Positions 1-64,000 of a DNA stretch of 64,000 nucleotides are shown here, piece after piece. This DNA is from Dongia mobilis (GTDB lineage: Bacteria; Pseudomonadota; Alphaproteobacteria; Dongiales; Dongiaceae). The stretch lies in contig NZ_SNYW01000012.1 in the NCBI RefSeq assembly GCF_004363235.1, positions 193,501-257,500 of the forward strand, given 5' to 3'. The notes under the pieces were generated by a model. The model saw only the letters and a program-made list of their open reading frames with translations. It had not been told where the DNA came from and ran no database searches. Both the position numbers and the translations under genes were made by a program. Each line of letters starts with the position of its first letter. The stretch's first letter is position 1.

Positions 1-351
1 ATGTCGCCGACGCTGGTGTTCGACCGGGTCGACGGCAATCTCATGGCCGTCGTCGGTTCGCCGGGCGGCGCCAACATCATCGGCTATGTGGCACAAGCCC
101 TGCAACGCCTCATTGACTGGCATCAGGACCCCTACACCGCGATCGCCGCGGCGCATGTCATCAACCGCAACGGCGCCACCGTCATCGAGGCCAGTCCCGG
201 CGGCGAGGCGCTGTTCGAGTTGCTGCGGGGGCGCGGCCATCAAGTCCAGACCCAGGCGCTGGAAAGCGGACTCAACGTCATCCTGCTGCAGGACGGTCGC
301 CTCTACGGCGCCAGCGACCCGCGGCGCGAGGGCGTCGCCCTGGCTGATTGA
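1..351 (+). CDS. ggt: Gamma-glutamyltransferase, C-terminal fragment (cut by window edge)
   Basis: The 116 visible residues are the end of the small subunit of gamma-glutamyltranspeptidase, an N-terminal-nucleophile hydrolase that transfers or hydrolyses the gamma-glutamyl group of glutathione, usually in the periplasm. The GSPGG motif near residues 20-24 is the family's oxyanion/substrate-binding signature, followed by the usual 'IIGYV' helix and a C-terminal strand. The ATG at base 1 is almost certainly an internal Met (the 'MSPT' stretch), because the family is about 550 residues long and the autocleavage Thr and large subunit would lie upstream. The following methyltransferase gene starts 26 bases after the stop, so the two may be cotranscribed. 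Confidence 0.88.
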   Translation: MSPTLVFDRVDGNLMAVVGSPGGANIIGYVAQALQRLIDWHQDPYTAIAAAHVINRNGATVIEASPGGEALFELLRGRGHQVQTQALESGLNVILLQDGRLYGASDPRREGVALAD

Positions 352-377
352 CGCCGACGGCCCGCGGGGACAGAACC

Positions 378-1565
378 ATGAGCAAGCGACCAACCATCCA
401 CCTCAAATCCGGCGAGGATCGCCGCATCCTCGGCGGGCATCCCTGGGTCTATTCCAACGAACTCCAGATGACGCCGGAGGCGAAGGCGATACCGGCCGGC
501 AGCATCGTCACCCTGCGCCATGCCGACGGCAGGCCGCTGGCCCTCGCCTTATTTAATCCTCGATCGCTGATCGCCGGTCGCATCATCACCCGCGATTGCG
601 GCGCCGTCATCGACAGCACCTTCTGGCAGGCACGGCTGGAGAGGGCGCTGGCCTTGCGCGAGCGGCTGATCGGGGTGCCGCACTACCGTCTGGTTCACGC
701 CGAGGCCGATGGCTTCCCCGGCTGCGTCATCGACCGCTATGACGACGTCTTCGTGATCGAGGCGTCGAGCGCCGGCATGGACCGGGAGGCGAGCGAGATC
801 GCCGCCGCCCTAGACGCCCTGTTCCAGCCGCGTGTCATCCTGCTGCGCGGCGATGGCCCGGCACGCGAGCTGGAGGGATTGCCGCCTCGCCAGGAATATC
901 TGAAGGGGTCGCTTGCCGAGGCGGTCGCCGTAAGCGAGAACGATTGCCGCTTCGTGGCCGACCCGGCTGCCGGGCAGAAGACCGGCTGGTTCTTCGACCA
1001 GCGCGACAACCGGGCGCTGGTGGCGCGCCTCGCCCGTGGCCGCAGCCTGCTCGATGCGTATTGCTATATGGGCGGGTTCGCGGTCACCGCGCTCAAGGGT
1101 GGCGCTGCTTCCGCCCTCGCCCTCGATCGCAGCGCGCCGGCACTCGAACGAGCCGGCGAGGCGGCCCGCCTCAACGGCGTCGCCGCGGCTTTCACGGCAC
1201 GCCAGGGCGAAGCCTTCGACGTGCTGGAGGAACTGGCACGGGCCGGCCGGCGGTTCGACGTCGTGGTCGCCGACCCGCCCGCCTTCGTCAAGTCGCGCAA
1301 GGATTTCCATCAGGGCGCGCGCGCCTATCGCAAGCTGGCGCGCCTCGCCGCCGCCTGCGTGGCGCCCGACGGCATCCTGATGCTGTGCTCCTGCTCGCAC
1401 AACATGCCGGCGGACGAATTGCTGCGCCAGGCCCAGCGCGGCATCCATGAGACCGGCCGCCATGCGCGCCTGCTCTACCAGACCGGTGCGGCGCCGGATC
1501 ATCCGGTCCATCCCGGCCTGCCGGAAAGCGCCTATCTGAAGGCACTCACCTTCGCCATCGAGTGA
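378..1565 (+). CDS. rlmI: RlmI-type class I SAM-dependent 23S rRNA (cytosine-C5) methyltransferase
   Basis: Predicted 395-residue cytoplasmic RNA methyltransferase. An N-terminal PUA domain (about 1-80, with the 'GHPWVY' motif) is followed by a small linker domain and a Rossmann SAM-binding domain ('DAYCYMGGFA'). The catalytic 'DPPAF' motif and a late 'CSCSH' segment supply the cysteine used by m5C enzymes. Family knowledge: RlmI modifies C1962 of E. coli 23S rRNA. The ATG at 378, preceded by GGGGACAG, is preferred over the in-frame TTG at 348 that overlaps the end of ggt. The family call is firm; the exact target nucleotide is inferred. Confidence 0.87.
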   Translation: MSKRPTIHLKSGEDRRILGGHPWVYSNELQMTPEAKAIPAGSIVTLRHADGRPLALALFNPRSLIAGRIITRDCGAVIDSTFWQARLERALALRERLIGVPHYRLVHAEADGFPGCVIDRYDDVFVIEASSAGMDREASEIAAALDALFQPRVILLRGDGPARELEGLPPRQEYLKGSLAEAVAVSENDCRFVADPAAGQKTGWFFDQRDNRALVARLARGRSLLDAYCYMGGFAVTALKGGAASALALDRSAPALERAGEAARLNGVAAAFTARQGEAFDVLEELARAGRRFDVVVADPPAFVKSRKDFHQGARAYRKLARLAAACVAPDGILMLCSCSHNMPADELLRQAQRGIHETGRHARLLYQTGAAPDHPVHPGLPESAYLKALTFAIE

Positions 1566-1568
1566 CTG

Positions 1569-2957
1569 TCAGGCCGCTGGCAGGTCGAGGGCAAAGACCG
1601 CACCCTCGGCGTCGCTGCGCGAAAGGCGCAGCTCACCGCCCTGGCCGCGGACGAGTTCGCGCGCGATGGCCAGACCAAGCCCCGTCCCGCCGGCCCGCGC
1701 CGAGCCCCTGAAGGGTTCGAACAGGTTCTCGACCGCCTTGGGTGGCAGACCGGGCCCGTCATCGCCGACCTCGACGACCACCCGCCCCTCGTCATGCCGC
1801 GCCGTGACGGTCACCTTGCCGGCACCGGCCAGCAGGGCGTTGTCGCCGAGATTATGGAGCACGCGGAACAGCTGGCCGTGATCGGCCAGCAATCGGCAAT
1901 CCGGCGCCACCTCGTTCCGCCAGACGCCCGCGCGACCGGCGCCGAGGCTTTCGCCGACCTCCTCCACCAGGGCATGCAGGTCGACCGCCTCCAGGTTGGG
2001 TTTCGGCGGGCCCTCGCGGGTGAAGTTGAGCGTATCGGAGCAGAGTTCGGCGGCTCGGTCGAGCGAGCGCAGCAGGGCCGGGGCGGCCTTCTTGATCTCC
2101 GGGTTGTCGCTTTCGGCGAGGCGATCGGTGACGAGCCGCGCCGTGGAAAGGATGCCGCGCAGATCATGGTTGATCTTGCTGACCGCGGTGCCGAGTGCCG
2201 CCAGCCGCGCCTTCTGCACCAGCGCCTGTCGCACCCTTTCCTGCATCTCGGCAAATTCGCGCTCGGCCAGGCCGATCTCGTCGCTTCGCTTCGTGCGGCC
2301 AAAGTTGAGGGATACCTGTTCCGGATCGCGGCGGAAGGCGACCATGCCGCCGGTCAGGCGACGCATCGGCCGGATGATCAGCCATTGCAGCGAGGCAAAG
2401 ACCAGCCCCGCGGTGGTCAGCGAGATGACGACCGAAATGCCGAGGATGCGCCAGGAATAGGCGATCATCGCCTGCCGCAGCGGCCATTCGTCCAGCACCA
2501 TGTCAACGACGATATCGGCAGCCCGCGGCGAGAATCCCTTGGCGCGCAGGACGCGGTTGCGCGGCTGGCGCAATGTGTCGAAGGCATCCTCGGCCAGTTG
2601 CAGGAAACTGCGCTCGCCGAGGTCGAAGCTGGCCTGCACCAGCAACGGTGGCGATGTGCCGCGCAGCAGGAGGTTCTTTCCGTCGGAGCTGCGCAGCGCG
2701 ATCAGCCTGGCCCCGACATGGCTCAGCAGGCGCACCTCCAGTTCGGGGTCGATCATGTAGTCGGGCGTCGCCTCGAGGGCCAACACGGCCAGATGGGCCA
2801 TGTTGAGCTTTTCCTCCAGCCATTCCACGCGGAACCGCACGATCGACGGGGCATAGATCAGGACGGCGCTCACCATCACGAACAGGATGGTGAGGGCAAG
2901 GACACGCGCCGACAGGCCGCGGCCGAATCCGGGCAGCTTGACGTCCTTATCTCTCAT
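1569..2957 (-). CDS. Membrane sensor histidine kinase (orphan, HAMP type)
   Basis: A 462-residue inner-membrane kinase. TM1 is about residues 17-38, a periplasmic sensor of roughly 130 residues follows, TM2 is about 170-190, then HAMP. The phosphoacceptor box is 'NHDLRG' with His264, an alphaproteobacterial variant of the usual H-E-L-R-T box. The ATPase domain shows the N box (Asn373), G1 'DDGPG' (399-403) and G2 'GGTGLGL' (423-429), so it looks catalytically complete. No response regulator is adjacent. It lies 69 bases after an adenylate cyclase on the same strand, suggesting a leftward fecR-cyclase-kinase operon. Signal and partner are unknown. Confidence 0.88.
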   Translation of the reverse strand: MRDKDVKLPGFGRGLSARVLALTILFVMVSAVLIYAPSIVRFRVEWLEEKLNMAHLAVLALEATPDYMIDPELEVRLLSHVGARLIALRSSDGKNLLLRGTSPPLLVQASFDLGERSFLQLAEDAFDTLRQPRNRVLRAKGFSPRAADIVVDMVLDEWPLRQAMIAYSWRILGISVVISLTTAGLVFASLQWLIIRPMRRLTGGMVAFRRDPEQVSLNFGRTKRSDEIGLAEREFAEMQERVRQALVQKARLAALGTAVSKINHDLRGILSTARLVTDRLAESDNPEIKKAAPALLRSLDRAAELCSDTLNFTREGPPKPNLEAVDLHALVEEVGESLGAGRAGVWRNEVAPDCRLLADHGQLFRVLHNLGDNALLAGAGKVTVTARHDEGRVVVEVGDDGPGLPPKAVENLFEPFRGSARAGGTGLGLAIARELVRGQGGELRLSRSDAEGAVFALDLPAA

Positions 2958-3026
2958 CGGCCTTCCGCGACACTGGCATATGCCACCACTATGGACAGCC
3001 TGCCCGGCAAGGCAAGCAGGTTTGCC

Positions 3027-4967
3027 CTAGGCGAGGTCGGCGATGCGGCTGGCCGACCAGAAGCCCAGCAACTGGTCGCGCCCGCGCACCCGCCGCGCCG
3101 GCTGGGCTGCAAGCCCGGCGAGGAGGTCATGCCGGCCGAGGGCCCGCAATGCGTTTGCCATGTCGTCGGACAGGGTAAGGATGGCACCTACTTCCTTGGC
3201 GATCGCCTCCAGCCGGCTGGCGACATTGACCGTATCGCCGGCAGCGGTCAGTTGCAGTTGGTTCTGCCCGCCCAGCTGCGCCATCGCGACCGGCCCGAAA
3301 TGCACGCCGATTCGTGCCGTCATGTCCGGCTGCCAGTTGCCCAACCGGCACAGCATGTCGCGGGCGCAGGCAACCGCGCGGGCGGGGTCGTCCGGCGTGG
3401 GTTGCGGCAATCCCCACAGGATGAAGGCGCCGTCGCCCAGGAACTGGGCGATGACGCCGCCATGCCGCGACACCACCATCTCGAGCTGGGCGTGGAAGTC
3501 TTTCAGGAAATGCGCCGTTTCCGAAGGCGAGCGGATTTCGCTGGCGCTGGTGAAACCCTGCAGGTCGACGAACAGGATGGCTGCCATCTGCTCGCGGCCG
3601 TCAAATGCGTCCCCGGCCCGCTCGGCCAGTGCGTCCGCCAGGCTTGGCGGCACGTAGCGGGCAAGATTGCCGCGTTGCCGTTCCGCCTCGGCGCGGAGGC
3701 GCCGCTCGCGCACCATTCGGCTGGCTACACCCAGGGCTGCCCCCAAGATGATGGCAATGCCGGGCGCGCCCACAGCCAGCCAGCGCAGGGGCCAGATGAA
3801 CAACGCCTGGGCGAGCAGAAACCACGCCAGCAGCAGGGCAAGGTTCAGCCAGAGGCCGAGGCGCGGGCCCGGCGCCTGGCCCAACAGCCAGGCCAGCAGG
3901 GCAAGGCCGACCACAACGGCCGTTTCGAGCAGGATCTGATCGGCCGATCGTCTGAGAAAACTGTCATCCATCAGGTTGGCGACCGCGGTCGCCAGGATCT
4001 CGACGCCCGGCAGGGCGGGGTCGAACGGCGTCACGAAATCGTCGCCGAGTGCCGTCGCCGTGCCGCCGATGAGGACGATGCGCCCGGCGAGTGCAGCCGG
4101 CGGAACCTTGCCGTCGATGAGATCCGTCATGGAATGACTGTCGATCGTGCCGCGCCCGCCGAAAAAATTGAGCGGAATGCCGAGACGGGGACCAAGCCCG
4201 ATCCGCTGCATCGCCGCGGCGGCATCGCCCGGCAGGCGCAATTCACCCTTCAGCGACAAGGCCAGCGAATCGCGGCCGAACCCGCGCTGCGCCGCCGCCA
4301 GCAACAGCGGAAAGGAGGGCAGCATCTGCCCGCCGACTTCCACGGCCGGAAAGTGCTCCCGCGGGGTGCCGCCGGCGTCGCGCAGGAGATTGACGTGGCC
4401 GATGCGCGCCACGTCGACGAATTCCGGTATCGGCAGTAGCAGGGTCTGGAACTGCGGCGGTGTCAACGCCCCGGTCGCGGGTCTTGCGACGGCCGGCAGG
4501 GCAAGCTGCCCCATGACCGCTTCATCGGGCGTCGGCAGCGTATCATCCGGCAACGCCGCCATCGCCAGCACCGTGTTGTCCCGCTGCGCCAGCGCCCGGC
4601 GCAGCACAGCATCGCCATCGGGCGCCGCAGCGTTCTCCGGCTCCACCATCAGGATGTCGATGCCGATGGCGCCGGCTCCGGCAGCCTGGAGCCGGTCGAT
4701 CGCGCCGGCGATGGTGGCGCGCGGCAGCGGCCAGCGGCCGCGCGCGGCGAGGGTCCGGTCGTCGATCCTGATGATGGCCAGATTGTCCGGGGCGGCCAGC
4801 GGCCCGCGCAGGCCGAAGCGCCAATCCAGGGTGATGCCTTCGATCCTTTCCAGCACGGGGTTGCCGGCAAGATGCAGCAACGCGACGAGCCCGCCCAGCA
4901 GGCCCGCCAGAACCGGACCGAGCCAGCCGCGCGGCGCCCGCCCCTTCCCCGCCATATCCGATGCCAT
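3027..4967 (-). CDS. CHASE2-domain class III adenylate/guanylate cyclase
   Basis: A 646-residue membrane cyclase. One TM near residues 15-35 precedes a large extracytoplasmic CHASE2 sensor (about 40-350); three TM segments follow (about 355-445), then a linker and a class III cyclase domain (about 460-600). Metal-binding aspartates are Asp468 in 'FVDLQGF' and Asp512 in 'FLGDG'; the transition-state pair is Asn581 and Arg585. The purine-specifying Lys expected four residues before the second metal Asp is Gln508, so nucleotide choice or activity may differ from canonical adenylate cyclases. The gene lies 24 bases after the FecR-domain gene, a recurrent pairing in bacteria. Confidence 0.9.
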   Translation of the reverse strand: MASDMAGKGRAPRGWLGPVLAGLLGGLVALLHLAGNPVLERIEGITLDWRFGLRGPLAAPDNLAIIRIDDRTLAARGRWPLPRATIAGAIDRLQAAGAGAIGIDILMVEPENAAAPDGDAVLRRALAQRDNTVLAMAALPDDTLPTPDEAVMGQLALPAVARPATGALTPPQFQTLLLPIPEFVDVARIGHVNLLRDAGGTPREHFPAVEVGGQMLPSFPLLLAAAQRGFGRDSLALSLKGELRLPGDAAAAMQRIGLGPRLGIPLNFFGGRGTIDSHSMTDLIDGKVPPAALAGRIVLIGGTATALGDDFVTPFDPALPGVEILATAVANLMDDSFLRRSADQILLETAVVVGLALLAWLLGQAPGPRLGLWLNLALLLAWFLLAQALFIWPLRWLAVGAPGIAIILGAALGVASRMVRERRLRAEAERQRGNLARYVPPSLADALAERAGDAFDGREQMAAILFVDLQGFTSASEIRSPSETAHFLKDFHAQLEMVVSRHGGVIAQFLGDGAFILWGLPQPTPDDPARAVACARDMLCRLGNWQPDMTARIGVHFGPVAMAQLGGQNQLQLTAAGDTVNVASRLEAIAKEVGAILTLSDDMANALRALGRHDLLAGLAAQPARRVRGRDQLLGFWSASRIADLA

Positions 4968-4991
4968 GTCGTGATTACCGTGCGGGGTCGA

Positions 4992-5636
4992 TTACGGGAA
5001 CGTGACCCGCGCCAATGCGGCGTCACGCCGCTTGGCACCCCAGACCCTGACCGCCAGCGGCGTGTATTCGGCCGTGACGTCAACCCCCTGCCCTTCGCGG
5101 ATGACGACCGTGCCGGCGCCGACCCGGCTGGACACCGCGACCCGACCTTCCGCCACGAAGACGGCACTGGCCGCACCCGTATTCTCCACCAGATAGTCCG
5201 TGCCGCGCACCGAGGCGACGGCGGTGGTGGTGCGGACCTCGAAGCGTTTCCACCCGGTAGCCGAATTCACCGTGGCTCGGACGATGCCGGATAGCAGTTC
5301 GAGGACCGCATTGGATTCCTCCGGATTGGGCGCAAAGGCGATGACGGCGATGTCGCTGTCCGGTCCCACCGTCAGGACCGAGCCGTCGCTGAAGGTCACC
5401 TCGACGCGGCTGTCCGCCCCGGTGCGGATGCGGTCCTCCGGCATGACCGGCAGTTCCGGCACGACCGCTATTGCGGCGCCGGCACGCAGGATCGTGGCCG
5501 TTCCGGCGAGACGGCTGATCTGGCCGGCGGCAGTCCCGGCCATGGCGCGGCCGGCGCCCCCGAGGCCGGCACCGATCGCGGCCAGCAGGGCCGCCCCTGA
5601 GTTGGTCAGGAAATCACGTCGGTAGATGCTGATCAT
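4992..5636 (-). CDS. FecR-domain protein with Tat-like signal
   Basis: A 214-residue exported protein. The start at 5636 is chosen because GGAG precedes it and it gives an N-terminus 'RRDFLT' plus a hydrophobic Ala/Gly segment, a twin-arginine-like signal; the open frame extends upstream to 5825 without recognisable content. The mature part is a FecR fold (strand pattern 'VEVTFSDGSVLTVGP', then 'VRGTDYLV'). FecR domains in sigma/anti-sigma systems are periplasmic sensors, but no ECF sigma factor is present. The partner here is the CHASE2 cyclase downstream, so it may present a periplasmic cue to that cyclase (inference). Confidence 0.85.
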   Translation of the reverse strand: MISIYRRDFLTNSGAALLAAIGAGLGGAGRAMAGTAAGQISRLAGTATILRAGAAIAVVPELPVMPEDRIRTGADSRVEVTFSDGSVLTVGPDSDIAVIAFAPNPEESNAVLELLSGIVRATVNSATGWKRFEVRTTTAVASVRGTDYLVENTGAASAVFVAEGRVAVSSRVGAGTVVIREGQGVDVTAEYTPLAVRVWGAKRRDAALARVTFP

Positions 5637-6012
5637 GTCATTCTCCGTGTCAGATTGGACCCGGTCCAATCGACACCGCGCGGACCGGCCGTTTATTCCG
5701 AGGATGGAAGACATTTGGCCGCGCCCGGCTGCGCGCGTTGTGAACCGGTTCACGGAATTCGCGACTGCAATCTCAACCTGCTGATTTGCCTGCTTTCTTG
5801 TGCCAACCGCAGAGCCGCGGCCCACGGCCTGCGCCGCCCGGCGACCATGCTCGGCACGCCCCCGCCGGTCGATTGGGAAAATCTATCATGTTCGGATTGA
5901 ATATTTGTCAATCTTTCGTAAACCGCTTTTGGATAGGTTGCACCCGAGAAGCCAGTGATGCGGATTCGGCACTGAAACCGCGTCAGCGACGTTAAATTAC
6001 ATCGGATTGCAC
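5637..6012. promoter_or_regulatory. Divergent intergenic region between fecR-like and PAS genes
   Basis: These 376 bases separate leftward fecR-like transcription from the rightward PAS/chemoreceptor pair and hold no credible gene. The stretch from about 5870 to 5960 is clearly more AT-rich than the surroundings and contains the inverted repeat at 5895-5913. I could not assign a -35/-10 pair with confidence. Confidence 0.5.
5895..5913. repeat. Inverted repeat GATTGA-N7-TCAATC upstream of the PAS gene
   Basis: Perfect 6-bp arms around ATATTTG in an AT-rich segment about 100 bases before the PAS start. It resembles an Fnr/FixK site (TTGA-N6-TCAA), but the spacing is one base too long. It may be an operator of another dyad-binding regulator. 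Confidence 0.4.
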
Positions 6013-6537
6013 ATGAAACCGCAGAGTTCACTCACCGGCCACGAACGCAGTTTTCCGGCCGACGATGTGATCGTCACCAAGACGGACCTCAAGGGTCGCA
6101 TCACCTACGCCAACCAGACCTTCCTCCGGATCTCCAGCCTGACGTCGGCGCAGGCCCTTGGCGCGTCGCACAGTATCATCCGGCATCCCGACATGCCGCG
6201 CTGCATCTTCAAGCTGCTGTGGGAATACATCGAGTCCGGCCGCGAGATATTCGCCTATGTGGTCAACCGGGCCACCAATGGCGACCACTACTGGGTACTG
6301 GCGCATGTGACGCCGTCCTTTGGCCCGGACGGCAAGATCGTCGGCTATCACTCGAGCCGTCGCGTGCCGAAAAAATCGACCGTCGATCAGGTGATCAAGC
6401 CGCTCTACGACCAGCTGCGGCAGATCGAATCGCTGGAGGCCGACCGCAAGGCCGGCATGAACCGCGCCTATGACGCCCTGCAGGAAAAACTCAAAAGCCA
6501 ACGGATGACCTATGACCAGTTTGTTTTCTCGATTTAG
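6013..6537 (+). CDS. Aer-type PAS (probable FAD-binding) sensor protein
   Basis: A 174-residue soluble protein whose PAS fold matches the sensory end of aerotaxis receptors: the segments 'IRHPDMP', 'NGDHYWV' and 'VGYHSSR' are typical of FAD-binding Aer PAS domains that report redox or energy state. It stops after a helical region ending 'YDQFVFSI' and has no membrane or signalling domain. Its last 26 bases overlap the next gene, a methyl-accepting protein lacking its own sensor, so the two probably act as a split aerotaxis receptor. ATG at 6013 is taken over the TTG two codons earlier. Confidence 0.85.
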
Positions 6538-7819
6538 CCTGGCCCTGCCGATCATCCTCGCGATCCTAGCCGGCGCTGTCGCGGGTGCCGCCAGCCTCGC
6601 CGGCCTGCCCGCCTGGGTCGGCCTGGCCGCGGCGGCTGTTGCGATCCTGGCAGGGCTCGGCGCGCTTGCCATGCATGCCCGCCAGAAGAGCGCGATTGAG
6701 GCCACCACCACCGTGCTCAAACGCCTGCAGGCAGGCGATTTCGAGGCGCGGCTGACCCGTATCGAGTTGGGCGGGGAGATCGGCGAGCTGATGTGGGCGG
6801 TCAACGATTTTGCCGACCGCGCCGATGCCTACGTACGCGAATCGCGCGCCTCGCTCGATGCCGTGACCCAGCGCATCTATTACCGGCATGTCATGGAGAC
6901 CGGCATGCTGGGCGCCTTCCGCCAGGCGGCGCAGACCATCAACAACGCGACCGGCGCCATGGAAGCCAAGGTCAAGGATTTCGGCGCCGCAACCGATCGG
7001 TTCGAGGGCATGGCTGCGGCCGTGGTCGAGCGGGTGCGCGCGGCGGCGGAGCGCCTCAAGGCCACTGTCTCCCAGCTGACGAATGCGACCACCCAGACCA
7101 ACCAGCGCGCGGCGGCGGTCGCCACGGCCTCGGCCCAGGCCTCGGCCAGCCTGCAATCGGTGGCGGCGGCGACCGAGGAACTCACAACCTCGATCGGCGA
7201 GATCAACCGCCAGGCGCGTCATTCGGTCGAGATCGTCAAGACTGCCACGACCAGCACGGATTCGGGCCACCGCCAGGTCGAGGGCCTTGTCACCAGCGCC
7301 GACAAGATCGGCGAGGTGGTGCGCCTCATCCGCGAGATCGCCGAGCAGACCAATCTGCTGGCCCTCAACGCCACCATCGAGGCGGCGCGGGCCGGCGAAG
7401 CCGGCAAGGGCTTCGCCGTCGTGGCCAACGAGGTGAAAAGCCTCGCCAACCAGACGGCGGGTGCCACCGACGACATCACCGGCCAGGTCGGTTCCATCCA
7501 GAGCGCGGTCGACCATGTCGCGACGGCGATCCGTACGGTGAAGGAGATCATGGGCAGCATCAACGACGCCTCGGCCGCGATCGCCTCGTCGCTGACCGAG
7601 CAATCCTCCGCCACGGGCGAGATCGCGCGCAATGTCGAGCAGGCCTCGGCCGGCGCCAGCGAGGTCGCCCACAACGTCGCCGACGTGCGCCAAGCCATGG
7701 GCGAGATCGACCTTTCCACCCAGGAGTTGCTGGCGGCGACGCGCGATCTGGAGGCGCAATCCGACCATCTCGGCGCCGAGCTTGGCAGTTTCCTGGTTGA
7801 ACTGAAGAAGGTCGTTTGA
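6512..7819 (+). CDS. Methyl-accepting chemotaxis protein without periplasmic sensor
   Basis: 435 residues: an N-terminal hydrophobic hairpin (about 5-55) with virtually no periplasmic loop, a HAMP-like region, and the cytoplasmic coiled-coil signalling domain with the conserved hairpin tip ('[19 protein letters not shown]'). This tip binds CheA/CheW. Because there is no external ligand domain and the gene overlaps the PAS gene by 26 bases, its input is probably the PAS protein. No che genes lie in the window. The MCP call is certain; the aerotaxis role is inferred. Confidence 0.92.
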
Positions 7820-7986
7820 ACGCCACCCCGGCCAACTAGCGATTTTTCCACAGAAATTCGCCTGCCCGCCCGGACGAATCACGCGTTCGCCGCTTCTCAT
7901 GGCCGGAATCGCTCGCTACACTGGCGCCCGGCCGGGCAAGTCAGGATGACCCTCGGCTCGTTTGACGGATTCCCGGGGGGTTTCAG

Positions 7987-8697
7987 ATGATTCGACGCGG
8001 CCTGCTCATCCCGGTGCTGATGGGCGCCCTTCTGCTGTCCGGGTGCGCCTGGGAAGGCGGCGCCAGCCAGCCGGTGCAGCCGGGTGGGACACCGCAGAAA
8101 CAAGGGGGTACGCCGCCCAAGCCGGCACCGGCCCATGGCACCATCCCGGCGCCCAAGGCGGCCACGCCGGCCGCCACCATGCCGGCCGCAACCACGCCGG
8201 CGGCACCGCCTGCGGCGCCAGGCGCGGCCCTGATGAACCCGGCCCAGCCCGGCGACGTGATCGGCTCCTGGCAGATGGTGCAACTGCCGCCCAATTTCAT
8301 GCAGCCGACGCGACCCACCGCCCCCTTCAGCAACCCCTGGCAGTGGTTCATCTTCAGCCCGGTGGATGGAACCGGCACCGGACGCATCGGCATCGTCTCG
8401 CGCGCCGACCCGCCGCGCGGCGTCGTCACCGACGTCGCCCTGGCCGATGCCTGGGCGGAACATCCGTCCTTTGACACCTACAACATCGCGCCGGGAATCG
8501 TTTCGGTGACACCTGTCGCCATTACCGGCTGGTCGGCCCAGGGAACGCAGACCTGGCGGACCTATGTCGTGACCAGCGGCGGCACCATGCTGGGCATGCA
8601 GGCCATCCCCGGCGACATGCTGATGGTATTGACCGGCGAGCAGGGCCAGCCACTTTATTACCGCATGCTCCGTCGCGTGCCGCGCGCGCCGCAGTAG
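7987..8697 (+). CDS. Putative lipoprotein, Ala/Pro-rich, unknown function
   Basis: A 236-residue exported protein with a signal peptide ending in the lipobox 'LLSGC' (Cys about residue 20). A low-complexity linker rich in Pro, Ala and Thr (about 25-85) would span the periplasm, followed by a folded C-terminal part of about 150 residues with no motif I recognise. Codon use looks like its neighbours. It ends 3 bases before the convergent SDR gene. Confidence 0.75.
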   Translation: MIRRGLLIPVLMGALLLSGCAWEGGASQPVQPGGTPQKQGGTPPKPAPAHGTIPAPKAATPAATMPAATTPAAPPAAPGAALMNPAQPGDVIGSWQMVQLPPNFMQPTRPTAPFSNPWQWFIFSPVDGTGTGRIGIVSRADPPRGVVTDVALADAWAEHPSFDTYNIAPGIVSVTPVAITGWSAQGTQTWRTYVVTSGGTMLGMQAIPGDMLMVLTGEQGQPLYYRMLRRVPRAPQ

Positions 8698-8700
8698 CAA

Positions 8701-9462
8701 TCACCTTTTCTTCGGTGCGGCGCGCAGCAGGCGGTCGGTCAGCGCCGGCGAAAGCGCGCCGAGCGCCCAGGCGATGACCGCCATCGGCCACGGGAAGGCG
8801 ATGCGCGCCCGGTTGGCGGCAAGGCCCTTCCGGATGATGGCGGCGGCACGATCGGCCTGCATCAGGAAGGGCATCGGAAACTCGTTGACCGCCGTCATGG
8901 GGGTTACGACGAAGCCCGGCATGATGACGCTGACACCGACATTGCTGGCCGCCATCTCGCCACGCAGCCCCTCGCCCCAGACCTTCACCGCCGCCTTCGA
9001 CGCGCAATAGGCCGGGGCACCGGGAAAGCCGCGATGCCCGGCCAGCGAGGCCATGATGCCGACCTGGCCGCTCTTGCGTTCGGCAAAGCGCGGCAGCAAG
9101 GGAAGAACTGTGTTGAGGACGCCGTCGACATTGACGCGGAGGACGGCACGGGTTTGCGCCGCGCTCTCATGCCCGCCATGGGTACCGCCCGATATGCCGG
9201 CATTGGCGATAACCAGATCGAGCGGACGGCCCGAATCGGCCGCCAGCAGCCAGGCCTCCATCGCCGCCGCATCGGTGACGTCGATACTGGCGACGCCCAC
9301 TTCCGCGCCTCTGGCACGGCATTCGGCGGCAAGCTCTTGCAGCAGATCGCCGCGCCGGGCGCCAAGATGCAGGAACACGCCGGGGGCGGCATAGGCCCGC
9401 GCCAGTGCCGCGCCAAGGCCCGAACTCGCCCCCGTGATGAGAATGGAACGGAACGAGCGCAT
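8701..9462 (-). CDS. Short-chain dehydrogenase/reductase
   Basis: A 253-residue NAD(P)-dependent oxidoreductase. The N-terminal 'TGASSGLG' is the cofactor motif, 'NAGISGG' is the structural NAG motif, and Tyr/Lys of 'YCASKAA' with the preceding Ser form the catalytic set. The start at 9462 places the Rossmann strand at the N-terminus; a TTG at 9540 would add 26 unsupported residues. A hydrophobic segment near the C-terminus suggests membrane association. The substrate cannot be read from the sequence. Confidence 0.87.
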   Translation of the reverse strand: MRSFRSILITGASSGLGAALARAYAAPGVFLHLGARRGDLLQELAAECRARGAEVGVASIDVTDAAAMEAWLLAADSGRPLDLVIANAGISGGTHGGHESAAQTRAVLRVNVDGVLNTVLPLLPRFAERKSGQVGIMASLAGHRGFPGAPAYCASKAAVKVWGEGLRGEMAASNVGVSVIMPGFVVTPMTAVNEFPMPFLMQADRAAAIIRKGLAANRARIAFPWPMAVIAWALGALSPALTDRLLRAAPKKR

Positions 9463-9563
9463 CGCCACCTGCCCAGTTGAATCGCCATAGCCTGCCTTGC
9501 CAGCGCGGTGAGCATCCCCGATGATGGCGGCCGGATGCAACGGGGGTTTTCGAGGGGGATGGT

Positions 9564-10451
9564 TTGTCTATTGCCAGCATGACCGGCTTCGCTCGCGCCA
9601 ATGGCGCCGTCGGCGAATTCCTGTGGACCTGGGAACTGAAGAGCGTCAACGGCCGCTCGCTCGACGTGCGCTGCCGCGTGCCGCAAGGTTTCGAGGCACT
9701 GGACGGCCTGGCGCGGCAGGTGGCGGCCGAATTCCTGAAGCGCGGCAATCTCGCCCTGACACTCGGTGTCGACGATGTCGCGAGCCGCGGCCGCCTCGCC
9801 GTCAACCGGCCGGCCCTCGACCAGATCCTGGCCCTGATGAAGGAGTTGGACGGCAACGTCGCGGCGGCCCAACCCAGCCTCGACGGCATTCTCGGCCTCA
9901 AAGGCGTGCTCGAGATCGAGGTGCCGCAGGTCGATGCCGAACTGATGGCGACCCGCCAGCGCGCGATCGAGGATGGCCTGCGCCAGGCGATGTGCGAACT
10001 GGATGCCATGCGCCGGCGCGAGGGCGGCCGGCTGCGCGAAGTGGTCTTCGCCCATCTCGACGAGATCGAGCGCCTGACCCGGGCGGCGGCGGCCTGTGCC
10101 GGCGCGCAACCCGGACAGATCCGGGCGCGCCTGGAATCGCAGGTCAAGGAGTTGATGCCCGATGGCATTGCCGTCGATCCCGATCGTCTGGCGCAGGAGA
10201 TCGCGCTGCTGGCCGGCCGAGCCGATGTGCGCGAGGAGCTGGACCGCCTGCATGCCCATATCGGTGCCGCGCGCGAGCTCATCGCCGCCGGCGGCGCGGT
10301 CGGCCGCAAGCTCGACTTCCTCTGCCAGGAGTTCAACCGCGAGGCCAATACGCTGTGCTCCAAGGCATCCGATCTGGCCTTGACCAATATCGGCATCGAG
10401 CTTAAGGCAGCGATCGAGCAATTGCGCGAGCAGATCCAGAACATCGAGTGA
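9564..10451 (+). CDS. yicC: YicC family endoribonuclease-like protein
   Basis: A 295-residue cytoplasmic protein of the YicC/YloC family (YicC_N plus C-terminal DUF1732), which starts characteristically with 'SMTGFAR' and 'ELKSVNGR' and ends with a helical 'LTNIGIELKAAIEQLREQ' segment. E. coli YicC has been linked to RNA decay; the role here is by homology. The TTG at 9564 gives the usual five-residue lead before SMTGFAR and is preferred over ATG at 9579. The guanylate kinase gene starts 10 bases downstream, a widely conserved pair. Confidence 0.9.
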   Translation: MSIASMTGFARANGAVGEFLWTWELKSVNGRSLDVRCRVPQGFEALDGLARQVAAEFLKRGNLALTLGVDDVASRGRLAVNRPALDQILALMKELDGNVAAAQPSLDGILGLKGVLEIEVPQVDAELMATRQRAIEDGLRQAMCELDAMRRREGGRLREVVFAHLDEIERLTRAAAACAGAQPGQIRARLESQVKELMPDGIAVDPDRLAQEIALLAGRADVREELDRLHAHIGAARELIAAGGAVGRKLDFLCQEFNREANTLCSKASDLALTNIGIELKAAIEQLREQIQNIE

Positions 10452-10460
10452 GTATCGCCC

Positions 10461-11123
10461 TTGAACGCCCCTAGCAGCGAATCCTCCGGCTTCATCGAGA
10501 TCCGCCGTCGCGGGCTGATGCTGGTGCTCTCCTCGCCTTCCGGTGCCGGCAAGACCACGATTTCGCGCCGCCTGCTTGAACTCGAGCCGCAGCTGGCCTT
10601 GTCTGTCTCGGCGACGACGCGGGCCAAGCGGCCGGGCGAGGTGGCCGGCAGCGACTATCATTTCGTCGATTTGACCGAATTCAACCTGATGATCAATCGC
10701 GGCGAATTCCTGGAATACGCCAAGGTGTTCGACAACTACTACGGCACGCCGAAGGCGCAGGTCGCCAGGGAGATCAATGCCGGGCGCGACATCCTGTTCG
10801 ACATCGACTGGCAGGGAACCCAGCAGCTGGCCCACAACGCGCGCGAGGATCTGGTCAGCGTCTTCGTGCTGCCGCCCTCGACCCGCGAGCTGGAGCGGCG
10901 CCTGCATTCGCGCGCCCAGGACAGCGCAGACGTGGTGGCGCGGCGCATGGCCAAGGCCGCCGACGAGATGAGCCACTGGGCGGAATATGACTACATCATC
11001 GTCAACCACGACATCGACGCCAGCGTCGAAAGTGTGCGTGCCATCCTGCGCGCCGAGCGCCTGCGTCGCCAGCGCCAGATCGGCCTGACCGATTTCGTGA
11101 AGGGCCTGCGCGAGGGGCAATAG
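10461..11123 (+). CDS. gmk: Guanylate kinase
   Basis: A 220-residue enzyme that phosphorylates GMP to GDP with ATP. The P-loop 'SSPSGAGKTT' (about 23-32), the GMP-binding 'SATTRAKRPGE' and 'DYHFV' segments and the lid region are all present. The TTG start at 10461 leaves a roughly 20-residue extension before the core, common in alphaproteobacterial Gmk; the internal ATG at 10518 would start right at the first strand. It ends 5 bases from the convergent rsmA stop. Confidence 0.95.
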   Translation: MNAPSSESSGFIEIRRRGLMLVLSSPSGAGKTTISRRLLELEPQLALSVSATTRAKRPGEVAGSDYHFVDLTEFNLMINRGEFLEYAKVFDNYYGTPKAQVAREINAGRDILFDIDWQGTQQLAHNAREDLVSVFVLPPSTRELERRLHSRAQDSADVVARRMAKAADEMSHWAEYDYIIVNHDIDASVESVRAILRAERLRRQRQIGLTDFVKGLREGQ

Positions 11124-11128
11124 GCCCG

Positions 11129-11974
11129 TCAGCGATTCTTGAATGCGCGCGCCAGTGCGCAGAACTGTTCGATCGACAATTCCTCGCCCCGTGCGGTTGG
11201 GGCGATGCCGGCGGCAAGTAGCACCTCTTCCGCCAGCGGCGAGATCTGGCGCAAGGACTGCCGCAGCATCTTGCGGCGCTGGCCGAAGGCGGCGGTGGTG
11301 ATGCGCTCCAGCATGGCCGGGTCGGCGGGATAGAGCGGCTGCGGACGCGGCACCAGCTGCACCACGGTCGAGGTCACCTTGGGCGGCGGCGTGAAGGCGC
11401 GCGGCGGTATGTCGAACAGCCGCCTGACCTCGGCCCGCCACTGCGCCGCGATGGCAAGGCGACCGTAATCCTTGCTGCGCGGCTGCGCGACCAGCCGATC
11501 CGCCACTTCCTTCTGGAACATCAATGTCAGGCCGGCAAAGGCGCTGCCCGCCTCCAGCCAGTCCATGAGGAGCGGCGTCGCCACGTTATAGGGCAGGTTG
11601 GCGACGATGCGGCGCGGGGCAGTGCCAAGCCTCGCGGCATCCACCTTGAGCGCATCGCCCTCGACGATTTGCAACCGGCCCGGATATGCGGCGGCGATCT
11701 CGGCAAGCACCGGCAGGAAGCGGCGATCGCGTTCGATCACGATCACCTCGCGCGCACCGTGGTCGAGCAGCGCCCGGGTCAGGCCGCCGGGGCCGGGGCC
11801 CACCTCGATGACGCTGCCCTGGTCGAGGGCCCCCGCCGCACGCGCGATCCGGCCGGTCAGGTTGAGGTCGAGCAGGAAATTCTGGCCCAGCGCCTTGTTG
11901 GCGGAAAGGCCGTGCCGGGCGATCACCTCGCGCAATGGCGGCAGGACAATTGCCGCGGCGCCCGTCTCGCTCAC
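11129..11974 (-). CDS. rsmA: 16S rRNA dimethyladenosine transferase
   Basis: A 281-residue RsmA/KsgA enzyme that dimethylates the two adjacent adenines in helix 45 of 16S rRNA. It shows the N-terminal 'LGQNFL' motif, SAM motif I '[12 protein letters not shown]', and catalytic motif IV 'NLPYN', with the C-terminal RNA-binding helical domain intact. Its start overlaps the end of the surA-like gene by 4 bases, so translation is probably coupled. In many proteobacteria pdxA lies between surA and rsmA; it is absent here. Confidence 0.95.
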
Positions 11975-13275
11975 AGGCGGATGTCGATGACCGCTGCGCG
12001 CCGCAGGTCGGAGAGATAGCCGCGCGCCAGTGTCTCCAGCCGCTCGCGCCCCAGCCGGTCGGCGACGCCGACGCGCGACAGCGCCGCCTCGTCACCACCG
12101 CCACGATCACAGACCACGTAGATGCCGACGCCGCGGTTGGTGCGGATCGGCGGTGTCGGCACGCCGATCGGCTGGTTGAGCGCATAGGGCTGGAGGTTCT
12201 CGGGCAGATCGCTGACCGGCACGTTGCCCAGATTGCGATAGACGCCGGGACTGGCTTCCGGCGCCAGGCGAGACATGTCGGCACAGGACTGGATCCGCGG
12301 CGACAGCGTGCTGGCCTGGGAAACGGCCTTGTTGACCTCGGATTCGGCTGCGTTCTCCGGCATCGACCACAGGATCTGCTCGAGCGACACCGTACCCGCC
12401 GCAACCGCACGCACGTCGATCACCCGCGTCGCGCGCACCAGCGCGATGTAATAGCCGCCGGTACCGCGAACCGGACCGCCGACCTGGCCGGGCGGCAACG
12501 ACGCCACCAGTTCGGCAACCTTGGGATCCAGCATATCGAGGCGCACCCAGCCCCAGTCGCCGCCGCGGATGGCTCCCTGGTCCTGCGAAAACTCGGCGGC
12601 AATGGCAGCAAAATTGGCCCCCTGCTCGATCTGCTCCTTGAGCCGCCGCGCCGCCTGCGAAAGGGTTGCCTCGTCCTCCATGCTGCCCGAGGCCAGGAAG
12701 ATCTGCGACAGGCGGTATTCCGTCTGGCCCTGCGCGGCCTGGATCTGCGCCAAGGCCGCATCTATTTCCTCGTCGGTGATGTTGACCTGCGGCCGCAGGC
12801 GGCGCTGGACCAGACGCGCCCAGGCAAGTTCGGTCTGGATCTGGTCGCGCAATATGTCGATCGAGATGCCGTTGCCGGCCAGCGCCTGAGCCAGTTGGTC
12901 CGGCGTCAGGTCGCTGCGACGGGCCATCTGCCCGATGCGCATATTCACTTCGTCGTCGGCGACCTGGATATTCTGCCGCGCCGCCTCCTGTCCGCGCAGG
13001 CGCTCGTCGATCATGGTCCGGAGCAATGTCGGCAGCAGGCGCTGGCGCGTCTCTGGCGTGTCGTTGAGCCGTGCCGTTACCATGGCGAGGCGCAGGCGCA
13101 TGTAGAGATCAAGCTCGGTGATCACCTCTTCGTTGACCACGGCGACGATCTTCAGCGCATCCTGCGCAAGCGCGGGACGACCCGGGGCGAAGGCCAGCAG
13201 GGCAAACAGAAACAAGGCAAGGCAGGTGGCAAGACGCCGAAGGTCGACCCGCGGAGAAATCACTCGATAGCTCAT
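11971..13275 (-). CDS. surA: SurA-like periplasmic chaperone / peptidyl-prolyl isomerase
   Basis: Start at 13275 gives a 434-residue precursor with a signal peptide (hydrophobic core '[17 protein letters not shown]', cleavage near AQA). The SurA N-terminal domain follows ('[14 protein letters not shown]'), then one parvulin domain (about 185-290, with '[15 protein letters not shown]'), then a C-terminal domain. SurA escorts outer-membrane proteins such as LptD to the BAM machinery. The frame stays open to 13530, but the extra residues resemble nothing. It is followed by rsmA with a 4-base overlap. The usual upstream partners lptF, lptG and lptD are missing. Confidence 0.87.
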
Positions 13276-13666
13276 CGTCACATCAAAAACCCCAAGCACC
13301 TGGACCAGCGACGGCAGCGCGCCGGCCGCGACGGGCGGTTTGTGTTTCCGTTGCCGGCGGCAATGCCAGCCGGCCTGCCCACTGGCAAACCTCCAGTGGA
13401 AAGCCTCTCGTGGCAAGCCTCCCGCCCCTTCTCTTGCGCGAGCCGAGCACGGCTCCCGACAGGGGGCTAAACTATCACGCTGCGCCCATTCGTCTACATT
13501 TTTCAGTGGGTTGGCTCCATGTCGATGCACTTTGGCGTGAATGGCGGAAGGAATTTCTTTGTGCTAAGCCTTGGCCAGTCCGGCAGGCGCCGATTCCAGG
13601 ACCGGCCGGCCGGATCCTCCGCGCGGCCCAACCCCGCCTCGCGCAAAATATTCGGGAGAAATCAAG
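13276..13666. other. Divergent intergenic region surA / pepA
   Basis: About 390 bases between the leftward surA-like gene and rightward pepA. In related genomes this position is usually filled by lptD, lptG and lptF. The surA frame remains open across much of it, but the translation shows no lpt remnant. I see no strong promoter or terminator; a GGGAG ribosome site for pepA lies at the right edge. Confidence 0.5.
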
Positions 13667-15166
13667 ATGAAGGTTACCTTTGCCAAGAGTGACGTGCCGA
13701 GCCAGGGCGCCTATGCCGTCGCCGTGCTCGAAGGTCGCAAGCTCTCGGCGGCCGCCACCCAGGCGGAAAAGGCCAGCCGGGGCGCCGTCGCCCGCGCCCT
13801 CAATGCCAGCCGGTTCAAGGGCAACAAGGACGAACAACTGGTGATCCTGGCCCCGCAGGGGCTCGAAGTCTCACGCCTGGTCCTGGTCGGCTTCGGCAAC
13901 CCGGCCAAACTGACGGCCCTTGATTGCGAGGCGATCGGCGGCCGTCTGGTCGCCGCCCTCAATCAGGCCGGCGACCGCGAAGGCACCATCGCCGTCGAGG
14001 CTCCTGCCGGCGCAGCGCTGGGCGAGGCCGAAATCGCCGCCAGGATTGCCGCTGGCGCCCGCCTGCGCTCCTATCGCTTCGACAAGTACCGCACCAAGGA
14101 AAAGCCCGAGCAGAAGCCCAGCCTGAAGAAGCTCACCATCACCCTTGCCGACCCCAATGCGGCGAAGAAGCTGTTCGACCCGCTCGACAAGGTGGTGGAT
14201 TCGGTCGTCGTAACGCGCGACCTCGTCTCGGAACCGGCCAATGTGATCTACCCCGAGACGCTGGCGCGGGAAGCCGGCGAGTTGGCCGGCCTCGGCGTCA
14301 AGGTCGAGGTACTGGGCGAAAAGGAAATGAAGCGTCTCGGCATGGGGGCGCTCCTCGGCGTCGGCCAGGGTTCCGAGCGGGAAAGCCAGCTCGTCACCAT
14401 GCAGTGGAACGGCGCCGGGAGCGCGAAGTCGAAGCCGATCTGCTTTGTCGGCAAGGGCGTCACCTTCGATACCGGCGGCATCTCGATCAAGCCGGCCGCC
14501 GGCATGGAGGACATGAAGTGGGACATGGGCGGCTCGGCCGTCGTCATCGGCGTCATGCGGGCCCTCGCCGCGCGCAAGGCCAAGGTGAATGCCGTCGGCG
14601 TCATCGGCCTGGTCGAGAACATGCCCTCCGGCACGGCGCAGCGCCCCGGCGACATCGTTACCTCGATGTCGGGACAGACCATCGAGGTGCTCAACACCGA
14701 TGCCGAAGGCCGTCTGGTGCTGGCCGATGCGCTCTGGTACGCGCAGGAGAAATTCGGCCCCGGCGCCATTGTAGACCTTGCCACACTGACCGGTGCCATC
14801 ATGGTGGCGCTGGGCACCGAACACGCTGGCCTCTTCGCCAATGACGATACGCTTGCCGACCAGCTGGCTGCATCCGGCAAGGCGGTGGGCGAGTTGGTCT
14901 GGCGCATGCCGCTGGCCCCGGCCTATGACCGGCTGATCGATTCACCCGCGGCGGACATGAAGAATATCGGCGGTCGCTATGGCGGCTCGATCACCGCCGC
15001 GCAGTTCCTGCAGCGCTTCATCCAGAAGGGCATCCCCTGGGCGCATCTGGATATCGCCGGCGTCACCTGGAGCGACAAGGACCGCCCGACCATCCCGAAA
15101 GGCGCCACTGCCTTCGGCGTGCGGCTGCTGGAGAACCTGGTCGCGCAGCATTACGAGGACAAGTAG
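13667..15166 (+). CDS. pepA: Leucyl aminopeptidase (cytosol aminopeptidase, M17)
   Basis: A 499-residue hexameric two-metal exopeptidase that removes N-terminal Leu and similar residues. The C-terminal catalytic domain carries the M17 signature 'NTDAEGRLVLADAL' plus upstream metal and catalytic residues in 'GKGVTFDTGGISIKP' and 'MKWDMGGSA'. The N-terminal regulatory domain spans about residues 1-160. Start ATG at 13667 is preceded by GGGAGAAATCAAG. HolC follows 28 bases downstream, the common pepA-holC pairing. Confidence 0.96.
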   Translation: MKVTFAKSDVPSQGAYAVAVLEGRKLSAAATQAEKASRGAVARALNASRFKGNKDEQLVILAPQGLEVSRLVLVGFGNPAKLTALDCEAIGGRLVAALNQAGDREGTIAVEAPAGAALGEAEIAARIAAGARLRSYRFDKYRTKEKPEQKPSLKKLTITLADPNAAKKLFDPLDKVVDSVVVTRDLVSEPANVIYPETLAREAGELAGLGVKVEVLGEKEMKRLGMGALLGVGQGSERESQLVTMQWNGAGSAKSKPICFVGKGVTFDTGGISIKPAAGMEDMKWDMGGSAVVIGVMRALAARKAKVNAVGVIGLVENMPSGTAQRPGDIVTSMSGQTIEVLNTDAEGRLVLADALWYAQEKFGPGAIVDLATLTGAIMVALGTEHAGLFANDDTLADQLAASGKAVGELVWRMPLAPAYDRLIDSPAADMKNIGGRYGGSITAAQFLQRFIQKGIPWAHLDIAGVTWSDKDRPTIPKGATAFGVRLLENLVAQHYEDK

Positions 15167-15194
15167 GGAACCGCCTGCAAAAGGGTCCCCCGCG

Positions 15195-15665
15195 ATGGCG
15201 GAGATCCGCTTCTACCATCTCACCCGTTCCCGGCTGGAGGAGGCACTCGTGCGCCTGCTTCAGCGGGTGCTGGAGCGTGGCGATCGGGCTGTCGTCCTTG
15301 CGGGTAGTGGCGAGCGGGTGGAGGCGCTGAACGCGCATCTCTGGACCTTTGACGCGGCCAGCTTCCTGCCGCACGGCACCGCCCGGGACGGCAACAGCGC
15401 CGAGCAGCCAGTCTTTCTTACCAGCAGCCTCGAAAACCCCAACGGCGCCCGCCTGCTGATGCTGTGCGACGGGGCCGACGCCCCCAATGCCGAGACGCTG
15501 GCAGCCCAGGGTTTCGACCTCGTCTGCGAACTCTTCAACGGTCAGGACGAAGCGGCGCTTGCCGCGGCCCGGGAGCATTGGCGGCGCTATCGTGATTCCG
15601 GGCAAAATATCGCGTATTTTCAACAAAATGAAACAGGCGGCTGGGTAGAGAAGGCGCGGCAATAA
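15195..15665 (+). CDS. holC: DNA polymerase III subunit chi
   Basis: A 156-residue HolC homologue. The chi subunit links the clamp loader (through psi) to single-stranded DNA-binding protein on the lagging strand. The N-terminal 'IRFYHLTRS' and the middle 'FLPHGTA', 'QPVFLTS' and 'ANGARLLMLCDGA'-like segments follow the chi pattern. The gene sits directly after pepA, as in many alpha- and gammaproteobacteria. A perfect TATAAT box follows within 40 bases and probably serves the pilus genes. Confidence 0.9.
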   Translation: MAEIRFYHLTRSRLEEALVRLLQRVLERGDRAVVLAGSGERVEALNAHLWTFDAASFLPHGTARDGNSAEQPVFLTSSLENPNGARLLMLCDGADAPNAETLAAQGFDLVCELFNGQDEAALAAAREHWRRYRDSGQNIAYFQQNETGGWVEKARQ

Positions 15666-15692
15666 ACCTCGTCGCACCCCCATTTTTCGACA

Positions 15693-15698
15693 TATAAT
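15693..15698 (+). promoter_or_regulatory. Candidate -10 box (TATAAT) upstream of the first TadE gene
   Basis: A perfect sigma-70 -10 hexamer in a local AT-rich patch about 190 bases before the TadE start. The bases about 17 upstream do not match TTGACA well, so an activator would be needed, or the match is fortuitous. Confidence 0.4.
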
Positions 15699-15882
15699 AG
15701 TGTGATTAGATGCGATCTGTGATGGCGCGCATCTGGACTTGCGCGCTGGTTGTCTTAAGCTTTTATCGATGTATCCGGCGCAGAATGCGCAGCCCGGGAA
15801 CCGTGCTGGAAATGCAGCCGGCGATCCGCCGCGGAAGACCATGCGGCCCACCCGGCAGGACAGAAAGTTGCCGACCAGGACC

Positions 15883-16503
15883 ATGCGACACTTTTTGGAT
15901 ATTCGCTCGAGACTTTCCGGCGCCCGGCGGCGCCGGCTCGCCGCCCTGCCGCGCGACGAACGCGGTGCGGCCGCGGTCGAGTTCGCCATGGTGCTGCCGA
16001 TGCTCTGCCTGCTCACCTTCGGTGTCATCGAGATGGGCATGATCATGGCGACGCTGACCAGCCTCGAGGGCGGCCTCAAGGAGGCTTCGCGCTACGGCAT
16101 CACCGGTCAGTCTCCGGACGATCAGACCCGCATCGATAAGATCCGAGCCATTCTCGACCACCACACCTTCCATCTGGTCGATTTCGACGAGGCCGAGTTC
16201 TCGGTCAAGACCTATCCCAGTTTCTCGGGTGTCGGCCAGCCGGAACCCTTTACCGACCTCAACTCCAACGACAGCTATGACGAGGGCGAGCCCTATAGCG
16301 ACATCAACCAGGACGGCTCGTGGAGCGCCGACCAGGGCGCCAACGGCGCCGGCATGGGCGGCGAGGTCGTCTCCTATACGGTGATCATACCCTGGCACAT
16401 CCTGACCCCCTTCGCCGGTACGCTGATTGCCGGTGATGACGGCGTATTGCCGCTGAAGGCAACCATCGTCGTGCGCAACGAACCCAATCTCTACAAGGAA
16501 TAG
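15883..16503 (+). CDS. TadE-family pseudopilin
   Basis: A 206-residue minor pilin of the tight-adherence system. The N-terminal leader ends in a prepilin-peptidase motif ('RGAAAVEFAMVLP': Gly at -1, Glu at +5) followed by one hydrophobic helix; the periplasmic part carries an unusual Asp/Asn-rich stretch ('DLNSNDSYDEGEPYSDINQDGS'-like) that resembles a calcium-binding loop. ATG at 15883 with AGGA upstream is preferred; ATG codons at 15841 and 15769 are alternatives. A second TadE-like gene starts 5 bases downstream. TadE is thought to be processed by the prepilin peptidase and to join the pilus. Confidence 0.85.
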   Translation: MRHFLDIRSRLSGARRRRLAALPRDERGAAAVEFAMVLPMLCLLTFGVIEMGMIMATLTSLEGGLKEASRYGITGQSPDDQTRIDKIRAILDHHTFHLVDFDEAEFSVKTYPSFSGVGQPEPFTDLNSNDSYDEGEPYSDINQDGSWSADQGANGAGMGGEVVSYTVIIPWHILTPFAGTLIAGDDGVLPLKATIVVRNEPNLYKE

Positions 16504-16508
16504 CGCGA

Positions 16509-17090
16509 ATGAAACGGCTCGCTGTCCTTGTCGCCGGGACGTCGCTGAGAGGGATGCGGGACGACCGTGGCGTCACCGCCATCGAGATGGCCTGCGTCCT
16601 GTTCTTCCTTACCGTCCTCATCCTCGGCACCTTCGAACTGCCGCGCATGCTGCTGCTGGCGCAGAAGCTGGAACGCGCCTCGGCCTCGATGGCCGATCTG
16701 GTGGCCCAGATCGATCCGGCCGACGGCAACGTCCAGAACAAGATCGATGACCTGATGCTGGCCGCCTCGGGATTGCTCTCGCCCTATGACCTCGGCACCA
16801 ATGGTCGCGTCATCATCTCCTCGGTCGGCAATCCCAGCGGCAGCCAGGAGACAATCCTGTGGCAGCAGACCACCGGCACCATCGCCGCGGTCAGCAAGGT
16901 CGGCGTGGCCGGCAGTGCGCCCACCATGCCCGGCGGCCTCATTGTGCGCGAAGGCGAGAACATCATCGTTGCCGAGGTCGCCTACCATTACGAGCCCCTG
17001 TTCGGGTCGCTGATCTATGACGAGAAGACGCTCTACAGCAGCGCCTTCACCCGCCCCCGCTTCAGCAATCTGACGGCGGCCCCGAACTGA
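16509..17090 (+). CDS. TadE/TadF-family pseudopilin
   Basis: 193 residues with a cytoplasmic N-terminus, a prepilin-like cleavage motif ('RGVTAIEMACVLFF', Glu at +5) and a single hydrophobic helix, then a periplasmic domain of about 140 residues. It follows the first TadE gene by 5 bases and is surely cotranscribed. It ends with 'FTRPRFSNLT', a tail common among TadE/TadF-like proteins. Which of the two genes corresponds to TadF cannot be decided from sequence alone. Confidence 0.83.
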   Translation: MKRLAVLVAGTSLRGMRDDRGVTAIEMACVLFFLTVLILGTFELPRMLLLAQKLERASASMADLVAQIDPADGNVQNKIDDLMLAASGLLSPYDLGTNGRVIISSVGNPSGSQETILWQQTTGTIAAVSKVGVAGSAPTMPGGLIVREGENIIVAEVAYHYEPLFGSLIYDEKTLYSSAFTRPRFSNLTAAPN

Positions 17091-17401
17091 TCGCCAGGCC
17101 GCTCCGGACCTGGTCCGCATTCAAGGAAGGCGCGGCCGCGCCGGCTGGCGCCAAGGAATAGCCGGGCCGCCCAGCACCCGTCGCTGCAGTTATGTCTCGC
17201 TGCCTGGGGGTCGCCGGAACCGGCGCGGCAGGGTCGAGCCTGGCCGGACTGAATAGGGCCGACAGCGGCAATCACGGCAGGTCATATCCCAAAGGCCCGG
17301 GCCACGCCGATGCCTGCTGGCAGGCGCCGGCGGACGCAGGATGCGGGGTGGCGTCGGGCGCAGACGCTTGCCTGCAAAGGCTCCCCGGAACCGCCAACGC
17401 C
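17091..17401. other. Convergent intergenic region
   Basis: About 310 bases between the convergent ends of the TadE pair and the vWA TadG gene. It holds short GC-rich palindromes (for example near 17106 and 17310) but no T-run terminator and no credible gene. Confidence 0.5.
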
Positions 17402-19204
17402 CTAATTGGCGAGGCGCAGGACCGAGAGGCTGGCTGCGATCTGCTTGAAGGCGTCTTCCAGTTCGGCGTCGCCCGGGGCGTAGAAGTAATAGGGCGCGTT
17501 GGGCTCGGTCGCCACCTGCTTCAGCAGGGTGGCGAGCGAGTTGTCGTTGATGTTGTACTGCACGACGAAGATCTTGACGCCCTGAGCCGGGTTCGAGCCC
17601 TTGATGTTCTTGGCGAGCTGCAGCAGGCGGTTGTCGAGGTTGTTGTTCTGGCCGTTGGGCAGCGTGCCGTTCTGCGAGTTGGTGCGCGCCGCCGTATCCC
17701 AGCCAAAGACGCCCTTATAGGCGTCGCCATTGCTGCCGAAATTGGCGCCGTCGGTCAGCAGCACGATCGCCTGGGTGCGCTTGAACGGCACCGACACCTT
17801 GGCCTGGTTGAAGGGTTCCCCCGGCATCAGCACTTCCCAGGCCCAATAGAGGCCCTGCGGCACATTGGTGCCACCGACCGGGAAGTTGGACCCGGCATAG
17901 AGGTCGTCGATGGAATCGGTGACGACGGATTTGCTGGCGGCGTCCTTCACGCCGGTCAGCGGCACGATGCCCACCGACAGGGTATCGACGCATTCCGAAT
18001 GCAGGCTCTGCGTCGGGGTCGAGCGCTTCCAATAGCTCGGCGCCAGCGGCACGATCGGCTGGCCGGCTAGGGCATGGCCCACCGGATAGACGCCGTCGGG
18101 CCGGTAGGGGTCGTTACGGCTGTCGTTCCAATAAGCCTCGTGGCAGGCGCGGCTCTGGTTCTGCCAGTTGTAGGGCGAGGTAGTCGGCGCCTCGCCGGAC
18201 GTCCAGCGGCCGCTGTTGTTGGAAAAGGGCGGGTTGTTGGTGCGCGATTCGCCCTGCAGGGTCGGAATCGCCTCGAAGGCCTGCCATTGCTTGTTGCCGA
18301 CCGAGGCATAGCCCAGCGTCATGTCGGCGTCGTTGGTCTGGTCGTTGTCGCCGATATAGCGGGCATAGACGCCGCCCCTCCAATCGGAATCCGGCGGATC
18401 CATGAAGCGGACATGCGAGACATTGGTCTTGTAGACGACGCTGCGCGCCTCGCCGGTCAGCGGGTGGGTGAAGGCGACCGGTTCGGTCGTGGTCAGGGCC
18501 GGATTGTAGGTCGTGGAATCGACGATCTTGTTGGTGGTCACGTTGACCTTGCTGTTCCACGGCACCATGCCGATGTTCAGGAGGTCATAGGTGATGTTGT
18601 TGATCTCGACCGTCTTCGGGTTGGGATCGTTGTAGAGCGTGTCGACCATGGTATTGGCCGCGTTGATCGCCGCCTGGATCTTGGTGCAGGGGTTGCACAT
18701 CGAACCCGACATGTCGATCGAGATGACCACGTCGAGGCCGTTGATGGCCCTGATCGCGGTCGCCTGGGCCGCCACCTTCATGTCCTTGAAGCCCAGCACG
18801 CTCATCAGCGTGGTATCCAGCGTCGCCACGGCCGAAACCTTGACCGTGTTCTTCTCGGTATCGGCCTCGATCACCGGGCCGGCCACCGTGGCGCCGAATG
18901 AACTGGCGTCGAAATTGGCCGCGAAGAACATGTTGATGTCGGCATCGCGGCTGTCCGACAGCAGCGACTTGGCGCCGGCCAGCGCCGCGGCATCGAGCGC
19001 CTGGGACATGCGCGCCTTCACCATGTAGCCGCGGGCGGTGTCGATCGCCATGCCGGCGCAGCCGACGAACATGATCAGCGACAGGCCGACCCAGATTGCG
19101 ACCGAGCCGCGCTCGTCACTGACAAGGCGGGCAAGCGGGCCGGCCGCGGCCACTGGGCCGGCCGGGAAACGCGATGTGGCATGACGCCAAAATGACTTGC
19201 GCAT
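17402..19204 (-). CDS. tadG: TadG-like pilus protein with von Willebrand factor A domain
   Basis: A 600-residue protein with the TadG N-terminal pattern: 'DERGSVAIW' followed by one hydrophobic helix and 'ALDAAALAGAK'. A vWA domain begins near residue 165 with a MIDAS metal site ('SIDMSGSM', the DxSxS motif) and runs to the C-terminus, interrupted by a long insertion. Several paired cysteines ('CNPC') suggest periplasmic disulfides. vWA-containing TadG proteins may mediate protein contacts at the pilus base or adhesion. The start at 19204 has AAGGAT upstream. It lies about 150 bases downstream of the pilus N-terminal-domain gene on the same strand. Confidence 0.87.
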   Translation of the reverse strand: MRKSFWRHATSRFPAGPVAAAGPLARLVSDERGSVAIWVGLSLIMFVGCAGMAIDTARGYMVKARMSQALDAAALAGAKSLLSDSRDADINMFFAANFDASSFGATVAGPVIEADTEKNTVKVSAVATLDTTLMSVLGFKDMKVAAQATAIRAINGLDVVISIDMSGSMCNPCTKIQAAINAANTMVDTLYNDPNPKTVEINNITYDLLNIGMVPWNSKVNVTTNKIVDSTTYNPALTTTEPVAFTHPLTGEARSVVYKTNVSHVRFMDPPDSDWRGGVYARYIGDNDQTNDADMTLGYASVGNKQWQAFEAIPTLQGESRTNNPPFSNNSGRWTSGEAPTTSPYNWQNQSRACHEAYWNDSRNDPYRPDGVYPVGHALAGQPIVPLAPSYWKRSTPTQSLHSECVDTLSVGIVPLTGVKDAASKSVVTDSIDDLYAGSNFPVGGTNVPQGLYWAWEVLMPGEPFNQAKVSVPFKRTQAIVLLTDGANFGSNGDAYKGVFGWDTAARTNSQNGTLPNGQNNNLDNRLLQLAKNIKGSNPAQGVKIFVVQYNINDNSLATLLKQVATEPNAPYYFYAPGDAELEDAFKQIAASLSVLRLAN

Positions 19205-19324
19205 GATCCGGATCCTTCGCAGGAAATCCATCCGCCGTCGCGGCTGTGGCCGGGCCGGAAGGTGCCCGGCGCCGCTCGGGCAAAAAACGTCCCGGGCGGA
19301 ACCTGTCCCGGGCCAACCCCCAAT

Positions 19325-19368
19325 AGGGCAGACCCCCGTCAGGGCAGCCCCCCCGTCAGGGTAGACCC
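19325..19368. repeat. Imperfect tandem repeat, about 16 bp x 2.7
   Basis: Two full units beginning AGGGCAG (19325-19340 and 19341-19357) and a partial third (19358-19368). The array covers the stop codon of the pilus N-terminal-domain gene and the gap before tadG. Repeat-number changes would alter the C-terminus of that protein. Confidence 0.7.
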
Positions 19369-19934
19369 AGGGCACCCGATGCGCCGACGGCACTGGCCCC
19401 CTTGGCTGCATCCTGGTTCATCGTCTGCACGCCGCCGGCGGTCTGTGCCGCCCCTGCGGCAGCTGCCGCATTGGCGCCGCCGGGTGTGGCACCGGCGCTG
19501 GCGGGCGCTGCCTTCGGCGCCTTGTAGTCGATGGTGCCGGGGCCAACCACCTGGACGCAGCGGCCGGAACAATTCCAGGTGCGCTCGGTATAGGCCGTGG
19601 CCGAAGGCGAGATGACCGAGACATGGCGCTCGTCCTGCGGCGTCACCACCACGGCCGTGTCGAGCAGGACCTCGCCATTGGCCGCGAGCACGGTCAGGCT
19701 GGTTTCACCCGGTACCTTGCCGAAGATGATGATCTTGCCGTCGCCCTCGATCGAGACGTCGGTGACGCCCGGATCGCCGATGATGATGCTGGCCGGTTCA
19801 CCCGGCACCGGCAGGAACTGCGCCTTGCGCCAGATGACCTTGATGAAATCCTCGGCACTGGCCGGACCTGCCAGCACGCCCAGGGCGAGCGCCGACAGCA
19901 GGAACGACCGGGCAATCACAGAAATCGCGCGCAT
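19356..19934 (-). CDS. Stand-alone CpaC N-terminal-domain protein (pilus assembly)
   Basis: A 192-residue exported protein: signal peptide ('SFLLSALALGVLAGPASA'), then the approximately 70-residue domain found at the N-terminus of CpaC/RcpA secretins ('IIIGDPGVTDVSI', 'IIIFGKVPGETSLTVL'), and an Ala/Gly-rich low-complexity tail. It lacks the secretin pore domain. Such free-standing copies recur in alphaproteobacterial tad loci and may bind the real CpaC (26272-27741). Start 19934 has GAGGTG upstream. Its end lies in a tandem repeat. Confidence 0.8.
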   Translation of the reverse strand: MRAISVIARSFLLSALALGVLAGPASAEDFIKVIWRKAQFLPVPGEPASIIIGDPGVTDVSIEGDGKIIIFGKVPGETSLTVLAANGEVLLDTAVVVTPQDERHVSVISPSATAYTERTWNCSGRCVQVVGPGTIDYKAPKAAPASAGATPGGANAAAAAGAAQTAGGVQTMNQDAAKGASAVGASGALGLP

Positions 19935-20098
19935 GGCGCACCTCGCGATCATGAAATGGCGGCAAATCCGAGGAAGCATGGTATCGTTTGTCCGTCAGGC
20001 CGACAATCAATTTTTCCAAGTACTATTTGGATTTAGCTAATTTTTATGCGAAACTGGTTTAGATTGATTCGGGCTGTGTCGATGAAGGGAGCTACCAG

Positions 20099-20878
20099 AT
20101 GTTGACGGGCCGAAAGTGGGTATATGCGATTGCTGCGATTGCCCTGGTGTCGGGGCTTGGCGCCTGCGGGTCCTCGGGTCCCGGCGACCACGCGGTACCG
20201 GCGGAAGCGGCCTCGAAGCAGTTCGATCCGCAGCTCTATGAAGCGGCAAGGCGCGCCGAATCGCAGCACAATTACCTCGAGGCGGCGCAGCATTATCAAA
20301 GCCTGCTGGCGCGGGACGGCGAGAACACCGAACTGGCCCTCGCCTTGGTCCGCAACCTGCGCTACGGCGGCAGCGGCCAGCAGGCGGCCGAGATCGTCAA
20401 TTCGCTGATCGCGCGTGAGGGCCGGACGGCCCCGCTCCTGGTCGAACTGGCCAAGGCCTATGTCGCCGGCGACCAGATGAATCTCGCCGTCCCCGTGCTC
20501 GAGGAGGCGGCCGGCCTTGCCCCGGACCAGTGGGACATACCGGCGACGCTGGGGGTCGCCCTCGACTACCAGGACCGCTATCCCGAGGCACAGCAGGCTT
20601 ATGCCAGGGCGCTGCAATTGTCGCCGCAGAATCCGGACGTGCTCAACAACATGGCCTTGTCCCAGGCGCAAGCGGGCGACCTTGACGGCGCCATTGCGAC
20701 GCTGAAACAGGCCGTCGACCAGCCCAGCGCCACGCCGCAGGTGCGCCAGAACATGGCCCTGCTGCTGGCCTTCCAGGGCGACGTCGAGGGCGCCGAGCGC
20801 TGGGCCAGGAAGGATTTGCCGCGCGAGGTCGCCGACGAGAACGGCAAGTTCTATCGCTACGTCGCCGGCGCCTATTGA
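20099..20878 (+). CDS. tadD: TadD-like TPR lipoprotein
   Basis: A 259-residue lipoprotein with lipobox 'LGAC' (Cys about residue 23) and at least four tetratricopeptide repeats from about residue 45 to 245. TadD-type lipoproteins are needed for pilus assembly and probably help the secretin assemble, like PilF/PilW. It is transcribed against the flanking pilus genes from an AT-rich 118-base gap, so it is a separate unit. Identification rests on TPRs plus location. Confidence 0.82.
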   Translation: MLTGRKWVYAIAAIALVSGLGACGSSGPGDHAVPAEAASKQFDPQLYEAARRAESQHNYLEAAQHYQSLLARDGENTELALALVRNLRYGGSGQQAAEIVNSLIAREGRTAPLLVELAKAYVAGDQMNLAVPVLEEAAGLAPDQWDIPATLGVALDYQDRYPEAQQAYARALQLSPQNPDVLNNMALSQAQAGDLDGAIATLKQAVDQPSATPQVRQNMALLLAFQGDVEGAERWARKDLPREVADENGKFYRYVAGAY

Positions 20879-20897
20879 GCCCTGCGACCGGGCACCC

Positions 20898-21866
20898 TCA
20901 GCCGAAGATATCCTGCGAGACCTTGATCCAGATCGGTCCGATGATGACGATGAAGAGGACCGGCAGGAAGAACACGATCATCGGCACGGTCAGCTTGGCC
21001 GGCAACGAGGCCGCCTTCTTCTCGGCCGCCATCATGCGCTCGTCACGGTTCTCCTGGGCGATCACGCGCAGACCGACGGCGATCGGCGTGCCGTATTTCT
21101 CGGACTGAACCAGGGTCGTCGCCAGGGACTTGAAGGTGCGCAAGCCGACCCGGTCGGCCAGGTTCTGGAAGGCCTGGGCGCGGTCGCCGAGAAAAGCCAG
21201 CTCGGCAGCGGTGAGGCCGATCTCCTCAGCCAGCTGCGGCGCCGATTCCGCCATCTCCTCCGTCACCTTCTGGAACGCGGCCTCGATCGACATGCCGGCC
21301 TCGACGCAGATCACCATCAGATCGAGGGTGTCGGGGAAACCGCGGCGCAATGCCTGCTGGCGCTTCTGGATGGTGTTGGCGAGGAGCAGGATCGGCGCGT
21401 AATAGCCGATCACGGCCGCCACCAGGGTGACGCCCAGACGAGTCTCCATCGAAGCCTCGGGCTCGCCGACATACATGTAGATGAAGGCACCGAGGGCGAG
21501 GCCGATCGGCAGCGCGATACGCGCGAAGATGAACTTGACCGGGGTCGATGGGTGCCGCCAGCCGGCCTGCATCAGCTTCAGGCGCAATTCCCTGGCCTGG
21601 AGCAGGTTCTCCATCTTGAAGGTGTTCACGATCGCTCGCATCATCCCTTCGTGCCGGGCCGGCAAAAGGGTGCGGCGCTGCTGGAACTTCTCCTGCTGCT
21701 TGGCGCGCAATTCCTGGCGCCGCTCGGCCACCGAGCGCAACCGGTTGGCGAAGCTGTCGCGCATGACGAAGGGCAGCGTCACCGCCATCACCGAAGCAAA
21801 GGCCGCCAGGAAGACGACGAGCGCGATCAGCGAGGGAAGGTTGAAGCCGAGTTCGATCTGGTCCAT
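20898..21866 (-). CDS. tadC: TadC, GspF-like inner-membrane pilus protein
   Basis: A 322-residue polytopic protein of the T2SS F family, with an N-terminal TM, a cytoplasmic helical domain ending in 'GFPDTLDLMVICVEAGMS', and C-terminal TM segments. With TadB it forms the inner-membrane platform that engages the CpaF ATPase. It starts 10 bases after the tadB stop and ends the leftward cpaB-to-tadC operon. Confidence 0.92.
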   Translation of the reverse strand: MDQIELGFNLPSLIALVVFLAAFASVMAVTLPFVMRDSFANRLRSVAERRQELRAKQQEKFQQRRTLLPARHEGMMRAIVNTFKMENLLQARELRLKLMQAGWRHPSTPVKFIFARIALPIGLALGAFIYMYVGEPEASMETRLGVTLVAAVIGYYAPILLLANTIQKRQQALRRGFPDTLDLMVICVEAGMSIEAAFQKVTEEMAESAPQLAEEIGLTAAELAFLGDRAQAFQNLADRVGLRTFKSLATTLVQSEKYGTPIAVGLRVIAQENRDERMMAAEKKAASLPAKLTVPMIVFFLPVLFIVIIGPIWIKVSQDIFG

Positions 21867-21876
21867 CGCCCGGCCG

Positions 21877-22890
21877 TCAGAAATCGAAGTTGATCATTTG
21901 ACGCATCACCAGCATGCCGATGACCATCATGGTGGCGCCGACGCCCAGCAGCATGTGCCCGGTCGGATGCGTGAACAGCAGCATCAGCATGTGCGGCTGG
22001 CTGAACGACATGCCGGCCATCATGATGAAGGGCAGCGAGCCGATGATCGCCGCCGAGGCCTTGGCCTCGCTGGACAGCGCCTGCACCTTGTCCTTCATCT
22101 TCTTGCGCTGGCGCAGCACGTCGGACAGCTTGGCCAGGGTTTCGGCCAGGTTGCCGCCGGTGCTCTGCTGCGTCGTCAGCACGATCGCGAAAAAGCGCAC
22201 CTCCGGGGTTGGCACCCGGTCCGAGAGGCGCTGCAGCACCTCCGACGTGGTCATGCCGAGGCGCGTGCCCTCGTTGACCAGGGCGAATTCCGAACCGACC
22301 GGCGCCGGGATCTCGCGCGAGACGATGGCGAGGCACTCGCCGACGGTGAGGCCCGAGCGCACGCCACGCACGATCACGTCGATGGCATCGGCGAAATTGG
22401 CGGTGAACTTGCCGAGGCGCCGCTTGACCAGAAAGTTCAGCACCAGCTTGGGAATGCCGAAGGCGCCGATCGGGGCGGCTGCCAGCAGGAAGATGCTGGG
22501 CATGCCGCTCGCCCATACCAGCGCCGTTAGCACGAGGCCCGAGATCAGGGAGATGATGATGAACTTCCTCGGCTGCATGGTGAGGCCGGCATGAATCAGC
22601 GCCTGCTGCAGCATGGCGCCGCGCCGCTTCTTGCCCTCCTGTTCGGCCTCCTTCAGCTTCTCGGCCACCTTGCGCTTGCTGCCCTGCAGCTTCTTGGCAT
22701 TGCCGGCGGTGGTCGGATCGACCGCCAGGATCGGGCCATGGCCGGCCACGGCGGCGATGCGCTTCTTGAGCCGGGCCCTGGGCGCCCCCAGCGCCATGAT
22801 GATGGTGACGATGATGATCGCGGCAACCACCGCGACCATGAGCGCCAGCAGCAGGGCTTGCGGTCCCAGCGCCCCCAATTGCTCAAGCAC
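21877..22890 (-). CDS. tadB: TadB, GspF-like inner-membrane pilus protein
   Basis: 337 residues: an N-terminal TM, a cytoplasmic region rich in Lys and Arg, then the F-family helical domain ('DAIDVIVRGVRSGLTVGECL') and C-terminal TMs. It is the paralogue and partner of TadC. The start overlaps the end of cpaF by 8 bases, indicating translational coupling. Confidence 0.92.
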   Translation of the reverse strand: MLEQLGALGPQALLLALMVAVVAAIIIVTIIMALGAPRARLKKRIAAVAGHGPILAVDPTTAGNAKKLQGSKRKVAEKLKEAEQEGKKRRGAMLQQALIHAGLTMQPRKFIIISLISGLVLTALVWASGMPSIFLLAAAPIGAFGIPKLVLNFLVKRRLGKFTANFADAIDVIVRGVRSGLTVGECLAIVSREIPAPVGSEFALVNEGTRLGMTTSEVLQRLSDRVPTPEVRFFAIVLTTQQSTGGNLAETLAKLSDVLRQRKKMKDKVQALSSEAKASAAIIGSLPFIMMAGMSFSQPHMLMLLFTHPTGHMLLGVGATMMVIGMLVMRQMINFDF

Positions 22891-24313
22891 CGCCGGCCTC
22901 CATCACTTCCACCAGCTCGCGCTCCTTGCCGAAATAGCGCACCCGGTCGTAGAAGCCGGGGCGCAGGCCGGTGAAGCGATGGCGGCCGACGATGCGTCCC
23001 TGGGCATCCTCACCCTGGATCTCGTAGAGGAACAGGTCCTGCAGCGTCACCACATCGCCTTCCATGCCGACGATCTCGGTTACATGGGTGATCTTGCGCG
23101 AGCCGTCGCGCAGGCGCGAGGCCTGGACGATGACGTTGATGGCACCGGCGATCTGCTCGCGCACGGTCTTGGCCGGCAGGTTGTAGCCGCCCATGGCGAT
23201 CATGTTCTCGATGCGCGAGATGCATTCGCGCGGGTTGTTGGCGTGGATGGTGCCCATCGAGCCGTCATGGCCGGTATTCATCGCCTGCAGCAGGTCGAAC
23301 GCCTCGGGCCCGCGCACCTCGCCGACGATGATGCGCTCGGGCCGCATGCGCAGGCAGTTCCTGACCAGGTCGCGCATGGTCACCTGACCGACGCCTTCGA
23401 GGTTGGGCGGCCGCGTTTCCAGTCGCACCACATGGGGCTGCTGCAGCTGCAGTTCGGCCGCGTCCTCGCAGGTGATGACGCGCTCGCCGCGGTCGATATA
23501 GTTGGTGAGACAGTTGAGCAGTGTCGTCTTGCCCGAGCCGGTGCCGCCCGAGATGATGACGTTGATGCGGCAATGGCCGATGATCTCAAGAAGCTTGCCG
23601 CCGGCGCGCGAGATCGAGCCATAGCCGATCAGCTTGTCAAGAGTCAGGCGGTCGCGCTTGAACTTGCGGATGGTGAGGGCCGGCCCGTCGATCGAGAGCG
23701 GCGGGGCGATCACGTTGACGCGCGAGCCGTCAGCCAGGCGCGCGTCGCAGATGGGGCTGGCTTCGTCGACGCGGCGGCCGACCGCCTGCACGATGCGCTG
23801 GCAGATGTTCATCAGCTGCTGGTTGTCGCGAAACTTGACATCGGTCAGCTGGATGATGCCGTTGGTCTCGATATAGACCTTGTTGTAGCCGTTGACCATG
23901 ATGTCGGCGATGTCGTCGCGCGCCAGCAGCGGCTCCAGCGGCCCGAGGCCGAGGATGTCGTTGCAGATCTCGGTGATCAGCGCCTGCTGCTCGGCGGCCG
24001 AGAGCATCAGGTTGCGCATGTTGATGATCTCGGCGACGATTTCGCCGATCGCCTCGCGCACCGCCTTGTGGTCGAGCTTGGCGAACTCGCCGAGGTCGAC
24101 CGTCGCCATCAGGTCGTTGAAAACGCTGATCTTGATGTCGTTGAGGCGCTGGTCCATCTCGGCGCCCTTGGCCGCGCCGGGGGCAGCGCCGGTTGCCGTG
24201 GCTGCCACCGCCGGGACGGCAGGTGCCGGCGTGGCCGCGACCACGGCATTGGCCGATGGCGCGGGTGCCGCCTTTTCGCTGGTGCCGATTGGTGTGCTGC
24301 GCTTGCCGAACAT
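22883..24313 (-). CDS. cpaF: CpaF/TadA pilus assembly ATPase
   Basis: A 476-residue secretion ATPase of the VirB11/PilB superfamily that powers Flp pilus extension (and, in some species, retraction). An Ala/Pro-rich N-terminal linker precedes the helical domain; the Walker A is 'GGTGSGKTT', followed by the Asp box, Walker B region ('[12 protein letters not shown]') and His box ('[11 protein letters not shown]'). ATG at 24313 with AGGGA upstream is chosen over an in-frame TTG at 24331. It is expected as a hexamer at the cytoplasmic base. Confidence 0.95.
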
Positions 24314-24379
24314 CACGATTTCCCTGGGCAACTTCCCTGACCGGCCCTTGCCGAAACGGTCCCGAAGACCTGGCCGACG

Positions 24380-25585
24380 CTACTTCGTCGTGGCCTTTGG
24401 ACGCTTCAGCCAGGACATCAGATTGAGCCCTTTGCCGGCCCCTTTCGCAACACCCTTCTTGGCGCCCAATTGCCGCGCGAACTGCCGCAATTGCTCGTCC
24501 AGCTTGTGGCCCTTGGCGCCCTCGGCGATCATCTGCCCGTTATTCATCAGCTGGGCGAACAGGGTCGCGTCGAAACCGACCGACAGGCTGGGGGCGATGC
24601 CCAGCGTATCCTGGAAATCCTTGACCGACAATTGGTTCCGCTTGGCGGCATCGGCCTTGCTCAGCACCAGGCGCAGGCTGGTGCCGCCGCGCTTGGCACG
24701 CAACCATTCCACCAGCTGCTTGGCGTCGCGCAGGTTGGCAAGGTCCGGGCTGGCAACGATCACCACTTCGTCGGCCTGCGTCAGCGTGCCGGCAACCCAG
24801 GCATTCCAGCGCCGCGGCAGGTCGACCACGACGAAGGGCGCCATGGTGCGGCACATGTCGATCAGGCGCTCGACTGCCTCGGGGCTGGGCTGGGTCAGTT
24901 CCTTGAGCGATCCCGCGGTCGACAGCACGGACAGGTTGTCGCCATGCTCAATCATGATGCGCTCGACCAGAACGGTATCGATCCGGTCCGGATCGGTCAG
25001 CGCATCCGACACCGATTGCTTGGGATCCAGGTTGAGTGACAGCGCCATGGTGCCGAAATTGAGGTCGAGATCGACGCCGATGACCGCTTCCTGGGTCAGT
25101 TCGGCCAGGGTCCAGGCCATGTTGACGGCCAGCGTGGAGACGCCGACGCCGCCGCGCGCGCCGATGAAGGCGATCATGCGGCCGCGCGGCGTGGCGCTCG
25201 GATCCTTGACGCAGGCGATGATGGCGGCGGCAACGTCCTCGCTGCTGACCGGCGACACCAGGTATTCGCTCACCCCCTGGCTGATCAGGCGGCGATAGGC
25301 CTGCACATCGTTGACCGAGCCGATGACAATGACCTTGCGGCCCGGCTCGACCACCTCGGCCAGCGCTTCGAGGCCCTTCTGGATCTCCTCGGGCCCGCCC
25401 GCCTCCTCGACGATAATCACCTGCGGGCTGGGGTTGTCGACATAGTGCTTGACCGCGCGCGCAAGCCCGCCGGCATGAACCGCAACCTTGGCACGCGAGA
25501 ATTCGCGCTGGCCGGTCAGTCCCTCGAGCGCGGTCTCGGTTTCCTTGCCCAGTGGAAAGGCGTCGATACTGAGCCGGTAGAGCAC
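24380..25585 (-). CDS. cpaE: CpaE/TadZ MinD-like pilus localisation protein
   Basis: 401 residues. The N-terminal about 120 residues form a receiver-like atypical domain; the C-terminal part is a MinD/ParA-type ATPase with the deviant P-loop 'GARGGVGVST', in which the usual catalytic Lys positions are Arg and Val, as is common in CpaE. TadZ/CpaE marks the pole or site where the Tad machine assembles. Its first base abuts the last base of cpaD, and a 66-base gap precedes cpaF. Confidence 0.92.
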   Translation of the reverse strand: MLYRLSIDAFPLGKETETALEGLTGQREFSRAKVAVHAGGLARAVKHYVDNPSPQVIIVEEAGGPEEIQKGLEALAEVVEPGRKVIVIGSVNDVQAYRRLISQGVSEYLVSPVSSEDVAAAIIACVKDPSATPRGRMIAFIGARGGVGVSTLAVNMAWTLAELTQEAVIGVDLDLNFGTMALSLNLDPKQSVSDALTDPDRIDTVLVERIMIEHGDNLSVLSTAGSLKELTQPSPEAVERLIDMCRTMAPFVVVDLPRRWNAWVAGTLTQADEVVIVASPDLANLRDAKQLVEWLRAKRGGTSLRLVLSKADAAKRNQLSVKDFQDTLGIAPSLSVGFDATLFAQLMNNGQMIAEGAKGHKLDEQLRQFARQLGAKKGVAKGAGKGLNLMSWLKRPKATTK

Positions 25586-26260
25586 TTACAACCCTCCGGT
25601 CGTCGACTGCGTCGAGAGGGCCGGCGCTTCGCCCGGCGGGCCGGCGCCGATCTTGACGCCGGCGATATACTTGCCAACGACCACGTCGGAACGCGCGGCA
25701 AGGCGCCCGGTCGGCGACTGCATGTCGATGAGGTCGCGCGGGTTGACCACCATGGCCGCCAGGTTGCGCTGATTGGCGCAGCCGAAACCCCCGGTGTTCT
25801 CGTTGAGCGGGGTGAAGCCCGGCTGGTCCTTGAAGGTCCCGCATTCATGCGCGATCGCCACGTAGATCGGAAACTGCATGATCGCACGGCCGTATTTCGC
25901 CGCCGCCGGATCGGTATCGTATTTGAAGGTGATGTGGCTCCGCGGAATGCCGCGCGCGCCGAGAATATCGACGATCTGGCGCCCGAAATTGGTCGCCAGC
26001 GGATCGGTGCGCGAATTCGCGCCGATCTCCACCGTGATCGTGCCGGCAGCGCGCTTGCCGTAATCCAGCGAGAATTCGTCAATGGCACCCAGGTCCTGCG
26101 ACATCACGCTGCCACCGGGTCCGGGGTCGAGGATCAGCAGCGCGGTCCGTTCCTCGACCTTGATCGGATAGCGCTCGCGATAGTCATAGTCCGCGATGTT
26201 CGCCTCGCAGGCGGCGAGACCGGCAAGGCAGATGGCGGCAATGGCGAAGCGTCGCAGCAT
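25586..26260 (-). CDS. cpaD: CpaD pilus assembly lipoprotein
   Basis: A 224-residue outer-membrane lipoprotein of the CpaD family, with lipobox 'LAAC' (Cys about 18), the N-terminal 'DYRERYPI' motif diagnostic of CpaD, and the C-terminal 'GCANQRNLAAMV' segment. CpaD assists CpaC secretin function. It lies 11 bases after cpaC and abuts cpaE. Confidence 0.92.
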   Translation of the reverse strand: MLRRFAIAAICLAGLAACEANIADYDYRERYPIKVEERTALLILDPGPGGSVMSQDLGAIDEFSLDYGKRAAGTITVEIGANSRTDPLATNFGRQIVDILGARGIPRSHITFKYDTDPAAAKYGRAIMQFPIYVAIAHECGTFKDQPGFTPLNENTGGFGCANQRNLAAMVVNPRDLIDMQSPTGRLAARSDVVVGKYIAGVKIGAGPPGEAPALSTQSTTGGL

Positions 26261-26271
26261 GGGACGGCCTC

Positions 26272-27741
26272 CTAGCGGATGATATAGCCGATCGGGCCCT
26301 GCAGTTGCGGGATCTGGTCCCGTGCCGCGCCCTGTCGGTTGGTATAGATGTTCTGCAGATGGCCGAGCAGATACAAGTCCAGATCGCTGGCCGGCGCGAA
26401 CCCGTCGGTCGGCAGCGAAAGCGCGCCCGGATCGGTCGGCTGCACCAGGAAGGCGCGCGCGACGATGACCAGTTCCGATTCGTCCTGCTGGAACGAGGTC
26501 GAGCGGAACAGGGTACCCAGAATCGGGATGTGCATCAGGCCAGGAACACCGCGCATCGACTGGGTGATGTCGTTGCTGAGCAGGCCGGCCATCATGATGC
26601 TGCCGCCGCTGGGCAATTCGACGGTCGAGGTCGCGCGCCGCACCACGAAGCTGGGGATCGAGATGTCCGGGCCAAGCGAAACGGCATCCGATGCCGTCGG
26701 CGCGCTGACCTCGGTGGCGATCTTCAGGCTGATGCGCCCCTTGTCGACCACGATCGGCAGGAAGGTCAGTGACACGCCGAAGGGACGGAATTCGATGGTG
26801 ATGGTATCCGCGTCCTGGTTGACCGGGATCGGCACCTCGCCGCCAGCCAGCATGGTGGCGTATTCGCCCGACACGGCGACCAGGTTGGGCTCCGCCAGCT
26901 TGCGGGCAAAACCGTGCTGCTCGAGGATTCGGACCACGGAATCGATGGCACCCGGACCGTCGACAAAAAGGGCGCCGGCCGGGGTCGAGGTAATCGCCGA
27001 CCCGCTGATCAGGGGGCCGAAGCCGCCGCCGACGATGGCACTGGCTCCGCCGGTGACACCGGCGATGGCAAGGTCGCCGATCGTGGTCGGGCTGATCAGG
27101 TTCTCCAGCCCCAGTTCCTTGAGGGCCGATTTCTGCACCTCGGCGACCGATACCTTGATCAGGACCTGCTGCTCGGAATTGATCCGCATGGCGTTGATGA
27201 TCTGCTCGTCGGTGCCGACGAAGCGGCGCACGATGGTGGTCGCCTGCTGCGACATGGCGTCGGAACTTACCGAACCCTTCATCACCAGCGCATCGCCGGC
27301 ACCCTCGATGATGATCCGCTCGTCGGGGAAGGCCTTGCGCACTGCGTCCTCGGCGGCCTTGAAATCGGGATGCACCGACAATTGGAAATGGTCGATCATC
27401 CTGCCGTCGGCATCGAGCAGGAACAAATTGGTCGAGCCGATCGTCTTCCCGGCCAGGAACAGCTTGGTGGGTGAGCGGATGATGACGTCGGCAATATCGG
27501 GGTTGCCGATGATGATGTCGCGGGCGGGCACTCCCAAAGTGTATTCCCGGGTACCGTTGATCGGCACCTCGATGCGCTTTTCGGCGGTCACCAATTCGCC
27601 CGCACCGAGGCTGGCCTCGATCTCCTGCGCGAATGCCGCCGCCGGCGCCAGGACCAGGCCGATTGCCACCAGCGCGCTGCGGATGATGTCCAGACGGTCA
27701 ATGCCGCGCATGCGACCGACCCCTTCCCTGCTCGTACTCAT
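26272..27741 (-). CDS. cpaC: CpaC/RcpA secretin
   Basis: A 489-residue outer-membrane channel. Signal peptide ends near 'AFAQ'; the pilus N-terminal domain ('YTLGVPARDIIIGNPDIADVI') and a BON-like region follow, then the secretin pore domain (about 240-440) with 'VPVP'-type and 'GVPGLMHIPILGTLF' signatures. ATG at 27741 has GGAG but with tight spacing; ATG at 27711 is an alternative. It is preceded by cpaB and followed by cpaD in the same operon. Confidence 0.94.
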   Translation of the reverse strand: MSTSREGVGRMRGIDRLDIIRSALVAIGLVLAPAAAFAQEIEASLGAGELVTAEKRIEVPINGTREYTLGVPARDIIIGNPDIADVIIRSPTKLFLAGKTIGSTNLFLLDADGRMIDHFQLSVHPDFKAAEDAVRKAFPDERIIIEGAGDALVMKGSVSSDAMSQQATTIVRRFVGTDEQIINAMRINSEQQVLIKVSVAEVQKSALKELGLENLISPTTIGDLAIAGVTGGASAIVGGGFGPLISGSAITSTPAGALFVDGPGAIDSVVRILEQHGFARKLAEPNLVAVSGEYATMLAGGEVPIPVNQDADTITIEFRPFGVSLTFLPIVVDKGRISLKIATEVSAPTASDAVSLGPDISIPSFVVRRATSTVELPSGGSIMMAGLLSNDITQSMRGVPGLMHIPILGTLFRSTSFQQDESELVIVARAFLVQPTDPGALSLPTDGFAPASDLDLYLLGHLQNIYTNRQGAARDQIPQLQGPIGYIIR

Positions 27742-27774
27742 TGCGCTCCGCCAATGCTGTGCATGCGCCCCTGC

Positions 27775-28743
27775 TCATTGTCCGATGTTCTGGATCGAGA
27801 CTGCGCCGCCGCGGTTGATGCGGATCGACCGCACCGACATCACCTGCGGCAGACCGGGCGTCTCGACCACATCCTCGGTCTCGACCACCGGCATCTCGTA
27901 GATCCCGCTGTCGAGCCCGCCCTGCATCAATTCGTCGAGCACGCGGCTGACTTCGCGATCGGTGACATAGAGCGGCGCCTTGGCATCGGCCTCGGCGGCG
28001 ACCTCGTCGCGGGCCCAGCCCCTGAGCGACAGCACAATGGAGCCGAGCTGGCTCGCCACCATGATCTTCTGCGCCTGCTCGGCGGTGACCTCGAAGGTGA
28101 CGGTCTGGCTGTTGATGCCCGGACCGGTGCCGGGTTCCTTCGCCAGCAACTGGTTGACGGCGATCACCTTGACGTCGCGCATGATCGCCTCGGCGGCATA
28201 GCGGCTGATGGCGTCGCGCCCGGTCGTCTCCGGCACGCCGGCGAGGTCGCGTGCATTGGTGATCAGCATGATGTCGACATGGTCGCCGGGCAGGATCAGG
28301 CCGGCAGCGCCCGAGCGCGCCGAAACTTCGACCGTGACCGAGCGCATGCCGGGCGCCAGCACCGCCGAGGTCATGCCGGCATCGCCCTGCTTGATGACCA
28401 TCGCCGCTGTGACCGGTTCGCCCAGCATGACGGCGCGGCGGGTCATGGTATCGCGGAAGGGGGCCAGCGGATCCTCGCCGGCCGCGGCTTTCACCGTGAA
28501 GCGCTGGTCGATCACCGCCTTCGGCCATTGCTCCCAGCGCAGATCGGCTTCCGCCAGGATCTCGCCGGGACCGATGTCGCGCGCCGCCACCAGCACTTCC
28601 TCGACCCCGCCCACCGCTTCGGTCGGCGTCGCCTGCTGCTGTTGCTGAAGCTGCAGGTCGCTCAGGAAGCGCATCGCCAGAAAGGCCGTCAGGCCGGCGG
28701 CACCCAGCGCTACCACGATGAGGATAATCACAATCGGACGCAT
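27775..28743 (-). CDS. cpaB: CpaB/RcpC pilus assembly protein
   Basis: 322 residues with one N-terminal membrane anchor, a Gln-rich linker, a SAF domain (about 45-110, 'VLVAARDIGPGEIL') and the RcpC/CpaB domain that follows. It is periplasmic and is thought to help the secretin. ATG at 28743 has GAGGGG upstream; in-frame ATGs at 28758 and 28776 are alternatives. It is the first gene of the leftward cpaB-C-D-E-F-tadB-C operon, and five GANTC sites lie 150-220 bases upstream. Confidence 0.9.
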   Translation of the reverse strand: MRPIVIILIVVALGAAGLTAFLAMRFLSDLQLQQQQQATPTEAVGGVEEVLVAARDIGPGEILAEADLRWEQWPKAVIDQRFTVKAAAGEDPLAPFRDTMTRRAVMLGEPVTAAMVIKQGDAGMTSAVLAPGMRSVTVEVSARSGAAGLILPGDHVDIMLITNARDLAGVPETTGRDAISRYAAEAIMRDVKVIAVNQLLAKEPGTGPGINSQTVTFEVTAEQAQKIMVASQLGSIVLSLRGWARDEVAAEADAKAPLYVTDREVSRVLDELMQGGLDSGIYEMPVVETEDVVETPGLPQVMSVRSIRINRGGAVSIQNIGQ

Positions 28744-28893
28744 CAGGCCCCTCGCCATCCCGTCGCCGCGGGCCAACTGGCCCAGCCGGAGCGATCAGGA
28801 ATCTCACAACGACGGCCGCACCCCTTCGCGGATCGAAGTTCGGGTTGCGCCGTCACTATGCCCCGTAAAGCATTATTACCAATTTTTGGTTAA

Positions 28894-28961
28894 GACTCCA
28901 GCCGAAACGCGCAAATGAGTCAGCGATTCATGCCTTTGAGTCAGTAACTTGGACGTGAGTC
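28894..28961 (-). promoter_or_regulatory. Cluster of five GANTC sites upstream of cpaB
   Basis: GANTC occurs at 28894, 28917, 28925, 28938 and 28957, that is five sites in 68 bases; three belong to a TGAGTC direct repeat spaced 21 and 19 bases apart. GANTC is the target of CcrM, the cell-cycle adenine methyltransferase of alphaproteobacteria. The segment is AT-rich and lies where the cpaB operon promoter should be. A methylation-sensitive promoter is inferred, not shown. Confidence 0.55.
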
Positions 28962-29047
28962 TGAAGAAAGTAGTTTAAATAAGAATAAAACGGGAACAAA
29001 TTCTGTGACCAAGTTGTGACTTTTCTTCTCCGCTCCAGCTCGTCGCC

Positions 29048-29542
29048 TCATCCGGCGAACCAGCCGATCAATTCCTGTCCGAGATGCCCCCGACGGCTCA
29101 AAAAATCGAGGCCCGCCGCCGCGATGGCCACGCCATAAGGCAGGTGCATCCGGCCCTCGGCACGCCCGTAATCCGGCCGCAACCGGCCGATGACGAAGAT
29201 AATCCCGGCCAGGACGCCACCCGCCAGGCCCATGATCAGCAGGAAGCGGACGAAATCGAGGTGCGGCCCGATCCACAGGGCGAGCGCCGCGATCCACTTG
29301 ATATCGCCGCCGCCCAGCAGGTTGAAATGGAAGGCGGCCAGCCCGGCCAGGAAGACGGCCAGCCCGAAACCGGCATGGGGCAGCAGATGGGAGGGCGCCG
29401 ACAGCGCCACCAGCACCAGCGCAACTGCGGCGGTGGTCAGCGTCAGCCAATTGGGCAGGCGAAAGCTGAAGACATCCTTCGCGGCCCCCAGCAGCAGCAG
29501 CAGAGCGAGGCAGGCTTCGCCGAGGGTCAAGGAAATCATCAT
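29048..29542 (-). CDS. cpaA: CpaA/TadV prepilin peptidase (A24)
   Basis: A 164-residue polytopic aspartic protease that cleaves the Flp and TadE-type leaders. Catalytic Asp23 ('AKDVFSFRLPN') and Asp80 ('GGGDIK', the GxGD motif) are both present, and the short length without the methylase domain is typical of TadV. It is downstream of flp, separated by a terminator hairpin, so it is probably expressed at a fraction of the pilin level. Confidence 0.93.
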   Translation of the reverse strand: MMISLTLGEACLALLLLLGAAKDVFSFRLPNWLTLTTAAVALVLVALSAPSHLLPHAGFGLAVFLAGLAAFHFNLLGGGDIKWIAALALWIGPHLDFVRFLLIMGLAGGVLAGIIFVIGRLRPDYGRAEGRMHLPYGVAIAAAGLDFLSRRGHLGQELIGWFAG

Positions 29543-29551
29543 GGGCGGAGA

Positions 29552-29592
29552 GAAAACAAAAGCGCGCTGGCTTTTGCAAGGCCAGCGCGCTT
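29552..29592 (-). terminator. Rho-independent terminator between flp and cpaA
   Basis: Reading leftward, a perfect 12-bp stem (arms 29581-29592 and 29560-29571) with a 9-nt loop is followed by a T-rich tract (TTTTGTTTTCT). It lies 24 bases after the flp stop and just before cpaA. Read-through would allow high pilin and low peptidase output. Confidence 0.85.
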
Positions 29593-29615
29593 CCAGGGAT
29601 CAACCCTGAGGTCGA

Positions 29616-29801
29616 TTACTGATTGATGTTGGTGGCGGCTTCGTTCAGCTTGGTGCCGACCGTGTTGAACATCGTGTCGAGGCCGTTACCGGCGACCTGG
29701 GCGCCGACATAGATGGCGAGGGCGATGAAAGCGGCGATGAGGCCGTATTCGATCGCGGTCGCACCGGATTCCGACTTCAGCAGCTTGGCAAACTTACGCA
29801 T
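29616..29801 (-). CDS. flp: Flp/Fap-type major pilin
   Basis: A 61-residue prepilin. Leader 'MRKFAKLLKSESG' ends at Gly13; the mature form starts 'ATAIEYGLI' with Glu at +5 and Tyr at +6, the exact Flp processing motif, followed by a hydrophobic helix and a short polar tail. It is exported and assembled by the CpaF/TadBC/CpaC machine. A GGAGAAG ribosome site lies 5 bases upstream. The leader is unusually long (about 240 bases to an AT-rich putative promoter). Confidence 0.96.
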   Translation of the reverse strand: MRKFAKLLKSESGATAIEYGLIAAFIALAIYVGAQVAGNGLDTMFNTVGTKLNEAATNINQ

Positions 29802-30108
29802 GAGCTCTTCTCCACGAAATGAATGATGACGTTGCAACCGTGCGACGGCTCTTTGTCCGCCGCCTCGTTTCTTGGTACATCCGCCGCCTTTCGACGGAGC
29901 GGTGCACTGCGGGCGATAATCCACCCCGTGGCCGCACAGCGCAAGCAAAAGGCGGCGGCCCGACAACATGATGGTGTGCGAAAATGATTGAGAAACCTTT
30001 AATTTTAGACATCTTTTTCGCATCGCCCTCGATTGAAACCACTTGTTAACCGGTCGAAACGGCAATATCCCAAACCTATTCCGGAACTGCTTCCCATTTC
30101 CGCATCGC
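29802..30108. promoter_or_regulatory. flp leader and divergent promoter region
   Basis: A 307-base gap between flp (leftward) and the GT-C-like gene (rightward). The half next to the latter is AT-rich (about 29975-30050) and is the likely promoter zone for flp. The half next to flp is GC-rich and contains the octamer CCGCCGCC-like motif repeated near 29859, 29880 and, inverted, near 29950, which could fold the pilin leader RNA. No gene is credible here. Confidence 0.45.
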
Positions 30109-31926
30109 ATGCACCCTGTAAGCCGCACCGCGCATCCTCTCATCGATCTCGCAGCGCTCGCGGTGGCGGCCGGCGCGCTGCATTTCGGCCTCGCCACTCA
30201 CAACGCGATGCTCGCCGCCGGCGGCCTGCTGGATACCGATTCCTACATGCGGCTCATCCGCGTCGAGGAGTTGTGGCGCTCGGGTGACTGGTTCCAGACG
30301 CTGACGCCAAAGCTCGGTGCGCCGGATGCGCTTTCACTGCACTGGACCCGACCGCTCGACGTCATCATCCTGCTGCCGGCGATGTTGCTGCGCCTCTTCG
30401 GGTTCGACATGCACCAGGCGATCTACTGGGTCGGCGTGGTGGTGTCGCCGGTCATCCACCTGCTCGCCTGCATCGCCATTGCCTGGGCGGCGCGGCCGCT
30501 TTTTCCGCAGCATGGCGCCTGGCGCATCGCGGCCCTGATACTGCTCCTGAGCGGCGCCTCGCTCAGCTATTCTCTGCCCGGCCGGCCGGACCACCATACC
30601 CTCAGCATCTTCATTATGGCGGTGGCTGCGGGCTATGCCATTCGCGGCCTTCTGTCGCCCGATGACGCCCGCCCGGCCTGGCTCGCCGGCGGCTGGTCCG
30701 GCTTCGGCATCTGGGTGGCTCCCGAGGTGGTTCTTTCGATCGCCCCCTTGCTCGGCACGGCCGGGCTCGCCTGGCTGCTGTCTCGCGACCGCGGCGTCGT
30801 CTGGGCGCGGTTCGGCGAGCGCATCGGGCTCGGCATGTTGGGGATCATCGCTCTCGCCATCGCCATCGAGCGCCCCCCGGGCGCTTGGACAATTGTCGAA
30901 TACGACAAGGTGTCGCTGCTGCACCTTTCGCTGGCCCTTGCCGTCGCCATCGATTTCCGCCTTGCTGTTCTGATCGGCTGGCGCGGCTGGCGCCGCCTCG
31001 CCGCGGGCGGCGTCATTGCCGGCGGTTCGTTTGCCATTCTGCTGCTGCTCTTTCCCCGCTTCTATCTCGGCTCGCTCGGCAACATCGATGCCGAGACCTC
31101 GGCCGTCTTCATCGACAATGTGGTCGAGATGCAGCCGCTCTGGCCGCGCGATTTCGATTCCGCCATGTTGCTGCTGCGCTTCATCGGAAATACACTGCTG
31201 GCGATTCCGGCCGGGCTCTATTTCCTCTGGCGCTACAGGACCGAAGCCCGCGCCATACCGATCGCCTATCTGCTGGCCGCCTATGCCATCGCCCTGGCGG
31301 CGGCGCTGCTGCACCTGCGCCTCTCGACCTCGGTCAGCGTGTTCGGCGCCATACTCGGCTGCGGCCTCTTTGCGCTGCTCTGTGATCTGGTCGTCGGTCG
31401 CCATCGCCTGGTGATGCTGGCGGTGCGCCTGTGCGGCTATTTCATCGTCGCCATCGGCCTGCAGTTCGTCGGCATGTGGTTCAAGTCGGCCGATGCCAAT
31501 CTCGGCAAGAACGCCTGCGACGCCATTGCCATCGCCAAATGGCTGCAGGATGCGCGCCCGGCCATCTCGGCCGCCAATCCGGCGCCGATCATCATGACCG
31601 ATACAATCAACACGTCGCCGGCCATTGCCTATTTCACCGATTATCGCCTGGTGGGCGGGCCGTATCATCGCGGCAACCACGACGTCGCCGACATGGTGGC
31701 AACCTTTACCGCCACCTCATTGGCGGATGCGCGCGCGATCATCACGCGGCGGCAGGTCGATCTGGTCGCAATCTGCGTCGACACGACGCTCGAGGCGATC
31801 CCGGAATCGGCGGAAGAATCGCTCTACAATCGCCTCATCGATGGCCGCCCGCCCGACTGGCTGCGGCCGATCGCCATCGCGGACGAAAAGATGGCCGCCT
31901 TCCGCCTCTTTGCCGTGGTGCAATAG
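30109..31926 (+). CDS. Putative GT-C-fold membrane glycosyltransferase (STT3-like topology)
   Basis: A 605-residue inner-membrane protein with about 11-13 TM helices and a C-terminal soluble domain (about 480-605). The first extracytoplasmic loop carries an acidic 'DTDSYMRLI' motif (42-50), placed where STT3/GT-C enzymes keep their catalytic DxD/ExD residues, and 'HWTRPLD' follows. Such proteins transfer sugars from lipid carriers to protein or glycan. Its position beside flp makes pilin glycosylation an attractive guess, but nothing in sequence proves it. ATG 30109 is used; an in-frame TTG at 30043 is possible. Confidence 0.6.
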   Translation: MHPVSRTAHPLIDLAALAVAAGALHFGLATHNAMLAAGGLLDTDSYMRLIRVEELWRSGDWFQTLTPKLGAPDALSLHWTRPLDVIILLPAMLLRLFGFDMHQAIYWVGVVVSPVIHLLACIAIAWAARPLFPQHGAWRIAALILLLSGASLSYSLPGRPDHHTLSIFIMAVAAGYAIRGLLSPDDARPAWLAGGWSGFGIWVAPEVVLSIAPLLGTAGLAWLLSRDRGVVWARFGERIGLGMLGIIALAIAIERPPGAWTIVEYDKVSLLHLSLALAVAIDFRLAVLIGWRGWRRLAAGGVIAGGSFAILLLLFPRFYLGSLGNIDAETSAVFIDNVVEMQPLWPRDFDSAMLLLRFIGNTLLAIPAGLYFLWRYRTEARAIPIAYLLAAYAIALAAALLHLRLSTSVSVFGAILGCGLFALLCDLVVGRHRLVMLAVRLCGYFIVAIGLQFVGMWFKSADANLGKNACDAIAIAKWLQDARPAISAANPAPIIMTDTINTSPAIAYFTDYRLVGGPYHRGNHDVADMVATFTATSLADARAIITRRQVDLVAICVDTTLEAIPESAEESLYNRLIDGRPPDWLRPIAIADEKMAAFRLFAVVQ

Positions 31927-32036
31927 GCGACCCGGCCGCCGCACTTTCCGGCAGCGGCGATCAATGTTAGAAATTGTCCGGGCGAAGGCCGCCACAGCCT
32001 TGCCCAATTGCCGCGAGAACAAGGACCTGGGGCCAG

Positions 32037-32966
32037 ATGGCACGCGACAAGGAACGCATCCTGGTGGTCGACGATTCGCCCACCAATATCGCCATCCTCA
32101 ACGTCCTGCTGCGCGATGCCTACCAGGTCATCACCGCCGGCAACGGCACCGATGCCCTAGCCCTCGCCGCTTCGGAGGAACCCGATCTCATCCTGCTCGA
32201 CATCATGATGCCAGGGATGGACGGCTACGAGATCTGCGACCGATTGAAGGCCAACCCCTTCACCCGCGAGATCCCGGTCATCTTCGTCACCGCCATGGAC
32301 CAGGAGCGGCAGGAGGCGAAAGGACTGGCGCTCGGCGCCGTCGACTATATCGCCAAGCCGGTGAGCCCCCCCATCGTGCTCGCGCGGGTACGCAACCAGC
32401 TGGAACTGAAGCGCCAACGGGACATGTTGCGTCGCCTCGCCGCGGTCGACGGGCTTACCGGCATCGCCAATCGACGCGCCTTCGAGGAGGATCTCGACCG
32501 AGAATGGCGCCGGGTCGTGCGCCTGAAGCAGCCGGTCACCCTGTTCCTGGCCGATATCGACCATTTCAGGGCCTATAACGAGGCCTATGGCCATCTCGCC
32601 GGCGATGATTGCCTGCGCCATCTGGCTCAGGCATTGACCAAGGCGCTGATGCGGCCCAGCGATCTGCTGGCGCGCTATAGCGGCGAACAATTCGTCGGCC
32701 TGTTGCCGGACACCGATGCGACCGGTGCCGCCATCGTCGGCGAACGCCTGCTCGCCGCCGTGCGCAATCTCGCCCTGCCCCACAGCCATTCCGACGTGGC
32801 GCCCATCGTCACCATCTCGATCGGCGCCGCGCAGTGCCGCCCGAATGCGCAGACCGACCGCGCCCAGCTCTTCAAGCTGGCTGGCGATGCGCTCTATGCG
32901 GCGAAGAAGGCCGGGCGCAACCAGATCCGCATCTTCGAGATGCCGGAATCGGTATCCGCCCTCTAG
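32037..32966 (+). CDS. Response regulator with variant GGDEF domain (PleD-like)
   Basis: 309 residues. The receiver domain (1-120) has the acidic pair Asp12/Asp13, phospho-acceptor Asp55 and Lys107. The diguanylate cyclase domain (about 130-300) has the metal Asp173, Asn181 and Asp190, but its signature is SGEQF (215-219) instead of GGEEF. The inhibitory I-site RxxD (Arg206-Asp209) is intact five residues upstream. It may retain weak cyclase activity or act as a c-di-GMP receptor. Its stop overlaps that of the convergent LysR gene (CTAG). Confidence 0.85.
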   Translation: MARDKERILVVDDSPTNIAILNVLLRDAYQVITAGNGTDALALAASEEPDLILLDIMMPGMDGYEICDRLKANPFTREIPVIFVTAMDQERQEAKGLALGAVDYIAKPVSPPIVLARVRNQLELKRQRDMLRRLAAVDGLTGIANRRAFEEDLDREWRRVVRLKQPVTLFLADIDHFRAYNEAYGHLAGDDCLRHLAQALTKALMRPSDLLARYSGEQFVGLLPDTDATGAAIVGERLLAAVRNLALPHSHSDVAPIVTISIGAAQCRPNAQTDRAQLFKLAGDALYAAKKAGRNQIRIFEMPESVSAL

Positions 32967-33904
32967 CGCGTCCCCCGTTCCTCATATTCCGGCGCCGGAA
33001 TGGCGGGATTGCCCGCCAGCCAGTCGCGCACGGCGATGACTTCCGGCGTCAGCTCCGCGCCATGCGGCCAGACGATGTGGAAGGCAAGCCCCGTCACCCA
33101 GGGCCGGTCCCAGGGATGTACGAGGAGGCCGCGTTCGACCAGATGATCGGTCTGGTGGCGCCAGCCCAGTGCGATGCCCTGGCCCTCGAGTGCTGCACTG
33201 ATGACGAGGGCGTAGTCATTCATGTGGAGGCCGGGATCCTGGAGCATTGCCGCGCTGCCGCCGGTGGCCTTCAGGTAGTCCCCCCAACCGGGACGCGGCC
33301 GGTAGGGCTCGTCCAGATGGATGAGGCGGTGACGGGCGAGATCGGCCAGCGAGGCGACCGGCCCCGTGCGCTGGAGATAGGCCGGGCTGCAGATCGGCAG
33401 GATCACCTCCTCGACCAGTTCGACCGCATCGCAGCCGAGATAGCGGCCATTGCCGCGCCGGATGCCGAGCGAGACGTTCTCGGCGGCGAGGTCGAGGTCC
33501 CGGTCGGTGGTCTGCAGCCGAAGGTCGATCCCCGGCACCTCGGCCCGGAACCGGGCGAGGCGGGGCAGCATCCACCAGGAGGCGAAGGCGGTCGAGCAGG
33601 ACAGGGTCACGTGCTGGCCCCGCCGGCGCTGCGTCAGCGCCTCGGTCGAGCGCCTGAGATGTTCCAGTGCCAGGGTGACGTCCTGGTGATAGCGCCGGCC
33701 CTCGGCATTGAGACGCACCCGCTGGTGCTCGCGCTGGAACAGTGGCAGCCCGAGGGCGTCTTCGAGTTGCTTGACGGCATAACTCACCGCCGCCTGGGTC
33801 ATATTGAGTTCCCGCGCCGCCTGCGTGAAGCTGGCGAGCCGGCCGGCCGCCTCGAAGACGACCAGGGCATTGAGGGGCGGCAATTGGTGGCGCAACAGAG
33901 TCAT
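32963..33904 (-). CDS. LysR-family transcriptional regulator (GcvA-like)
   Basis: 313 residues with an N-terminal winged helix-turn-helix ('LASFTQAARELNMTQAAVSYAVKQLE', about 22-47) and a periplasmic-binding-like effector domain. 'LPPLNALVVFEAAGRL' at the N-terminus is typical of the GcvA/AmpR branch. It is divergent from the mttB-like operon across a 115-base gap containing an inverted repeat, so it probably senses that pathway's substrate (inference from position). Confidence 0.88.
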   Translation of the reverse strand: MTLLRHQLPPLNALVVFEAAGRLASFTQAARELNMTQAAVSYAVKQLEDALGLPLFQREHQRVRLNAEGRRYHQDVTLALEHLRRSTEALTQRRRGQHVTLSCSTAFASWWMLPRLARFRAEVPGIDLRLQTTDRDLDLAAENVSLGIRRGNGRYLGCDAVELVEEVILPICSPAYLQRTGPVASLADLARHRLIHLDEPYRPRPGWGDYLKATGGSAAMLQDPGLHMNDYALVISAALEGQGIALGWRHQTDHLVERGLLVHPWDRPWVTGLAFHIVWPHGAELTPEVIAVRDWLAGNPAIPAPEYEERGTR

Positions 33905-33949
33905 AAGTTCAATTTATCAAGTTCCCTACGATTTTCCAGGATTACATGG

Positions 33950-33966
33950 GATATCCGGCGGATATC
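33950..33966. promoter_or_regulatory. Candidate LysR operator (GATATC-N5-GATATC)
   Basis: Two copies of the palindromic hexamer GATATC five bases apart lie between the divergent LysR and mttB-like starts, embedded in an AT-rich segment. The inner arms form TATCC-N3-GGATA, and the spacing is compatible with a LysR T-N11-A site. Confidence 0.5.
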
Positions 33967-34019
33967 ATGATCAGGAAAACAGGCATCTGCAAAGCGCATC
34001 AGCACAGGGAAAAGCGGCC

Positions 34020-35558
34020 ATGACCCAGCCAGCCGAGAGCAGCCCCCAGCCAGGCCGCCAGCGCAATCGCAGCCGCACGCGGCCTGCCATCGCGGCACCG
34101 GCCTTCCTGCGCCGCGAGATCCCGACCTATGAATTGCTGCAGCCGGATGGCCTCGCCCGGCTCCACGCCCAGGCCGAAGAGATCCTGGCCGAGATCGGCG
34201 TCGAGTTCCGCGGTGATGACGAGGCGCTGGAATTGTGGCGCCGCGCCGGCGCCAGGGTCGAAGGTGTCCGTGTCCGCTTCGAGAAGGGCCATGTCGAGGA
34301 GGTGATCCGCAAGTCGACGCCGAAGACCTTCACCCAGCATGCGCGCGATCCCAAGCATTCGGTCGAGATCGGCGGCAATGCCGTGGTCTTCGCCCCGGCC
34401 TATGGCTCGCCCTTCGTCTATGACCGCGACAATGGCCGTCGCTATGGCTCGCTCGAGGATTTCCGGAACTTCGTCAAGATGGCCTGGATGTCGCCCTGGC
34501 TGCACCATTCCGGCGGCACGGTCTGCGAACCGGTCGACATTCCGGTCAACAAGCGCCATCTCGACATGGTCTATGCCCATATGAAGCATTCGGCCAAGCC
34601 CTTCATGGGCTCGGTGACGGCGCCGGAACGTGCCGAGGATTCGATCGAGATGTGCCGCATCCTGTTCGGCGCCGATTTTGTCGACCAGAACTGCGTCATC
34701 CTCGGCAACATCAACACCAACTCGCCCCTCATCTTCGACGGCGTCATGTCGAAGGCGCTCAGGACCTATGCTGCCGCCAACCAGGCCGCTGTGGTGGTGC
34801 CCTTCATTCTGGGCGGGGCCATGGGTCCGGTGACGACGGCGGGCGCCATCGCCCAGGCCCATGCCGAGGCGATGGTAGGTGTTGCCCTCACGCAATTGCA
34901 GCGGCCGGGCGCCCCGGTGATCTACGGTAATTTCCTCTCCTCCATGTCGCTGCGCTCGGGTGCGCCGACCTTCGGCATGCCGGAGCCGGCGCTGGCCTAT
35001 CTCGCCATCGGCCAGCTGGCGCAATGGCTGGGTGTGCCGCTGCGTTGCGGCGGCGCCTTGACTGCGTCCAAAGTGGCGGATGCGCAGGCGGCCCAGGAAA
35101 GTGCCGATTCCCTCTGGCCGGCCCTGATGGGCGGGGCCAATTTCATCCTGCATGCGGCGGGCTGGCTCGAAGGCGGCCTCGTCATGGGCTATGAGAAATT
35201 CGCGCTCGATTGCGACCATCTTGGCATGATGCACAAGCTCCTCGGCGGGCTTAATCTCGATGCGAACCAGATGGCCATGGATGCCTTCCGCGAGGTCGAG
35301 CCCGGCAAGCACTTCCTCGGCTGCGCGCACACCATGGCGAACTACCAGACCGCCTTCTACGATGCCGACCTCGCCGACAATGATTCCTTTGAACAATGGC
35401 GCGATGCGGGCTCACGCCCCGCCGATCTGCGCGCCGATGCGCGCTGGAAGGCGCTGCTCAAATCCCATAGCGATCCCGCCCTCGCCCCCGCCCTGGACGA
35501 GGCGCTGCTCGACTTCATGAATCGCAAGAAACAATCCATGGCGGATGCCTGGTACTGA
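34020..35558 (+). CDS. Pyrrolysine-less MttB-family methyltransferase
   Basis: A 512-residue member of the trimethylamine methyltransferase superfamily (MttB/MtgB, TIM barrel). There is no internal amber codon, so it is a non-pyrrolysine member; in that branch characterised proteins demethylate quaternary amines such as glycine betaine, proline betaine or carnitine. The segment around 'RCGGALTASKVADAQAA' (about 343-360) lies where Pyl sits in true MttB. No corrinoid-protein gene is adjacent, unlike anaerobic systems. It leads a three-gene operon (15-base and 14-base gaps) with two flavoproteins of methylamine catabolism. The exact substrate is unknown. Confidence 0.85.
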   Translation: MTQPAESSPQPGRQRNRSRTRPAIAAPAFLRREIPTYELLQPDGLARLHAQAEEILAEIGVEFRGDDEALELWRRAGARVEGVRVRFEKGHVEEVIRKSTPKTFTQHARDPKHSVEIGGNAVVFAPAYGSPFVYDRDNGRRYGSLEDFRNFVKMAWMSPWLHHSGGTVCEPVDIPVNKRHLDMVYAHMKHSAKPFMGSVTAPERAEDSIEMCRILFGADFVDQNCVILGNINTNSPLIFDGVMSKALRTYAAANQAAVVVPFILGGAMGPVTTAGAIAQAHAEAMVGVALTQLQRPGAPVIYGNFLSSMSLRSGAPTFGMPEPALAYLAIGQLAQWLGVPLRCGGALTASKVADAQAAQESADSLWPALMGGANFILHAAGWLEGGLVMGYEKFALDCDHLGMMHKLLGGLNLDANQMAMDAFREVEPGKHFLGCAHTMANYQTAFYDADLADNDSFEQWRDAGSRPADLRADARWKALLKSHSDPALAPALDEALLDFMNRKKQSMADAWY

Positions 35559-35573
35559 TCTAGGACGGAAAAA

Positions 35574-37988
35574 ATGGAAACCCATGCAAAGGTCGTCATC
35601 ATCGGTGGTGGCGTCGTCGGCTGCTCGATCCTGTTCCATCTCGCCAAGTTCGGCTGGAAGGACGTCATCCTGCTGGAGCGCAAGGAACTAACCTCGGGCT
35701 CCTCCTGGCACGCCGCCGGGCAGATCCACACAATTTCGTCCGATCCCAACATCTCGCGCCTGCAGGGCTATACGATCAACCTCTACAAGGAGATCGAGGC
35801 CACCTCCGGCCAGTCGGTCGGCATGCACAACACCGGCGGCTTCTATCTCGCCTCCAACCAGACCTGGTACGACTATCTGAAGCGCGAGCGGTCGAAGGCG
35901 CGCTATATGGGCCTCGACCAGGAATTCATCAGCGTCGAGGAAGCGGCGCGCCGCCATCCGCTGATCGATCCCAGCCGCTATATCGCCGCTTTGTGGGACC
36001 CACTGGACGGCGACATCGATCCTTCCGGCGTCTGCTATGCCTATGCCAAGGCGGCCAAGGTGCATGGCGGCAAGTACTACACCAACACGCCGGTGATCGA
36101 GACGACGCAGCGCAAGGACGGCTCCTGGGACGTGGTGACGCCGGGCGGCACCATCAATGCCGAGATGATCGTCAACGCGGGCGGCCTCTGGGCGCGCGAA
36201 GTCGGGCATCTGGCCGGCATCCACCTGCCGGTGCAGCCGATGGAACACCATTACCTCATCACCGAGGCGATCCCGGAGATCGTCGAACGCGGCGAGGAGC
36301 GCCTGCCGGCCGGCATCGATTACGAGGGCAACATGTATTTCCGCCAGGAACGGCAGGGCATGCTGCTCGGCACCTATGAGCCCCGCGCCACACCCTGGTC
36401 GGTCCGCGGCACGCCGAAGGATTTCGGCCACGAATTGCTGGAGCCCAAGCTCGACAACATCGCCGAGCGGCTGGAACTCGGCTTCCAGCGCATCCCGGCG
36501 CTTGGCCGCGCCGGCATCAAGAACGTCATCAACGGCCCGTTCACCTTCGGCCCCGACGGCAACCCGATGATCGGCCCGGTGCCCGGCATGAAGAACTACT
36601 GGGTCGCGGTCGGTGTGATGGCGGGCTTCTGCCAGGGCGGTGGTGTGGGCCTCTGCATGGCGGAATGGATGATGGAGGGCGAGCCATCGATCGACGTCTG
36701 GGCGATGGATGTGGCGCGCTTCGGCAATTTTGCGACCCCCGATTGGGGCACGGTCAAGTCGTCCGAGAATTACGAGCGGCGCTTCGTCATGACCTTCCCC
36801 AACGAGACCCTGCCCAAGGGGCGCCGGCAGAAGACCACGGCGCTTTACGACCGCCTCACCGCCAAGGGCGCCGTCTGGGGCCAGGGCTTCGGCCTCGAGC
36901 ACGCGCTCTGGTTCGCCGACGGGCCGGCCGATGCGCACGAACAGCCGACCTTCGGCCGCTCGCGCGCGCATGCCTATGTAGCTCGCGAGGTGAAGGCGGT
37001 GCGCGAGGCGGTGGGCGCCATCGAGATCGCGAACTACGCCAAGCACGAATTCAAGGGACCGGGTGCAGCCGCCTTCCTCGACCGGGTGCTGGCCGGCCGC
37101 CTGCCGAAGCCGGGGCGCCTGACCTTGACGCCGATGCTGACGCCGAAGGGCAAGCTCTATGGCGATCTGACCGTCGCCTGCCTCGGCGAAGAGCACTTCA
37201 TGCTGTTCGGCTCCGGCGCCATGCAGGAGGCGCACCGTCGGTGGTTCGAACGGATGCTGCCGGAAACCGGCGTTGCCTACCGCAACATGACCGACGATCT
37301 CCACGGCATCGCCATCGCGGGGCCGAGATCGCGCGATCTGCTGGCGCGCCTCACCCGCGAGGATGTCTCCAACGAGGCCCTCAAGTTCCGCGACATCCGC
37401 CGGACCTTCATCGCCGGCGTGCCGGCGATCATTGCCCGCGTCTCGTTCTCGGGCGAGCTCGGCTACGAGATCTATGTGGCGCCGCCCTATCAACTGCGTC
37501 TCGGCGAGGCGATCGAGGAAGCGGGCGCCGATCTGGGTCTGCGCTGGTACGGTGCCCGCGCCCTCATGAGCCTGCGCCTGGAAAAGGCCTGGGGCGCCTG
37601 GACCCTCGACTTCCGCCCCGATTTCACGGCGGCCGAAAGCGGCCTCGATGCCTTCATCCACTGGGACAAGGAGTTCATCGGCAAGGAGGCGGCGCTGAAG
37701 GAACGCGCCACCGGCCCGAAGAAAAGGCTGGTCACCCTGGTCATCGACACCAAGGATATCGACGTCTCCAATGACGAGGCGGTGCTGCTGGGCGACAAGG
37801 CGGTGGGTTACGTCTCCTCCGGCGGCTTCGCCCATCATGTCGGCAAGTCGATGGCCTTCGCCTATGTGCCGACCGAGCTGGCCAAGGCCGGCACCAGGGT
37901 CGACGTCGAGATCAACGGCGAGCGCTATCCGGCCGCGATCCAGGGGGCGCCACTCTACGATCCCAATGGCGGCAAGATGCGGAGCTGA
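35574..37988 (+). CDS. Dimethylglycine/sarcosine dehydrogenase-like flavoprotein with GcvT domain
   Basis: 804 residues. The N-terminal FAD-dependent oxidase domain has the dinucleotide motif 'GGGVVG' (11-16) and 'SSWHAAG', where His46 matches the covalent-FAD His of DMGDH and sarcosine dehydrogenase. The C-terminal half (about 430-800) is a GcvT-type folate-binding domain plus its C-terminal barrel. Family chemistry: oxidise an N-methyl group and pass the carbon to tetrahydrofolate as 5,10-methylene-THF. It sits between the MttB- and DgcA-like genes and probably handles a tertiary or secondary N-methyl amine released upstream. Confidence 0.9.
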   Translation: METHAKVVIIGGGVVGCSILFHLAKFGWKDVILLERKELTSGSSWHAAGQIHTISSDPNISRLQGYTINLYKEIEATSGQSVGMHNTGGFYLASNQTWYDYLKRERSKARYMGLDQEFISVEEAARRHPLIDPSRYIAALWDPLDGDIDPSGVCYAYAKAAKVHGGKYYTNTPVIETTQRKDGSWDVVTPGGTINAEMIVNAGGLWAREVGHLAGIHLPVQPMEHHYLITEAIPEIVERGEERLPAGIDYEGNMYFRQERQGMLLGTYEPRATPWSVRGTPKDFGHELLEPKLDNIAERLELGFQRIPALGRAGIKNVINGPFTFGPDGNPMIGPVPGMKNYWVAVGVMAGFCQGGGVGLCMAEWMMEGEPSIDVWAMDVARFGNFATPDWGTVKSSENYERRFVMTFPNETLPKGRRQKTTALYDRLTAKGAVWGQGFGLEHALWFADGPADAHEQPTFGRSRAHAYVAREVKAVREAVGAIEIANYAKHEFKGPGAAAFLDRVLAGRLPKPGRLTLTPMLTPKGKLYGDLTVACLGEEHFMLFGSGAMQEAHRRWFERMLPETGVAYRNMTDDLHGIAIAGPRSRDLLARLTREDVSNEALKFRDIRRTFIAGVPAIIARVSFSGELGYEIYVAPPYQLRLGEAIEEAGADLGLRWYGARALMSLRLEKAWGAWTLDFRPDFTAAESGLDAFIHWDKEFIGKEAALKERATGPKKRLVTLVIDTKDIDVSNDEAVLLGDKAVGYVSSGGFAHHVGKSMAFAYVPTELAKAGTRVDVEINGERYPAAIQGAPLYDPNGGKMRS

Positions 37989-38002
37989 GCGGAACACCCA
38001 TC

Positions 38003-40042
38003 ATGGCCGATCCCCTGCTGCAGCCCTATCATCTCAAGCACCTCAACCTGAAGAACCGCATCTTCTCGACCTCGCACGAACCGGCCTATTCCGAGGGCGG
38101 CATGCCGGGCCTGCGCTATCAGCTCTATCACGAGGAGAAGGCCAAGGGCGGGGCGGCCATGACCATGATCGGCGGCTCCTCGGTCATCGCCAAGGATTCG
38201 CCGCAGGCCTTCGGCAACCTCTATGTCCACGACAACGCCATCATTCCGCATTTCCGGGAACTGGCGAAGCGCGTCCACGCTTATGACTGCGCCGTCATGT
38301 GCCAGATCACGCATCTGGGGCGGCGAACCTCCTGGCACAAGGAGCATTGGCTGCCGATCATCTCGGCCTCGCACGAGCGCGAGCCGGCCCATCGCGGTTT
38401 CCCGAAGATGATGGAGGATCACGACATCGCCCGCGTGGTGAAGGCCTATGGCGAAGCCACCGCGCGCTGCCGCGAGGGTGACCTCGATGGGGTCGAGATC
38501 GAGGCCTATGGGCATTTATTCGATTCCTTCCTCTCGCCCCGCACCAACAGCCGCACGGACGAGTATGGCGGCAGCCTGGAGAACCGCATGCGCTTCGGCA
38601 TCGCGGTCCTCACCGAAATGCGCCACGCCGCCGGGCCGGATTTCATCATCGGCCTGCGCATGGCGGTGGACGAAGCGGCCGAGGACGGTTTCGGTTTCCA
38701 GGAAGGCGTCGAGATCGCGCGGCGCCTGCGCGATGCGAAGCTGATCGATTTCCTCAACGTCATCGTCGGCACCATCGACAGCGACGAATCCCTGTCCCAC
38801 ATCATCCCGCTGATGGGAACGCCGGCTGGCCCCAATTTCGCCAAGGTGAAGGCGGCCCGAGCCGCCCTGCCGGGCCTGCCGATTTTCCACGCGGCGCGTG
38901 TCAATGATCTTGCCACCGCGCGGCACTGGGTGGCGGACGATGCCGTCGACCTCATCGGCATGACCCGCGCCCATATGGCGGACCCGCATATCGTCGCCAA
39001 GCTGATGCGTGGCGAGGAGGAGCGCATCCGCCCCTGCGTCGGCGCCGGCTATTGCATCGACCGCATCTATCAGGGTGGCGAGGCGCTCTGCCTGCACAAC
39101 CCGGCCACGGGGCGCGAGGCAACGATGCCCCATGTCATCCGCCCCGGCGACGGCCCCCGCAGGAAGGTCGTCATCGTCGGCGCTGGACCGGCGGGACTGG
39201 AAGCCGCTCGCGTCTCGGCCCTGCGCGGCCATGACGTCGTGCTGTTCGAGGCAACCGACCGCCCCGGCGGCCAGGTCGCCATTGCAGCCAAGGTGAACCG
39301 CCGCAAGGAATTGATCGGCATCACCGACTGGCTGTTTGCGGAAGCGACCCGCGCCGGGGTCACGTTTCGCTTCAACACCTATGCCGAGGGCGCCGATATC
39401 CTGGCGGAAAGGCCCGACATCGTCGTCATCGCCACCGGCGGCACGCCCAACACCGCCCCCTTCCGCGAGGGCGGCGAGCTTGCCACCTCGACCTGGGACG
39501 TGCTGTCGGGCCAGGTGGCGCTTTCCGGTGATGTCCTGCTCTATGACGATGAATCCGGCCACGAGGCGCTCTCGACCGCCGAGTTCCTCACCGACAAGGG
39601 CATCAGGTTCGAACTGGTGACACCCGAGCGTGCCATCGGGGTCGAGGTGGGCGGGCTGAACTACCCCGCCTATTACAAGGCGTTCTATCAGGGCGGCGTC
39701 ACCCTGACGCCCAATCTGCGCATGACCGCGATCCGGCGCGACGGCAACCAGCTGGTCGCCAGCCTGTTCAACGCCTATGACAAATCCAGGCACCAGCGGC
39801 GCGCCCAGCAGATCATCGTGGCACACGGCAACCTTGCGGCGGATGCCGTCTATTTCGACTTGAAGGACCAAAGCCGCAACCGCGGCGAGATCGACATCGA
39901 CGCCTTCATCGAGGGCAGGCCGCAGGTCCTGCGCACGAACCCGGCGGGAACCTTCCAGCTCTTCCGCATCGGCGATGCCGTCGCCACCCGCAACATCCAC
40001 GCCGCCATCTATGACGGCCTGCGCCTCTGCAAAGCATTCTGA
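38003..40042 (+). CDS. DgcA/TMADH-like NADH:flavin oxidoreductase
   Basis: A 679-residue protein with an N-terminal FMN-binding OYE-like barrel (about 1-370), an Fe-S segment and a C-terminal FAD/NAD-type domain starting at 'VVIVGAGPAGLEAA'. It resembles trimethylamine dehydrogenase and DgcA of dimethylglycine catabolism. The cluster region has Cys345, Cys351 and Cys363, so the usual C-x2-C-x3-C-x11-C pattern appears as C-x5-C-x11-C with Ala in place of the second cysteine. It closes the operon with mttB-like and DMGDH-like genes and probably performs one oxidative N-demethylation. Confidence 0.87.
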   Translation: MADPLLQPYHLKHLNLKNRIFSTSHEPAYSEGGMPGLRYQLYHEEKAKGGAAMTMIGGSSVIAKDSPQAFGNLYVHDNAIIPHFRELAKRVHAYDCAVMCQITHLGRRTSWHKEHWLPIISASHEREPAHRGFPKMMEDHDIARVVKAYGEATARCREGDLDGVEIEAYGHLFDSFLSPRTNSRTDEYGGSLENRMRFGIAVLTEMRHAAGPDFIIGLRMAVDEAAEDGFGFQEGVEIARRLRDAKLIDFLNVIVGTIDSDESLSHIIPLMGTPAGPNFAKVKAARAALPGLPIFHAARVNDLATARHWVADDAVDLIGMTRAHMADPHIVAKLMRGEEERIRPCVGAGYCIDRIYQGGEALCLHNPATGREATMPHVIRPGDGPRRKVVIVGAGPAGLEAARVSALRGHDVVLFEATDRPGGQVAIAAKVNRRKELIGITDWLFAEATRAGVTFRFNTYAEGADILAERPDIVVIATGGTPNTAPFREGGELATSTWDVLSGQVALSGDVLLYDDESGHEALSTAEFLTDKGIRFELVTPERAIGVEVGGLNYPAYYKAFYQGGVTLTPNLRMTAIRRDGNQLVASLFNAYDKSRHQRRAQQIIVAHGNLAADAVYFDLKDQSRNRGEIDIDAFIEGRPQVLRTNPAGTFQLFRIGDAVATRNIHAAIYDGLRLCKAF

Positions 40043-40103
40043 TCCGCATTTTCCGATACAGGTTCTTTGGCGCTCAGCGCGGCGTCGCGCCGCATTCTGC
40101 CGT

Positions 40104-40133
40104 CTTGAAATGACGCTGGGCCAATCCCAAAAT
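40104..40133 (+). promoter_or_regulatory. Candidate heat-shock (RpoH) promoter of hsp20
   Basis: CTTGAAA at 40104-40110 and CCCAAAAT at 40126-40133 with a 15-base spacer resemble a sigma-32 promoter. They lie about 90 bases before the Hsp20 start. The leader ends in a strong GGAGG site; short complementary segments (GCCT/AGGC) could mask it, but I cannot claim an RNA thermometer. Confidence 0.45.
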
Positions 40134-40219
40134 CTTCAAGCGAACCCCCGTGCCGAGACCGTCGCGATCACCCGCCATCGGCGCGGGGTGAAGCCTGATA
40201 TCTGGATGGAGGCAACATC

Positions 40220-40714
40220 ATGGCATTTCGCGCATTGACCCCGTTCGGCCGTGGCGGCGTCGCCCCGCGTCCTGAACGCAATGATCCGCTCGCCTGGCGT
40301 GGCGAGTTCGACCGCCTGTTCGACGACATGTTCAAGGGCTTCGGCGCCCTGCCTTCGGTCTGGGGTGAAGGGGCCGCGGCGCCGAAGATCGACGTCAAGG
40401 AAACGGATGCCGGCATCGAGGTGACCGCCGAACTGCCCGGCGTCGACGAGAAGGACGTCACCGTGGAACTGGCCGACGATCTGCTGACCATCCGCGGCGA
40501 GAAGAAGATGGAGCGCAAGGAAGAGGACAAGGAGAAGGGCTATCACCTGATGGAGCGCAGCTATGGCAGCTTCCAGCGCTCGCTCCGCCTGCCCTATGCC
40601 TGCCCCGGCGAGAAGGTCGAGGCAGAGTTCAACAAGGGCGTCCTCAGGATCACCTGCCCGCGCCCGGCCGAGGTCGCGGCCAAGACCCGCAAGATCGACA
40701 TCAAGTCGCGCTGA
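40220..40714 (+). CDS. Small heat-shock protein, Hsp20/alpha-crystallin family
   Basis: A 164-residue ATP-independent holdase. The alpha-crystallin domain spans about 55-150, with the class A features 'DVKETDAGIEVTAELPGVDEKDVTVEL'-like strands and the terminal 'FNKGVLRITCPRP' (G-V-L) motif. The N-terminal arm contains 'DPLAWRGEFDRLFDDMF', typical of this class. Preceded by ATGGAGGCAAC and a possible RpoH promoter. Confidence 0.95.
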   Translation: MAFRALTPFGRGGVAPRPERNDPLAWRGEFDRLFDDMFKGFGALPSVWGEGAAAPKIDVKETDAGIEVTAELPGVDEKDVTVELADDLLTIRGEKKMERKEEDKEKGYHLMERSYGSFQRSLRLPYACPGEKVEAEFNKGVLRITCPRPAEVAAKTRKIDIKSR

Positions 40715-40733
40715 CCGGAAACGCGCCGGCGGG

Positions 40734-40771
40734 AAAACCGGGCCGGTGACGGATCATCCGCGCCGGCCCGG
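40734..40771 (-). terminator. Candidate terminator of the ene-reductase gene
   Basis: Perfect 9-bp GC stem (40738-40746 with 40763-40771) and a 16-base loop, followed in the leftward direction by TTTT. It lies between the convergent hsp20 and ene-reductase genes and could act for the latter. Confidence 0.5.
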
Positions 40772-40784
40772 CCCTGTTGCTTCG

Positions 40785-41855
40785 TCACGCTTCGACGAGG
40801 TCGGCGCCCAGCGCCGGATAATCGGTGTATCCCTCGGCGCCACCGGCATAGAAGGTTTCCGGCCGCGGCGCATTGAGCGGCGCGCCCAGCCGGAAACGCG
40901 CCGGCAAGTCGGGGTTGGCGATGAAGGCCTTGCCGAAGGCCACGGCATCGACCTCGCCGGCGGCAAGGGCCGCCTCGGCGCTCTCCTGCGTGAATTTTTC
41001 ATTGCCGATATAGGTCCCGCCGAAGGCCTTCTTCAGCCGCGGCCCCAGCCAGCCATCGGCCTTGAACTCACGCGCGCAGAGGAACGCGATGCCGCGCCGG
41101 CCCAGCTGCTCGGCGACATAGCCGAAGGTGGCGGCGGGGTTGCCGTCACCCATGTCGTGGGAATCGCCGCGCGGCGCCAGATGGACGCCGACGCGGCCGC
41201 GGCCGAACACCCGGATCGCGGCGTCGGTCGCCTCCAGCATCAGCCGGGCGCGGTTCTCGACCGGCCCGCCGTAATCATCCGTCCGGCGGTTGGTCTTGTC
41301 CTGCAGGAACTGGTCCAGCAGATAGCCGTTGGCGCCATGCAGTTCGACCCCGTCGAAGCCTGCCTTCTTGGCGTTCTCCGCCCCATTGGCATAGGCCGCG
41401 ATGACGCCTGGAATTTCGTCGCGTTCGAGGGCGCGCGGGGTCACATAGGGACGCTGCGGCCGCAGCAGGCTGACATGGCCGGCGGGTGCGATGGCGCTGG
41501 GCGCCACCGGCAATTCGCCATTGAGGAAAGAGGGATCGGAGATGCGCCCGACATGCCAGAGCTGCAGGAAGATGTGCCCGCCTTTCTCATGCACCGCGCG
41601 CGTCACCTTCTGCCAGCCGGCGACCTGTTCCTCCGACCAGATGCCCGGCGTATCGGCATAGCCCACACCCTGCGGCGTCACCGCCGTCGCCTCGGTCAGG
41701 ATGAGGCCCGCCGAGGCGCGCTGGCGATAGTATTCCACCATCAGTTCATTGGGCACGCGGCCCTCGCTCGCCCGCGAACGGGTGAGCGGCGCCATGAAGA
41801 TTCGGTTGGGTAAGGTAAGGTCGCCGACCGTGATCGGCTCGAGGAGCGTTGCCAT
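40785..41855 (-). CDS. Old yellow enzyme family ene-reductase (NemA-like)
   Basis: A 356-residue FMN-dependent alkene reductase. It begins 'LLEPITVGDLTLPNRIFMAPLTR', the OYE N-terminal signature, and carries 'GFDGVELHGANGYLLDQFL' with the active-site region and the FMN-binding C-terminal strands. Family members reduce N-ethylmaleimide, nitro esters and alpha,beta-unsaturated carbonyls with NADPH. The start 41855 has AGGGA upstream; the longer frame to 41996 is not supported. Confidence 0.92.
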   Translation of the reverse strand: MATLLEPITVGDLTLPNRIFMAPLTRSRASEGRVPNELMVEYYRQRASAGLILTEATAVTPQGVGYADTPGIWSEEQVAGWQKVTRAVHEKGGHIFLQLWHVGRISDPSFLNGELPVAPSAIAPAGHVSLLRPQRPYVTPRALERDEIPGVIAAYANGAENAKKAGFDGVELHGANGYLLDQFLQDKTNRRTDDYGGPVENRARLMLEATDAAIRVFGRGRVGVHLAPRGDSHDMGDGNPAATFGYVAEQLGRRGIAFLCAREFKADGWLGPRLKKAFGGTYIGNEKFTQESAEAALAAGEVDAVAFGKAFIANPDLPARFRLGAPLNAPRPETFYAGGAEGYTDYPALGADLVEA

Positions 41856-42154
41856 CTGGGTATCCCTGAGATGAAGTGGCGGACAGGCAATGAATCGGGA
41901 TTGCGGCATTCCGCCTTCCCCGTCATGGCAAGCTAGGCAGCCCGCCCAGAGACAACAACGGGCGGCTTCGACAGATCTCCCCTGCTTGCTGTGCAAATCC
42001 CTGTTTCACACGCGGTTTGTGCCCGGTTTTTGGGCAGAACAAGGGGGTCATCCCGCGCGCAAGCCGGCTGTACCGGCCGTCCGGAAGTTGATAAGCATCT
42101 CGCCGCCCGGGTCGAGCATGCCGGGGCGCCCAAACCATTCCAAGGAACTTCGCC
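41856..42154. other. Divergent intergenic region with a short hairpin element
   Basis: About 300 bases between the ene-reductase and DUF486 genes. No gene is credible. At 42017-42038 it holds the element TGCCC-ggttttt-GGGCA with flanking bases, which recurs with few changes at 61322-61343. Confidence 0.5.
42017..42038 (+). repeat. 22-nt intergenic hairpin element, copy 1
   Basis: The element matches copy 2 (61322-61343) at 19 of 22 positions. Its 5-bp stem TGCCC/GGGCA is kept in copy 2 as TGCCT/GGGCA, with a G-T(U) wobble replacing one pair, and the T-rich loop is conserved. Function unknown. Confidence 0.5.
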
Positions 42155-42508
42155 ATGCCGGCCTTCATGACGCCGCAGATCTCGCCCATTGTCCTGCTGG
42201 TCCTGTCCAACGTCTTCATGACCTTCGCCTGGTACGGGCATCTCAAATTCAAGGCAGCACCGCTCTGGCTCGTCATCATCGCCTCCTGGGGCATCGCCTT
42301 TGTCGAATACTGCCTCGCCGTCCCGGCCAACCGGATCGGCCATGCCGTCTACAGCGCGGCGGAACTGAAGACGATGCAGGAGATCATCACCCTCATCGTC
42401 TTCTGCGTCTTTTCCTGGGCCTATCTGGGCGAAACCATCCGCTGGAACCACGCGGTCGGCTTCGCCCTCATCGCAGCTGCCGGATTTTTCATATTTCATA
42501 AATGGTAA
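42155..42508 (+). CDS. DUF486 / DMT-like small membrane protein
   Basis: A 117-residue protein with four predicted TM helices of the DUF486 family (drug/metabolite transporter clan), recognised by 'LSNVFMTFAWYGHLK' and 'CLAVPANRIG'. The family's function is unestablished; the fold suggests a small transporter working as a dimer. It lies about 100 bases before the fnr-like gene. Confidence 0.85.
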   Translation: MPAFMTPQISPIVLLVLSNVFMTFAWYGHLKFKAAPLWLVIIASWGIAFVEYCLAVPANRIGHAVYSAAELKTMQEIITLIVFCVFSWAYLGETIRWNHAVGFALIAAAGFFIFHKW

Positions 42509-42563
42509 GAATGGTTTGCAGGACCCCGGCAGGGTTAATCGGTCGCAGCCCCGCATGCTTGAC

Positions 42564-42577
42564 TTGACCAAGGTCAA
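42564..42577 (+). promoter_or_regulatory. FNR/FixK box upstream of fnr
   Basis: TTGAC-CAAG-GTCAA, with perfect half-sites of the Fnr/FixK consensus, centred about 40 bases before the start codon. At that position it would lie over or just beyond a normal promoter rather than at -41.5, suggesting negative autoregulation, as at the proximal box of rhizobial fnrN. Confidence 0.7.
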
Positions 42578-42610
42578 GGAGCAACCATTGCGCTAGCCAA
42601 AGGGGATGCC

Positions 42611-43372
42611 ATGACATCGAGTGTGGAAGCCAAGAGCAGCGACCATTCCAGTCAGAACAGTCTTTCCCGCGCGGAGAGCACCCTTCACGACTGTGCGCAT
42701 TGCGATGTCCGCGCCCTCGGGATCTGTGTGGCCTTGGGTGACCTGGAGCAGAAGCGCCTGAAGGGCATCGCCACGGCGCGGCATTTCGGCGAGGGCGAGA
42801 CGATCTTTTCCGCCGAGGACCCGGCCGATGTCGTCGGCACGGTGGTGCGCGGCGCGGTCAAGACCTACAAATTGCTGCCCGACGGCCGCCAGCAGGTGGT
42901 CGGCTTCCTGTTTCCCGGCGATTTCGTCGGCTCGGCCATCTTCGGCACCAACCGCTGCTTCGCCGAGGCCTTGTCGCCGGTGGAGCTGTGCGTCTTTCCC
43001 TATGCGCCGCTGCAGCGGTTGATGAAGGAGCTTCCGGTGCTGGAGCATGAATTGCTGCGCCGGGCCCATGACGATCTCGACCTGGCGCAGGAATGGATGC
43101 TGCTGCTGGGTCGCAAGACGGCGCAGGAACGCGTTGCCACTTTCCTCTGTCTGCTGTTCGAGAAGGCGAAGAAGCGCGGCCATTGCGGGGCACCCATCGA
43201 TCTGCCCATGAACCGCAGCGAGATCGCCGACTATCTCGGCCTCACCATCGAGACAGTCAGTCGGCAGCTGTCGAAACTGAAGAGTGCCGGCGTTATTGCC
43301 ATCCATGGCAGCCATGCCATCGAACTGCGCCGCCCCAACCAGCTCGCCGAACTGGCCGCCGGTGCCGATTGA
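42611..43372 (+). CDS. fnrN: Fnr/FnrN-type oxygen-sensing Crp-family regulator
   Basis: 253 residues. N-terminal Cys28, Cys31 and Cys39 (C-x2-C-x7-C) plus Cys127 in 'ELCVFP' match the [4Fe-4S] ligands of FnrN. A cyclic-nucleotide-binding-like fold and a C-terminal HTH follow, whose recognition helix 'ETVSRQLSKL' has the Glu..Ser-Arg that reads TTGA half-sites. It should act under low oxygen on oxidases and related genes; heme A synthase lies two genes downstream. An FNR box sits upstream. Confidence 0.92.
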   Translation: MTSSVEAKSSDHSSQNSLSRAESTLHDCAHCDVRALGICVALGDLEQKRLKGIATARHFGEGETIFSAEDPADVVGTVVRGAVKTYKLLPDGRQQVVGFLFPGDFVGSAIFGTNRCFAEALSPVELCVFPYAPLQRLMKELPVLEHELLRRAHDDLDLAQEWMLLLGRKTAQERVATFLCLLFEKAKKRGHCGAPIDLPMNRSEIADYLGLTIETVSRQLSKLKSAGVIAIHGSHAIELRRPNQLAELAAGAD

Positions 43373-43385
43373 AGGATCGCCGGGC

Positions 43386-43850
43386 GTGACCGACGGCAAT
43401 GGGCAGCCGCAGAGCGGATCGGTGGAAGGCCTTGGCATGCTGTCGCCCGCCGACGGGGAACTGACCGAGGCGGCGATCCATTTCATCCAGCAGCGCTATA
43501 TCGAGAACCGGCACCATATCGGGGCCGCCATCCGCGGCACCTCGGGGCGGATCTATCTCGGCCTCCATCTCGACACCTATGTCGGCCGCTGCTCGGTCTG
43601 TGCCGAGGCGGTGGCGCTGGGCAGTGCCCTCTCGGCCGGCGAGACCGGGATCGAGGCGGTTGTCTCGGTACGCCATCCAAGGCCGCGCGAATTGCACGGC
43701 GAGCCGAAAGTCGTCTCGCCCTGCGGAATCTGCCGCGAAATGCTGACCGATTTTGCGCCCGGCGCCGCCATCATCCTGGCCGGCCCGGATGGCCTGCGGC
43801 GTCTGCCGGTGGCCGATTTGCTGCCCGAGAAATACCGCCGCCAGCCCTGA
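43386..43850 (+). CDS. Cytidine deaminase-family protein
   Basis: A 154-residue zinc-dependent deaminase if the GTG at 43386 is the start; ATG at 43437 gives 137 residues. The zinc site is 'CAEAVALGSAL' (ligand plus catalytic Glu) and 'PCGICREML' (the PCxxC motif). The Cys-Ala-Glu version is typical of cytidine deaminase and blasticidin-S deaminase-like proteins. It starts 13 bases after fnr, so is likely cotranscribed. Substrate not certain. Confidence 0.83.
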   Translation: MTDGNGQPQSGSVEGLGMLSPADGELTEAAIHFIQQRYIENRHHIGAAIRGTSGRIYLGLHLDTYVGRCSVCAEAVALGSALSAGETGIEAVVSVRHPRPRELHGEPKVVSPCGICREMLTDFAPGAAIILAGPDGLRRLPVADLLPEKYRRQP

Positions 43851-43956
43851 ATTCGCCCGGCATCGAGGGCCTTTCAATTTGCCCCCCGATGGCTATGCTC
43901 CCGGCGCCCGGAACCGCAGCGCGGGTCCCGGCGAGGAGCCCAAGCAAGAGAGCGAC

Positions 43957-45051
43957 ATGACACGCATCCTGACCGAACCCCGTGCCGCCGGCATCGCCCC
44001 GACCGGGCGGGTACAAGCGGCCGGCCGCGCGATCGGCCACTGGCTGGTCGCCATGTGCGGCATGGTGATCGTCATGGTGCTGCTGGGCGGGATCACGCGC
44101 CTCACCGATTCCGGCCTTTCCATCATGGAATGGAAACCGATCATGGGCACCCTGCCCCCGCTTTCGGAGGCGGAATGGGAGCGCGTCTTCGCCCTCTATC
44201 GCGAGATCGCGCAATACAAGCACGTCAATGCCGGCATGGACCTCGCCGGTTTCAAGGCAATTTTCTGGTGGGAGTATTTTCACCGCCTCTGGGGCCGGGT
44301 CCTGGCCGTCGCCTTTGCTGTGCCACTGCTCTGGTTCTGGTTCAAGGGACATCTGGGCCGCGCCGATCTGAAGCGCCTGGTCGGGCTGTTCCTCCTCGGC
44401 GCGTTGCAGGGCTTTGCCGGATGGGTGATGGTCGCCAGCGGGTTCCAGGACCGCGTGCAGGTAAGCCAGTACCGCCTGCTGGTGCACCTGATGCTGGCCG
44501 TGGCGATCTTCGCCCTGATGCTGTGGTACGCCCTCGACTACCTCGACCGCCGCGAACTCGGCGGCAGCCGGCAGGACGCCGGTACCCTGTTCCGGCATGC
44601 GCGCTGGATGAACGCCGTCATCGCGGTGGAGATCGCGCTGGGTGCCCTCGTTGCCGGCACCGATGCCGGCTTCATCTACAACGACTTCCCGCTGATGAAC
44701 GGGCACTGGCTGTCGCCCGACCTCTTCACCCTGTCGCCCTGGTGGATCAACTTCACCGAGAACGTGGCGACCATCCAGTTCCAGCACCGCCTGTTCTCCG
44801 GTTTCGTCGCCATCGCGGTCATTTCATTCCTGGTGCGGCTGCGGCGGCGCGATGTCGACCGCGTGCTGAAGCTGCGCGCCATCGCCCTGCCCTGCGCACT
44901 GGCGGTCCAGGCCTTCCTCGGCATCGCCACGCTGATGCTGGTGGTGCCGATTTCGCTCGCCGTGTTGCACCAGCTGGGCGCCTTCGTGCTGCTGGGCTCG
45001 GGCCTGGTGCTGCAGCATGGCCTCAAGCGGCGCCTGAAGGGCGAGGCATGA
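43957..45051 (+). CDS. ctaA: Heme A synthase (COX15/CtaA)
   Basis: A 364-residue inner-membrane enzyme with eight predicted TM helices that oxidises the C8 methyl of heme O to give heme A for aa3-type oxidases. Family signatures 'GGITRLTDSGLSIMEWKP', 'EYFHRLWGR' and 'QFQHRLFSG' contain the conserved heme-binding His and the catalytic Glu region. ATG at 43957 follows an A/G-rich stretch. Its stop overlaps the start of the CobW-like gene (ATGA). Confidence 0.95.
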   Translation: MTRILTEPRAAGIAPTGRVQAAGRAIGHWLVAMCGMVIVMVLLGGITRLTDSGLSIMEWKPIMGTLPPLSEAEWERVFALYREIAQYKHVNAGMDLAGFKAIFWWEYFHRLWGRVLAVAFAVPLLWFWFKGHLGRADLKRLVGLFLLGALQGFAGWVMVASGFQDRVQVSQYRLLVHLMLAVAIFALMLWYALDYLDRRELGGSRQDAGTLFRHARWMNAVIAVEIALGALVAGTDAGFIYNDFPLMNGHWLSPDLFTLSPWWINFTENVATIQFQHRLFSGFVAIAVISFLVRLRRRDVDRVLKLRAIALPCALAVQAFLGIATLMLVVPISLAVLHQLGAFVLLGSGLVLQHGLKRRLKGEA

Positions 45052-46217
45052 GCGAGCGCGACGGGACGCCGCCGGAACGCCTGCCGGTATCGATCATCAC
45101 CGGCTTCCTCGGCAGCGGCAAGACGACCCTGCTGAAGCATCTTCTCGCCCATCCCGACATGGGCGAGACGGCCGTCGTCATCAACGAGTTCGGCGAAACG
45201 GGCCTCGACCACCTGCTGGTGGAGAAGGCCGATGACGACACCGTCCTGCTCTCTTCCGGTTGTCTCTGCTGCACCGTGCGGGGCGACCTCATCGATGCGC
45301 TGCGGCGCCTGTTCCGCCGCCGTCACAAGGGCGAGATCCCGGCCTTCCGCCGCGTCGTCATCGAAACGACGGGCCTCGCCGACCCGGCGCCGATCCTGCA
45401 TACCCTGATGCAGGACCCGGTGCTGACCGCGGTCTATCGCCTGGACGGCATCATCACCACGGTGGACGCGGTGAATGGCCAGGACCAGATGGACCGCCAG
45501 GCGGAATCGGTGAAACAGGTAGCGGTCGCCGATCGCCTGTTACTGACCAAATGCGATCTCGCCGGTGAAGCGGCGCTGCAGGCGCTGGAAGCGCGCCTGC
45601 GCAAGATCAACCCGGCCGCCCCCATCCTGCGCGTGGCCCATGGCCGCATCGACCCCGGCCAGCTGTTCAATGCCGGGCTCTACAATCCGGAAAGCAAGAG
45701 CCTCGACGTGCAGCGCTGGCTGCGCGAGGAGGCCTATGCCGATCAGCGGCACGGGCACGGGCACGGGCACGACCACGGACATGACCACGGGCATGACCAC
45801 GGACACGATCACGGGGATGACCACGGGCATGATCCCCTCGACCGCAACCGGCACGACGATCACATCCGCGCCTTCTGCATCACCCGCGATGCGCCGATCG
45901 ACTGGCAGCGCTTCTGCAACTGGATCGACATGCTGACGGCGACCCGTGGCGCCGGCCTGCTGCGCATGAAGGGATTGCTCAATGTCGCCGGCGAAGCGGC
46001 GCCGGTCGCGGTACACGGAGTACAGCATCTGTTCCACCCGCCGGTGGTGCTGCCCGCCTGGCCGGATGGCGACCGCCGGTCGCGGATCGTTCTCATCACC
46101 CGCGATATCCCGGCCGCGACGATCGAGGAATCCCTGGCCGCCTTCCTGGGCGACGATGCCGCAGCGCAACCCGCCGCGGAGGCGCGCCCGGAATCGCCCA
46201 CAAGCGGCGTCAAATGA
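45048..46217 (+). CDS. CobW/COG0523 metal-handling GTPase
   Basis: 389 residues: Walker A 'GFLGSGKTT' (19-27), the metal-binding 'GCLCC' motif (Cys72, Cys74, Cys75), 'TKCD' guanine specificity, and a C-terminal CobW domain. A His-rich loop (about 235-262, repeated Gly-His-Asp-His) splits the two halves. COG0523 GTPases deliver Zn or Co to client proteins or serve cobalamin synthesis. Translationally coupled to ctaA, which is an unusual partner. A terminator overlaps the 3' end. Confidence 0.9.
   Translation: MSERDGTPPERLPVSIITGFLGSGKTTLLKHLLAHPDMGETAVVINEFGETGLDHLLVEKADDDTVLLSSGCLCCTVRGDLIDALRRLFRRRHKGEIPAFRRVVIETTGLADPAPILHTLMQDPVLTAVYRLDGIITTVDAVNGQDQMDRQAESVKQVAVADRLLLTKCDLAGEAALQALEARLRKINPAAPILRVAHGRIDPGQLFNAGLYNPESKSLDVQRWLREEAYADQRHGHGHGHDHGHDHGHDHGHDHGDDHGHDPLDRNRHDDHIRAFCITRDAPIDWQRFCNWIDMLTATRGAGLLRMKGLLNVAGEAAPVAVHGVQHLFHPPVVLPAWPDGDRRSRIVLITRDIPAATIEESLAAFLGDDAAAQPAAEARPESPTSGVK
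45750..45833 (+). repeat. Tandem repeat encoding a His/Asp-rich loop
   Basis: Short units of 6 to 12 bases (CACGGGCA, then GACCACGG[A/G]CATGACCACGG) repeat across about 84 bases and encode roughly 28 residues of His, Gly and Asp within the CobW-like protein. Such loops bind Zn, Ni or Co; the repeat is prone to length change. Confidence 0.85.
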
Positions 46218-46241
46218 CTGCTTTCCGCCGCTTTTTAGTTT
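46202..46241 (+). terminator. Rho-independent terminator overlapping the end of the CobW gene
   Basis: Perfect 8-bp stem AAGCGGCG/CGCCGCTT (46202-46209 with 46226-46233), a 16-base loop that includes the stop codon, then TTTAGTTTT. It would end the fnr-ctaA-cobW unit before the ABC importer. Confidence 0.7.
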
Positions 46242-46382
46242 TGCAATTTCGTGAAGGTTGCTAGGCTTTCGCCTGATTGAGGGGGCCTTGCGGCCGGGTG
46301 GCATCGATCGGGGGCGACCTTGGCGAACCCGCGGACTGACAGGGCCGACCCCCTCCATCAACAACCAAATGGAGAGGCTATC

Positions 46383-47549
46383 ATGTCTGTCAAATCACCG
46401 CTGGCGGTCACCGGAATCGCCGCGACCCTGCTGTTGGGCGGCGGCATCGCCCAAGCCGACATGCTGCAGAGCATCGGTGCGGGCGAAGGCGAAGTCGCCA
46501 TCGTCGCCTGGCCCGGCTATATCGAGCGCGGCGAAACCGACCCCAATTTCGACTGGGTGACGGGCTTCGAGAAGGAAACCGGCTGCAAGGTCACCGTGAA
46601 GACGGCCGGCAGCTCGGACGAGATGGTCTCGCTGATGAATGGCGGCGGCTTCGACCTCGTCACGGCCTCGGGTGATGCCTCGGTCCGCCTGATCCGCGGC
46701 GGCACGGTGCAGCCGATCAATCTCGCCCTCATCCCGGAATACTCCAAGGTCGATCCCAAGCTGCAGAATGCACCCTGGCACACCGAGGGTGGCCAGCATT
46801 ATGGCGTTCCCTGGCAATGGGGCGCCAATGTGCTGATGTACAATGCCGACGTGTTCGAGAACGCCCCGCAGAGCTGGTCGGTCGTGTTCGAGGAGCAGGT
46901 TCTGCCCGACGGCAAGTCGAACAAGGGCCGCGTCGAGGCCTATTACGGCACCATCTATCTGGCCGATGCGGCGCTCTATCTGATGGTCAACAAGCCGGAG
47001 CTCGGCATCAAGGACCCGTATGAACTCAACCAGGCCCAGTTCGATGCCGTGGTCGATCTGCTGCGCCAGCAGCGCCAGCTGGTCAACCGCTACTGGTCGG
47101 ACGTGGTCGCGCAGATGGATGATTTCGTCAACGAGGGGGTGGTCGCTTCCACCTCCTGGCCGTTCCAGGTGAATACCCTGCGCGGCAGCGACAAGATCAA
47201 GATCGGCTCGACCGTGCCGAAGGAGGGCGCCACCGGCTGGGCCGACACCACCATGATGCATGTCGACGCGCCGCATCCCAATTGCGCCTATATGTGGCTC
47301 AACCATTCGCTCACCAACGTCGCCCAGGCCGGCACCGCCGCCTGGTTCGGTAGCGTGCCGGCCGTGCCGGCCGCCTGCGACGACCCGATGCTGGCGGAGA
47401 CCAATGGCTGCATCGTCAACGGCATCCAGCTCTTCAACCGCATCCATTTCTGGCGCACGCCGGAGAAGGATTGCCCGACCCAGGGCGGCGAATGCGTGCC
47501 CTATCGCGACTGGGTGAGCGCGGTCCAGGCCGTGCAGAGCGGCCAATAG
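46383..47549 (+). CDS. Polyamine-type ABC transporter substrate-binding protein (PotD-like)
   Basis: A 388-residue periplasmic protein. A signal peptide (about 1-25) is followed by the PotD-like fold starting 'VAIVAWPGYIE', with 'YGVPWQWGANVLMYN' and 'WPFQVNTL' typical of the spermidine/putrescine group. Several C-terminal cysteines may form disulfides. An ATPase and two permeases follow, after a strong hairpin. The ligand is inferred from family only; related proteins also take other small cations. Confidence 0.88.
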   Translation: MSVKSPLAVTGIAATLLLGGGIAQADMLQSIGAGEGEVAIVAWPGYIERGETDPNFDWVTGFEKETGCKVTVKTAGSSDEMVSLMNGGGFDLVTASGDASVRLIRGGTVQPINLALIPEYSKVDPKLQNAPWHTEGGQHYGVPWQWGANVLMYNADVFENAPQSWSVVFEEQVLPDGKSNKGRVEAYYGTIYLADAALYLMVNKPELGIKDPYELNQAQFDAVVDLLRQQRQLVNRYWSDVVAQMDDFVNEGVVASTSWPFQVNTLRGSDKIKIGSTVPKEGATGWADTTMMHVDAPHPNCAYMWLNHSLTNVAQAGTAAWFGSVPAVPAACDDPMLAETNGCIVNGIQLFNRIHFWRTPEKDCPTQGGECVPYRDWVSAVQAVQSGQ

Positions 47550-47593
47550 GCGGGCCGCTGGCGAGGCCATCGCCGGCATCCGGCACTTGACGG

Positions 47594-47623
47594 CGGGGGC
47601 GGATCCTGCTTGATCCGCCCCCG
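47594..47623 (+). terminator. Strong intercistronic hairpin (partial terminator)
   Basis: Perfect 12-bp GC-rich stem (47594-47605 with 47612-47623), 6-base loop, followed by TTCGCTTTG. Located between the binding-protein and ATPase genes, it probably lowers downstream expression and protects the binding-protein mRNA. Confidence 0.7.
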
Positions 47624-47675
47624 TTCGCTTTGCGGCGGACCGTGAAAATAAGTTAACGACGTGACGGACGGAATC

Positions 47676-48710
47676 ATGGGCGGTGTGAACCAGGACGGCG
47701 TGGCAGTCTCCTTTCGCGAGGTTTCCCGCCATTACGGTGCGGTGAAGGCGGTCGACGGGGTCAGTTTCGACATCCTCGATGGCGAGTTCTTCGCCATGCT
47801 GGGCCCCTCGGGCAGCGGCAAGACCACCTGCCTGCGCCTGATCGCCGGCTTCGAGCAGCCGACTTCGGGCATCGTTTCGATCCACGGCAAGGACATGGCC
47901 GGCGTGCCGCCCTATGACCGTGACGTCAACACGGTATTCCAGGACTACGCCCTGTTCCCGCACATGAACGTGCTCGACAACGTCGCCTACGGCCTGATGA
48001 TCCGCAAGGTGCCGGCGGCCGAGCGGCGCCGGCAGGCCGAGGAGATGCTGGAGATGGTGGCGCTGGGCGGTTTCGGCGGGCGCAAGCCGTCGCAATTGTC
48101 GGGCGGCCAGCGCCAGCGCGTGGCTCTGGCGCGCGCTCTCGTCAATCATCCCAGCGTATTGCTGCTGGACGAGCCGCTGGGTGCGCTCGATTTGAAGCTG
48201 CGCGAGCAGATGCAGGTGGAACTGAAGGCGATCCAGCGCCGTGTCGGCATCACCTTCGTCTATGTCACCCACGATCAGGGCGAGGCGCTTTCGATGAGTG
48301 ACCGCGTCGCCGTGTTCAACCAGGGCCGCATCGAACAGATGGCGCGGCCCAACGAACTCTACGAGAACCCTGCCACCGCCTTCGTTGCCGGCTTCGTCGG
48401 CGTTTCCAACCTGCTGGCGCCGGCGGTGGCCGAACGCCTGACCGGTCGCAAGGCCCACTGCTCGATCCGCCCGGAGAAGATCCATCTCGCGGCACCCGGC
48501 GCGACTGCGCCGGCCAATGCCATGGCGGTCGAGGGGCGCGTGGCAGCCATTCTCTATCTCGGCGCCAGCACCCGCTACGACGTGGCGCTCGATGGCGGCG
48601 GCGAGATCACCGTCAATGTGCAGAACCGCGACCAGCACGCGGAACCGGCCGAGGGCGAGCGCGTCCTGCTCTGGTGGGAAGCACGCCACCTGATGCAGCT
48701 GGCCGGCTGA
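47676..48710 (+). CDS. Polyamine-type ABC transporter ATPase (PotA-like)
   Basis: A 344-residue ATPase with Walker A 'GPSGSGKTT', signature '[15 protein letters not shown]', Walker B '[11 protein letters not shown]', the switch His, and a C-terminal TOBE domain (about 270-340). ATG at 47676 with GGACGGA upstream is preferred over a GTG at 47661. It powers the importer with the two permeases that follow (7 bases to the next gene). Confidence 0.93.
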
Positions 48711-48717
48711 CCGCGCC

Positions 48718-49638
48718 ATGACCAGCGCCAGCCTGTCCAACCGGACCTCGACCTATCTGTTCAACCACCCGAGGCTCGTGCTGCTGCTGTTGCTGCTGCC
48801 GCCGCTGCTGTGGCTCGGCATCATCTATCTCGGCTCGCTGTTCAGCCTGCTGGCACACAGCTTCTTCGCGATCGACGACTTCACCGGCAAGATCGTCTAT
48901 GACATCAGCCTCGACAATTTCGTGCGGCTGTTCTCTGACGCCAACCGCGCCATCATCCTGCGTACGGTGCTGATGGCCAGCGTGGTCACGATCATCTGCG
49001 GCATCATGGCCTTCCCTCTGGCCTATTATGTCGCGCGCTATGCCAGCGGCCGCGTGAAGGCGCTGTTCTACATCGCCGTGATGCTGCCGCTCTGGTCCAA
49101 CTATCTGGTGCGGGTCTATTCCTGGAAGCTGATCCTGGCCAAGGAAGGGGTCATCCACTGGCTGTTCGAGGCGCTTGGCCTGGGTTGGCTGCTGAACTGG
49201 ATCCTTACCCTGCCGGTGGTCGCCGGCTCGTCGCTCTCGACCTCCTATATCGGCACGGCGCTCACCTTCACCTATATCTGGCTGCCGTTTATGGTGTTGC
49301 CGATCCAGGCGTCGCTGGAGCGCGTGCCGCGCTCGCTGCTCGAGGCCTCCAGCGATCTCGGCGCCAGGCCGGGCGAAACCTTCCGCAAGGTGATCTTCCC
49401 GCTGGCGGTTCCCGGCATCGCCGCCGGCTCGATCTTCACCTTCTCGCTGACGCTCGGCGACTACATCATTCCGCAGCTGATCGGCTCATCGAGGCCGTTC
49501 ATCGGCCAGGCCGTCTACCAGCTCCAGGGGACTGCCGGCGACATCCCGATGGCCGCCGCCTTTGCCATGGTGCCGATCCTGATCATGGCCATCTACCTCA
49601 CCATCGCCAAGCGCATGGGGGCCTTCGATGCGCTCTAA
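48718..49638 (+). CDS. Polyamine-type ABC transporter permease 1 (PotB-like)
   Basis: A 306-residue inner-membrane protein with six TM helices and the EAA loop '[25 protein letters not shown]' that docks on the ATPase. It starts 7 bases after the ATPase stop and overlaps the second permease by 11 bases, so the four genes act as one importer. Confidence 0.93.
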
Positions 49639-50461
49639 GGCAATCGCACCCGACCGCTCGAAGGGCTCGGCCAGCTGGGGCCTCAAGGCCGCCGCCTGGT
49701 TCGGCGTGCTCTTCCTCAACCTGCCGATCCTGTTCATCGTCCTTTACGGCTTCACCACCGACGATGCCAGCTACACCTTTCCGCCGCCGGGCCTGACCAC
49801 CGAATGGTTCGTGGTGACCTGGAACCGGCCGGATTTCTGGGCCGCCTTCTGGCTGTCGGTCCGGGTCGCCTTCGCCGCCATGGCGATCGCCATCGTGCTC
49901 GGCACCTGTGCCGCCGCCGCCATGTACCGCTTCAGCTTCTTCGGCAAGGAATCTGTGACGCTTCTCATCCTGCTACCGATCGCACTGCCCGGCATCATCA
50001 CCGGCATCAGCCTGCGCTCGGCCTTTGCCCTGGGCGAGATTCCCTTCTCCTATTTCACCATCGTCCTCGGCCATGCCACCTTCTGCATCGTGGTGGTCTA
50101 CAACAACGCGATCGCGCGGCTGCGGCGCTCCTCGCCCGCCCTCATCGAGGCCTCGATGGATCTCGGCGCCAACTCCTTCCAGACCTTCCGCCACGTGATT
50201 TTGCCCAATCTGGCAACCGCGATCCTGGCTGGCGGCATGCTGGCCTTCGCCCTTTCCTTCGACGAGATCATCGTCACCACCTTCACCGCCGGCCAGCAGG
50301 AAACCCTGCCGATCTGGATGTTCGGCGAACTGGCGCGGCCGCGCCAGCGCCCGGTCACCAATGTTGCCGCCATCTTCGTCATGATCATCACCTTCGTGCC
50401 CATCCTGCTGGCCTATTACCTGACCCGCGATACCGACGATGTCGCCGGCAGCGGAAAGTGA
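49628..50461 (+). CDS. Polyamine-type ABC transporter permease 2 (PotC-like)
   Basis: A 277-residue permease with six TM helices and the EAA loop '[20 protein letters not shown]'. It overlaps the preceding permease by 11 bases and the following cold-shock-domain gene by 23 bases. With permease 1 it forms the membrane pore. Confidence 0.93.
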
Positions 50462-50687
50462 GCCGGCACCGGTCACCGGCACCGTGCTGTGGTTCAAGCC
50501 GCAGAAGGGCTATGGCTTCGTGAAGCCCGATGACGGCGGGGCCGACGTCTTCGTCCACCTGGCGGACCTCGCGGCCAGCGGCCTCGACAGCCTCGCCGAG
50601 GGCGAGCGCATCAGCTTCCGCCGCGCCAGCCATGGCGACGGGCGCTATTACGCCATAACCATCGGCCGCATCGGCCCGGCTGATTGA
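50439..50687 (+). CDS. Cold-shock-domain protein
   Basis: An 82-residue single-domain nucleic-acid-binding protein. RNP1 'KGYGFVKPD' and RNP2 'VFVHLADL' are present, slightly diverged from CspA ('KGFGFI', 'VFVH'). A short polar extension precedes the barrel. Its start lies inside the end of the permease gene, with no separate promoter visible, so it may be translated from the importer mRNA. It could be an RNA chaperone; the reason for this linkage is unknown. Confidence 0.87.
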
Positions 50688-50798
50688 TCCCGGCCGATTG
50701 CCCCCAATTCGATGACCGCTGCATGACGAAGCCTGCGCTTGCGCGGGAACGCCCAACCGGGCGATAAATCTGCGCCAATTCTGCCGGGGAGAAGTGCC

Positions 50799-51902
50799 TT
50801 GCGTATCACCAAGCTGGAGAGTTTCTGCAACCGCTATGTCGGCTTCCTGCGCATTACCGACGAGAGCGGAGCGCAAGGTTGGGGCCAGTTCTCGACCTAT
50901 CACAGCGACATCACCGCCCAGGTCTTTCACCGCCAGGTCGCCCCCTATGTGCTGGGCAAGGACGAAGCGGATCTGGAATCCCTGATCGAACTGGCGCTCG
51001 AGCGCGAGCACAAATTCCCCGGTTCCTACATGAAGCGGGCCGTCGGCGGCTATGACACGGCGGTCTGGGATCTGCGCGGCAAGCGCGCCGGCAAGCCGGT
51101 GGTCGAACTCCTCGGTGGCACCCCGGGCAGGATCCGCGCCTATGCCTCTTCGATGAAGCGCGACATCACGCCGGAACAGGAGGCCGAACGCTTCCTGCGC
51201 CTGCGCGACGCCCATGGCTTCGACGCCTTCAAGTTCCGCGTCGGGGCCGAATGCGGCCACGATGTCGACGAATGGCCTGGCCGCACCGAGGCGATCGTGC
51301 CCGCGATCCGCAAGGCGCTGGGTCCCGAGGCTACCCTGCTGGTCGACGCCAATAGCGGCTTCTCGCCGAAGCGCGCCATCGACGTCGGCCGCATGCTGGA
51401 GAGCGAGGGCGTCTCGCATTTCGAGGAGCCCTGCCCCTATTGGGAGCTCGAACAGACCAAGGAAGTGACCGAAGCGCTCAACCTCGACGTCACCGGCGGC
51501 GAGCAGGATTGCGAATTCCCGGTCTGGCGCCAGATGATCAGGGACCGCGTCGTCGACGTCCTGCAACCCGACATCCTCTATCTCGGCGGCATCGCCCGGA
51601 CGCTGACCGTCTGCCGCATGGCGGCGGAGGCCGGCATGCCGGTGACGCCGCACGCCGCCAATTGGGGCCTCGTCACGCTATTCACCATGCACCTGCTGCG
51701 CGCCATTCCCAATGCCGGCAAATATCTGGAATTCTCGATCGAGGGGCCGGACTACTACCCTTGGCAATACGGCCTTTTCCGCAGCTTCCCCTACGAGATC
51801 AGGGACGGCCAGGCGACCGTCACCGATGCCCCCGGCTGGGGCATCGAGATCGAGCCGGAATGGCTCGCCAAATCGACCTATCAGGTGAGCGAACTCGCCT
51901 AG
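50799..51902 (+). CDS. Enolase-superfamily (mandelate racemase subgroup) enzyme
   Basis: A 367-residue enzyme. A capping domain is followed by a barrel with KxR (Lys145, Arg147), metal ligands Asp183, Glu209 or 210 and Glu235, and the Asp258/His285 dyad of the mandelate racemase subgroup. These enzymes abstract the proton alpha to a carboxylate, typically dehydrating sugar acids. TTG at 50799, preceded by GGGGAGAAG, is the start. The substrate cannot be predicted; it is flanked by ABC importers but not clearly in their operons. Confidence 0.85.
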   Translation: MRITKLESFCNRYVGFLRITDESGAQGWGQFSTYHSDITAQVFHRQVAPYVLGKDEADLESLIELALEREHKFPGSYMKRAVGGYDTAVWDLRGKRAGKPVVELLGGTPGRIRAYASSMKRDITPEQEAERFLRLRDAHGFDAFKFRVGAECGHDVDEWPGRTEAIVPAIRKALGPEATLLVDANSGFSPKRAIDVGRMLESEGVSHFEEPCPYWELEQTKEVTEALNLDVTGGEQDCEFPVWRQMIRDRVVDVLQPDILYLGGIARTLTVCRMAAEAGMPVTPHAANWGLVTLFTMHLLRAIPNAGKYLEFSIEGPDYYPWQYGLFRSFPYEIRDGQATVTDAPGWGIEIEPEWLAKSTYQVSELA

Positions 51903-51924
51903 GTCGCGCCAGCCGCTCTGGCGG

Positions 51925-54036
51925 CTACGTCCGTGCCTCGGGAGCGCCGTGATCGCCGGCGCCCAGCGAGATCACCGGCTCCATCGCCCGCAGGGTTTCG
52001 ACGTCGAGATGGCACATGATGCGGTGCCCGGCGCCGAGGTCCCGCACCGGCGGCGTCTGCGTCTCGCAGATCTCGCCGATCTTGCGCGGGCAGCGCGTCT
52101 GGAACGGGCAGCCGCTGGGCGGGTTCATCGGCGAGGGCATTTCGCCGCTCAGCACGATGTGCTTCTTGACGACGCTGGTATCGGCGATCGGGATCGCCGA
52201 GAGCAGCGCCTCGGTATAGGGGTGATAGGGCGGCGAGAAGATCTGGTCGGTGGTGCCCTGCTCGACGATATAGCCCAGATACATGACGATGACGCGGTCG
52301 GCGATGTAGCGCACGACCGATAGGTCGTGGCTGATGAACAGCATGGTCGTCTTGTTGCGGCGCTGGATGTCCATCAGCAGCTCGGTCACCGCCGCCTGCA
52401 CCGACACATCGAGGGCCGATACCGGCTCGTCGGCGACCACCACCTTGGCGTTGCCGGCAAAGGCGCGCGCCACGCCGATGCGCTGCTTCTGGCCGCCCGA
52501 CAGCTGGCGCGGCCGGCGGTTCTCGAAGGCGCGCGGCAGCTTCACCAAATCGAGGAGTTCCAGCATGCGCTTGCGGCGATCGGCCGTGTCCTTGCCGACC
52601 TTGAACTTCTCCAGCGTGCGGATGATCTGCGCGCCGACCGTATGGCTGGGATTGAGCGTGTCGAACGGGTTCTGGAACACCATCTGGATCGAGGCGACCG
52701 TGTGCACGTCGCGCAGGCCGACCCCGGTCGACTGGATCTCCTGTCCGGCCAGGGTGACCTTGCCGCTAGTGGCGGTCTCGAGGCCGAGCAGCACCTTGGC
52801 CAGGGTCGACTTGCCGCAGCCGGATTCGCCGACGATCGCCACCGTCTCGGATTCGCGCGCCTCGAAGCTGATCGTCTCGTTGGCCTTGACCACCCGGTCC
52901 TCGCCGCCGGCGAAGACCTCGTTCGCGGCCACCCGGTAGTATTTGCGCAGATCGTCGATCTGCAGCACGGGTTCGCCGACCTTGACCGGCTCGCTCGCCT
53001 TTGCCGCCCCTTCCGGCAGGGCCTGCCAGTCGATCTCGTTGAAGCGGACGCAGCGGCTGAAATGGTTGTCGTGCCCTTCCACCTTGACCATGGGTATCTC
53101 GGCGGCGTCGCACCGGCCCTTGACGAAATGCTGGCAGCGCGGGCCGAAATTGCACCCCTGCGGCCGCTCGTGCGGCAGCGGCAACTGGCCGGGAATGGCG
53201 ATCAGCGGCCGCTTGTTCTTGTCGGCGCCCGGCAGCGGGATCGAGCGGAACAGGCCCTGCGTGTAGGGATGCCGCATGCGGTCGAACACGTCCTTGACCG
53301 ATCCGGTCTCCACCGCCTCGCCGGAATACATCACCGTGATGCGGTCGCAGGTTTCCAGAATCAGGCCGAGATTGTGCGACACGAAGATCATTGAGGTGCC
53401 GGTGCTCCGGCTCAAATCCTTGACCAGATCGACGATGCCCGCCTCGACCGTCACGTCAAGGGCGGTGGTCGGCTCGTCGAGCAGCAGCAGCGCCGGCTTC
53501 GACAGCAGCGCCATGGCAATGACGATGCGCTGTTGCTGGCCGCCGGAAAGCTGGTGCGGATAGGAGCGCATCATGCGCTCGGGATCCGGCAGGCGGACGG
53601 CATTCAGCATCTCCAGCGCGCGCTGATGGGCCTCGGCCTTCGACACCTTCTCGTGGATCAGCGGCACTTCCATCAGCTGCTGGCCGATCTTCATGGCGGG
53701 ATTGAGGCTGGCCATCGGCTCCTGGTAGATCATCGCGATCTTGGAGCCGCGCAGGGCACGCAGTTCCGCCTCGGACATCTCGCCCATATCGCGGCCCTGG
53801 AACTTGATGCGCCCGCCGACGATGCGGCCGATCCCGGGCAGATCGCGCATGATGCCAAGCGAGACGGTCGACTTGCCGCAGCCGGATTCGCCGACGATGC
53901 CCATCGCCTCGCCGGGCATGACGGTGCAGGAGAAGTCCATCACCGCAGGCATCTCGCCAGCGCGGGTGAAGAACGAGATCGAGAGATTCTCGATCTCGAG
54001 GATCGGGGTCGTCGCCTGACCGGCCGCTGCTTCCAT
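51925..54036 (-). CDS. Dipeptide/oligopeptide ABC transporter, fused double ATPase (DppD-DppF/GsiA-like)
   Basis: 703 residues with two complete ABC modules: Walker A 'GESGCGKST' near 50 and again near 400, each with its own 'LSGGQ', Walker B and C-terminal oligopeptide-transporter domain holding cysteine motifs (CNFGPRC, GCPFQTRC) of the type that binds Fe-S in DppD. It replaces the usual two separate ATPases. ATG 54036 with GGAGGG is preferred; 54048 is an alternative. It follows the permease gene with a gap of about 14 bases. Confidence 0.93.
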   Translation of the reverse strand: MEAAAGQATTPILEIENLSISFFTRAGEMPAVMDFSCTVMPGEAMGIVGESGCGKSTVSLGIMRDLPGIGRIVGGRIKFQGRDMGEMSEAELRALRGSKIAMIYQEPMASLNPAMKIGQQLMEVPLIHEKVSKAEAHQRALEMLNAVRLPDPERMMRSYPHQLSGGQQQRIVIAMALLSKPALLLLDEPTTALDVTVEAGIVDLVKDLSRSTGTSMIFVSHNLGLILETCDRITVMYSGEAVETGSVKDVFDRMRHPYTQGLFRSIPLPGADKNKRPLIAIPGQLPLPHERPQGCNFGPRCQHFVKGRCDAAEIPMVKVEGHDNHFSRCVRFNEIDWQALPEGAAKASEPVKVGEPVLQIDDLRKYYRVAANEVFAGGEDRVVKANETISFEARESETVAIVGESGCGKSTLAKVLLGLETATSGKVTLAGQEIQSTGVGLRDVHTVASIQMVFQNPFDTLNPSHTVGAQIIRTLEKFKVGKDTADRRKRMLELLDLVKLPRAFENRRPRQLSGGQKQRIGVARAFAGNAKVVVADEPVSALDVSVQAAVTELLMDIQRRNKTTMLFISHDLSVVRYIADRVIVMYLGYIVEQGTTDQIFSPPYHPYTEALLSAIPIADTSVVKKHIVLSGEMPSPMNPPSGCPFQTRCPRKIGEICETQTPPVRDLGAGHRIMCHLDVETLRAMEPVISLGAGDHGAPEART

Positions 54037-54050
54037 TCCGCCCTCCATCC

Positions 54051-55208
54051 CTAATCCCGCAACGACTGCTCGCGCAGCGAATCGGCCAGCAGGTTGAGGC
54101 CGAGCACCAGCGACATCAGGGCGATGGCCGGCGCCAGCCCCTGCCAGAAATAGAGCCGCAGCTGCGCCACATTGCTGCCGTCCTTTATCGCCGTGCCCCA
54201 GTCGGGGCTTTCCGGCCCCATGCCGAGGCCGAAGAAGCCCAGCGTGCCCAGCAGGATGGTGGTATAGCCGATGCGCAGGCAGGCATCGACGATGAGCGGC
54301 CCGCGCGCATTCGGCAGCATCTCCCACAGCATGATGTACCAGGGGCTTTCGCCCCTGGTCTGGGCCGCGGCGATGTAGTCGCGCGTCTTGATCTCGAGGC
54401 ACAGGCCGCGGACGATGCGGAACACGCCCGGGCTGGAGGCGAACACCACGGCGATGAAGATGTTGAGTTCGTTGGGCTCGATCGCGATGATGCCGAGCGG
54501 ATCGCTGTCGAACACCAGCCCGGCATAGATCCAGCCGCCGATGACAAGGGTCAGGCCGAGATAGAGATATAGCCGCTCCGGGCGCGCCTCGTAACCCGTG
54601 TAGAACAGCACCAGGAAAAAGATGATCGGCACCAGCAGCATCACGCCGGCCATGGCATAGGGGATGGGCGTGTCCATGATGCCCGGCGTCACCAGCAGGT
54701 AGAACAGCAGGATCACCGGGAAGGCGAGGACGAGGTTGGCCAGGAAGGACAGCACCTGGTCGGTGCGCTGGCCGAAATAGCCCGCCGGCAGGCCGAGCGA
54801 GATGCCGACCAGGAAGGCAATCAGCGTCGCCGCGGGCGCAATGGTCAGCACGATGCGCGCGCCATAGACCACGCGACTGAAGACATCGCGCGCGAGCAGA
54901 TCGCCGCCGAGGAGGAACAGCATCCCGCTCTCCGGTTCGGTGGCGCCGGGCACGGCGTTCTTCATCACCGCCACCTGCACCCGCGGATCGAGCGGGGCGA
55001 CGACATCGGCGAAAATGGCCGTGAACAGCCAGAAGCCGCAGATGAGAACGCCGGCGATTCCGGCGCGGTCATCGAACAGCCGGCCGAACAGGCCGAGGCG
55101 CCGCTTGAACTTGAAGACCATTAGCACCACCAGCGCCAGCGCCAGCCACACCGGCCACAAACGCCCGGCGATGCCGATTGCCACTCCCAGGATTCCGACT
55201 GATTCCAT
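54051..55208 (-). CDS. Dipeptide-type ABC permease (DppC-like, extended)
   Basis: A 385-residue permease, longer than the roughly 300 usual. The N-terminal DppC region and the EAA loop ('AAQTRGESPWYIMLWEMLPNARG') are present, but an insertion of about 80 residues with two or more hydrophobic segments ('LLVPIIFFLVLFY', 'LYLGLTLVIGGWIYAG') lies in the middle. ATG 55208 with AGGAG is used. Couples with the DppB-like permease 10 bases upstream. Confidence 0.88.
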   Translation of the reverse strand: MESVGILGVAIGIAGRLWPVWLALALVVLMVFKFKRRLGLFGRLFDDRAGIAGVLICGFWLFTAIFADVVAPLDPRVQVAVMKNAVPGATEPESGMLFLLGGDLLARDVFSRVVYGARIVLTIAPAATLIAFLVGISLGLPAGYFGQRTDQVLSFLANLVLAFPVILLFYLLVTPGIMDTPIPYAMAGVMLLVPIIFFLVLFYTGYEARPERLYLYLGLTLVIGGWIYAGLVFDSDPLGIIAIEPNELNIFIAVVFASSPGVFRIVRGLCLEIKTRDYIAAAQTRGESPWYIMLWEMLPNARGPLIVDACLRIGYTTILLGTLGFFGLGMGPESPDWGTAIKDGSNVAQLRLYFWQGLAPAIALMSLVLGLNLLADSLREQSLRD

Positions 55209-55218
55209 CCATCCGCTC

Positions 55219-56256
55219 CTAAGAAACCCGGATGCGCGGATTGAGCAATGCGTATCCGACATCGGAAATCAGCTGCGTCAGCAGCACGACGGCAACCGAG
55301 ACGAGACCGCAGGCCAGCACCAGATCGATGTCGTTGTTCGACGCGGCCTGCACCAGCAGCCAGCCGAAACCCTTGTAGTTGAAGATCGATTCGACGACGA
55401 CGACGCCGGTCAGCAGCCAGGGAAACTGCAGCATGATCACGGTGAAGGGTGCGATCAGCGCATTGCGCAGGGCGTGCTTGACCACGATCGCGCCGAAACT
55501 GAGCCCCTTCAGCCTGGCGGTGCGGATGTACTGCGCCGTCATGACCTCGGCCATGGAGGCGCGGGTCATGCGCGCGATATAGCCGATGCCGTAGATGGCC
55601 ATGGTCATCACTGGCAGGGTGAAATTGTTGAAGCTGATGCCCTTCGTCAGCGCGGTCGCGGCCGAGCCGTTGAGCCAACCCAGCCAGGAGGCGAAGATTG
55701 CGGTGAAGATCACCGCCGAGACGTATTCCGGTGTCGCCGTCGACACGATCGAGGCGACGGAAAGCGTTCGATCCAGCCGGGACCCCTCGCGCATGCCGGC
55801 CAGCACGCCGATCAGGAGCGAGACCGGCACCATCACCACCATCACCCAGAACATCAGGATCCCGGTCGCCGCCAGGGCCTCGCTCAGGCGATCCGCGACC
55901 GGGGTGCGGAAGGCGGTCGAGCAGCCGAAATCACCCTGCAGCACGCCGGAGAAGCTGGTTTCCGTGGATTCGTCGCAATAGCGGAAGCGCGGCACCGGCT
56001 GGCCGGTCGACGGGTCGATCACGGGCTCCTTCGGCCACACCCCGATCCAGCGGCCGAAGCGGATGGTGAAGTCATCGCGATAGCCGTTGCGCTGCAGCCA
56101 GTTCTCGAGGTCCTGGTCGCTGGCCCGCATCTCCGTCTGGAAGATGGCGAGCTTGCGCAGGTTCGGCTCCAGGTTGACGAAGGCGAAGACAACGAGGCTG
56201 AGGCACAGCATCGTCAACAGCATGACGCCGAGGCGCCTCAGGATGAATGTGAGCAC
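55219..56256 (-). CDS. Dipeptide-type ABC permease (DppB-like)
   Basis: 345 residues with the DppB N-terminus ('FILRRLGVMLLTMLCLSLVVF'), a periplasmic insertion of about 70 residues after TM1 ('WLQRNGYRDDFTIRFGRWIG'), and five further TM helices with the EAA loop. It follows the binding-protein gene after a large hairpin, and precedes the DppC-like gene. Confidence 0.9.
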   Translation of the reverse strand: MLTFILRRLGVMLLTMLCLSLVVFAFVNLEPNLRKLAIFQTEMRASDQDLENWLQRNGYRDDFTIRFGRWIGVWPKEPVIDPSTGQPVPRFRYCDESTETSFSGVLQGDFGCSTAFRTPVADRLSEALAATGILMFWVMVVMVPVSLLIGVLAGMREGSRLDRTLSVASIVSTATPEYVSAVIFTAIFASWLGWLNGSAATALTKGISFNNFTLPVMTMAIYGIGYIARMTRASMAEVMTAQYIRTARLKGLSFGAIVVKHALRNALIAPFTVIMLQFPWLLTGVVVVESIFNYKGFGWLLVQAASNNDIDLVLACGLVSVAVVLLTQLISDVGYALLNPRIRVS

Positions 56257-56317
56257 GACCGCCCCCTATACCCATGCGTACCGGCATGCCAGTCGCCTGG
56301 CGGCTACCGCTGGGCCG

Positions 56318-56351
56318 GAAGGGGAGGAGCCCAAGGAGGCTCCTCCCCTTC
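56318..56351 (-). other. Large intercistronic hairpin between binding-protein and permease genes
   Basis: Perfect 14-bp stem (56318-56331 with 56338-56351) and 6-base loop about 15 bases after the binding-protein stop. No T-run follows on either strand, so it is more likely an mRNA 3'-end stabiliser or expression step-down than a true terminator. Confidence 0.75.
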
Positions 56352-56365
56352 TCGACGTAACGAGG

Positions 56366-58009
56366 CTACTTGTCGAGCCAGACGTTCTCGAGCTGCACTT
56401 CGAACGTCTGGTGCATGAACAGACCCTTCACATAATCCGCATGGTGCCGGTAGAGCGAACGCCAGAACGGCTGAATGATGATACCCGAATCCTGCAGGAT
56501 GGCTTCGATGTCCTTCATCAGTTCGCGCCGCTTGTCCGCATCGGCGACAGCCAGCGCCGCGTTCAGCTTGGTGTCGAATTCCGGGTTCGAATAGGCCGCC
56601 TCGTTCCAGGCCTCGCCGGTACGATAGGCCAGCGCCAGAACCTGGACGCCGAGCGGGCGCATGTTCCACTCGGTCGTGGACCATGGATATTTGGTCCAGT
56701 CGTTCCAGAAGCTGGAGCCCGGAATCACGGTCCGCTTGATCTTGAACCCGGCCTCGCGGCACTGCGCGGCGATGACGTCGCCGGGGGCCTTCACGTATTC
56801 GGCGTCATAGGAAATCAGCTCGAATTCATAGTCCATCAAGCCGGCCTCGGTCATCAGCGCCTTGGCCTTCTCGAGGTCGCGCGGCACCTTCGGCAGTTCG
56901 TAGTATTCCGGATGGATTGGCGCCACGTGGTGGTTCTCGCCGACGCCGCCGGCATCGTTGTAGCCGAGCTTGAGCACGGTCGCATTGTCGACCGCCAGCT
57001 GCAGGGCCTGGCGCACGCGCTGGTCCTCGAACGGCTTGTTGTTGACGTTGGTGCGCAGGACGATGGTGGAGGCGGTGAGCACTTCCTGCTTCATCAGACC
57101 CAAGCTGTCCAGCAGCGCCACCGACTCGCCGACGGTCTGGTAGTTGGCATCGATTTCACCAGCCTCGAGGGCGCTGATCGTGGCATTCGCCTCGACGCCG
57201 TAATCGAGGAACTCGACACCGTCCAGATAGGTCTCGCCGCCCCACCAGGTGAAATTCTCGCGGCGCTTGAGGATCGCAGCCTTGCCCACATCGTAGGAGA
57301 CGACCTCGTAGGGGCCGGTGCCAGGCGTCTTCAGCATGTCGCTGCCCGACTTCTCGAAGTCGCGGTGCACGACGATGGCCGGATAGTCCGCCATGCCGGG
57401 AATGATGGTGATGTCCGACTGGCTGGTCTTCAGCTTGACGGTGTGGTCGTCGACCTTGGTGATGGCGCCCTCGGCTGCCTTGCCGGTCTTCTCGTCGATC
57501 AGGGTGCTCATGCGCCCGGCCATCGAATTGCCTTCGGCCGACTTGTCGCACCACCGGGTCAGGTTGAAGATCACGTCATCGGCGTTGAAATCGTCGCCGT
57601 TCGACCACTTCACGCCCTTGCGGACATTGAGGGTATATTCGGTGGCGTCATCATTGACCTCCCAGCTCTCGAGCAGGTGGCCGTCGAAGGTGAAATCCTT
57701 GGTATAGCGGACGAAATAGTCGTTGCACTGGCGCATGACATTGGCCATTTCCGACCAGTCCCAGGTGCGCGGGTCCTTCATCTCCTTGATGATCATCTGC
57801 ATCTTGAGGACGCCGCCCTTCTTGCCGCCCTCGGCCCGGACGGGCTTCGGCGCGGCAAGGCCCAGCATGCCATAGGCGACGGCGGTGGACGCGCCCATCA
57901 CGCTGGCCGTCGCCAGGAATTCACGGCGGCTCATCTTGCCGGACTTGGCCTCCTTGGCCAGTGACTTGATCGCATCGGGGACGCGATTGCCGTTGCTCTT
58001 GAAGATCAT
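56366..58009 (-). CDS. Peptide-type ABC transporter substrate-binding protein (DppA-like)
   Basis: A 547-residue solute-binding protein (SBP family 5). The N-terminus '[10 protein letters not shown]' plus a hydrophobic stretch is a Tat signal, so it is probably exported folded. Mature features '[22 protein letters not shown]' and '[11 protein letters not shown]' are typical of the DppA/OppA family. It is the first and probably most highly expressed gene of the importer. Ligand (peptide, opine or other) unknown. Confidence 0.92.
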
Positions 58010-58643
58010 TTCTTCCTCTCCCTGTTGCTCGATCTGTTGGTCGATATTTGCGCTTGTTTTCTTTGCAGTGCCTGATGCCGGATGAGCCGCTGACGGGGCA
58101 TTGCCCGCCGGCCCTTCCGCCGCTCTGCCGCCATGAGGCCGGATCGGCTCCGCTCGGCCCGCTTCTCCGGCGCGAAGCCGGCGGAACAACGTCACGACCG
58201 GAAGGTGCCGCACCTAGAGCGGCTTCACCAAGGCCGGATCGTCCGAATGATGGCTGTCACCCTTGTCGGGTCGGAAATGAGCCATGCTTGAGCCTCCCTG
58301 TGGTAACGACATCCCTGTGCGGGGCAGGCGCGCCGCGGACGACGGCCTGCTGCCCTTTGATGACCGCCTGTTATTGGCGGAACGCCCATCCTGGGTCGTT
58401 CCTTTTTTTCGCACCCGCAGAACGGGCTGGCGGCGTCGCGTTAATCTTAGTTTCATACAGTGTCGACCGAAAATCCTTCCAACGTCAATCACGCATGCAA
58501 AAAACGCATCATGGCCTGACGCTGGCTCATCAGCCCGTCTCTCCCCGACGGTCCCGGGACTTGCGGCGACATGCCGGACGCGCTATTGCCGCCCGGAAAC
58601 CCCAACCGTCACAATCCGGGCCAGGGCCCGGCCCCGAGGCCGC
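58010..58643. promoter_or_regulatory. Divergent region between the dpp-like operon and ribB
   Basis: A 634-base gap. It contains the 23-codon ORF at 58214-58285 and an AT-richer patch (about 58395-58510) likely to hold promoters. I looked for an FMN riboswitch before ribB and did not see its conserved elements. Confidence 0.5.
58214..58285 (-). CDS. Candidate 23-residue small protein or leader peptide
   Basis: The ORF begins ATG at 58285 with a strong Shine-Dalgarno (AGGGAGG, 7 bases upstream) and ends TAG about 205 bases before the DppA-like start on the same strand. The predicted peptide 'MAHFRPDKGDSHHSDDPALV' continues with three more residues and is hydrophilic. It matches no family I know. 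It could be a leader peptide controlling the importer or an independent small protein. Confidence 0.4.
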   Translation of the reverse strand: MAHFRPDKGDSHHSDDPALVKPL

Positions 58644-59747
58644 ATGACCAGTCAGACGACCAGCCAGACGACCAGCCAGCTCGACAGGATCGAAGACGCC
58701 ATCGCCGCCATCGCCGCCGGACAGGCGGTGATCGTGGTGGATGACGAGGATCGCGAGAACGAAGGCGATTTGATCATGGCCGCCTCGAAGGCGACGCCGG
58801 AGCAGGTCGCCTTCTTCATCCGCCATACCAGCGGCATCCTGTGCACACCGATCACCCGGGCCGATGCCCGCCGCCTGCACCTCACACCCATGGTGGCGGA
58901 CAATGTCGCGCCCCATGCCACGGCCTTTACCGTTTCCATCGACTACACCAAGGATCTGACCACCGGCATCTCGGCACAGGAGCGCTGCGCCTGCATCCGC
59001 GCCCTGGCCAATCCCAATGTCGGCGCCGAGGATTTCGTGCGCCCGGGGCACATCTTCCCGCTGATCGCGCGGGAGGGCGGCGTCCTCATCCGCTCGGGCC
59101 ATACCGAGGCGGCGGTCGACATGGCGCGCCTCGCCGGCCTGCCGCCGGTTGGGCTGATCTCGGAACTGGTTAATGACGACGGCACGGTGAAACGCCTGCC
59201 GGAGATCCTTGCCTTCGCGGCCGAGCACAAGCTGCTGGTGGTCTCGATCGACGACCTCATCGCCTATCGCCAGCAGCGCGAATCCCTCATCACCCGCGCC
59301 AGCGAGGGCGAGGTCCAGACCGCAATCGGCCCGGCGCGGGCAATCGTCTATTCCACCGCCTTCGACACGGCGCACCATATCGCCACCGTGTTCGGCGATA
59401 TCGGCGACGGCGGCAACATCATGATCCGCCTGCAGCAGGAGGATGCCGTCACCGACGTGTTCAATCCGGGCGAAAGTGCCGTGCACCGCGCCATGGAGCG
59501 GATCAAGGCCGAGGGGCGCGGCATCATCATCTATCTGCGTGAAGGCGCCGTCGGCGTGCAGCCCAGCTCGCGGCCGGCTGCCGGCAGCGAGGCCTCGCGC
59601 CTCGAGCAATGGCGCGAGATCGGCCTTGGTGCCCAGATCCTGCGCGATCTCGGCATCCAGTCGATCCGCGTGCTGGCGACGCGCGAGCGCCAGTATATGG
59701 GCCTCTCCGGCTTCGGCGTCGAAATACTGGCGACGGAGCGGCTCTGA
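58644..59747 (+). CDS. ribB: 3,4-dihydroxy-2-butanone-4-phosphate synthase with degenerate GTP cyclohydrolase II domain
   Basis: 367 residues. The N-terminal RibB domain (about 15-215) has the catalytic 'DDEDRENEGDL' and 'GHTEAAVD' motifs and makes DHBP from ribulose-5-phosphate for riboflavin. The C-terminal part is RibA-like, but the three zinc-binding cysteines of GTP cyclohydrolase II are absent, so that activity is presumably lost (RibBX-type). A TTSQ tandem repeat opens the protein. It ends 3 bases before the SDR gene. Confidence 0.92.
   Translation: MTSQTTSQTTSQLDRIEDAIAAIAAGQAVIVVDDEDRENEGDLIMAASKATPEQVAFFIRHTSGILCTPITRADARRLHLTPMVADNVAPHATAFTVSIDYTKDLTTGISAQERCACIRALANPNVGAEDFVRPGHIFPLIAREGGVLIRSGHTEAAVDMARLAGLPPVGLISELVNDDGTVKRLPEILAFAAEHKLLVVSIDDLIAYRQQRESLITRASEGEVQTAIGPARAIVYSTAFDTAHHIATVFGDIGDGGNIMIRLQQEDAVTDVFNPGESAVHRAMERIKAEGRGIIIYLREGAVGVQPSSRPAAGSEASRLEQWREIGLGAQILRDLGIQSIRVLATRERQYMGLSGFGVEILATERL
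58656..58679 (+). repeat. Two 12-bp tandem units at the start of ribB
   Basis: ACGACCAGCCAG is repeated exactly and encodes TTSQ-TTSQ just after the initiation codon. It would allow in-frame length variation. Confidence 0.7.
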
Positions 59748-59750
59748 ACC

Positions 59751-60518
59751 ATGTCGGCGGCCGCACGCATTGCCCTGGTCACCGGGGGCGCCAAGCGCCT
59801 CGGCCGCGAGATCGCGCTGAAACTGGCCGGCGACGGCTGGGACATTGCCCTGCACTACCATCGCTCCCGGGATGCCGCGGAAGCGACCGCGGCCGAAATC
59901 CGCGCTCTGGGCCGGCGTGCCCATCTCCTCCAGGCAGATCTTGGCATCGAGGCCGAGGTCACACCGCTCATTCCAGCGGCGGCCGAGGCCCTCGGCCCGG
60001 TCAACTGCCTAGTCAACAACGCCTCGGTCTTCGAGATGGACAAGATCGACACCGTGACGCGCGAAAGCTGGGACCGGCATCTCGAGACCAATCTCCGGGC
60101 CCCCTTCGTGCTGTCCCAGGCCCTGGCGCGACACCTGCCGGCCGACGGCGGCGCGAACATCATCAACCTGCTGGACCAGCGGGTGTGGAAGCTCACCCCC
60201 TATTTCATGTCCTACACGGTGGCGAAGATGGGCCTCTGGACCCTGACCCGGACCATGGCGCTGGCGCTGGCGCCGCGCATCCGGGTGAATGCCATCGGCC
60301 CCGGCCCGACCCTGCCCAGCCCGCGCCAGTCGGATGAACAATTCGCCGCACAGGCAGCCGCCATGCCGCTGGGTCATGGCGCGACGCCGGGTGAAATCGC
60401 GGAGGCCGTTCTCTACATCTTGCGATCGCCGTCGATGACCGGACAAATGATTGCGCTGGACGGGGGCGAACATCTGGGCTGGCAGGTGCCGAACAAGGGG
60501 TTCCAGCCACGCGAATAG
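59751..60518 (+). CDS. folM: SDR oxidoreductase, FolM-like (dihydromonapterin/pteridine reductase)
   Basis: A 255-residue SDR with 'TGGAKRLGREIA' at the cofactor site, where the Ala-Lys-Arg pattern is typical of FolM/pteridine reductases, plus the catalytic 'YTVAKMGLW' Tyr/Lys. It starts 3 bases after ribB and lies 161 bases before folB, supporting a pterin role. It may reduce dihydrofolate or dihydromonapterin. Assignment rests on motif plus context. Confidence 0.75.
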   Translation: MSAAARIALVTGGAKRLGREIALKLAGDGWDIALHYHRSRDAAEATAAEIRALGRRAHLLQADLGIEAEVTPLIPAAAEALGPVNCLVNNASVFEMDKIDTVTRESWDRHLETNLRAPFVLSQALARHLPADGGANIINLLDQRVWKLTPYFMSYTVAKMGLWTLTRTMALALAPRIRVNAIGPGPTLPSPRQSDEQFAAQAAAMPLGHGATPGEIAEAVLYILRSPSMTGQMIALDGGEHLGWQVPNKGFQPRE

Positions 60519-60679
60519 CGCAGGCGGGGCAACCCCCGGCGCGATAGCCAGGAACCGCGCTCCTGCCTATAATGTTGATCATTCATGCGGGCCCCAGGGT
60601 GCGGCCCTCCGATCCACCGGTGACGCTCCAGAGTGCAGCGCAACGCGGTGATGCAGCAGGATCCGGGAGGTCCGACGTC

Positions 60680-61090
60680 ATGAATATTGCAGAAAAACTC
60701 GACAGCATCGGCAAGCTTGCGCCACTGCCGGAGCAGGCGCCGACCATGCGCGTCTTCATCCGCGATCTGGTCCTGCCCTGCTCGATCGGCATCCACCAGC
60801 ACGAGCGCCTGGCCCAGCAGCGCATCCAGATCAACGTCGAAATGACCTGCCTCGAGCACCCCAACATCAATGACGATGTGGACAATGTGGTCTGCTATGC
60901 CACTGCGGTCATGGGGATCAAGGCAGTGGTGGCGGACGGCCATACCAATCTGGTGGAGACCCTGGCCGACCGGATCGCCGAGATCTGCCTGCGCGACCAC
61001 CGGGTGCTCGGCGTCAAGGTGCGGATCGACAAGCTGGAGGTCTTCAAGGAGGCCTATAGCGTCGGTGTCGAGATCGAACGGCGCCGCTAG
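60680..61090 (+). CDS. folB: Dihydroneopterin aldolase
   Basis: A 136-residue enzyme of folate synthesis that converts 7,8-dihydroneopterin to 6-hydroxymethyl-dihydropterin. 'GIHQHERLAQQRI' supplies the conserved Glu, and 'KLEVFKEAYSVGVEIER' carries the catalytic Lys. About 23 residues precede the usual start. ATG 60680 follows GGGAGG. It is followed by the unusual AT-rich folB-uvrC gap. Confidence 0.93.
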   Translation: MNIAEKLDSIGKLAPLPEQAPTMRVFIRDLVLPCSIGIHQHERLAQQRIQINVEMTCLEHPNINDDVDNVVCYATAVMGIKAVVADGHTNLVETLADRIAEICLRDHRVLGVKVRIDKLEVFKEAYSVGVEIERRR

Positions 61091-61202
61091 GACGCGGGTC
61101 GCGAATCGGTCAGGTTTTTTCGACTCGGCTTCGGATTTTTTCACCAGGAAAAGACCAAAAGTTAAGCCTTTCAGGACTCTAATGACCGAATCCTGAGCCA
61201 AG

Positions 61203-61211
61203 TTGTTCACA
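61203..61211 (+). promoter_or_regulatory. Near-consensus DnaA box (TTGTTCACA)
   Basis: Matches the relaxed DnaA-box form TTNTNCACA, about 190 bases upstream of the perfect box in the same gap. Confidence 0.45.
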
Positions 61212-61321
61212 ACGCCGGAGCCGAGTCGCAACCCGCCGAAAGAGTCAAGCTGGATTCCCATTCGTGACGATCGGGTTGCATTTACTTTCCAAGAAACATT
61301 TATAAATCAAAGCGATAGTTT

Positions 61322-61343
61322 TTATGCCTGTTTTTTGGGCAGA
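61322..61343 (+). repeat. 22-nt intergenic hairpin element, copy 2
   Basis: Nineteen of 22 positions match copy 1 at 42017-42038, including the T-run loop and GGGCAGA tail. Here the stem has a wobble pair in place of a Watson-Crick pair. Confidence 0.5.
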
Positions 61344-61402
61344 TTGAGGGAGCGGTTGATTCCGGGACCGGCCACTCTCAAGGTCCGGGGATATCGACAG
61401 AG

Positions 61403-61411
61403 TTATCCACA
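61403..61411 (+). promoter_or_regulatory. Perfect DnaA box (TTATCCACA)
   Basis: Exact consensus R-type box. Six bases downstream an inverted 7/9 match (61417-61425, GGTGGATAT) forms a near-symmetric pair around AGATTTG. Confidence 0.7.
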
Positions 61412-61542
61412 GATTTGGTGGATATCCGTAAAGTTAACGCGCCCGACGAACCATGCTAGGTTTCGTGCCGCCTTCGTTCCAGGCCGCCCGCCGAGGCGCG
61501 GACCGGGCAGAGTGCGGATTAAATCCCTTGATTAACAACCCG

Positions 61543-63540
61543 ATGGGCATGATCGCAGACCCCAAGACCGCGCCGGGCCCCGCCGACGAGAAGGAACCGG
61601 CAGCCGAAGAGGAGCTCGGCATCGAGATCGATGAAGCGCCCGACGGAGCGGCGGCACGGCCCAAGGGAATGAGCCGCCTCGCCCATGGCGCCGCCATCAT
61701 CCGCGCCAAGGTCCGTACCCTGCCCGCCTCGCCCGGCTGCTACCGCATGATCTCGGCCGCCGGCGAGGTACTTTATGTGGGCAAGGCCAAGGACCTCCGG
61801 AAGCGGGTCACCGCCTATACCCTGCCCCGGCGCCAGCCCAACCGCATCCAGCGCATGATCGCCGAGACGGCGACCATGGAATTCGTGACGACCCATACCG
61901 AGGTCGAGGCGCTGCTGCTGGAAGCCAATCTGATCAAGCGCTACCGCCCGCGCTTCAACGTGCTCCTGCGCGACGACAAGAGCTTTCCCTATATCCTCAT
62001 CACCGCCGACCATCCGGCGCCGCAGATCACCAAGCACCGGGGCGCCCGCAACCGGCCGGGACAGTATTTCGGTCCCTTCGCCAGTGCCGGTGCGGTCAAC
62101 CGCACCATTATCGCCCTGCAGCGCGCCTTCCTGCTGCGGCCCTGTTCCGATTCCATCTTCGCCAGCCGCACGCGGCCCTGCCTGCAGTACCAGATCAAGC
62201 GCTGCTCGGCGCCCTGCGTCGGGCGCATCTCGGAGACCGACTACGCCGAACTGGTCGAGGAGGCGCGCGATTTCCTGACCGGCAAGAGCGACAAGATCAA
62301 GCAGCGCCTGACCGTCGACATGCAGGCGGCCTCGGACGCCCTCGAATTCGAGCGCGCCGCCAAGCTGCGTGACCGCATCCAGGCCCTCGCCCTCATCCAG
62401 AGCCGCCAGGACATCTATCTGGAAGGCGTCGAGGAGGCCGACATCATCGCCGCCTATCACGAGAGCGGACATACCTGCATCCAGGTATTCTTCTTCCGCA
62501 ATCACGGCAATTACGGCAACCGCGCCTATTTCCCGGCCCATGACAAGAGCGCGGAGCCGCCGGAGATCCTGGCCGCCTTCATGGCGCAGTTCTACGAGAA
62601 CAAGACGCCGCCGCGCCTCATCCTGGTCAACGAAATGCCGGCGGAGATCGACCTCCTCACCGAGGCGCTGTCGATGCGCGCCGGAGCCAAGGTCGAGATC
62701 CTGGAGCCGAAGCGCGGCGACAAGCGGAAACCGGTCGAACATGCCCTCGCCAATGCCAAGGATGCGCTGGCCCGCCGCATGGCCGAGAGTGCAAGCCAGA
62801 ACAAGCTGATGGCCGGCATGGCGGAGGTGTTCGGCCTGGAGGCGCCGCCCGACCGCATCGAGGTCTATGACAACAGCCATATCAGCGGCACCAACGCCTA
62901 TGGCTGCATGATCGTGGCCGGCCCCGACGGCTTCATGAAGAACCAGTACCGCAAATTCGCGATCAAACCCGCCAATCTGGCAGCCGGCGAGGCGCCGATC
63001 GAGCCCGGCGACGACTATGCCATGATGCGCCAGGTGCTGACCCGCCGCTTCGCCCGCGCCCTCAAGGAGGACCCGGAGGATGCACGCGACACCTGGCCCG
63101 ATCTGGTGCTGATCGACGGCGGCCAGGGGCAGTTGACCGTGGCCGAGGAGGTCTTCGCCGAACTGGGCATCGACGACGTGGCGCTGGCCGCCATCGCCAA
63201 GGGGCCGGACCGCAATGCCGGGCGCGAGCGCTTCTTCATGCCGGGGCAGGCGCCGTTCAGCCTAGATCCCAAGCACCCGGTGCTCTATTACCTGCAGCGC
63301 CTGCGCGACGAGGCGCACCGTTTCGCCATCGGCACGCACCGCGCCAAGCGCTCGGCCGATATCGCGAAGTCACCCCTGGACGAGGTCGCCGGCATCGGCG
63401 CCAAGCGCAAGAAGGCGCTGCTGCTGCATTTCGGTTCCGCCCGGGCGGTGGCGCAAGCCGGCCTCACCGACCTCGCCGCGGTCCCCGGCATATCGGCAAC
63501 GGTCGCCCGCAAGATCTACGACCATTTCCACCAGAGCTGA
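61543..63540 (+). CDS. uvrC: UvrABC excinuclease subunit C
   Basis: A nuclease of about 665 residues for nucleotide excision repair, making the 3' and 5' incisions with UvrB. The GIY-YIG domain ('[26 protein letters not shown]') is followed by a cysteine-bearing region, a UVR domain that binds UvrB, the RNase H-like endonuclease ('[15 protein letters not shown]', '[11 protein letters not shown]') and a C-terminal helix-hairpin-helix. The start is uncertain: ATG at 61543 or 61549 is used, while the frame is open from ATG 61453. An acidic extension of about 40 residues precedes the GIY-YIG core. Confidence 0.93.
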
Positions 63541-63552
63541 AGCTGCGCGGCT

Positions 63553-63882
63553 TCAATGCGGCACGCTCTTCGAGAGCAGGTTGATGACGACGACGCCGGC
63601 CATGATCAGGCCGAGGCCGACCACCGCCCAGAAATCCAGCTTCTGCCCAAAGACGAAGAGCCCGATGAGGGTGATGAGAACGATGCCGAGGCCGGACCAG
63701 ATGGCATAGGCGGGGCCCATCGGAATCACCTTCAGCGCAAGGCCGAGGAAGAAGAAGGTGGCGGCATAGCTCGCCACGGTGCCGAGCGTCGGCCACAGCT
63801 TGGTGAAGCCGTCGGCATATTTCAGCAGGCTGGTCCCCAGAACCTCGAAGACGATGGCAAGGACCATATGGACGAAATGCAT
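63553..63882 (-). CDS. Small multidrug resistance (SMR/EmrE-like) efflux protein
   Basis: A 109-residue protein with four TM helices. The essential membrane Glu is Glu13 ('VFEVLGTSLLKYADGF'), and 'GPAYAIWSGLGIVLI' is the SMR signature. Members work as antiparallel dimers exchanging protons for cationic drugs, guanidinium or quaternary amines. Start 63882 has AAGGAAAA upstream. It converges on uvrC with a 12-base gap; a TGAAGC/GCTTCA hairpin lies there. Confidence 0.93.
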   Translation of the reverse strand: MHFVHMVLAIVFEVLGTSLLKYADGFTKLWPTLGTVASYAATFFFLGLALKVIPMGPAYAIWSGLGIVLITLIGLFVFGQKLDFWAVVGLGLIMAGVVVINLLSKSVPH

Positions 63883-64000
63883 GATTTTCCTTCCGGGCGG
63901 CTTGCGGCCCCCGATCGAGCCGGTTGAGAGCGGATTTGATATCAGTTGGGCTGCGGACCGCTTGGCAAAAAGCGACATGGCGCCAGTCCCCCGTAGGAAT

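Follow-up and report, generated by a model that had tools for sequence, protein, structure and literature searches.

The window, as we call the whole stretch of 64,000 nt of Dongia mobilis DNA that was analysed (G000:C7:193501-257500; the genome comprises 4.19 Mb in 14 contigs), contains a gap at positions 61091-61542, bounded by a folB-like gene and by uvrC, both located on the forward strand. At uvrC the nearest named sequences were those of Dongia mobilis and an uncultured Dongia (86% identity); the genus is placed in Dongiaceae, Rhodospirillales, Alphaproteobacteria. The upstream gene scored above the cut-off of the FolB domain model and slightly under that of the folB equivalog model TIGR00525 (69.3 vs 72.2 bits). 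No Rfam match at gathering scores was obtained in the folB-uvrC gap, and a tRNA scan found none. The gap includes an AT tract between about 61285 and 61345 and, at 61120-61235, near-inverted repeats with GANTC sites (CGACTCGGCTTCGG vs CCGGAGCCGAGTCG and TCAGGACTC vs GAATCCTGA). All features are collected in Table 1; the possible uvrC promoter listed there may resemble the Caulobacter housekeeping consensus.

Table 1. Features of the folB-uvrC gap and its neighbours (positions in the window)
Feature	Position	Strand	Basis
folB-like gene, upstream neighbour	60680..61090	+	NCBIfam FolB domain model TIGR00526, above cut-off
Cluster of eight GANTC (CcrM-type) sites	61103..61362		motif count; comparison with relatives
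Distal DnaA-box-like site TTGTTCACA, 200 bp before box II	61203..61211	+	TTNTNYACA kept in relatives
Conserved module (IHF-like site to DARS-like core), match to model R1	61299..61426	+	69.0 bits, E 1.1e-19
IHF-like site AATCAAAGCGATA, one mismatch to WATCAANNNNTTR	61305..61317	+	consensus match
Imperfect palindrome TGCCTGTTTTTTGGGCA	61325..61341		alignment A1, columns 37-53
DnaA box III ATATCGACA, partial, 3 bp before box II	61391..61399	+	core scan
DnaA box II TTATCCACA, perfect	61403..61411	+	exact match, sole exact copy in the window
DnaA box I ATATCCACC (GGTGGATAT as + strand letters)	61417..61425	-	core scan
Possible uvrC promoter GTTAAC ... GCTAGGTT	61433..61462	+	sequence; partly conserved in Dongia
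uvrC, downstream neighbour	61543..63540	+	NCBIfam TIGR00194, 535.5 bits (cut-off 285)

A first-pass annotation of this DNA had described a perfect DnaA box, a near match, an inverted partial box, an AT tract and eight CcrM sites, seven of them inside 155 bases, and all of these elements were found where it had placed them. The exact 9-mer TTATCCACA occurs 12 times in the 4.19-Mb genome vs 14 times for a reversed-letter control; exact boxes are unenriched genome-wide and a single box therefore means little alone. It is the arrangement of the boxes, rather than the single exact box, that exceeds chance. Read on the reverse strand, the core was observed to consist of box I, 5 bp, an inverted box II, 3 bp and an inverted box III, so that boxes I and II are head-to-head. 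In a scan with this fixed geometry the three-box core at 61391-61425 scored 23/27, the best score in 427,969 bases of the D. mobilis genome (about 10% of it), in which the sole other score above 17 came from an overlapping register of the same core. An order-2 Markov simulation of 4.2 Mb yielded a core score of 17 at most.

Seven of the eight GANTC sites fall in 61103-61257. The window as a whole is poorer in GANTC than its shuffles (104 vs 293.9), and the gap is the densest 260-bp GANTC stretch (eight sites) in the 427,969 bases scanned, which hold 786 GANTC in total. The matching 340 bp contains between three and eight GANTC in each of the seven Dongia genomes, with about one expected in each. 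This amounts to 44 sites vs about 7 expected, and the enrichment was weaker in 39 other loci (103 vs 24.2 expected), the expectation being each locus's own mean, uncorrected for AT content or intergenic position. A second GANTC cluster, with six sites in 163 bp and five of these in 68 bp, was noticed at 28799-28961 of the window, between a cpaB-like gene (Flp pilus) and a prepilin-peptidase-like gene, both named by sequence reading; a one-mismatch DnaA box lies nearby at 28719. CcrM-linked control of the pilus would be a guess.

Conservation of the boxes in relatives, which the first-pass annotation had left to comparison, was confirmed: parts of the gap are conserved in the six other Dongia genomes and the module extends far beyond the genus. 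A model, R1, was trained on 34 loci chosen for holding TTATCCACA upstream of uvrC. The match in the window is the only one in the whole D. mobilis genome and the only one in 454,338 bases made up of stretches of this genome and the hemE loci of six relatives. At E values up to 0.01, R1 matched 53 of 80 uvrC loci (30 of the 80 had been in the training set). At E values up to 0.001, matches were obtained in 245 of 385 alphaproteobacterial genomes, or in 203 of the 315 of good quality. The copy number is low: 217 of the 245 matching genomes, about nine in ten, have a single match, and four genomes of one family (f51) have three to five each. The other 140 of the 385 genomes gave no R1 match under the stricter filters, nor did the uvrC loci of Caulobacter and Bradyrhizobium. 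Two R1 matches lie within 7 kb in Aerophototrophica crusticola (L043:9593-9722 and L043:16239-16339; 79.7 and 40.6 bits), a pair of possible DARS-like sites.

On the uvrC strand, the order of the module is TTKTNCACA, about 90 bp, the IHF-like WATCAANNNNTTR, the palindrome TGCCYA-AT-rich-TRGGCA, about 50 bp and the three-box core, which reads TTATCGACA, 3 bp, TTATCCACA, 5 bp and an inverted box. Its parts were compared in the 48 uvrC loci whose box II is exact. Core scores were 22-25 in 46 of them, the others being L086 (21) and L079 (17), the latter with a poor IHF site and palindrome as well. These two loci, which match R1 poorly, were included in the 48-locus counts and kept outside R1 and the comparison with control windows. 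At spacings of 5 and 3 bp the mean box match was 6.67/9 and 7.23/9; other spacings reached at most 4.54. The IHF-like site showed no mismatch in 22 loci and one in 17, and only 14 of 9,200 control windows had 0-1 mismatches; two of the seven Dongia genomes have two mismatches. A distal box TTNTNYACA occurs 195-213 bp before box II in 45/48 loci, 34 at 199-203 bp and seven at 208-213 bp, about one helical turn further. The core of the palindrome precedes box II by 77-79 bp in most relatives, and palindromes of the type TGCCTATTTTTTAGGCA, at a fixed distance from the DnaA boxes, are kept as far as Shimia (L112).

The first-pass annotation did not consider a DnaA-reactivating site (DARS), whose box geometry the gap has, as judged from its sequence. 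The available excerpts of PMC5742627 and PMC10380432 define the DARS core as three DnaA boxes with box I opposite to II and III, and those of PMC10380432 call the head-to-head pair I-II characteristic of DARSs and functionally essential. Box I of the window core is likewise inverted relative to boxes II and III, and the spacings of 5 and 3 bp found at the 48 loci are those of DARS1 and DARS2 in E. coli. DARS1 lies between bioD and uvrB, has the sequence TTATCCACT-ATTCC-TGTGGATAA-CCA-TGTGTATTA and scored 24/27 in the fixed-geometry scan. A score of 22/27 was obtained for a core between rppH and ygdT, adjoining mutH, which we regard as putative DARS2; excerpts of PMC6090056 place DARS2 at mutH and mention sequences resembling DARS at uvrB and mutH of Vibrio cholerae. 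As E. coli controls, the datA stretch and 50 kb around oriC gave at most 19, and two other 50-kb stretches at most 20.

The training set of R1 included no sequence labelled gammaproteobacterial (L070 is labelled just "Proteobacteria bacterium"). In 164,403 E. coli bases, R1 ranked DARS1 first with 28.1 bits, followed by DARS2 (17.9), oriC (17.1), datA (11.4) and a site before nrdA (9.6). Since oriC scored nearly as high as DARS2, only the core geometry and DARS1 discriminate.

DARS1 and the module share the three boxes, the inversion of box I and both spacings, and both have an uvr gene as neighbour; the R1 match covers 85 bp of DARS1. The joint commonest spacers between boxes I and II in the 48 loci are ATTCC, as in DARS1, and ACTCC (8 loci each), whereas the window has AAATC. 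DARS1 further differs in standing beside uvrB and not uvrC and in lacking an IHF-like match, and the part of R1 with the IHF site and the palindrome remained unaligned to it. DARS2 has the same core geometry and predicted one-mismatch IHF matches, which start 58 bp beyond box III. The predicted IHF-like site of the module lies on the same side, and in most loci its end is 73-75 bp away from box III. An IHF-binding site at a set distance from the core would be expected of the DARS2 subtype; the predicted site is fixed in the relatives and departs from the consensus at one position in the window. Fis sites are a further requirement of DARS2, and Fis is described as conserved among E. coli-related gammaproteobacteria (excerpts of PMC4245941 and PMC8682772); the module instead has the palindrome, with no E. 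coli counterpart found, and the distal DnaA box.

On the core definition and the descriptions of datA and DARS in these papers, we read the gap as a probable DARS-like site for the recycling of ADP-DnaA to ATP-DnaA, here combined with a cluster of CcrM sites, and assign this reading a probability of about 0.6. The term is meant as a statement on the presumed manner of working, and membership of the class would hang on the release of ADP.

Two other ways in which a DnaA-binding site might act have to be weighed against the DARS-like reading. According to excerpts of PMC5742627, datA has essential boxes of the same direction around an IHF site, between its boxes 2 and 3. In the module, too, three widely spaced boxes of one direction (the distal box, III and II) flank the IHF-like site, an arrangement that also fits a datA-like site at which IHF would bend the DNA between these boxes and promote hydrolysis of DnaA-bound ATP; the element also lies 13-24% from parS in 9 of the 11 chromosomes listed below. 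However, the inverted box I, which belongs to the conserved core and scores well at the DARS spacing in 46/48 loci, is outside minimal datA in the same excerpts, and E. coli datA itself reached no more than 19/27 and 11.4 bits. We consider a datA-like function distinctly unlikely.

Alternatively, the boxes could form a passive DnaA-titration cluster, or be part of some other DnaA-containing module in which the factor binding the palindrome is the main actor. Four of the invariant columns of alignment A1 fall within the palindrome TGCC(Y)A-AT-T(R)GGCA, which persists even in loci that depart from the strict IHF pattern, such as L112. Titration, however, would have no need for a fixed head-to-head geometry of 5 and 3 bp, and three good boxes would be few for such a role; this explanation seems very improbable to us.

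The linkage of the module to uvrC was examined among the best matches listed of the 245 genomes. Eighty genomes were used, 75 in list order (already-fetched ones omitted) and five known beforehand to be unlinked (G071, G207, G370, G144 and G238); L234-L237 were picked as extra or paired copies, and L245, from the genome of L207, was counted once. In 68/75 genomes the distance from the end of the module to the aligned uvrC start, downstream on the same strand, was 38-926 bp (median 133.5), and uvrC was directly downstream in 28/30 top loci and in 12/15 further genomes. Module and uvrC were found at separate places in the other 7/75 genomes, as in the five known ones. Unlinked modules adjoin folB without uvrC (G071), an SDR gene and a PLP decarboxylase gene (G207), rpe/coaE (G370) or pnp (G144), and extra module copies adjoin LrgB (G062) and EF-G (G356). 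In eight loci without an adjoining uvrC, the IHF-like site had 0-1 mismatches in seven (L235 had no IHF match), the distal box was present in four, and the palindrome consensus was lacking in L250 and L252.

As its fallback, the first-pass annotation had proposed a DnaA- and CcrM-regulated uvrC promoter: DnaA bound upstream of the -35 element and GANTC methylation would tune uvrC to replication. The usual position of the module, on the uvrC strand and with uvrC next to it, and the promoter-like pair that follows the boxes in Dongia speak for such a promoter. The module persists, however, away from uvrC in several genomes, beside genes as different as pnp, rpe/coaE and the SDR-decarboxylase pair or beside folB with uvrC gone, and across families there is little conservation in the stretch that separates the module from uvrC, in contrast to the 200-bp geometry, which is retained. 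The occurrence of the module away from uvrC in a minority of genomes therefore makes it more than a mere uvrC promoter. Regulation of uvrC is possible as a side effect, and as the main function of the site we judge it unlikely.

The primary proposal of the first-pass annotation, that the gap is a chromosomal replication origin, was rejected on the GC skew of three genomes and on the distances to parS. DnaA boxes, an IHF-like site and an AT tract do occur together in one gap, as an origin would have them. Skew was determined in samples along the chromosomes, and no change of sign was observed at uvrC in Dongia G002, Nitrospirillum viridazoti or Stella vacuolata. On the 2.45-Mb contig G002:C1, which has uvrC at 575 kb and hemE at 2,049 kb, forty 20-kb samples were taken and the skew was negative in 14 of the 15 between 188 and 1,061 kb. 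In N. viridazoti it was positive in 7/7 samples from 5 to 889 kb, with uvrC at about 587 kb, and the turn on chromosome 1 falls between 2.80 Mb and 0.005 Mb, near hemE (38 kb) and parS (50 kb). In S. vacuolata it was negative in 5/5 samples from 4.38 to 5.55 Mb, with uvrC at about 4.89 Mb, and turns between 5.55 Mb and 0.005 Mb, near hemE (5.61 Mb) and parS (5.63 Mb). G002 showed no sharp turn at hemE either, a point in favour of the origin proposal. The D. mobilis genome itself is only partly informative: on contig C7 no turn of the skew was seen as far as the contig end, which lies 6 kb beyond the site, and beside hemE, on contig C3, 60 kb of positive skew are followed by values near zero or below. 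The motif GGGNAGGG was found at at least 100 places in G002, counts being taken within the skew samples only. Among the matches listed for G002:C1 there were many GGGGAGGG pairs, some 50-110 bp apart on the listed strand and distributed along the contig, which may be a dispersed repeat.

For 11 non-Dongia cases among 25 genomes searched, the separation of the element from the closest parS was calculated by hand from coordinates; relative to the length of the chromosome or main contig it came to 4.4, 12.7, 13.5, 13.7, 15.6, 17.9, 18.2, 20.3, 21.8, 24.0 and 41.2%. The remaining 14 genomes comprise five without parS and others that have the element and parS on different contigs or for which place or extent is lacking. 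In Azospirillum canadense, uvrC is 1.56 Mb from parS on a 3.12-Mb contig. Three of the seven Dongia genomes have a parS-like site some 14 kb away from the element (G002:C1:589284, G004:C13:588941 and G006:C15:76401), a finding that supports an origin and speaks mildly against the position outside the origin expected of a DARS; the same three genomes also have parS-like sites near hemE. In another genome, eight parS-like sites were seen within 5 kb (G223:C1:1812124-1817028) and ten more scattered, 18 in all.

The Caulobacter-type origin lies at hemE. This origin and the hemE gap of D. mobilis, which carries its own DnaA boxes, resemble the uvrC gap in having DnaA boxes and GANTC sites; the box spacing in the hemE gap is different, and that gap contains no match to the IHF consensus and no core score of 21 or above. 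The hemE gaps of the six other Dongia genomes align poorly, and neither these nor that of D. mobilis gave an R1 match. With the skew sign constant across uvrC in three genomes, hemE and parS near the turn in two, and the element away from parS in 11 chromosomes, an origin in the folB-uvrC gap retains hardly any probability; a location outside the origin is what the DARS-like reading predicts.

Every protein-binding and nucleotide-exchange step of the DARS proposal is one that we infer. ADP-DnaA would bind boxes I and II head-to-head, in a complex stabilised by box III, and the facing AAA+ domains would loosen ADP. Apo-DnaA would then leave, take up ATP and become competent at the real origin, probably near hemE. 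IHF, of which the alpha subunit is encoded in the D. mobilis genome, would bend the DNA about 73 bp from box III; the bend could bring the distal box, 200 bp away, and the palindrome-binding factor to the core and so gate the reaction. As an inference alone, the GANTC/CcrM sites may play a role in timing, and in Dongia their cluster could tie the activity of the site, or uvrC transcription, to the passage of the replication fork.

The recurrence of the module suggests that many alphaproteobacteria, too, have a DNA site recharging DnaA. Sequences similar to DARS1 and DARS2 are said to occur in many proteobacterial species in excerpts of PMC10380432, which cites an earlier paper. The excerpts of PMC5742627 mention conservation of DARS2 in beta- or gammaproteobacteria, and those of PMC4245941 and PMC8682772 speak of gammaproteobacteria for DARS. 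In the literature searched, partly available as excerpts, no description of DARS in alphaproteobacteria was found, and earlier notice is possible. The available portion of a paper on Caulobacter DnaA activity (PMC3193534) treats only inactivation via HdaA, and the words "DARS" and "reactivat" are absent from it. For the return of ADP-DnaA to ATP-DnaA outside the E. coli group, the conserved module, which has DARS geometry and matched 245 of the 385 alphaproteobacterial genomes sampled, offers a defined 350-bp target.

It is possible, with the odds rather against it, that the module represents a class-wide, low-copy alphaproteobacterial DnaA-reactivating site, either a homologue of gammaproteobacterial DARS1, which likewise has an uvr gene as neighbour, or independently rebuilt to the same geometry. 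IHF, the distal box and the palindrome-binding factor would then replace Fis, and in Dongia CcrM methylation would gate the activity, the recharging of DnaA being reset as the fork passes. If this is true, the reactivating half of the DnaA cycle would be older than the E. coli group, or more convergent, and the resemblance of a conserved non-coding block to an origin, in the eyes of a reader of the sequence, would be explained.

Elsewhere in the window, positions 55464-55637 matched the Rfam Cis52 sRNA family (Ruegeria) with 79 bits. The match lies opposite an oligopeptide-type ABC permease gene located on the other strand (55219-56256), and the family may reflect conserved coding sequence.
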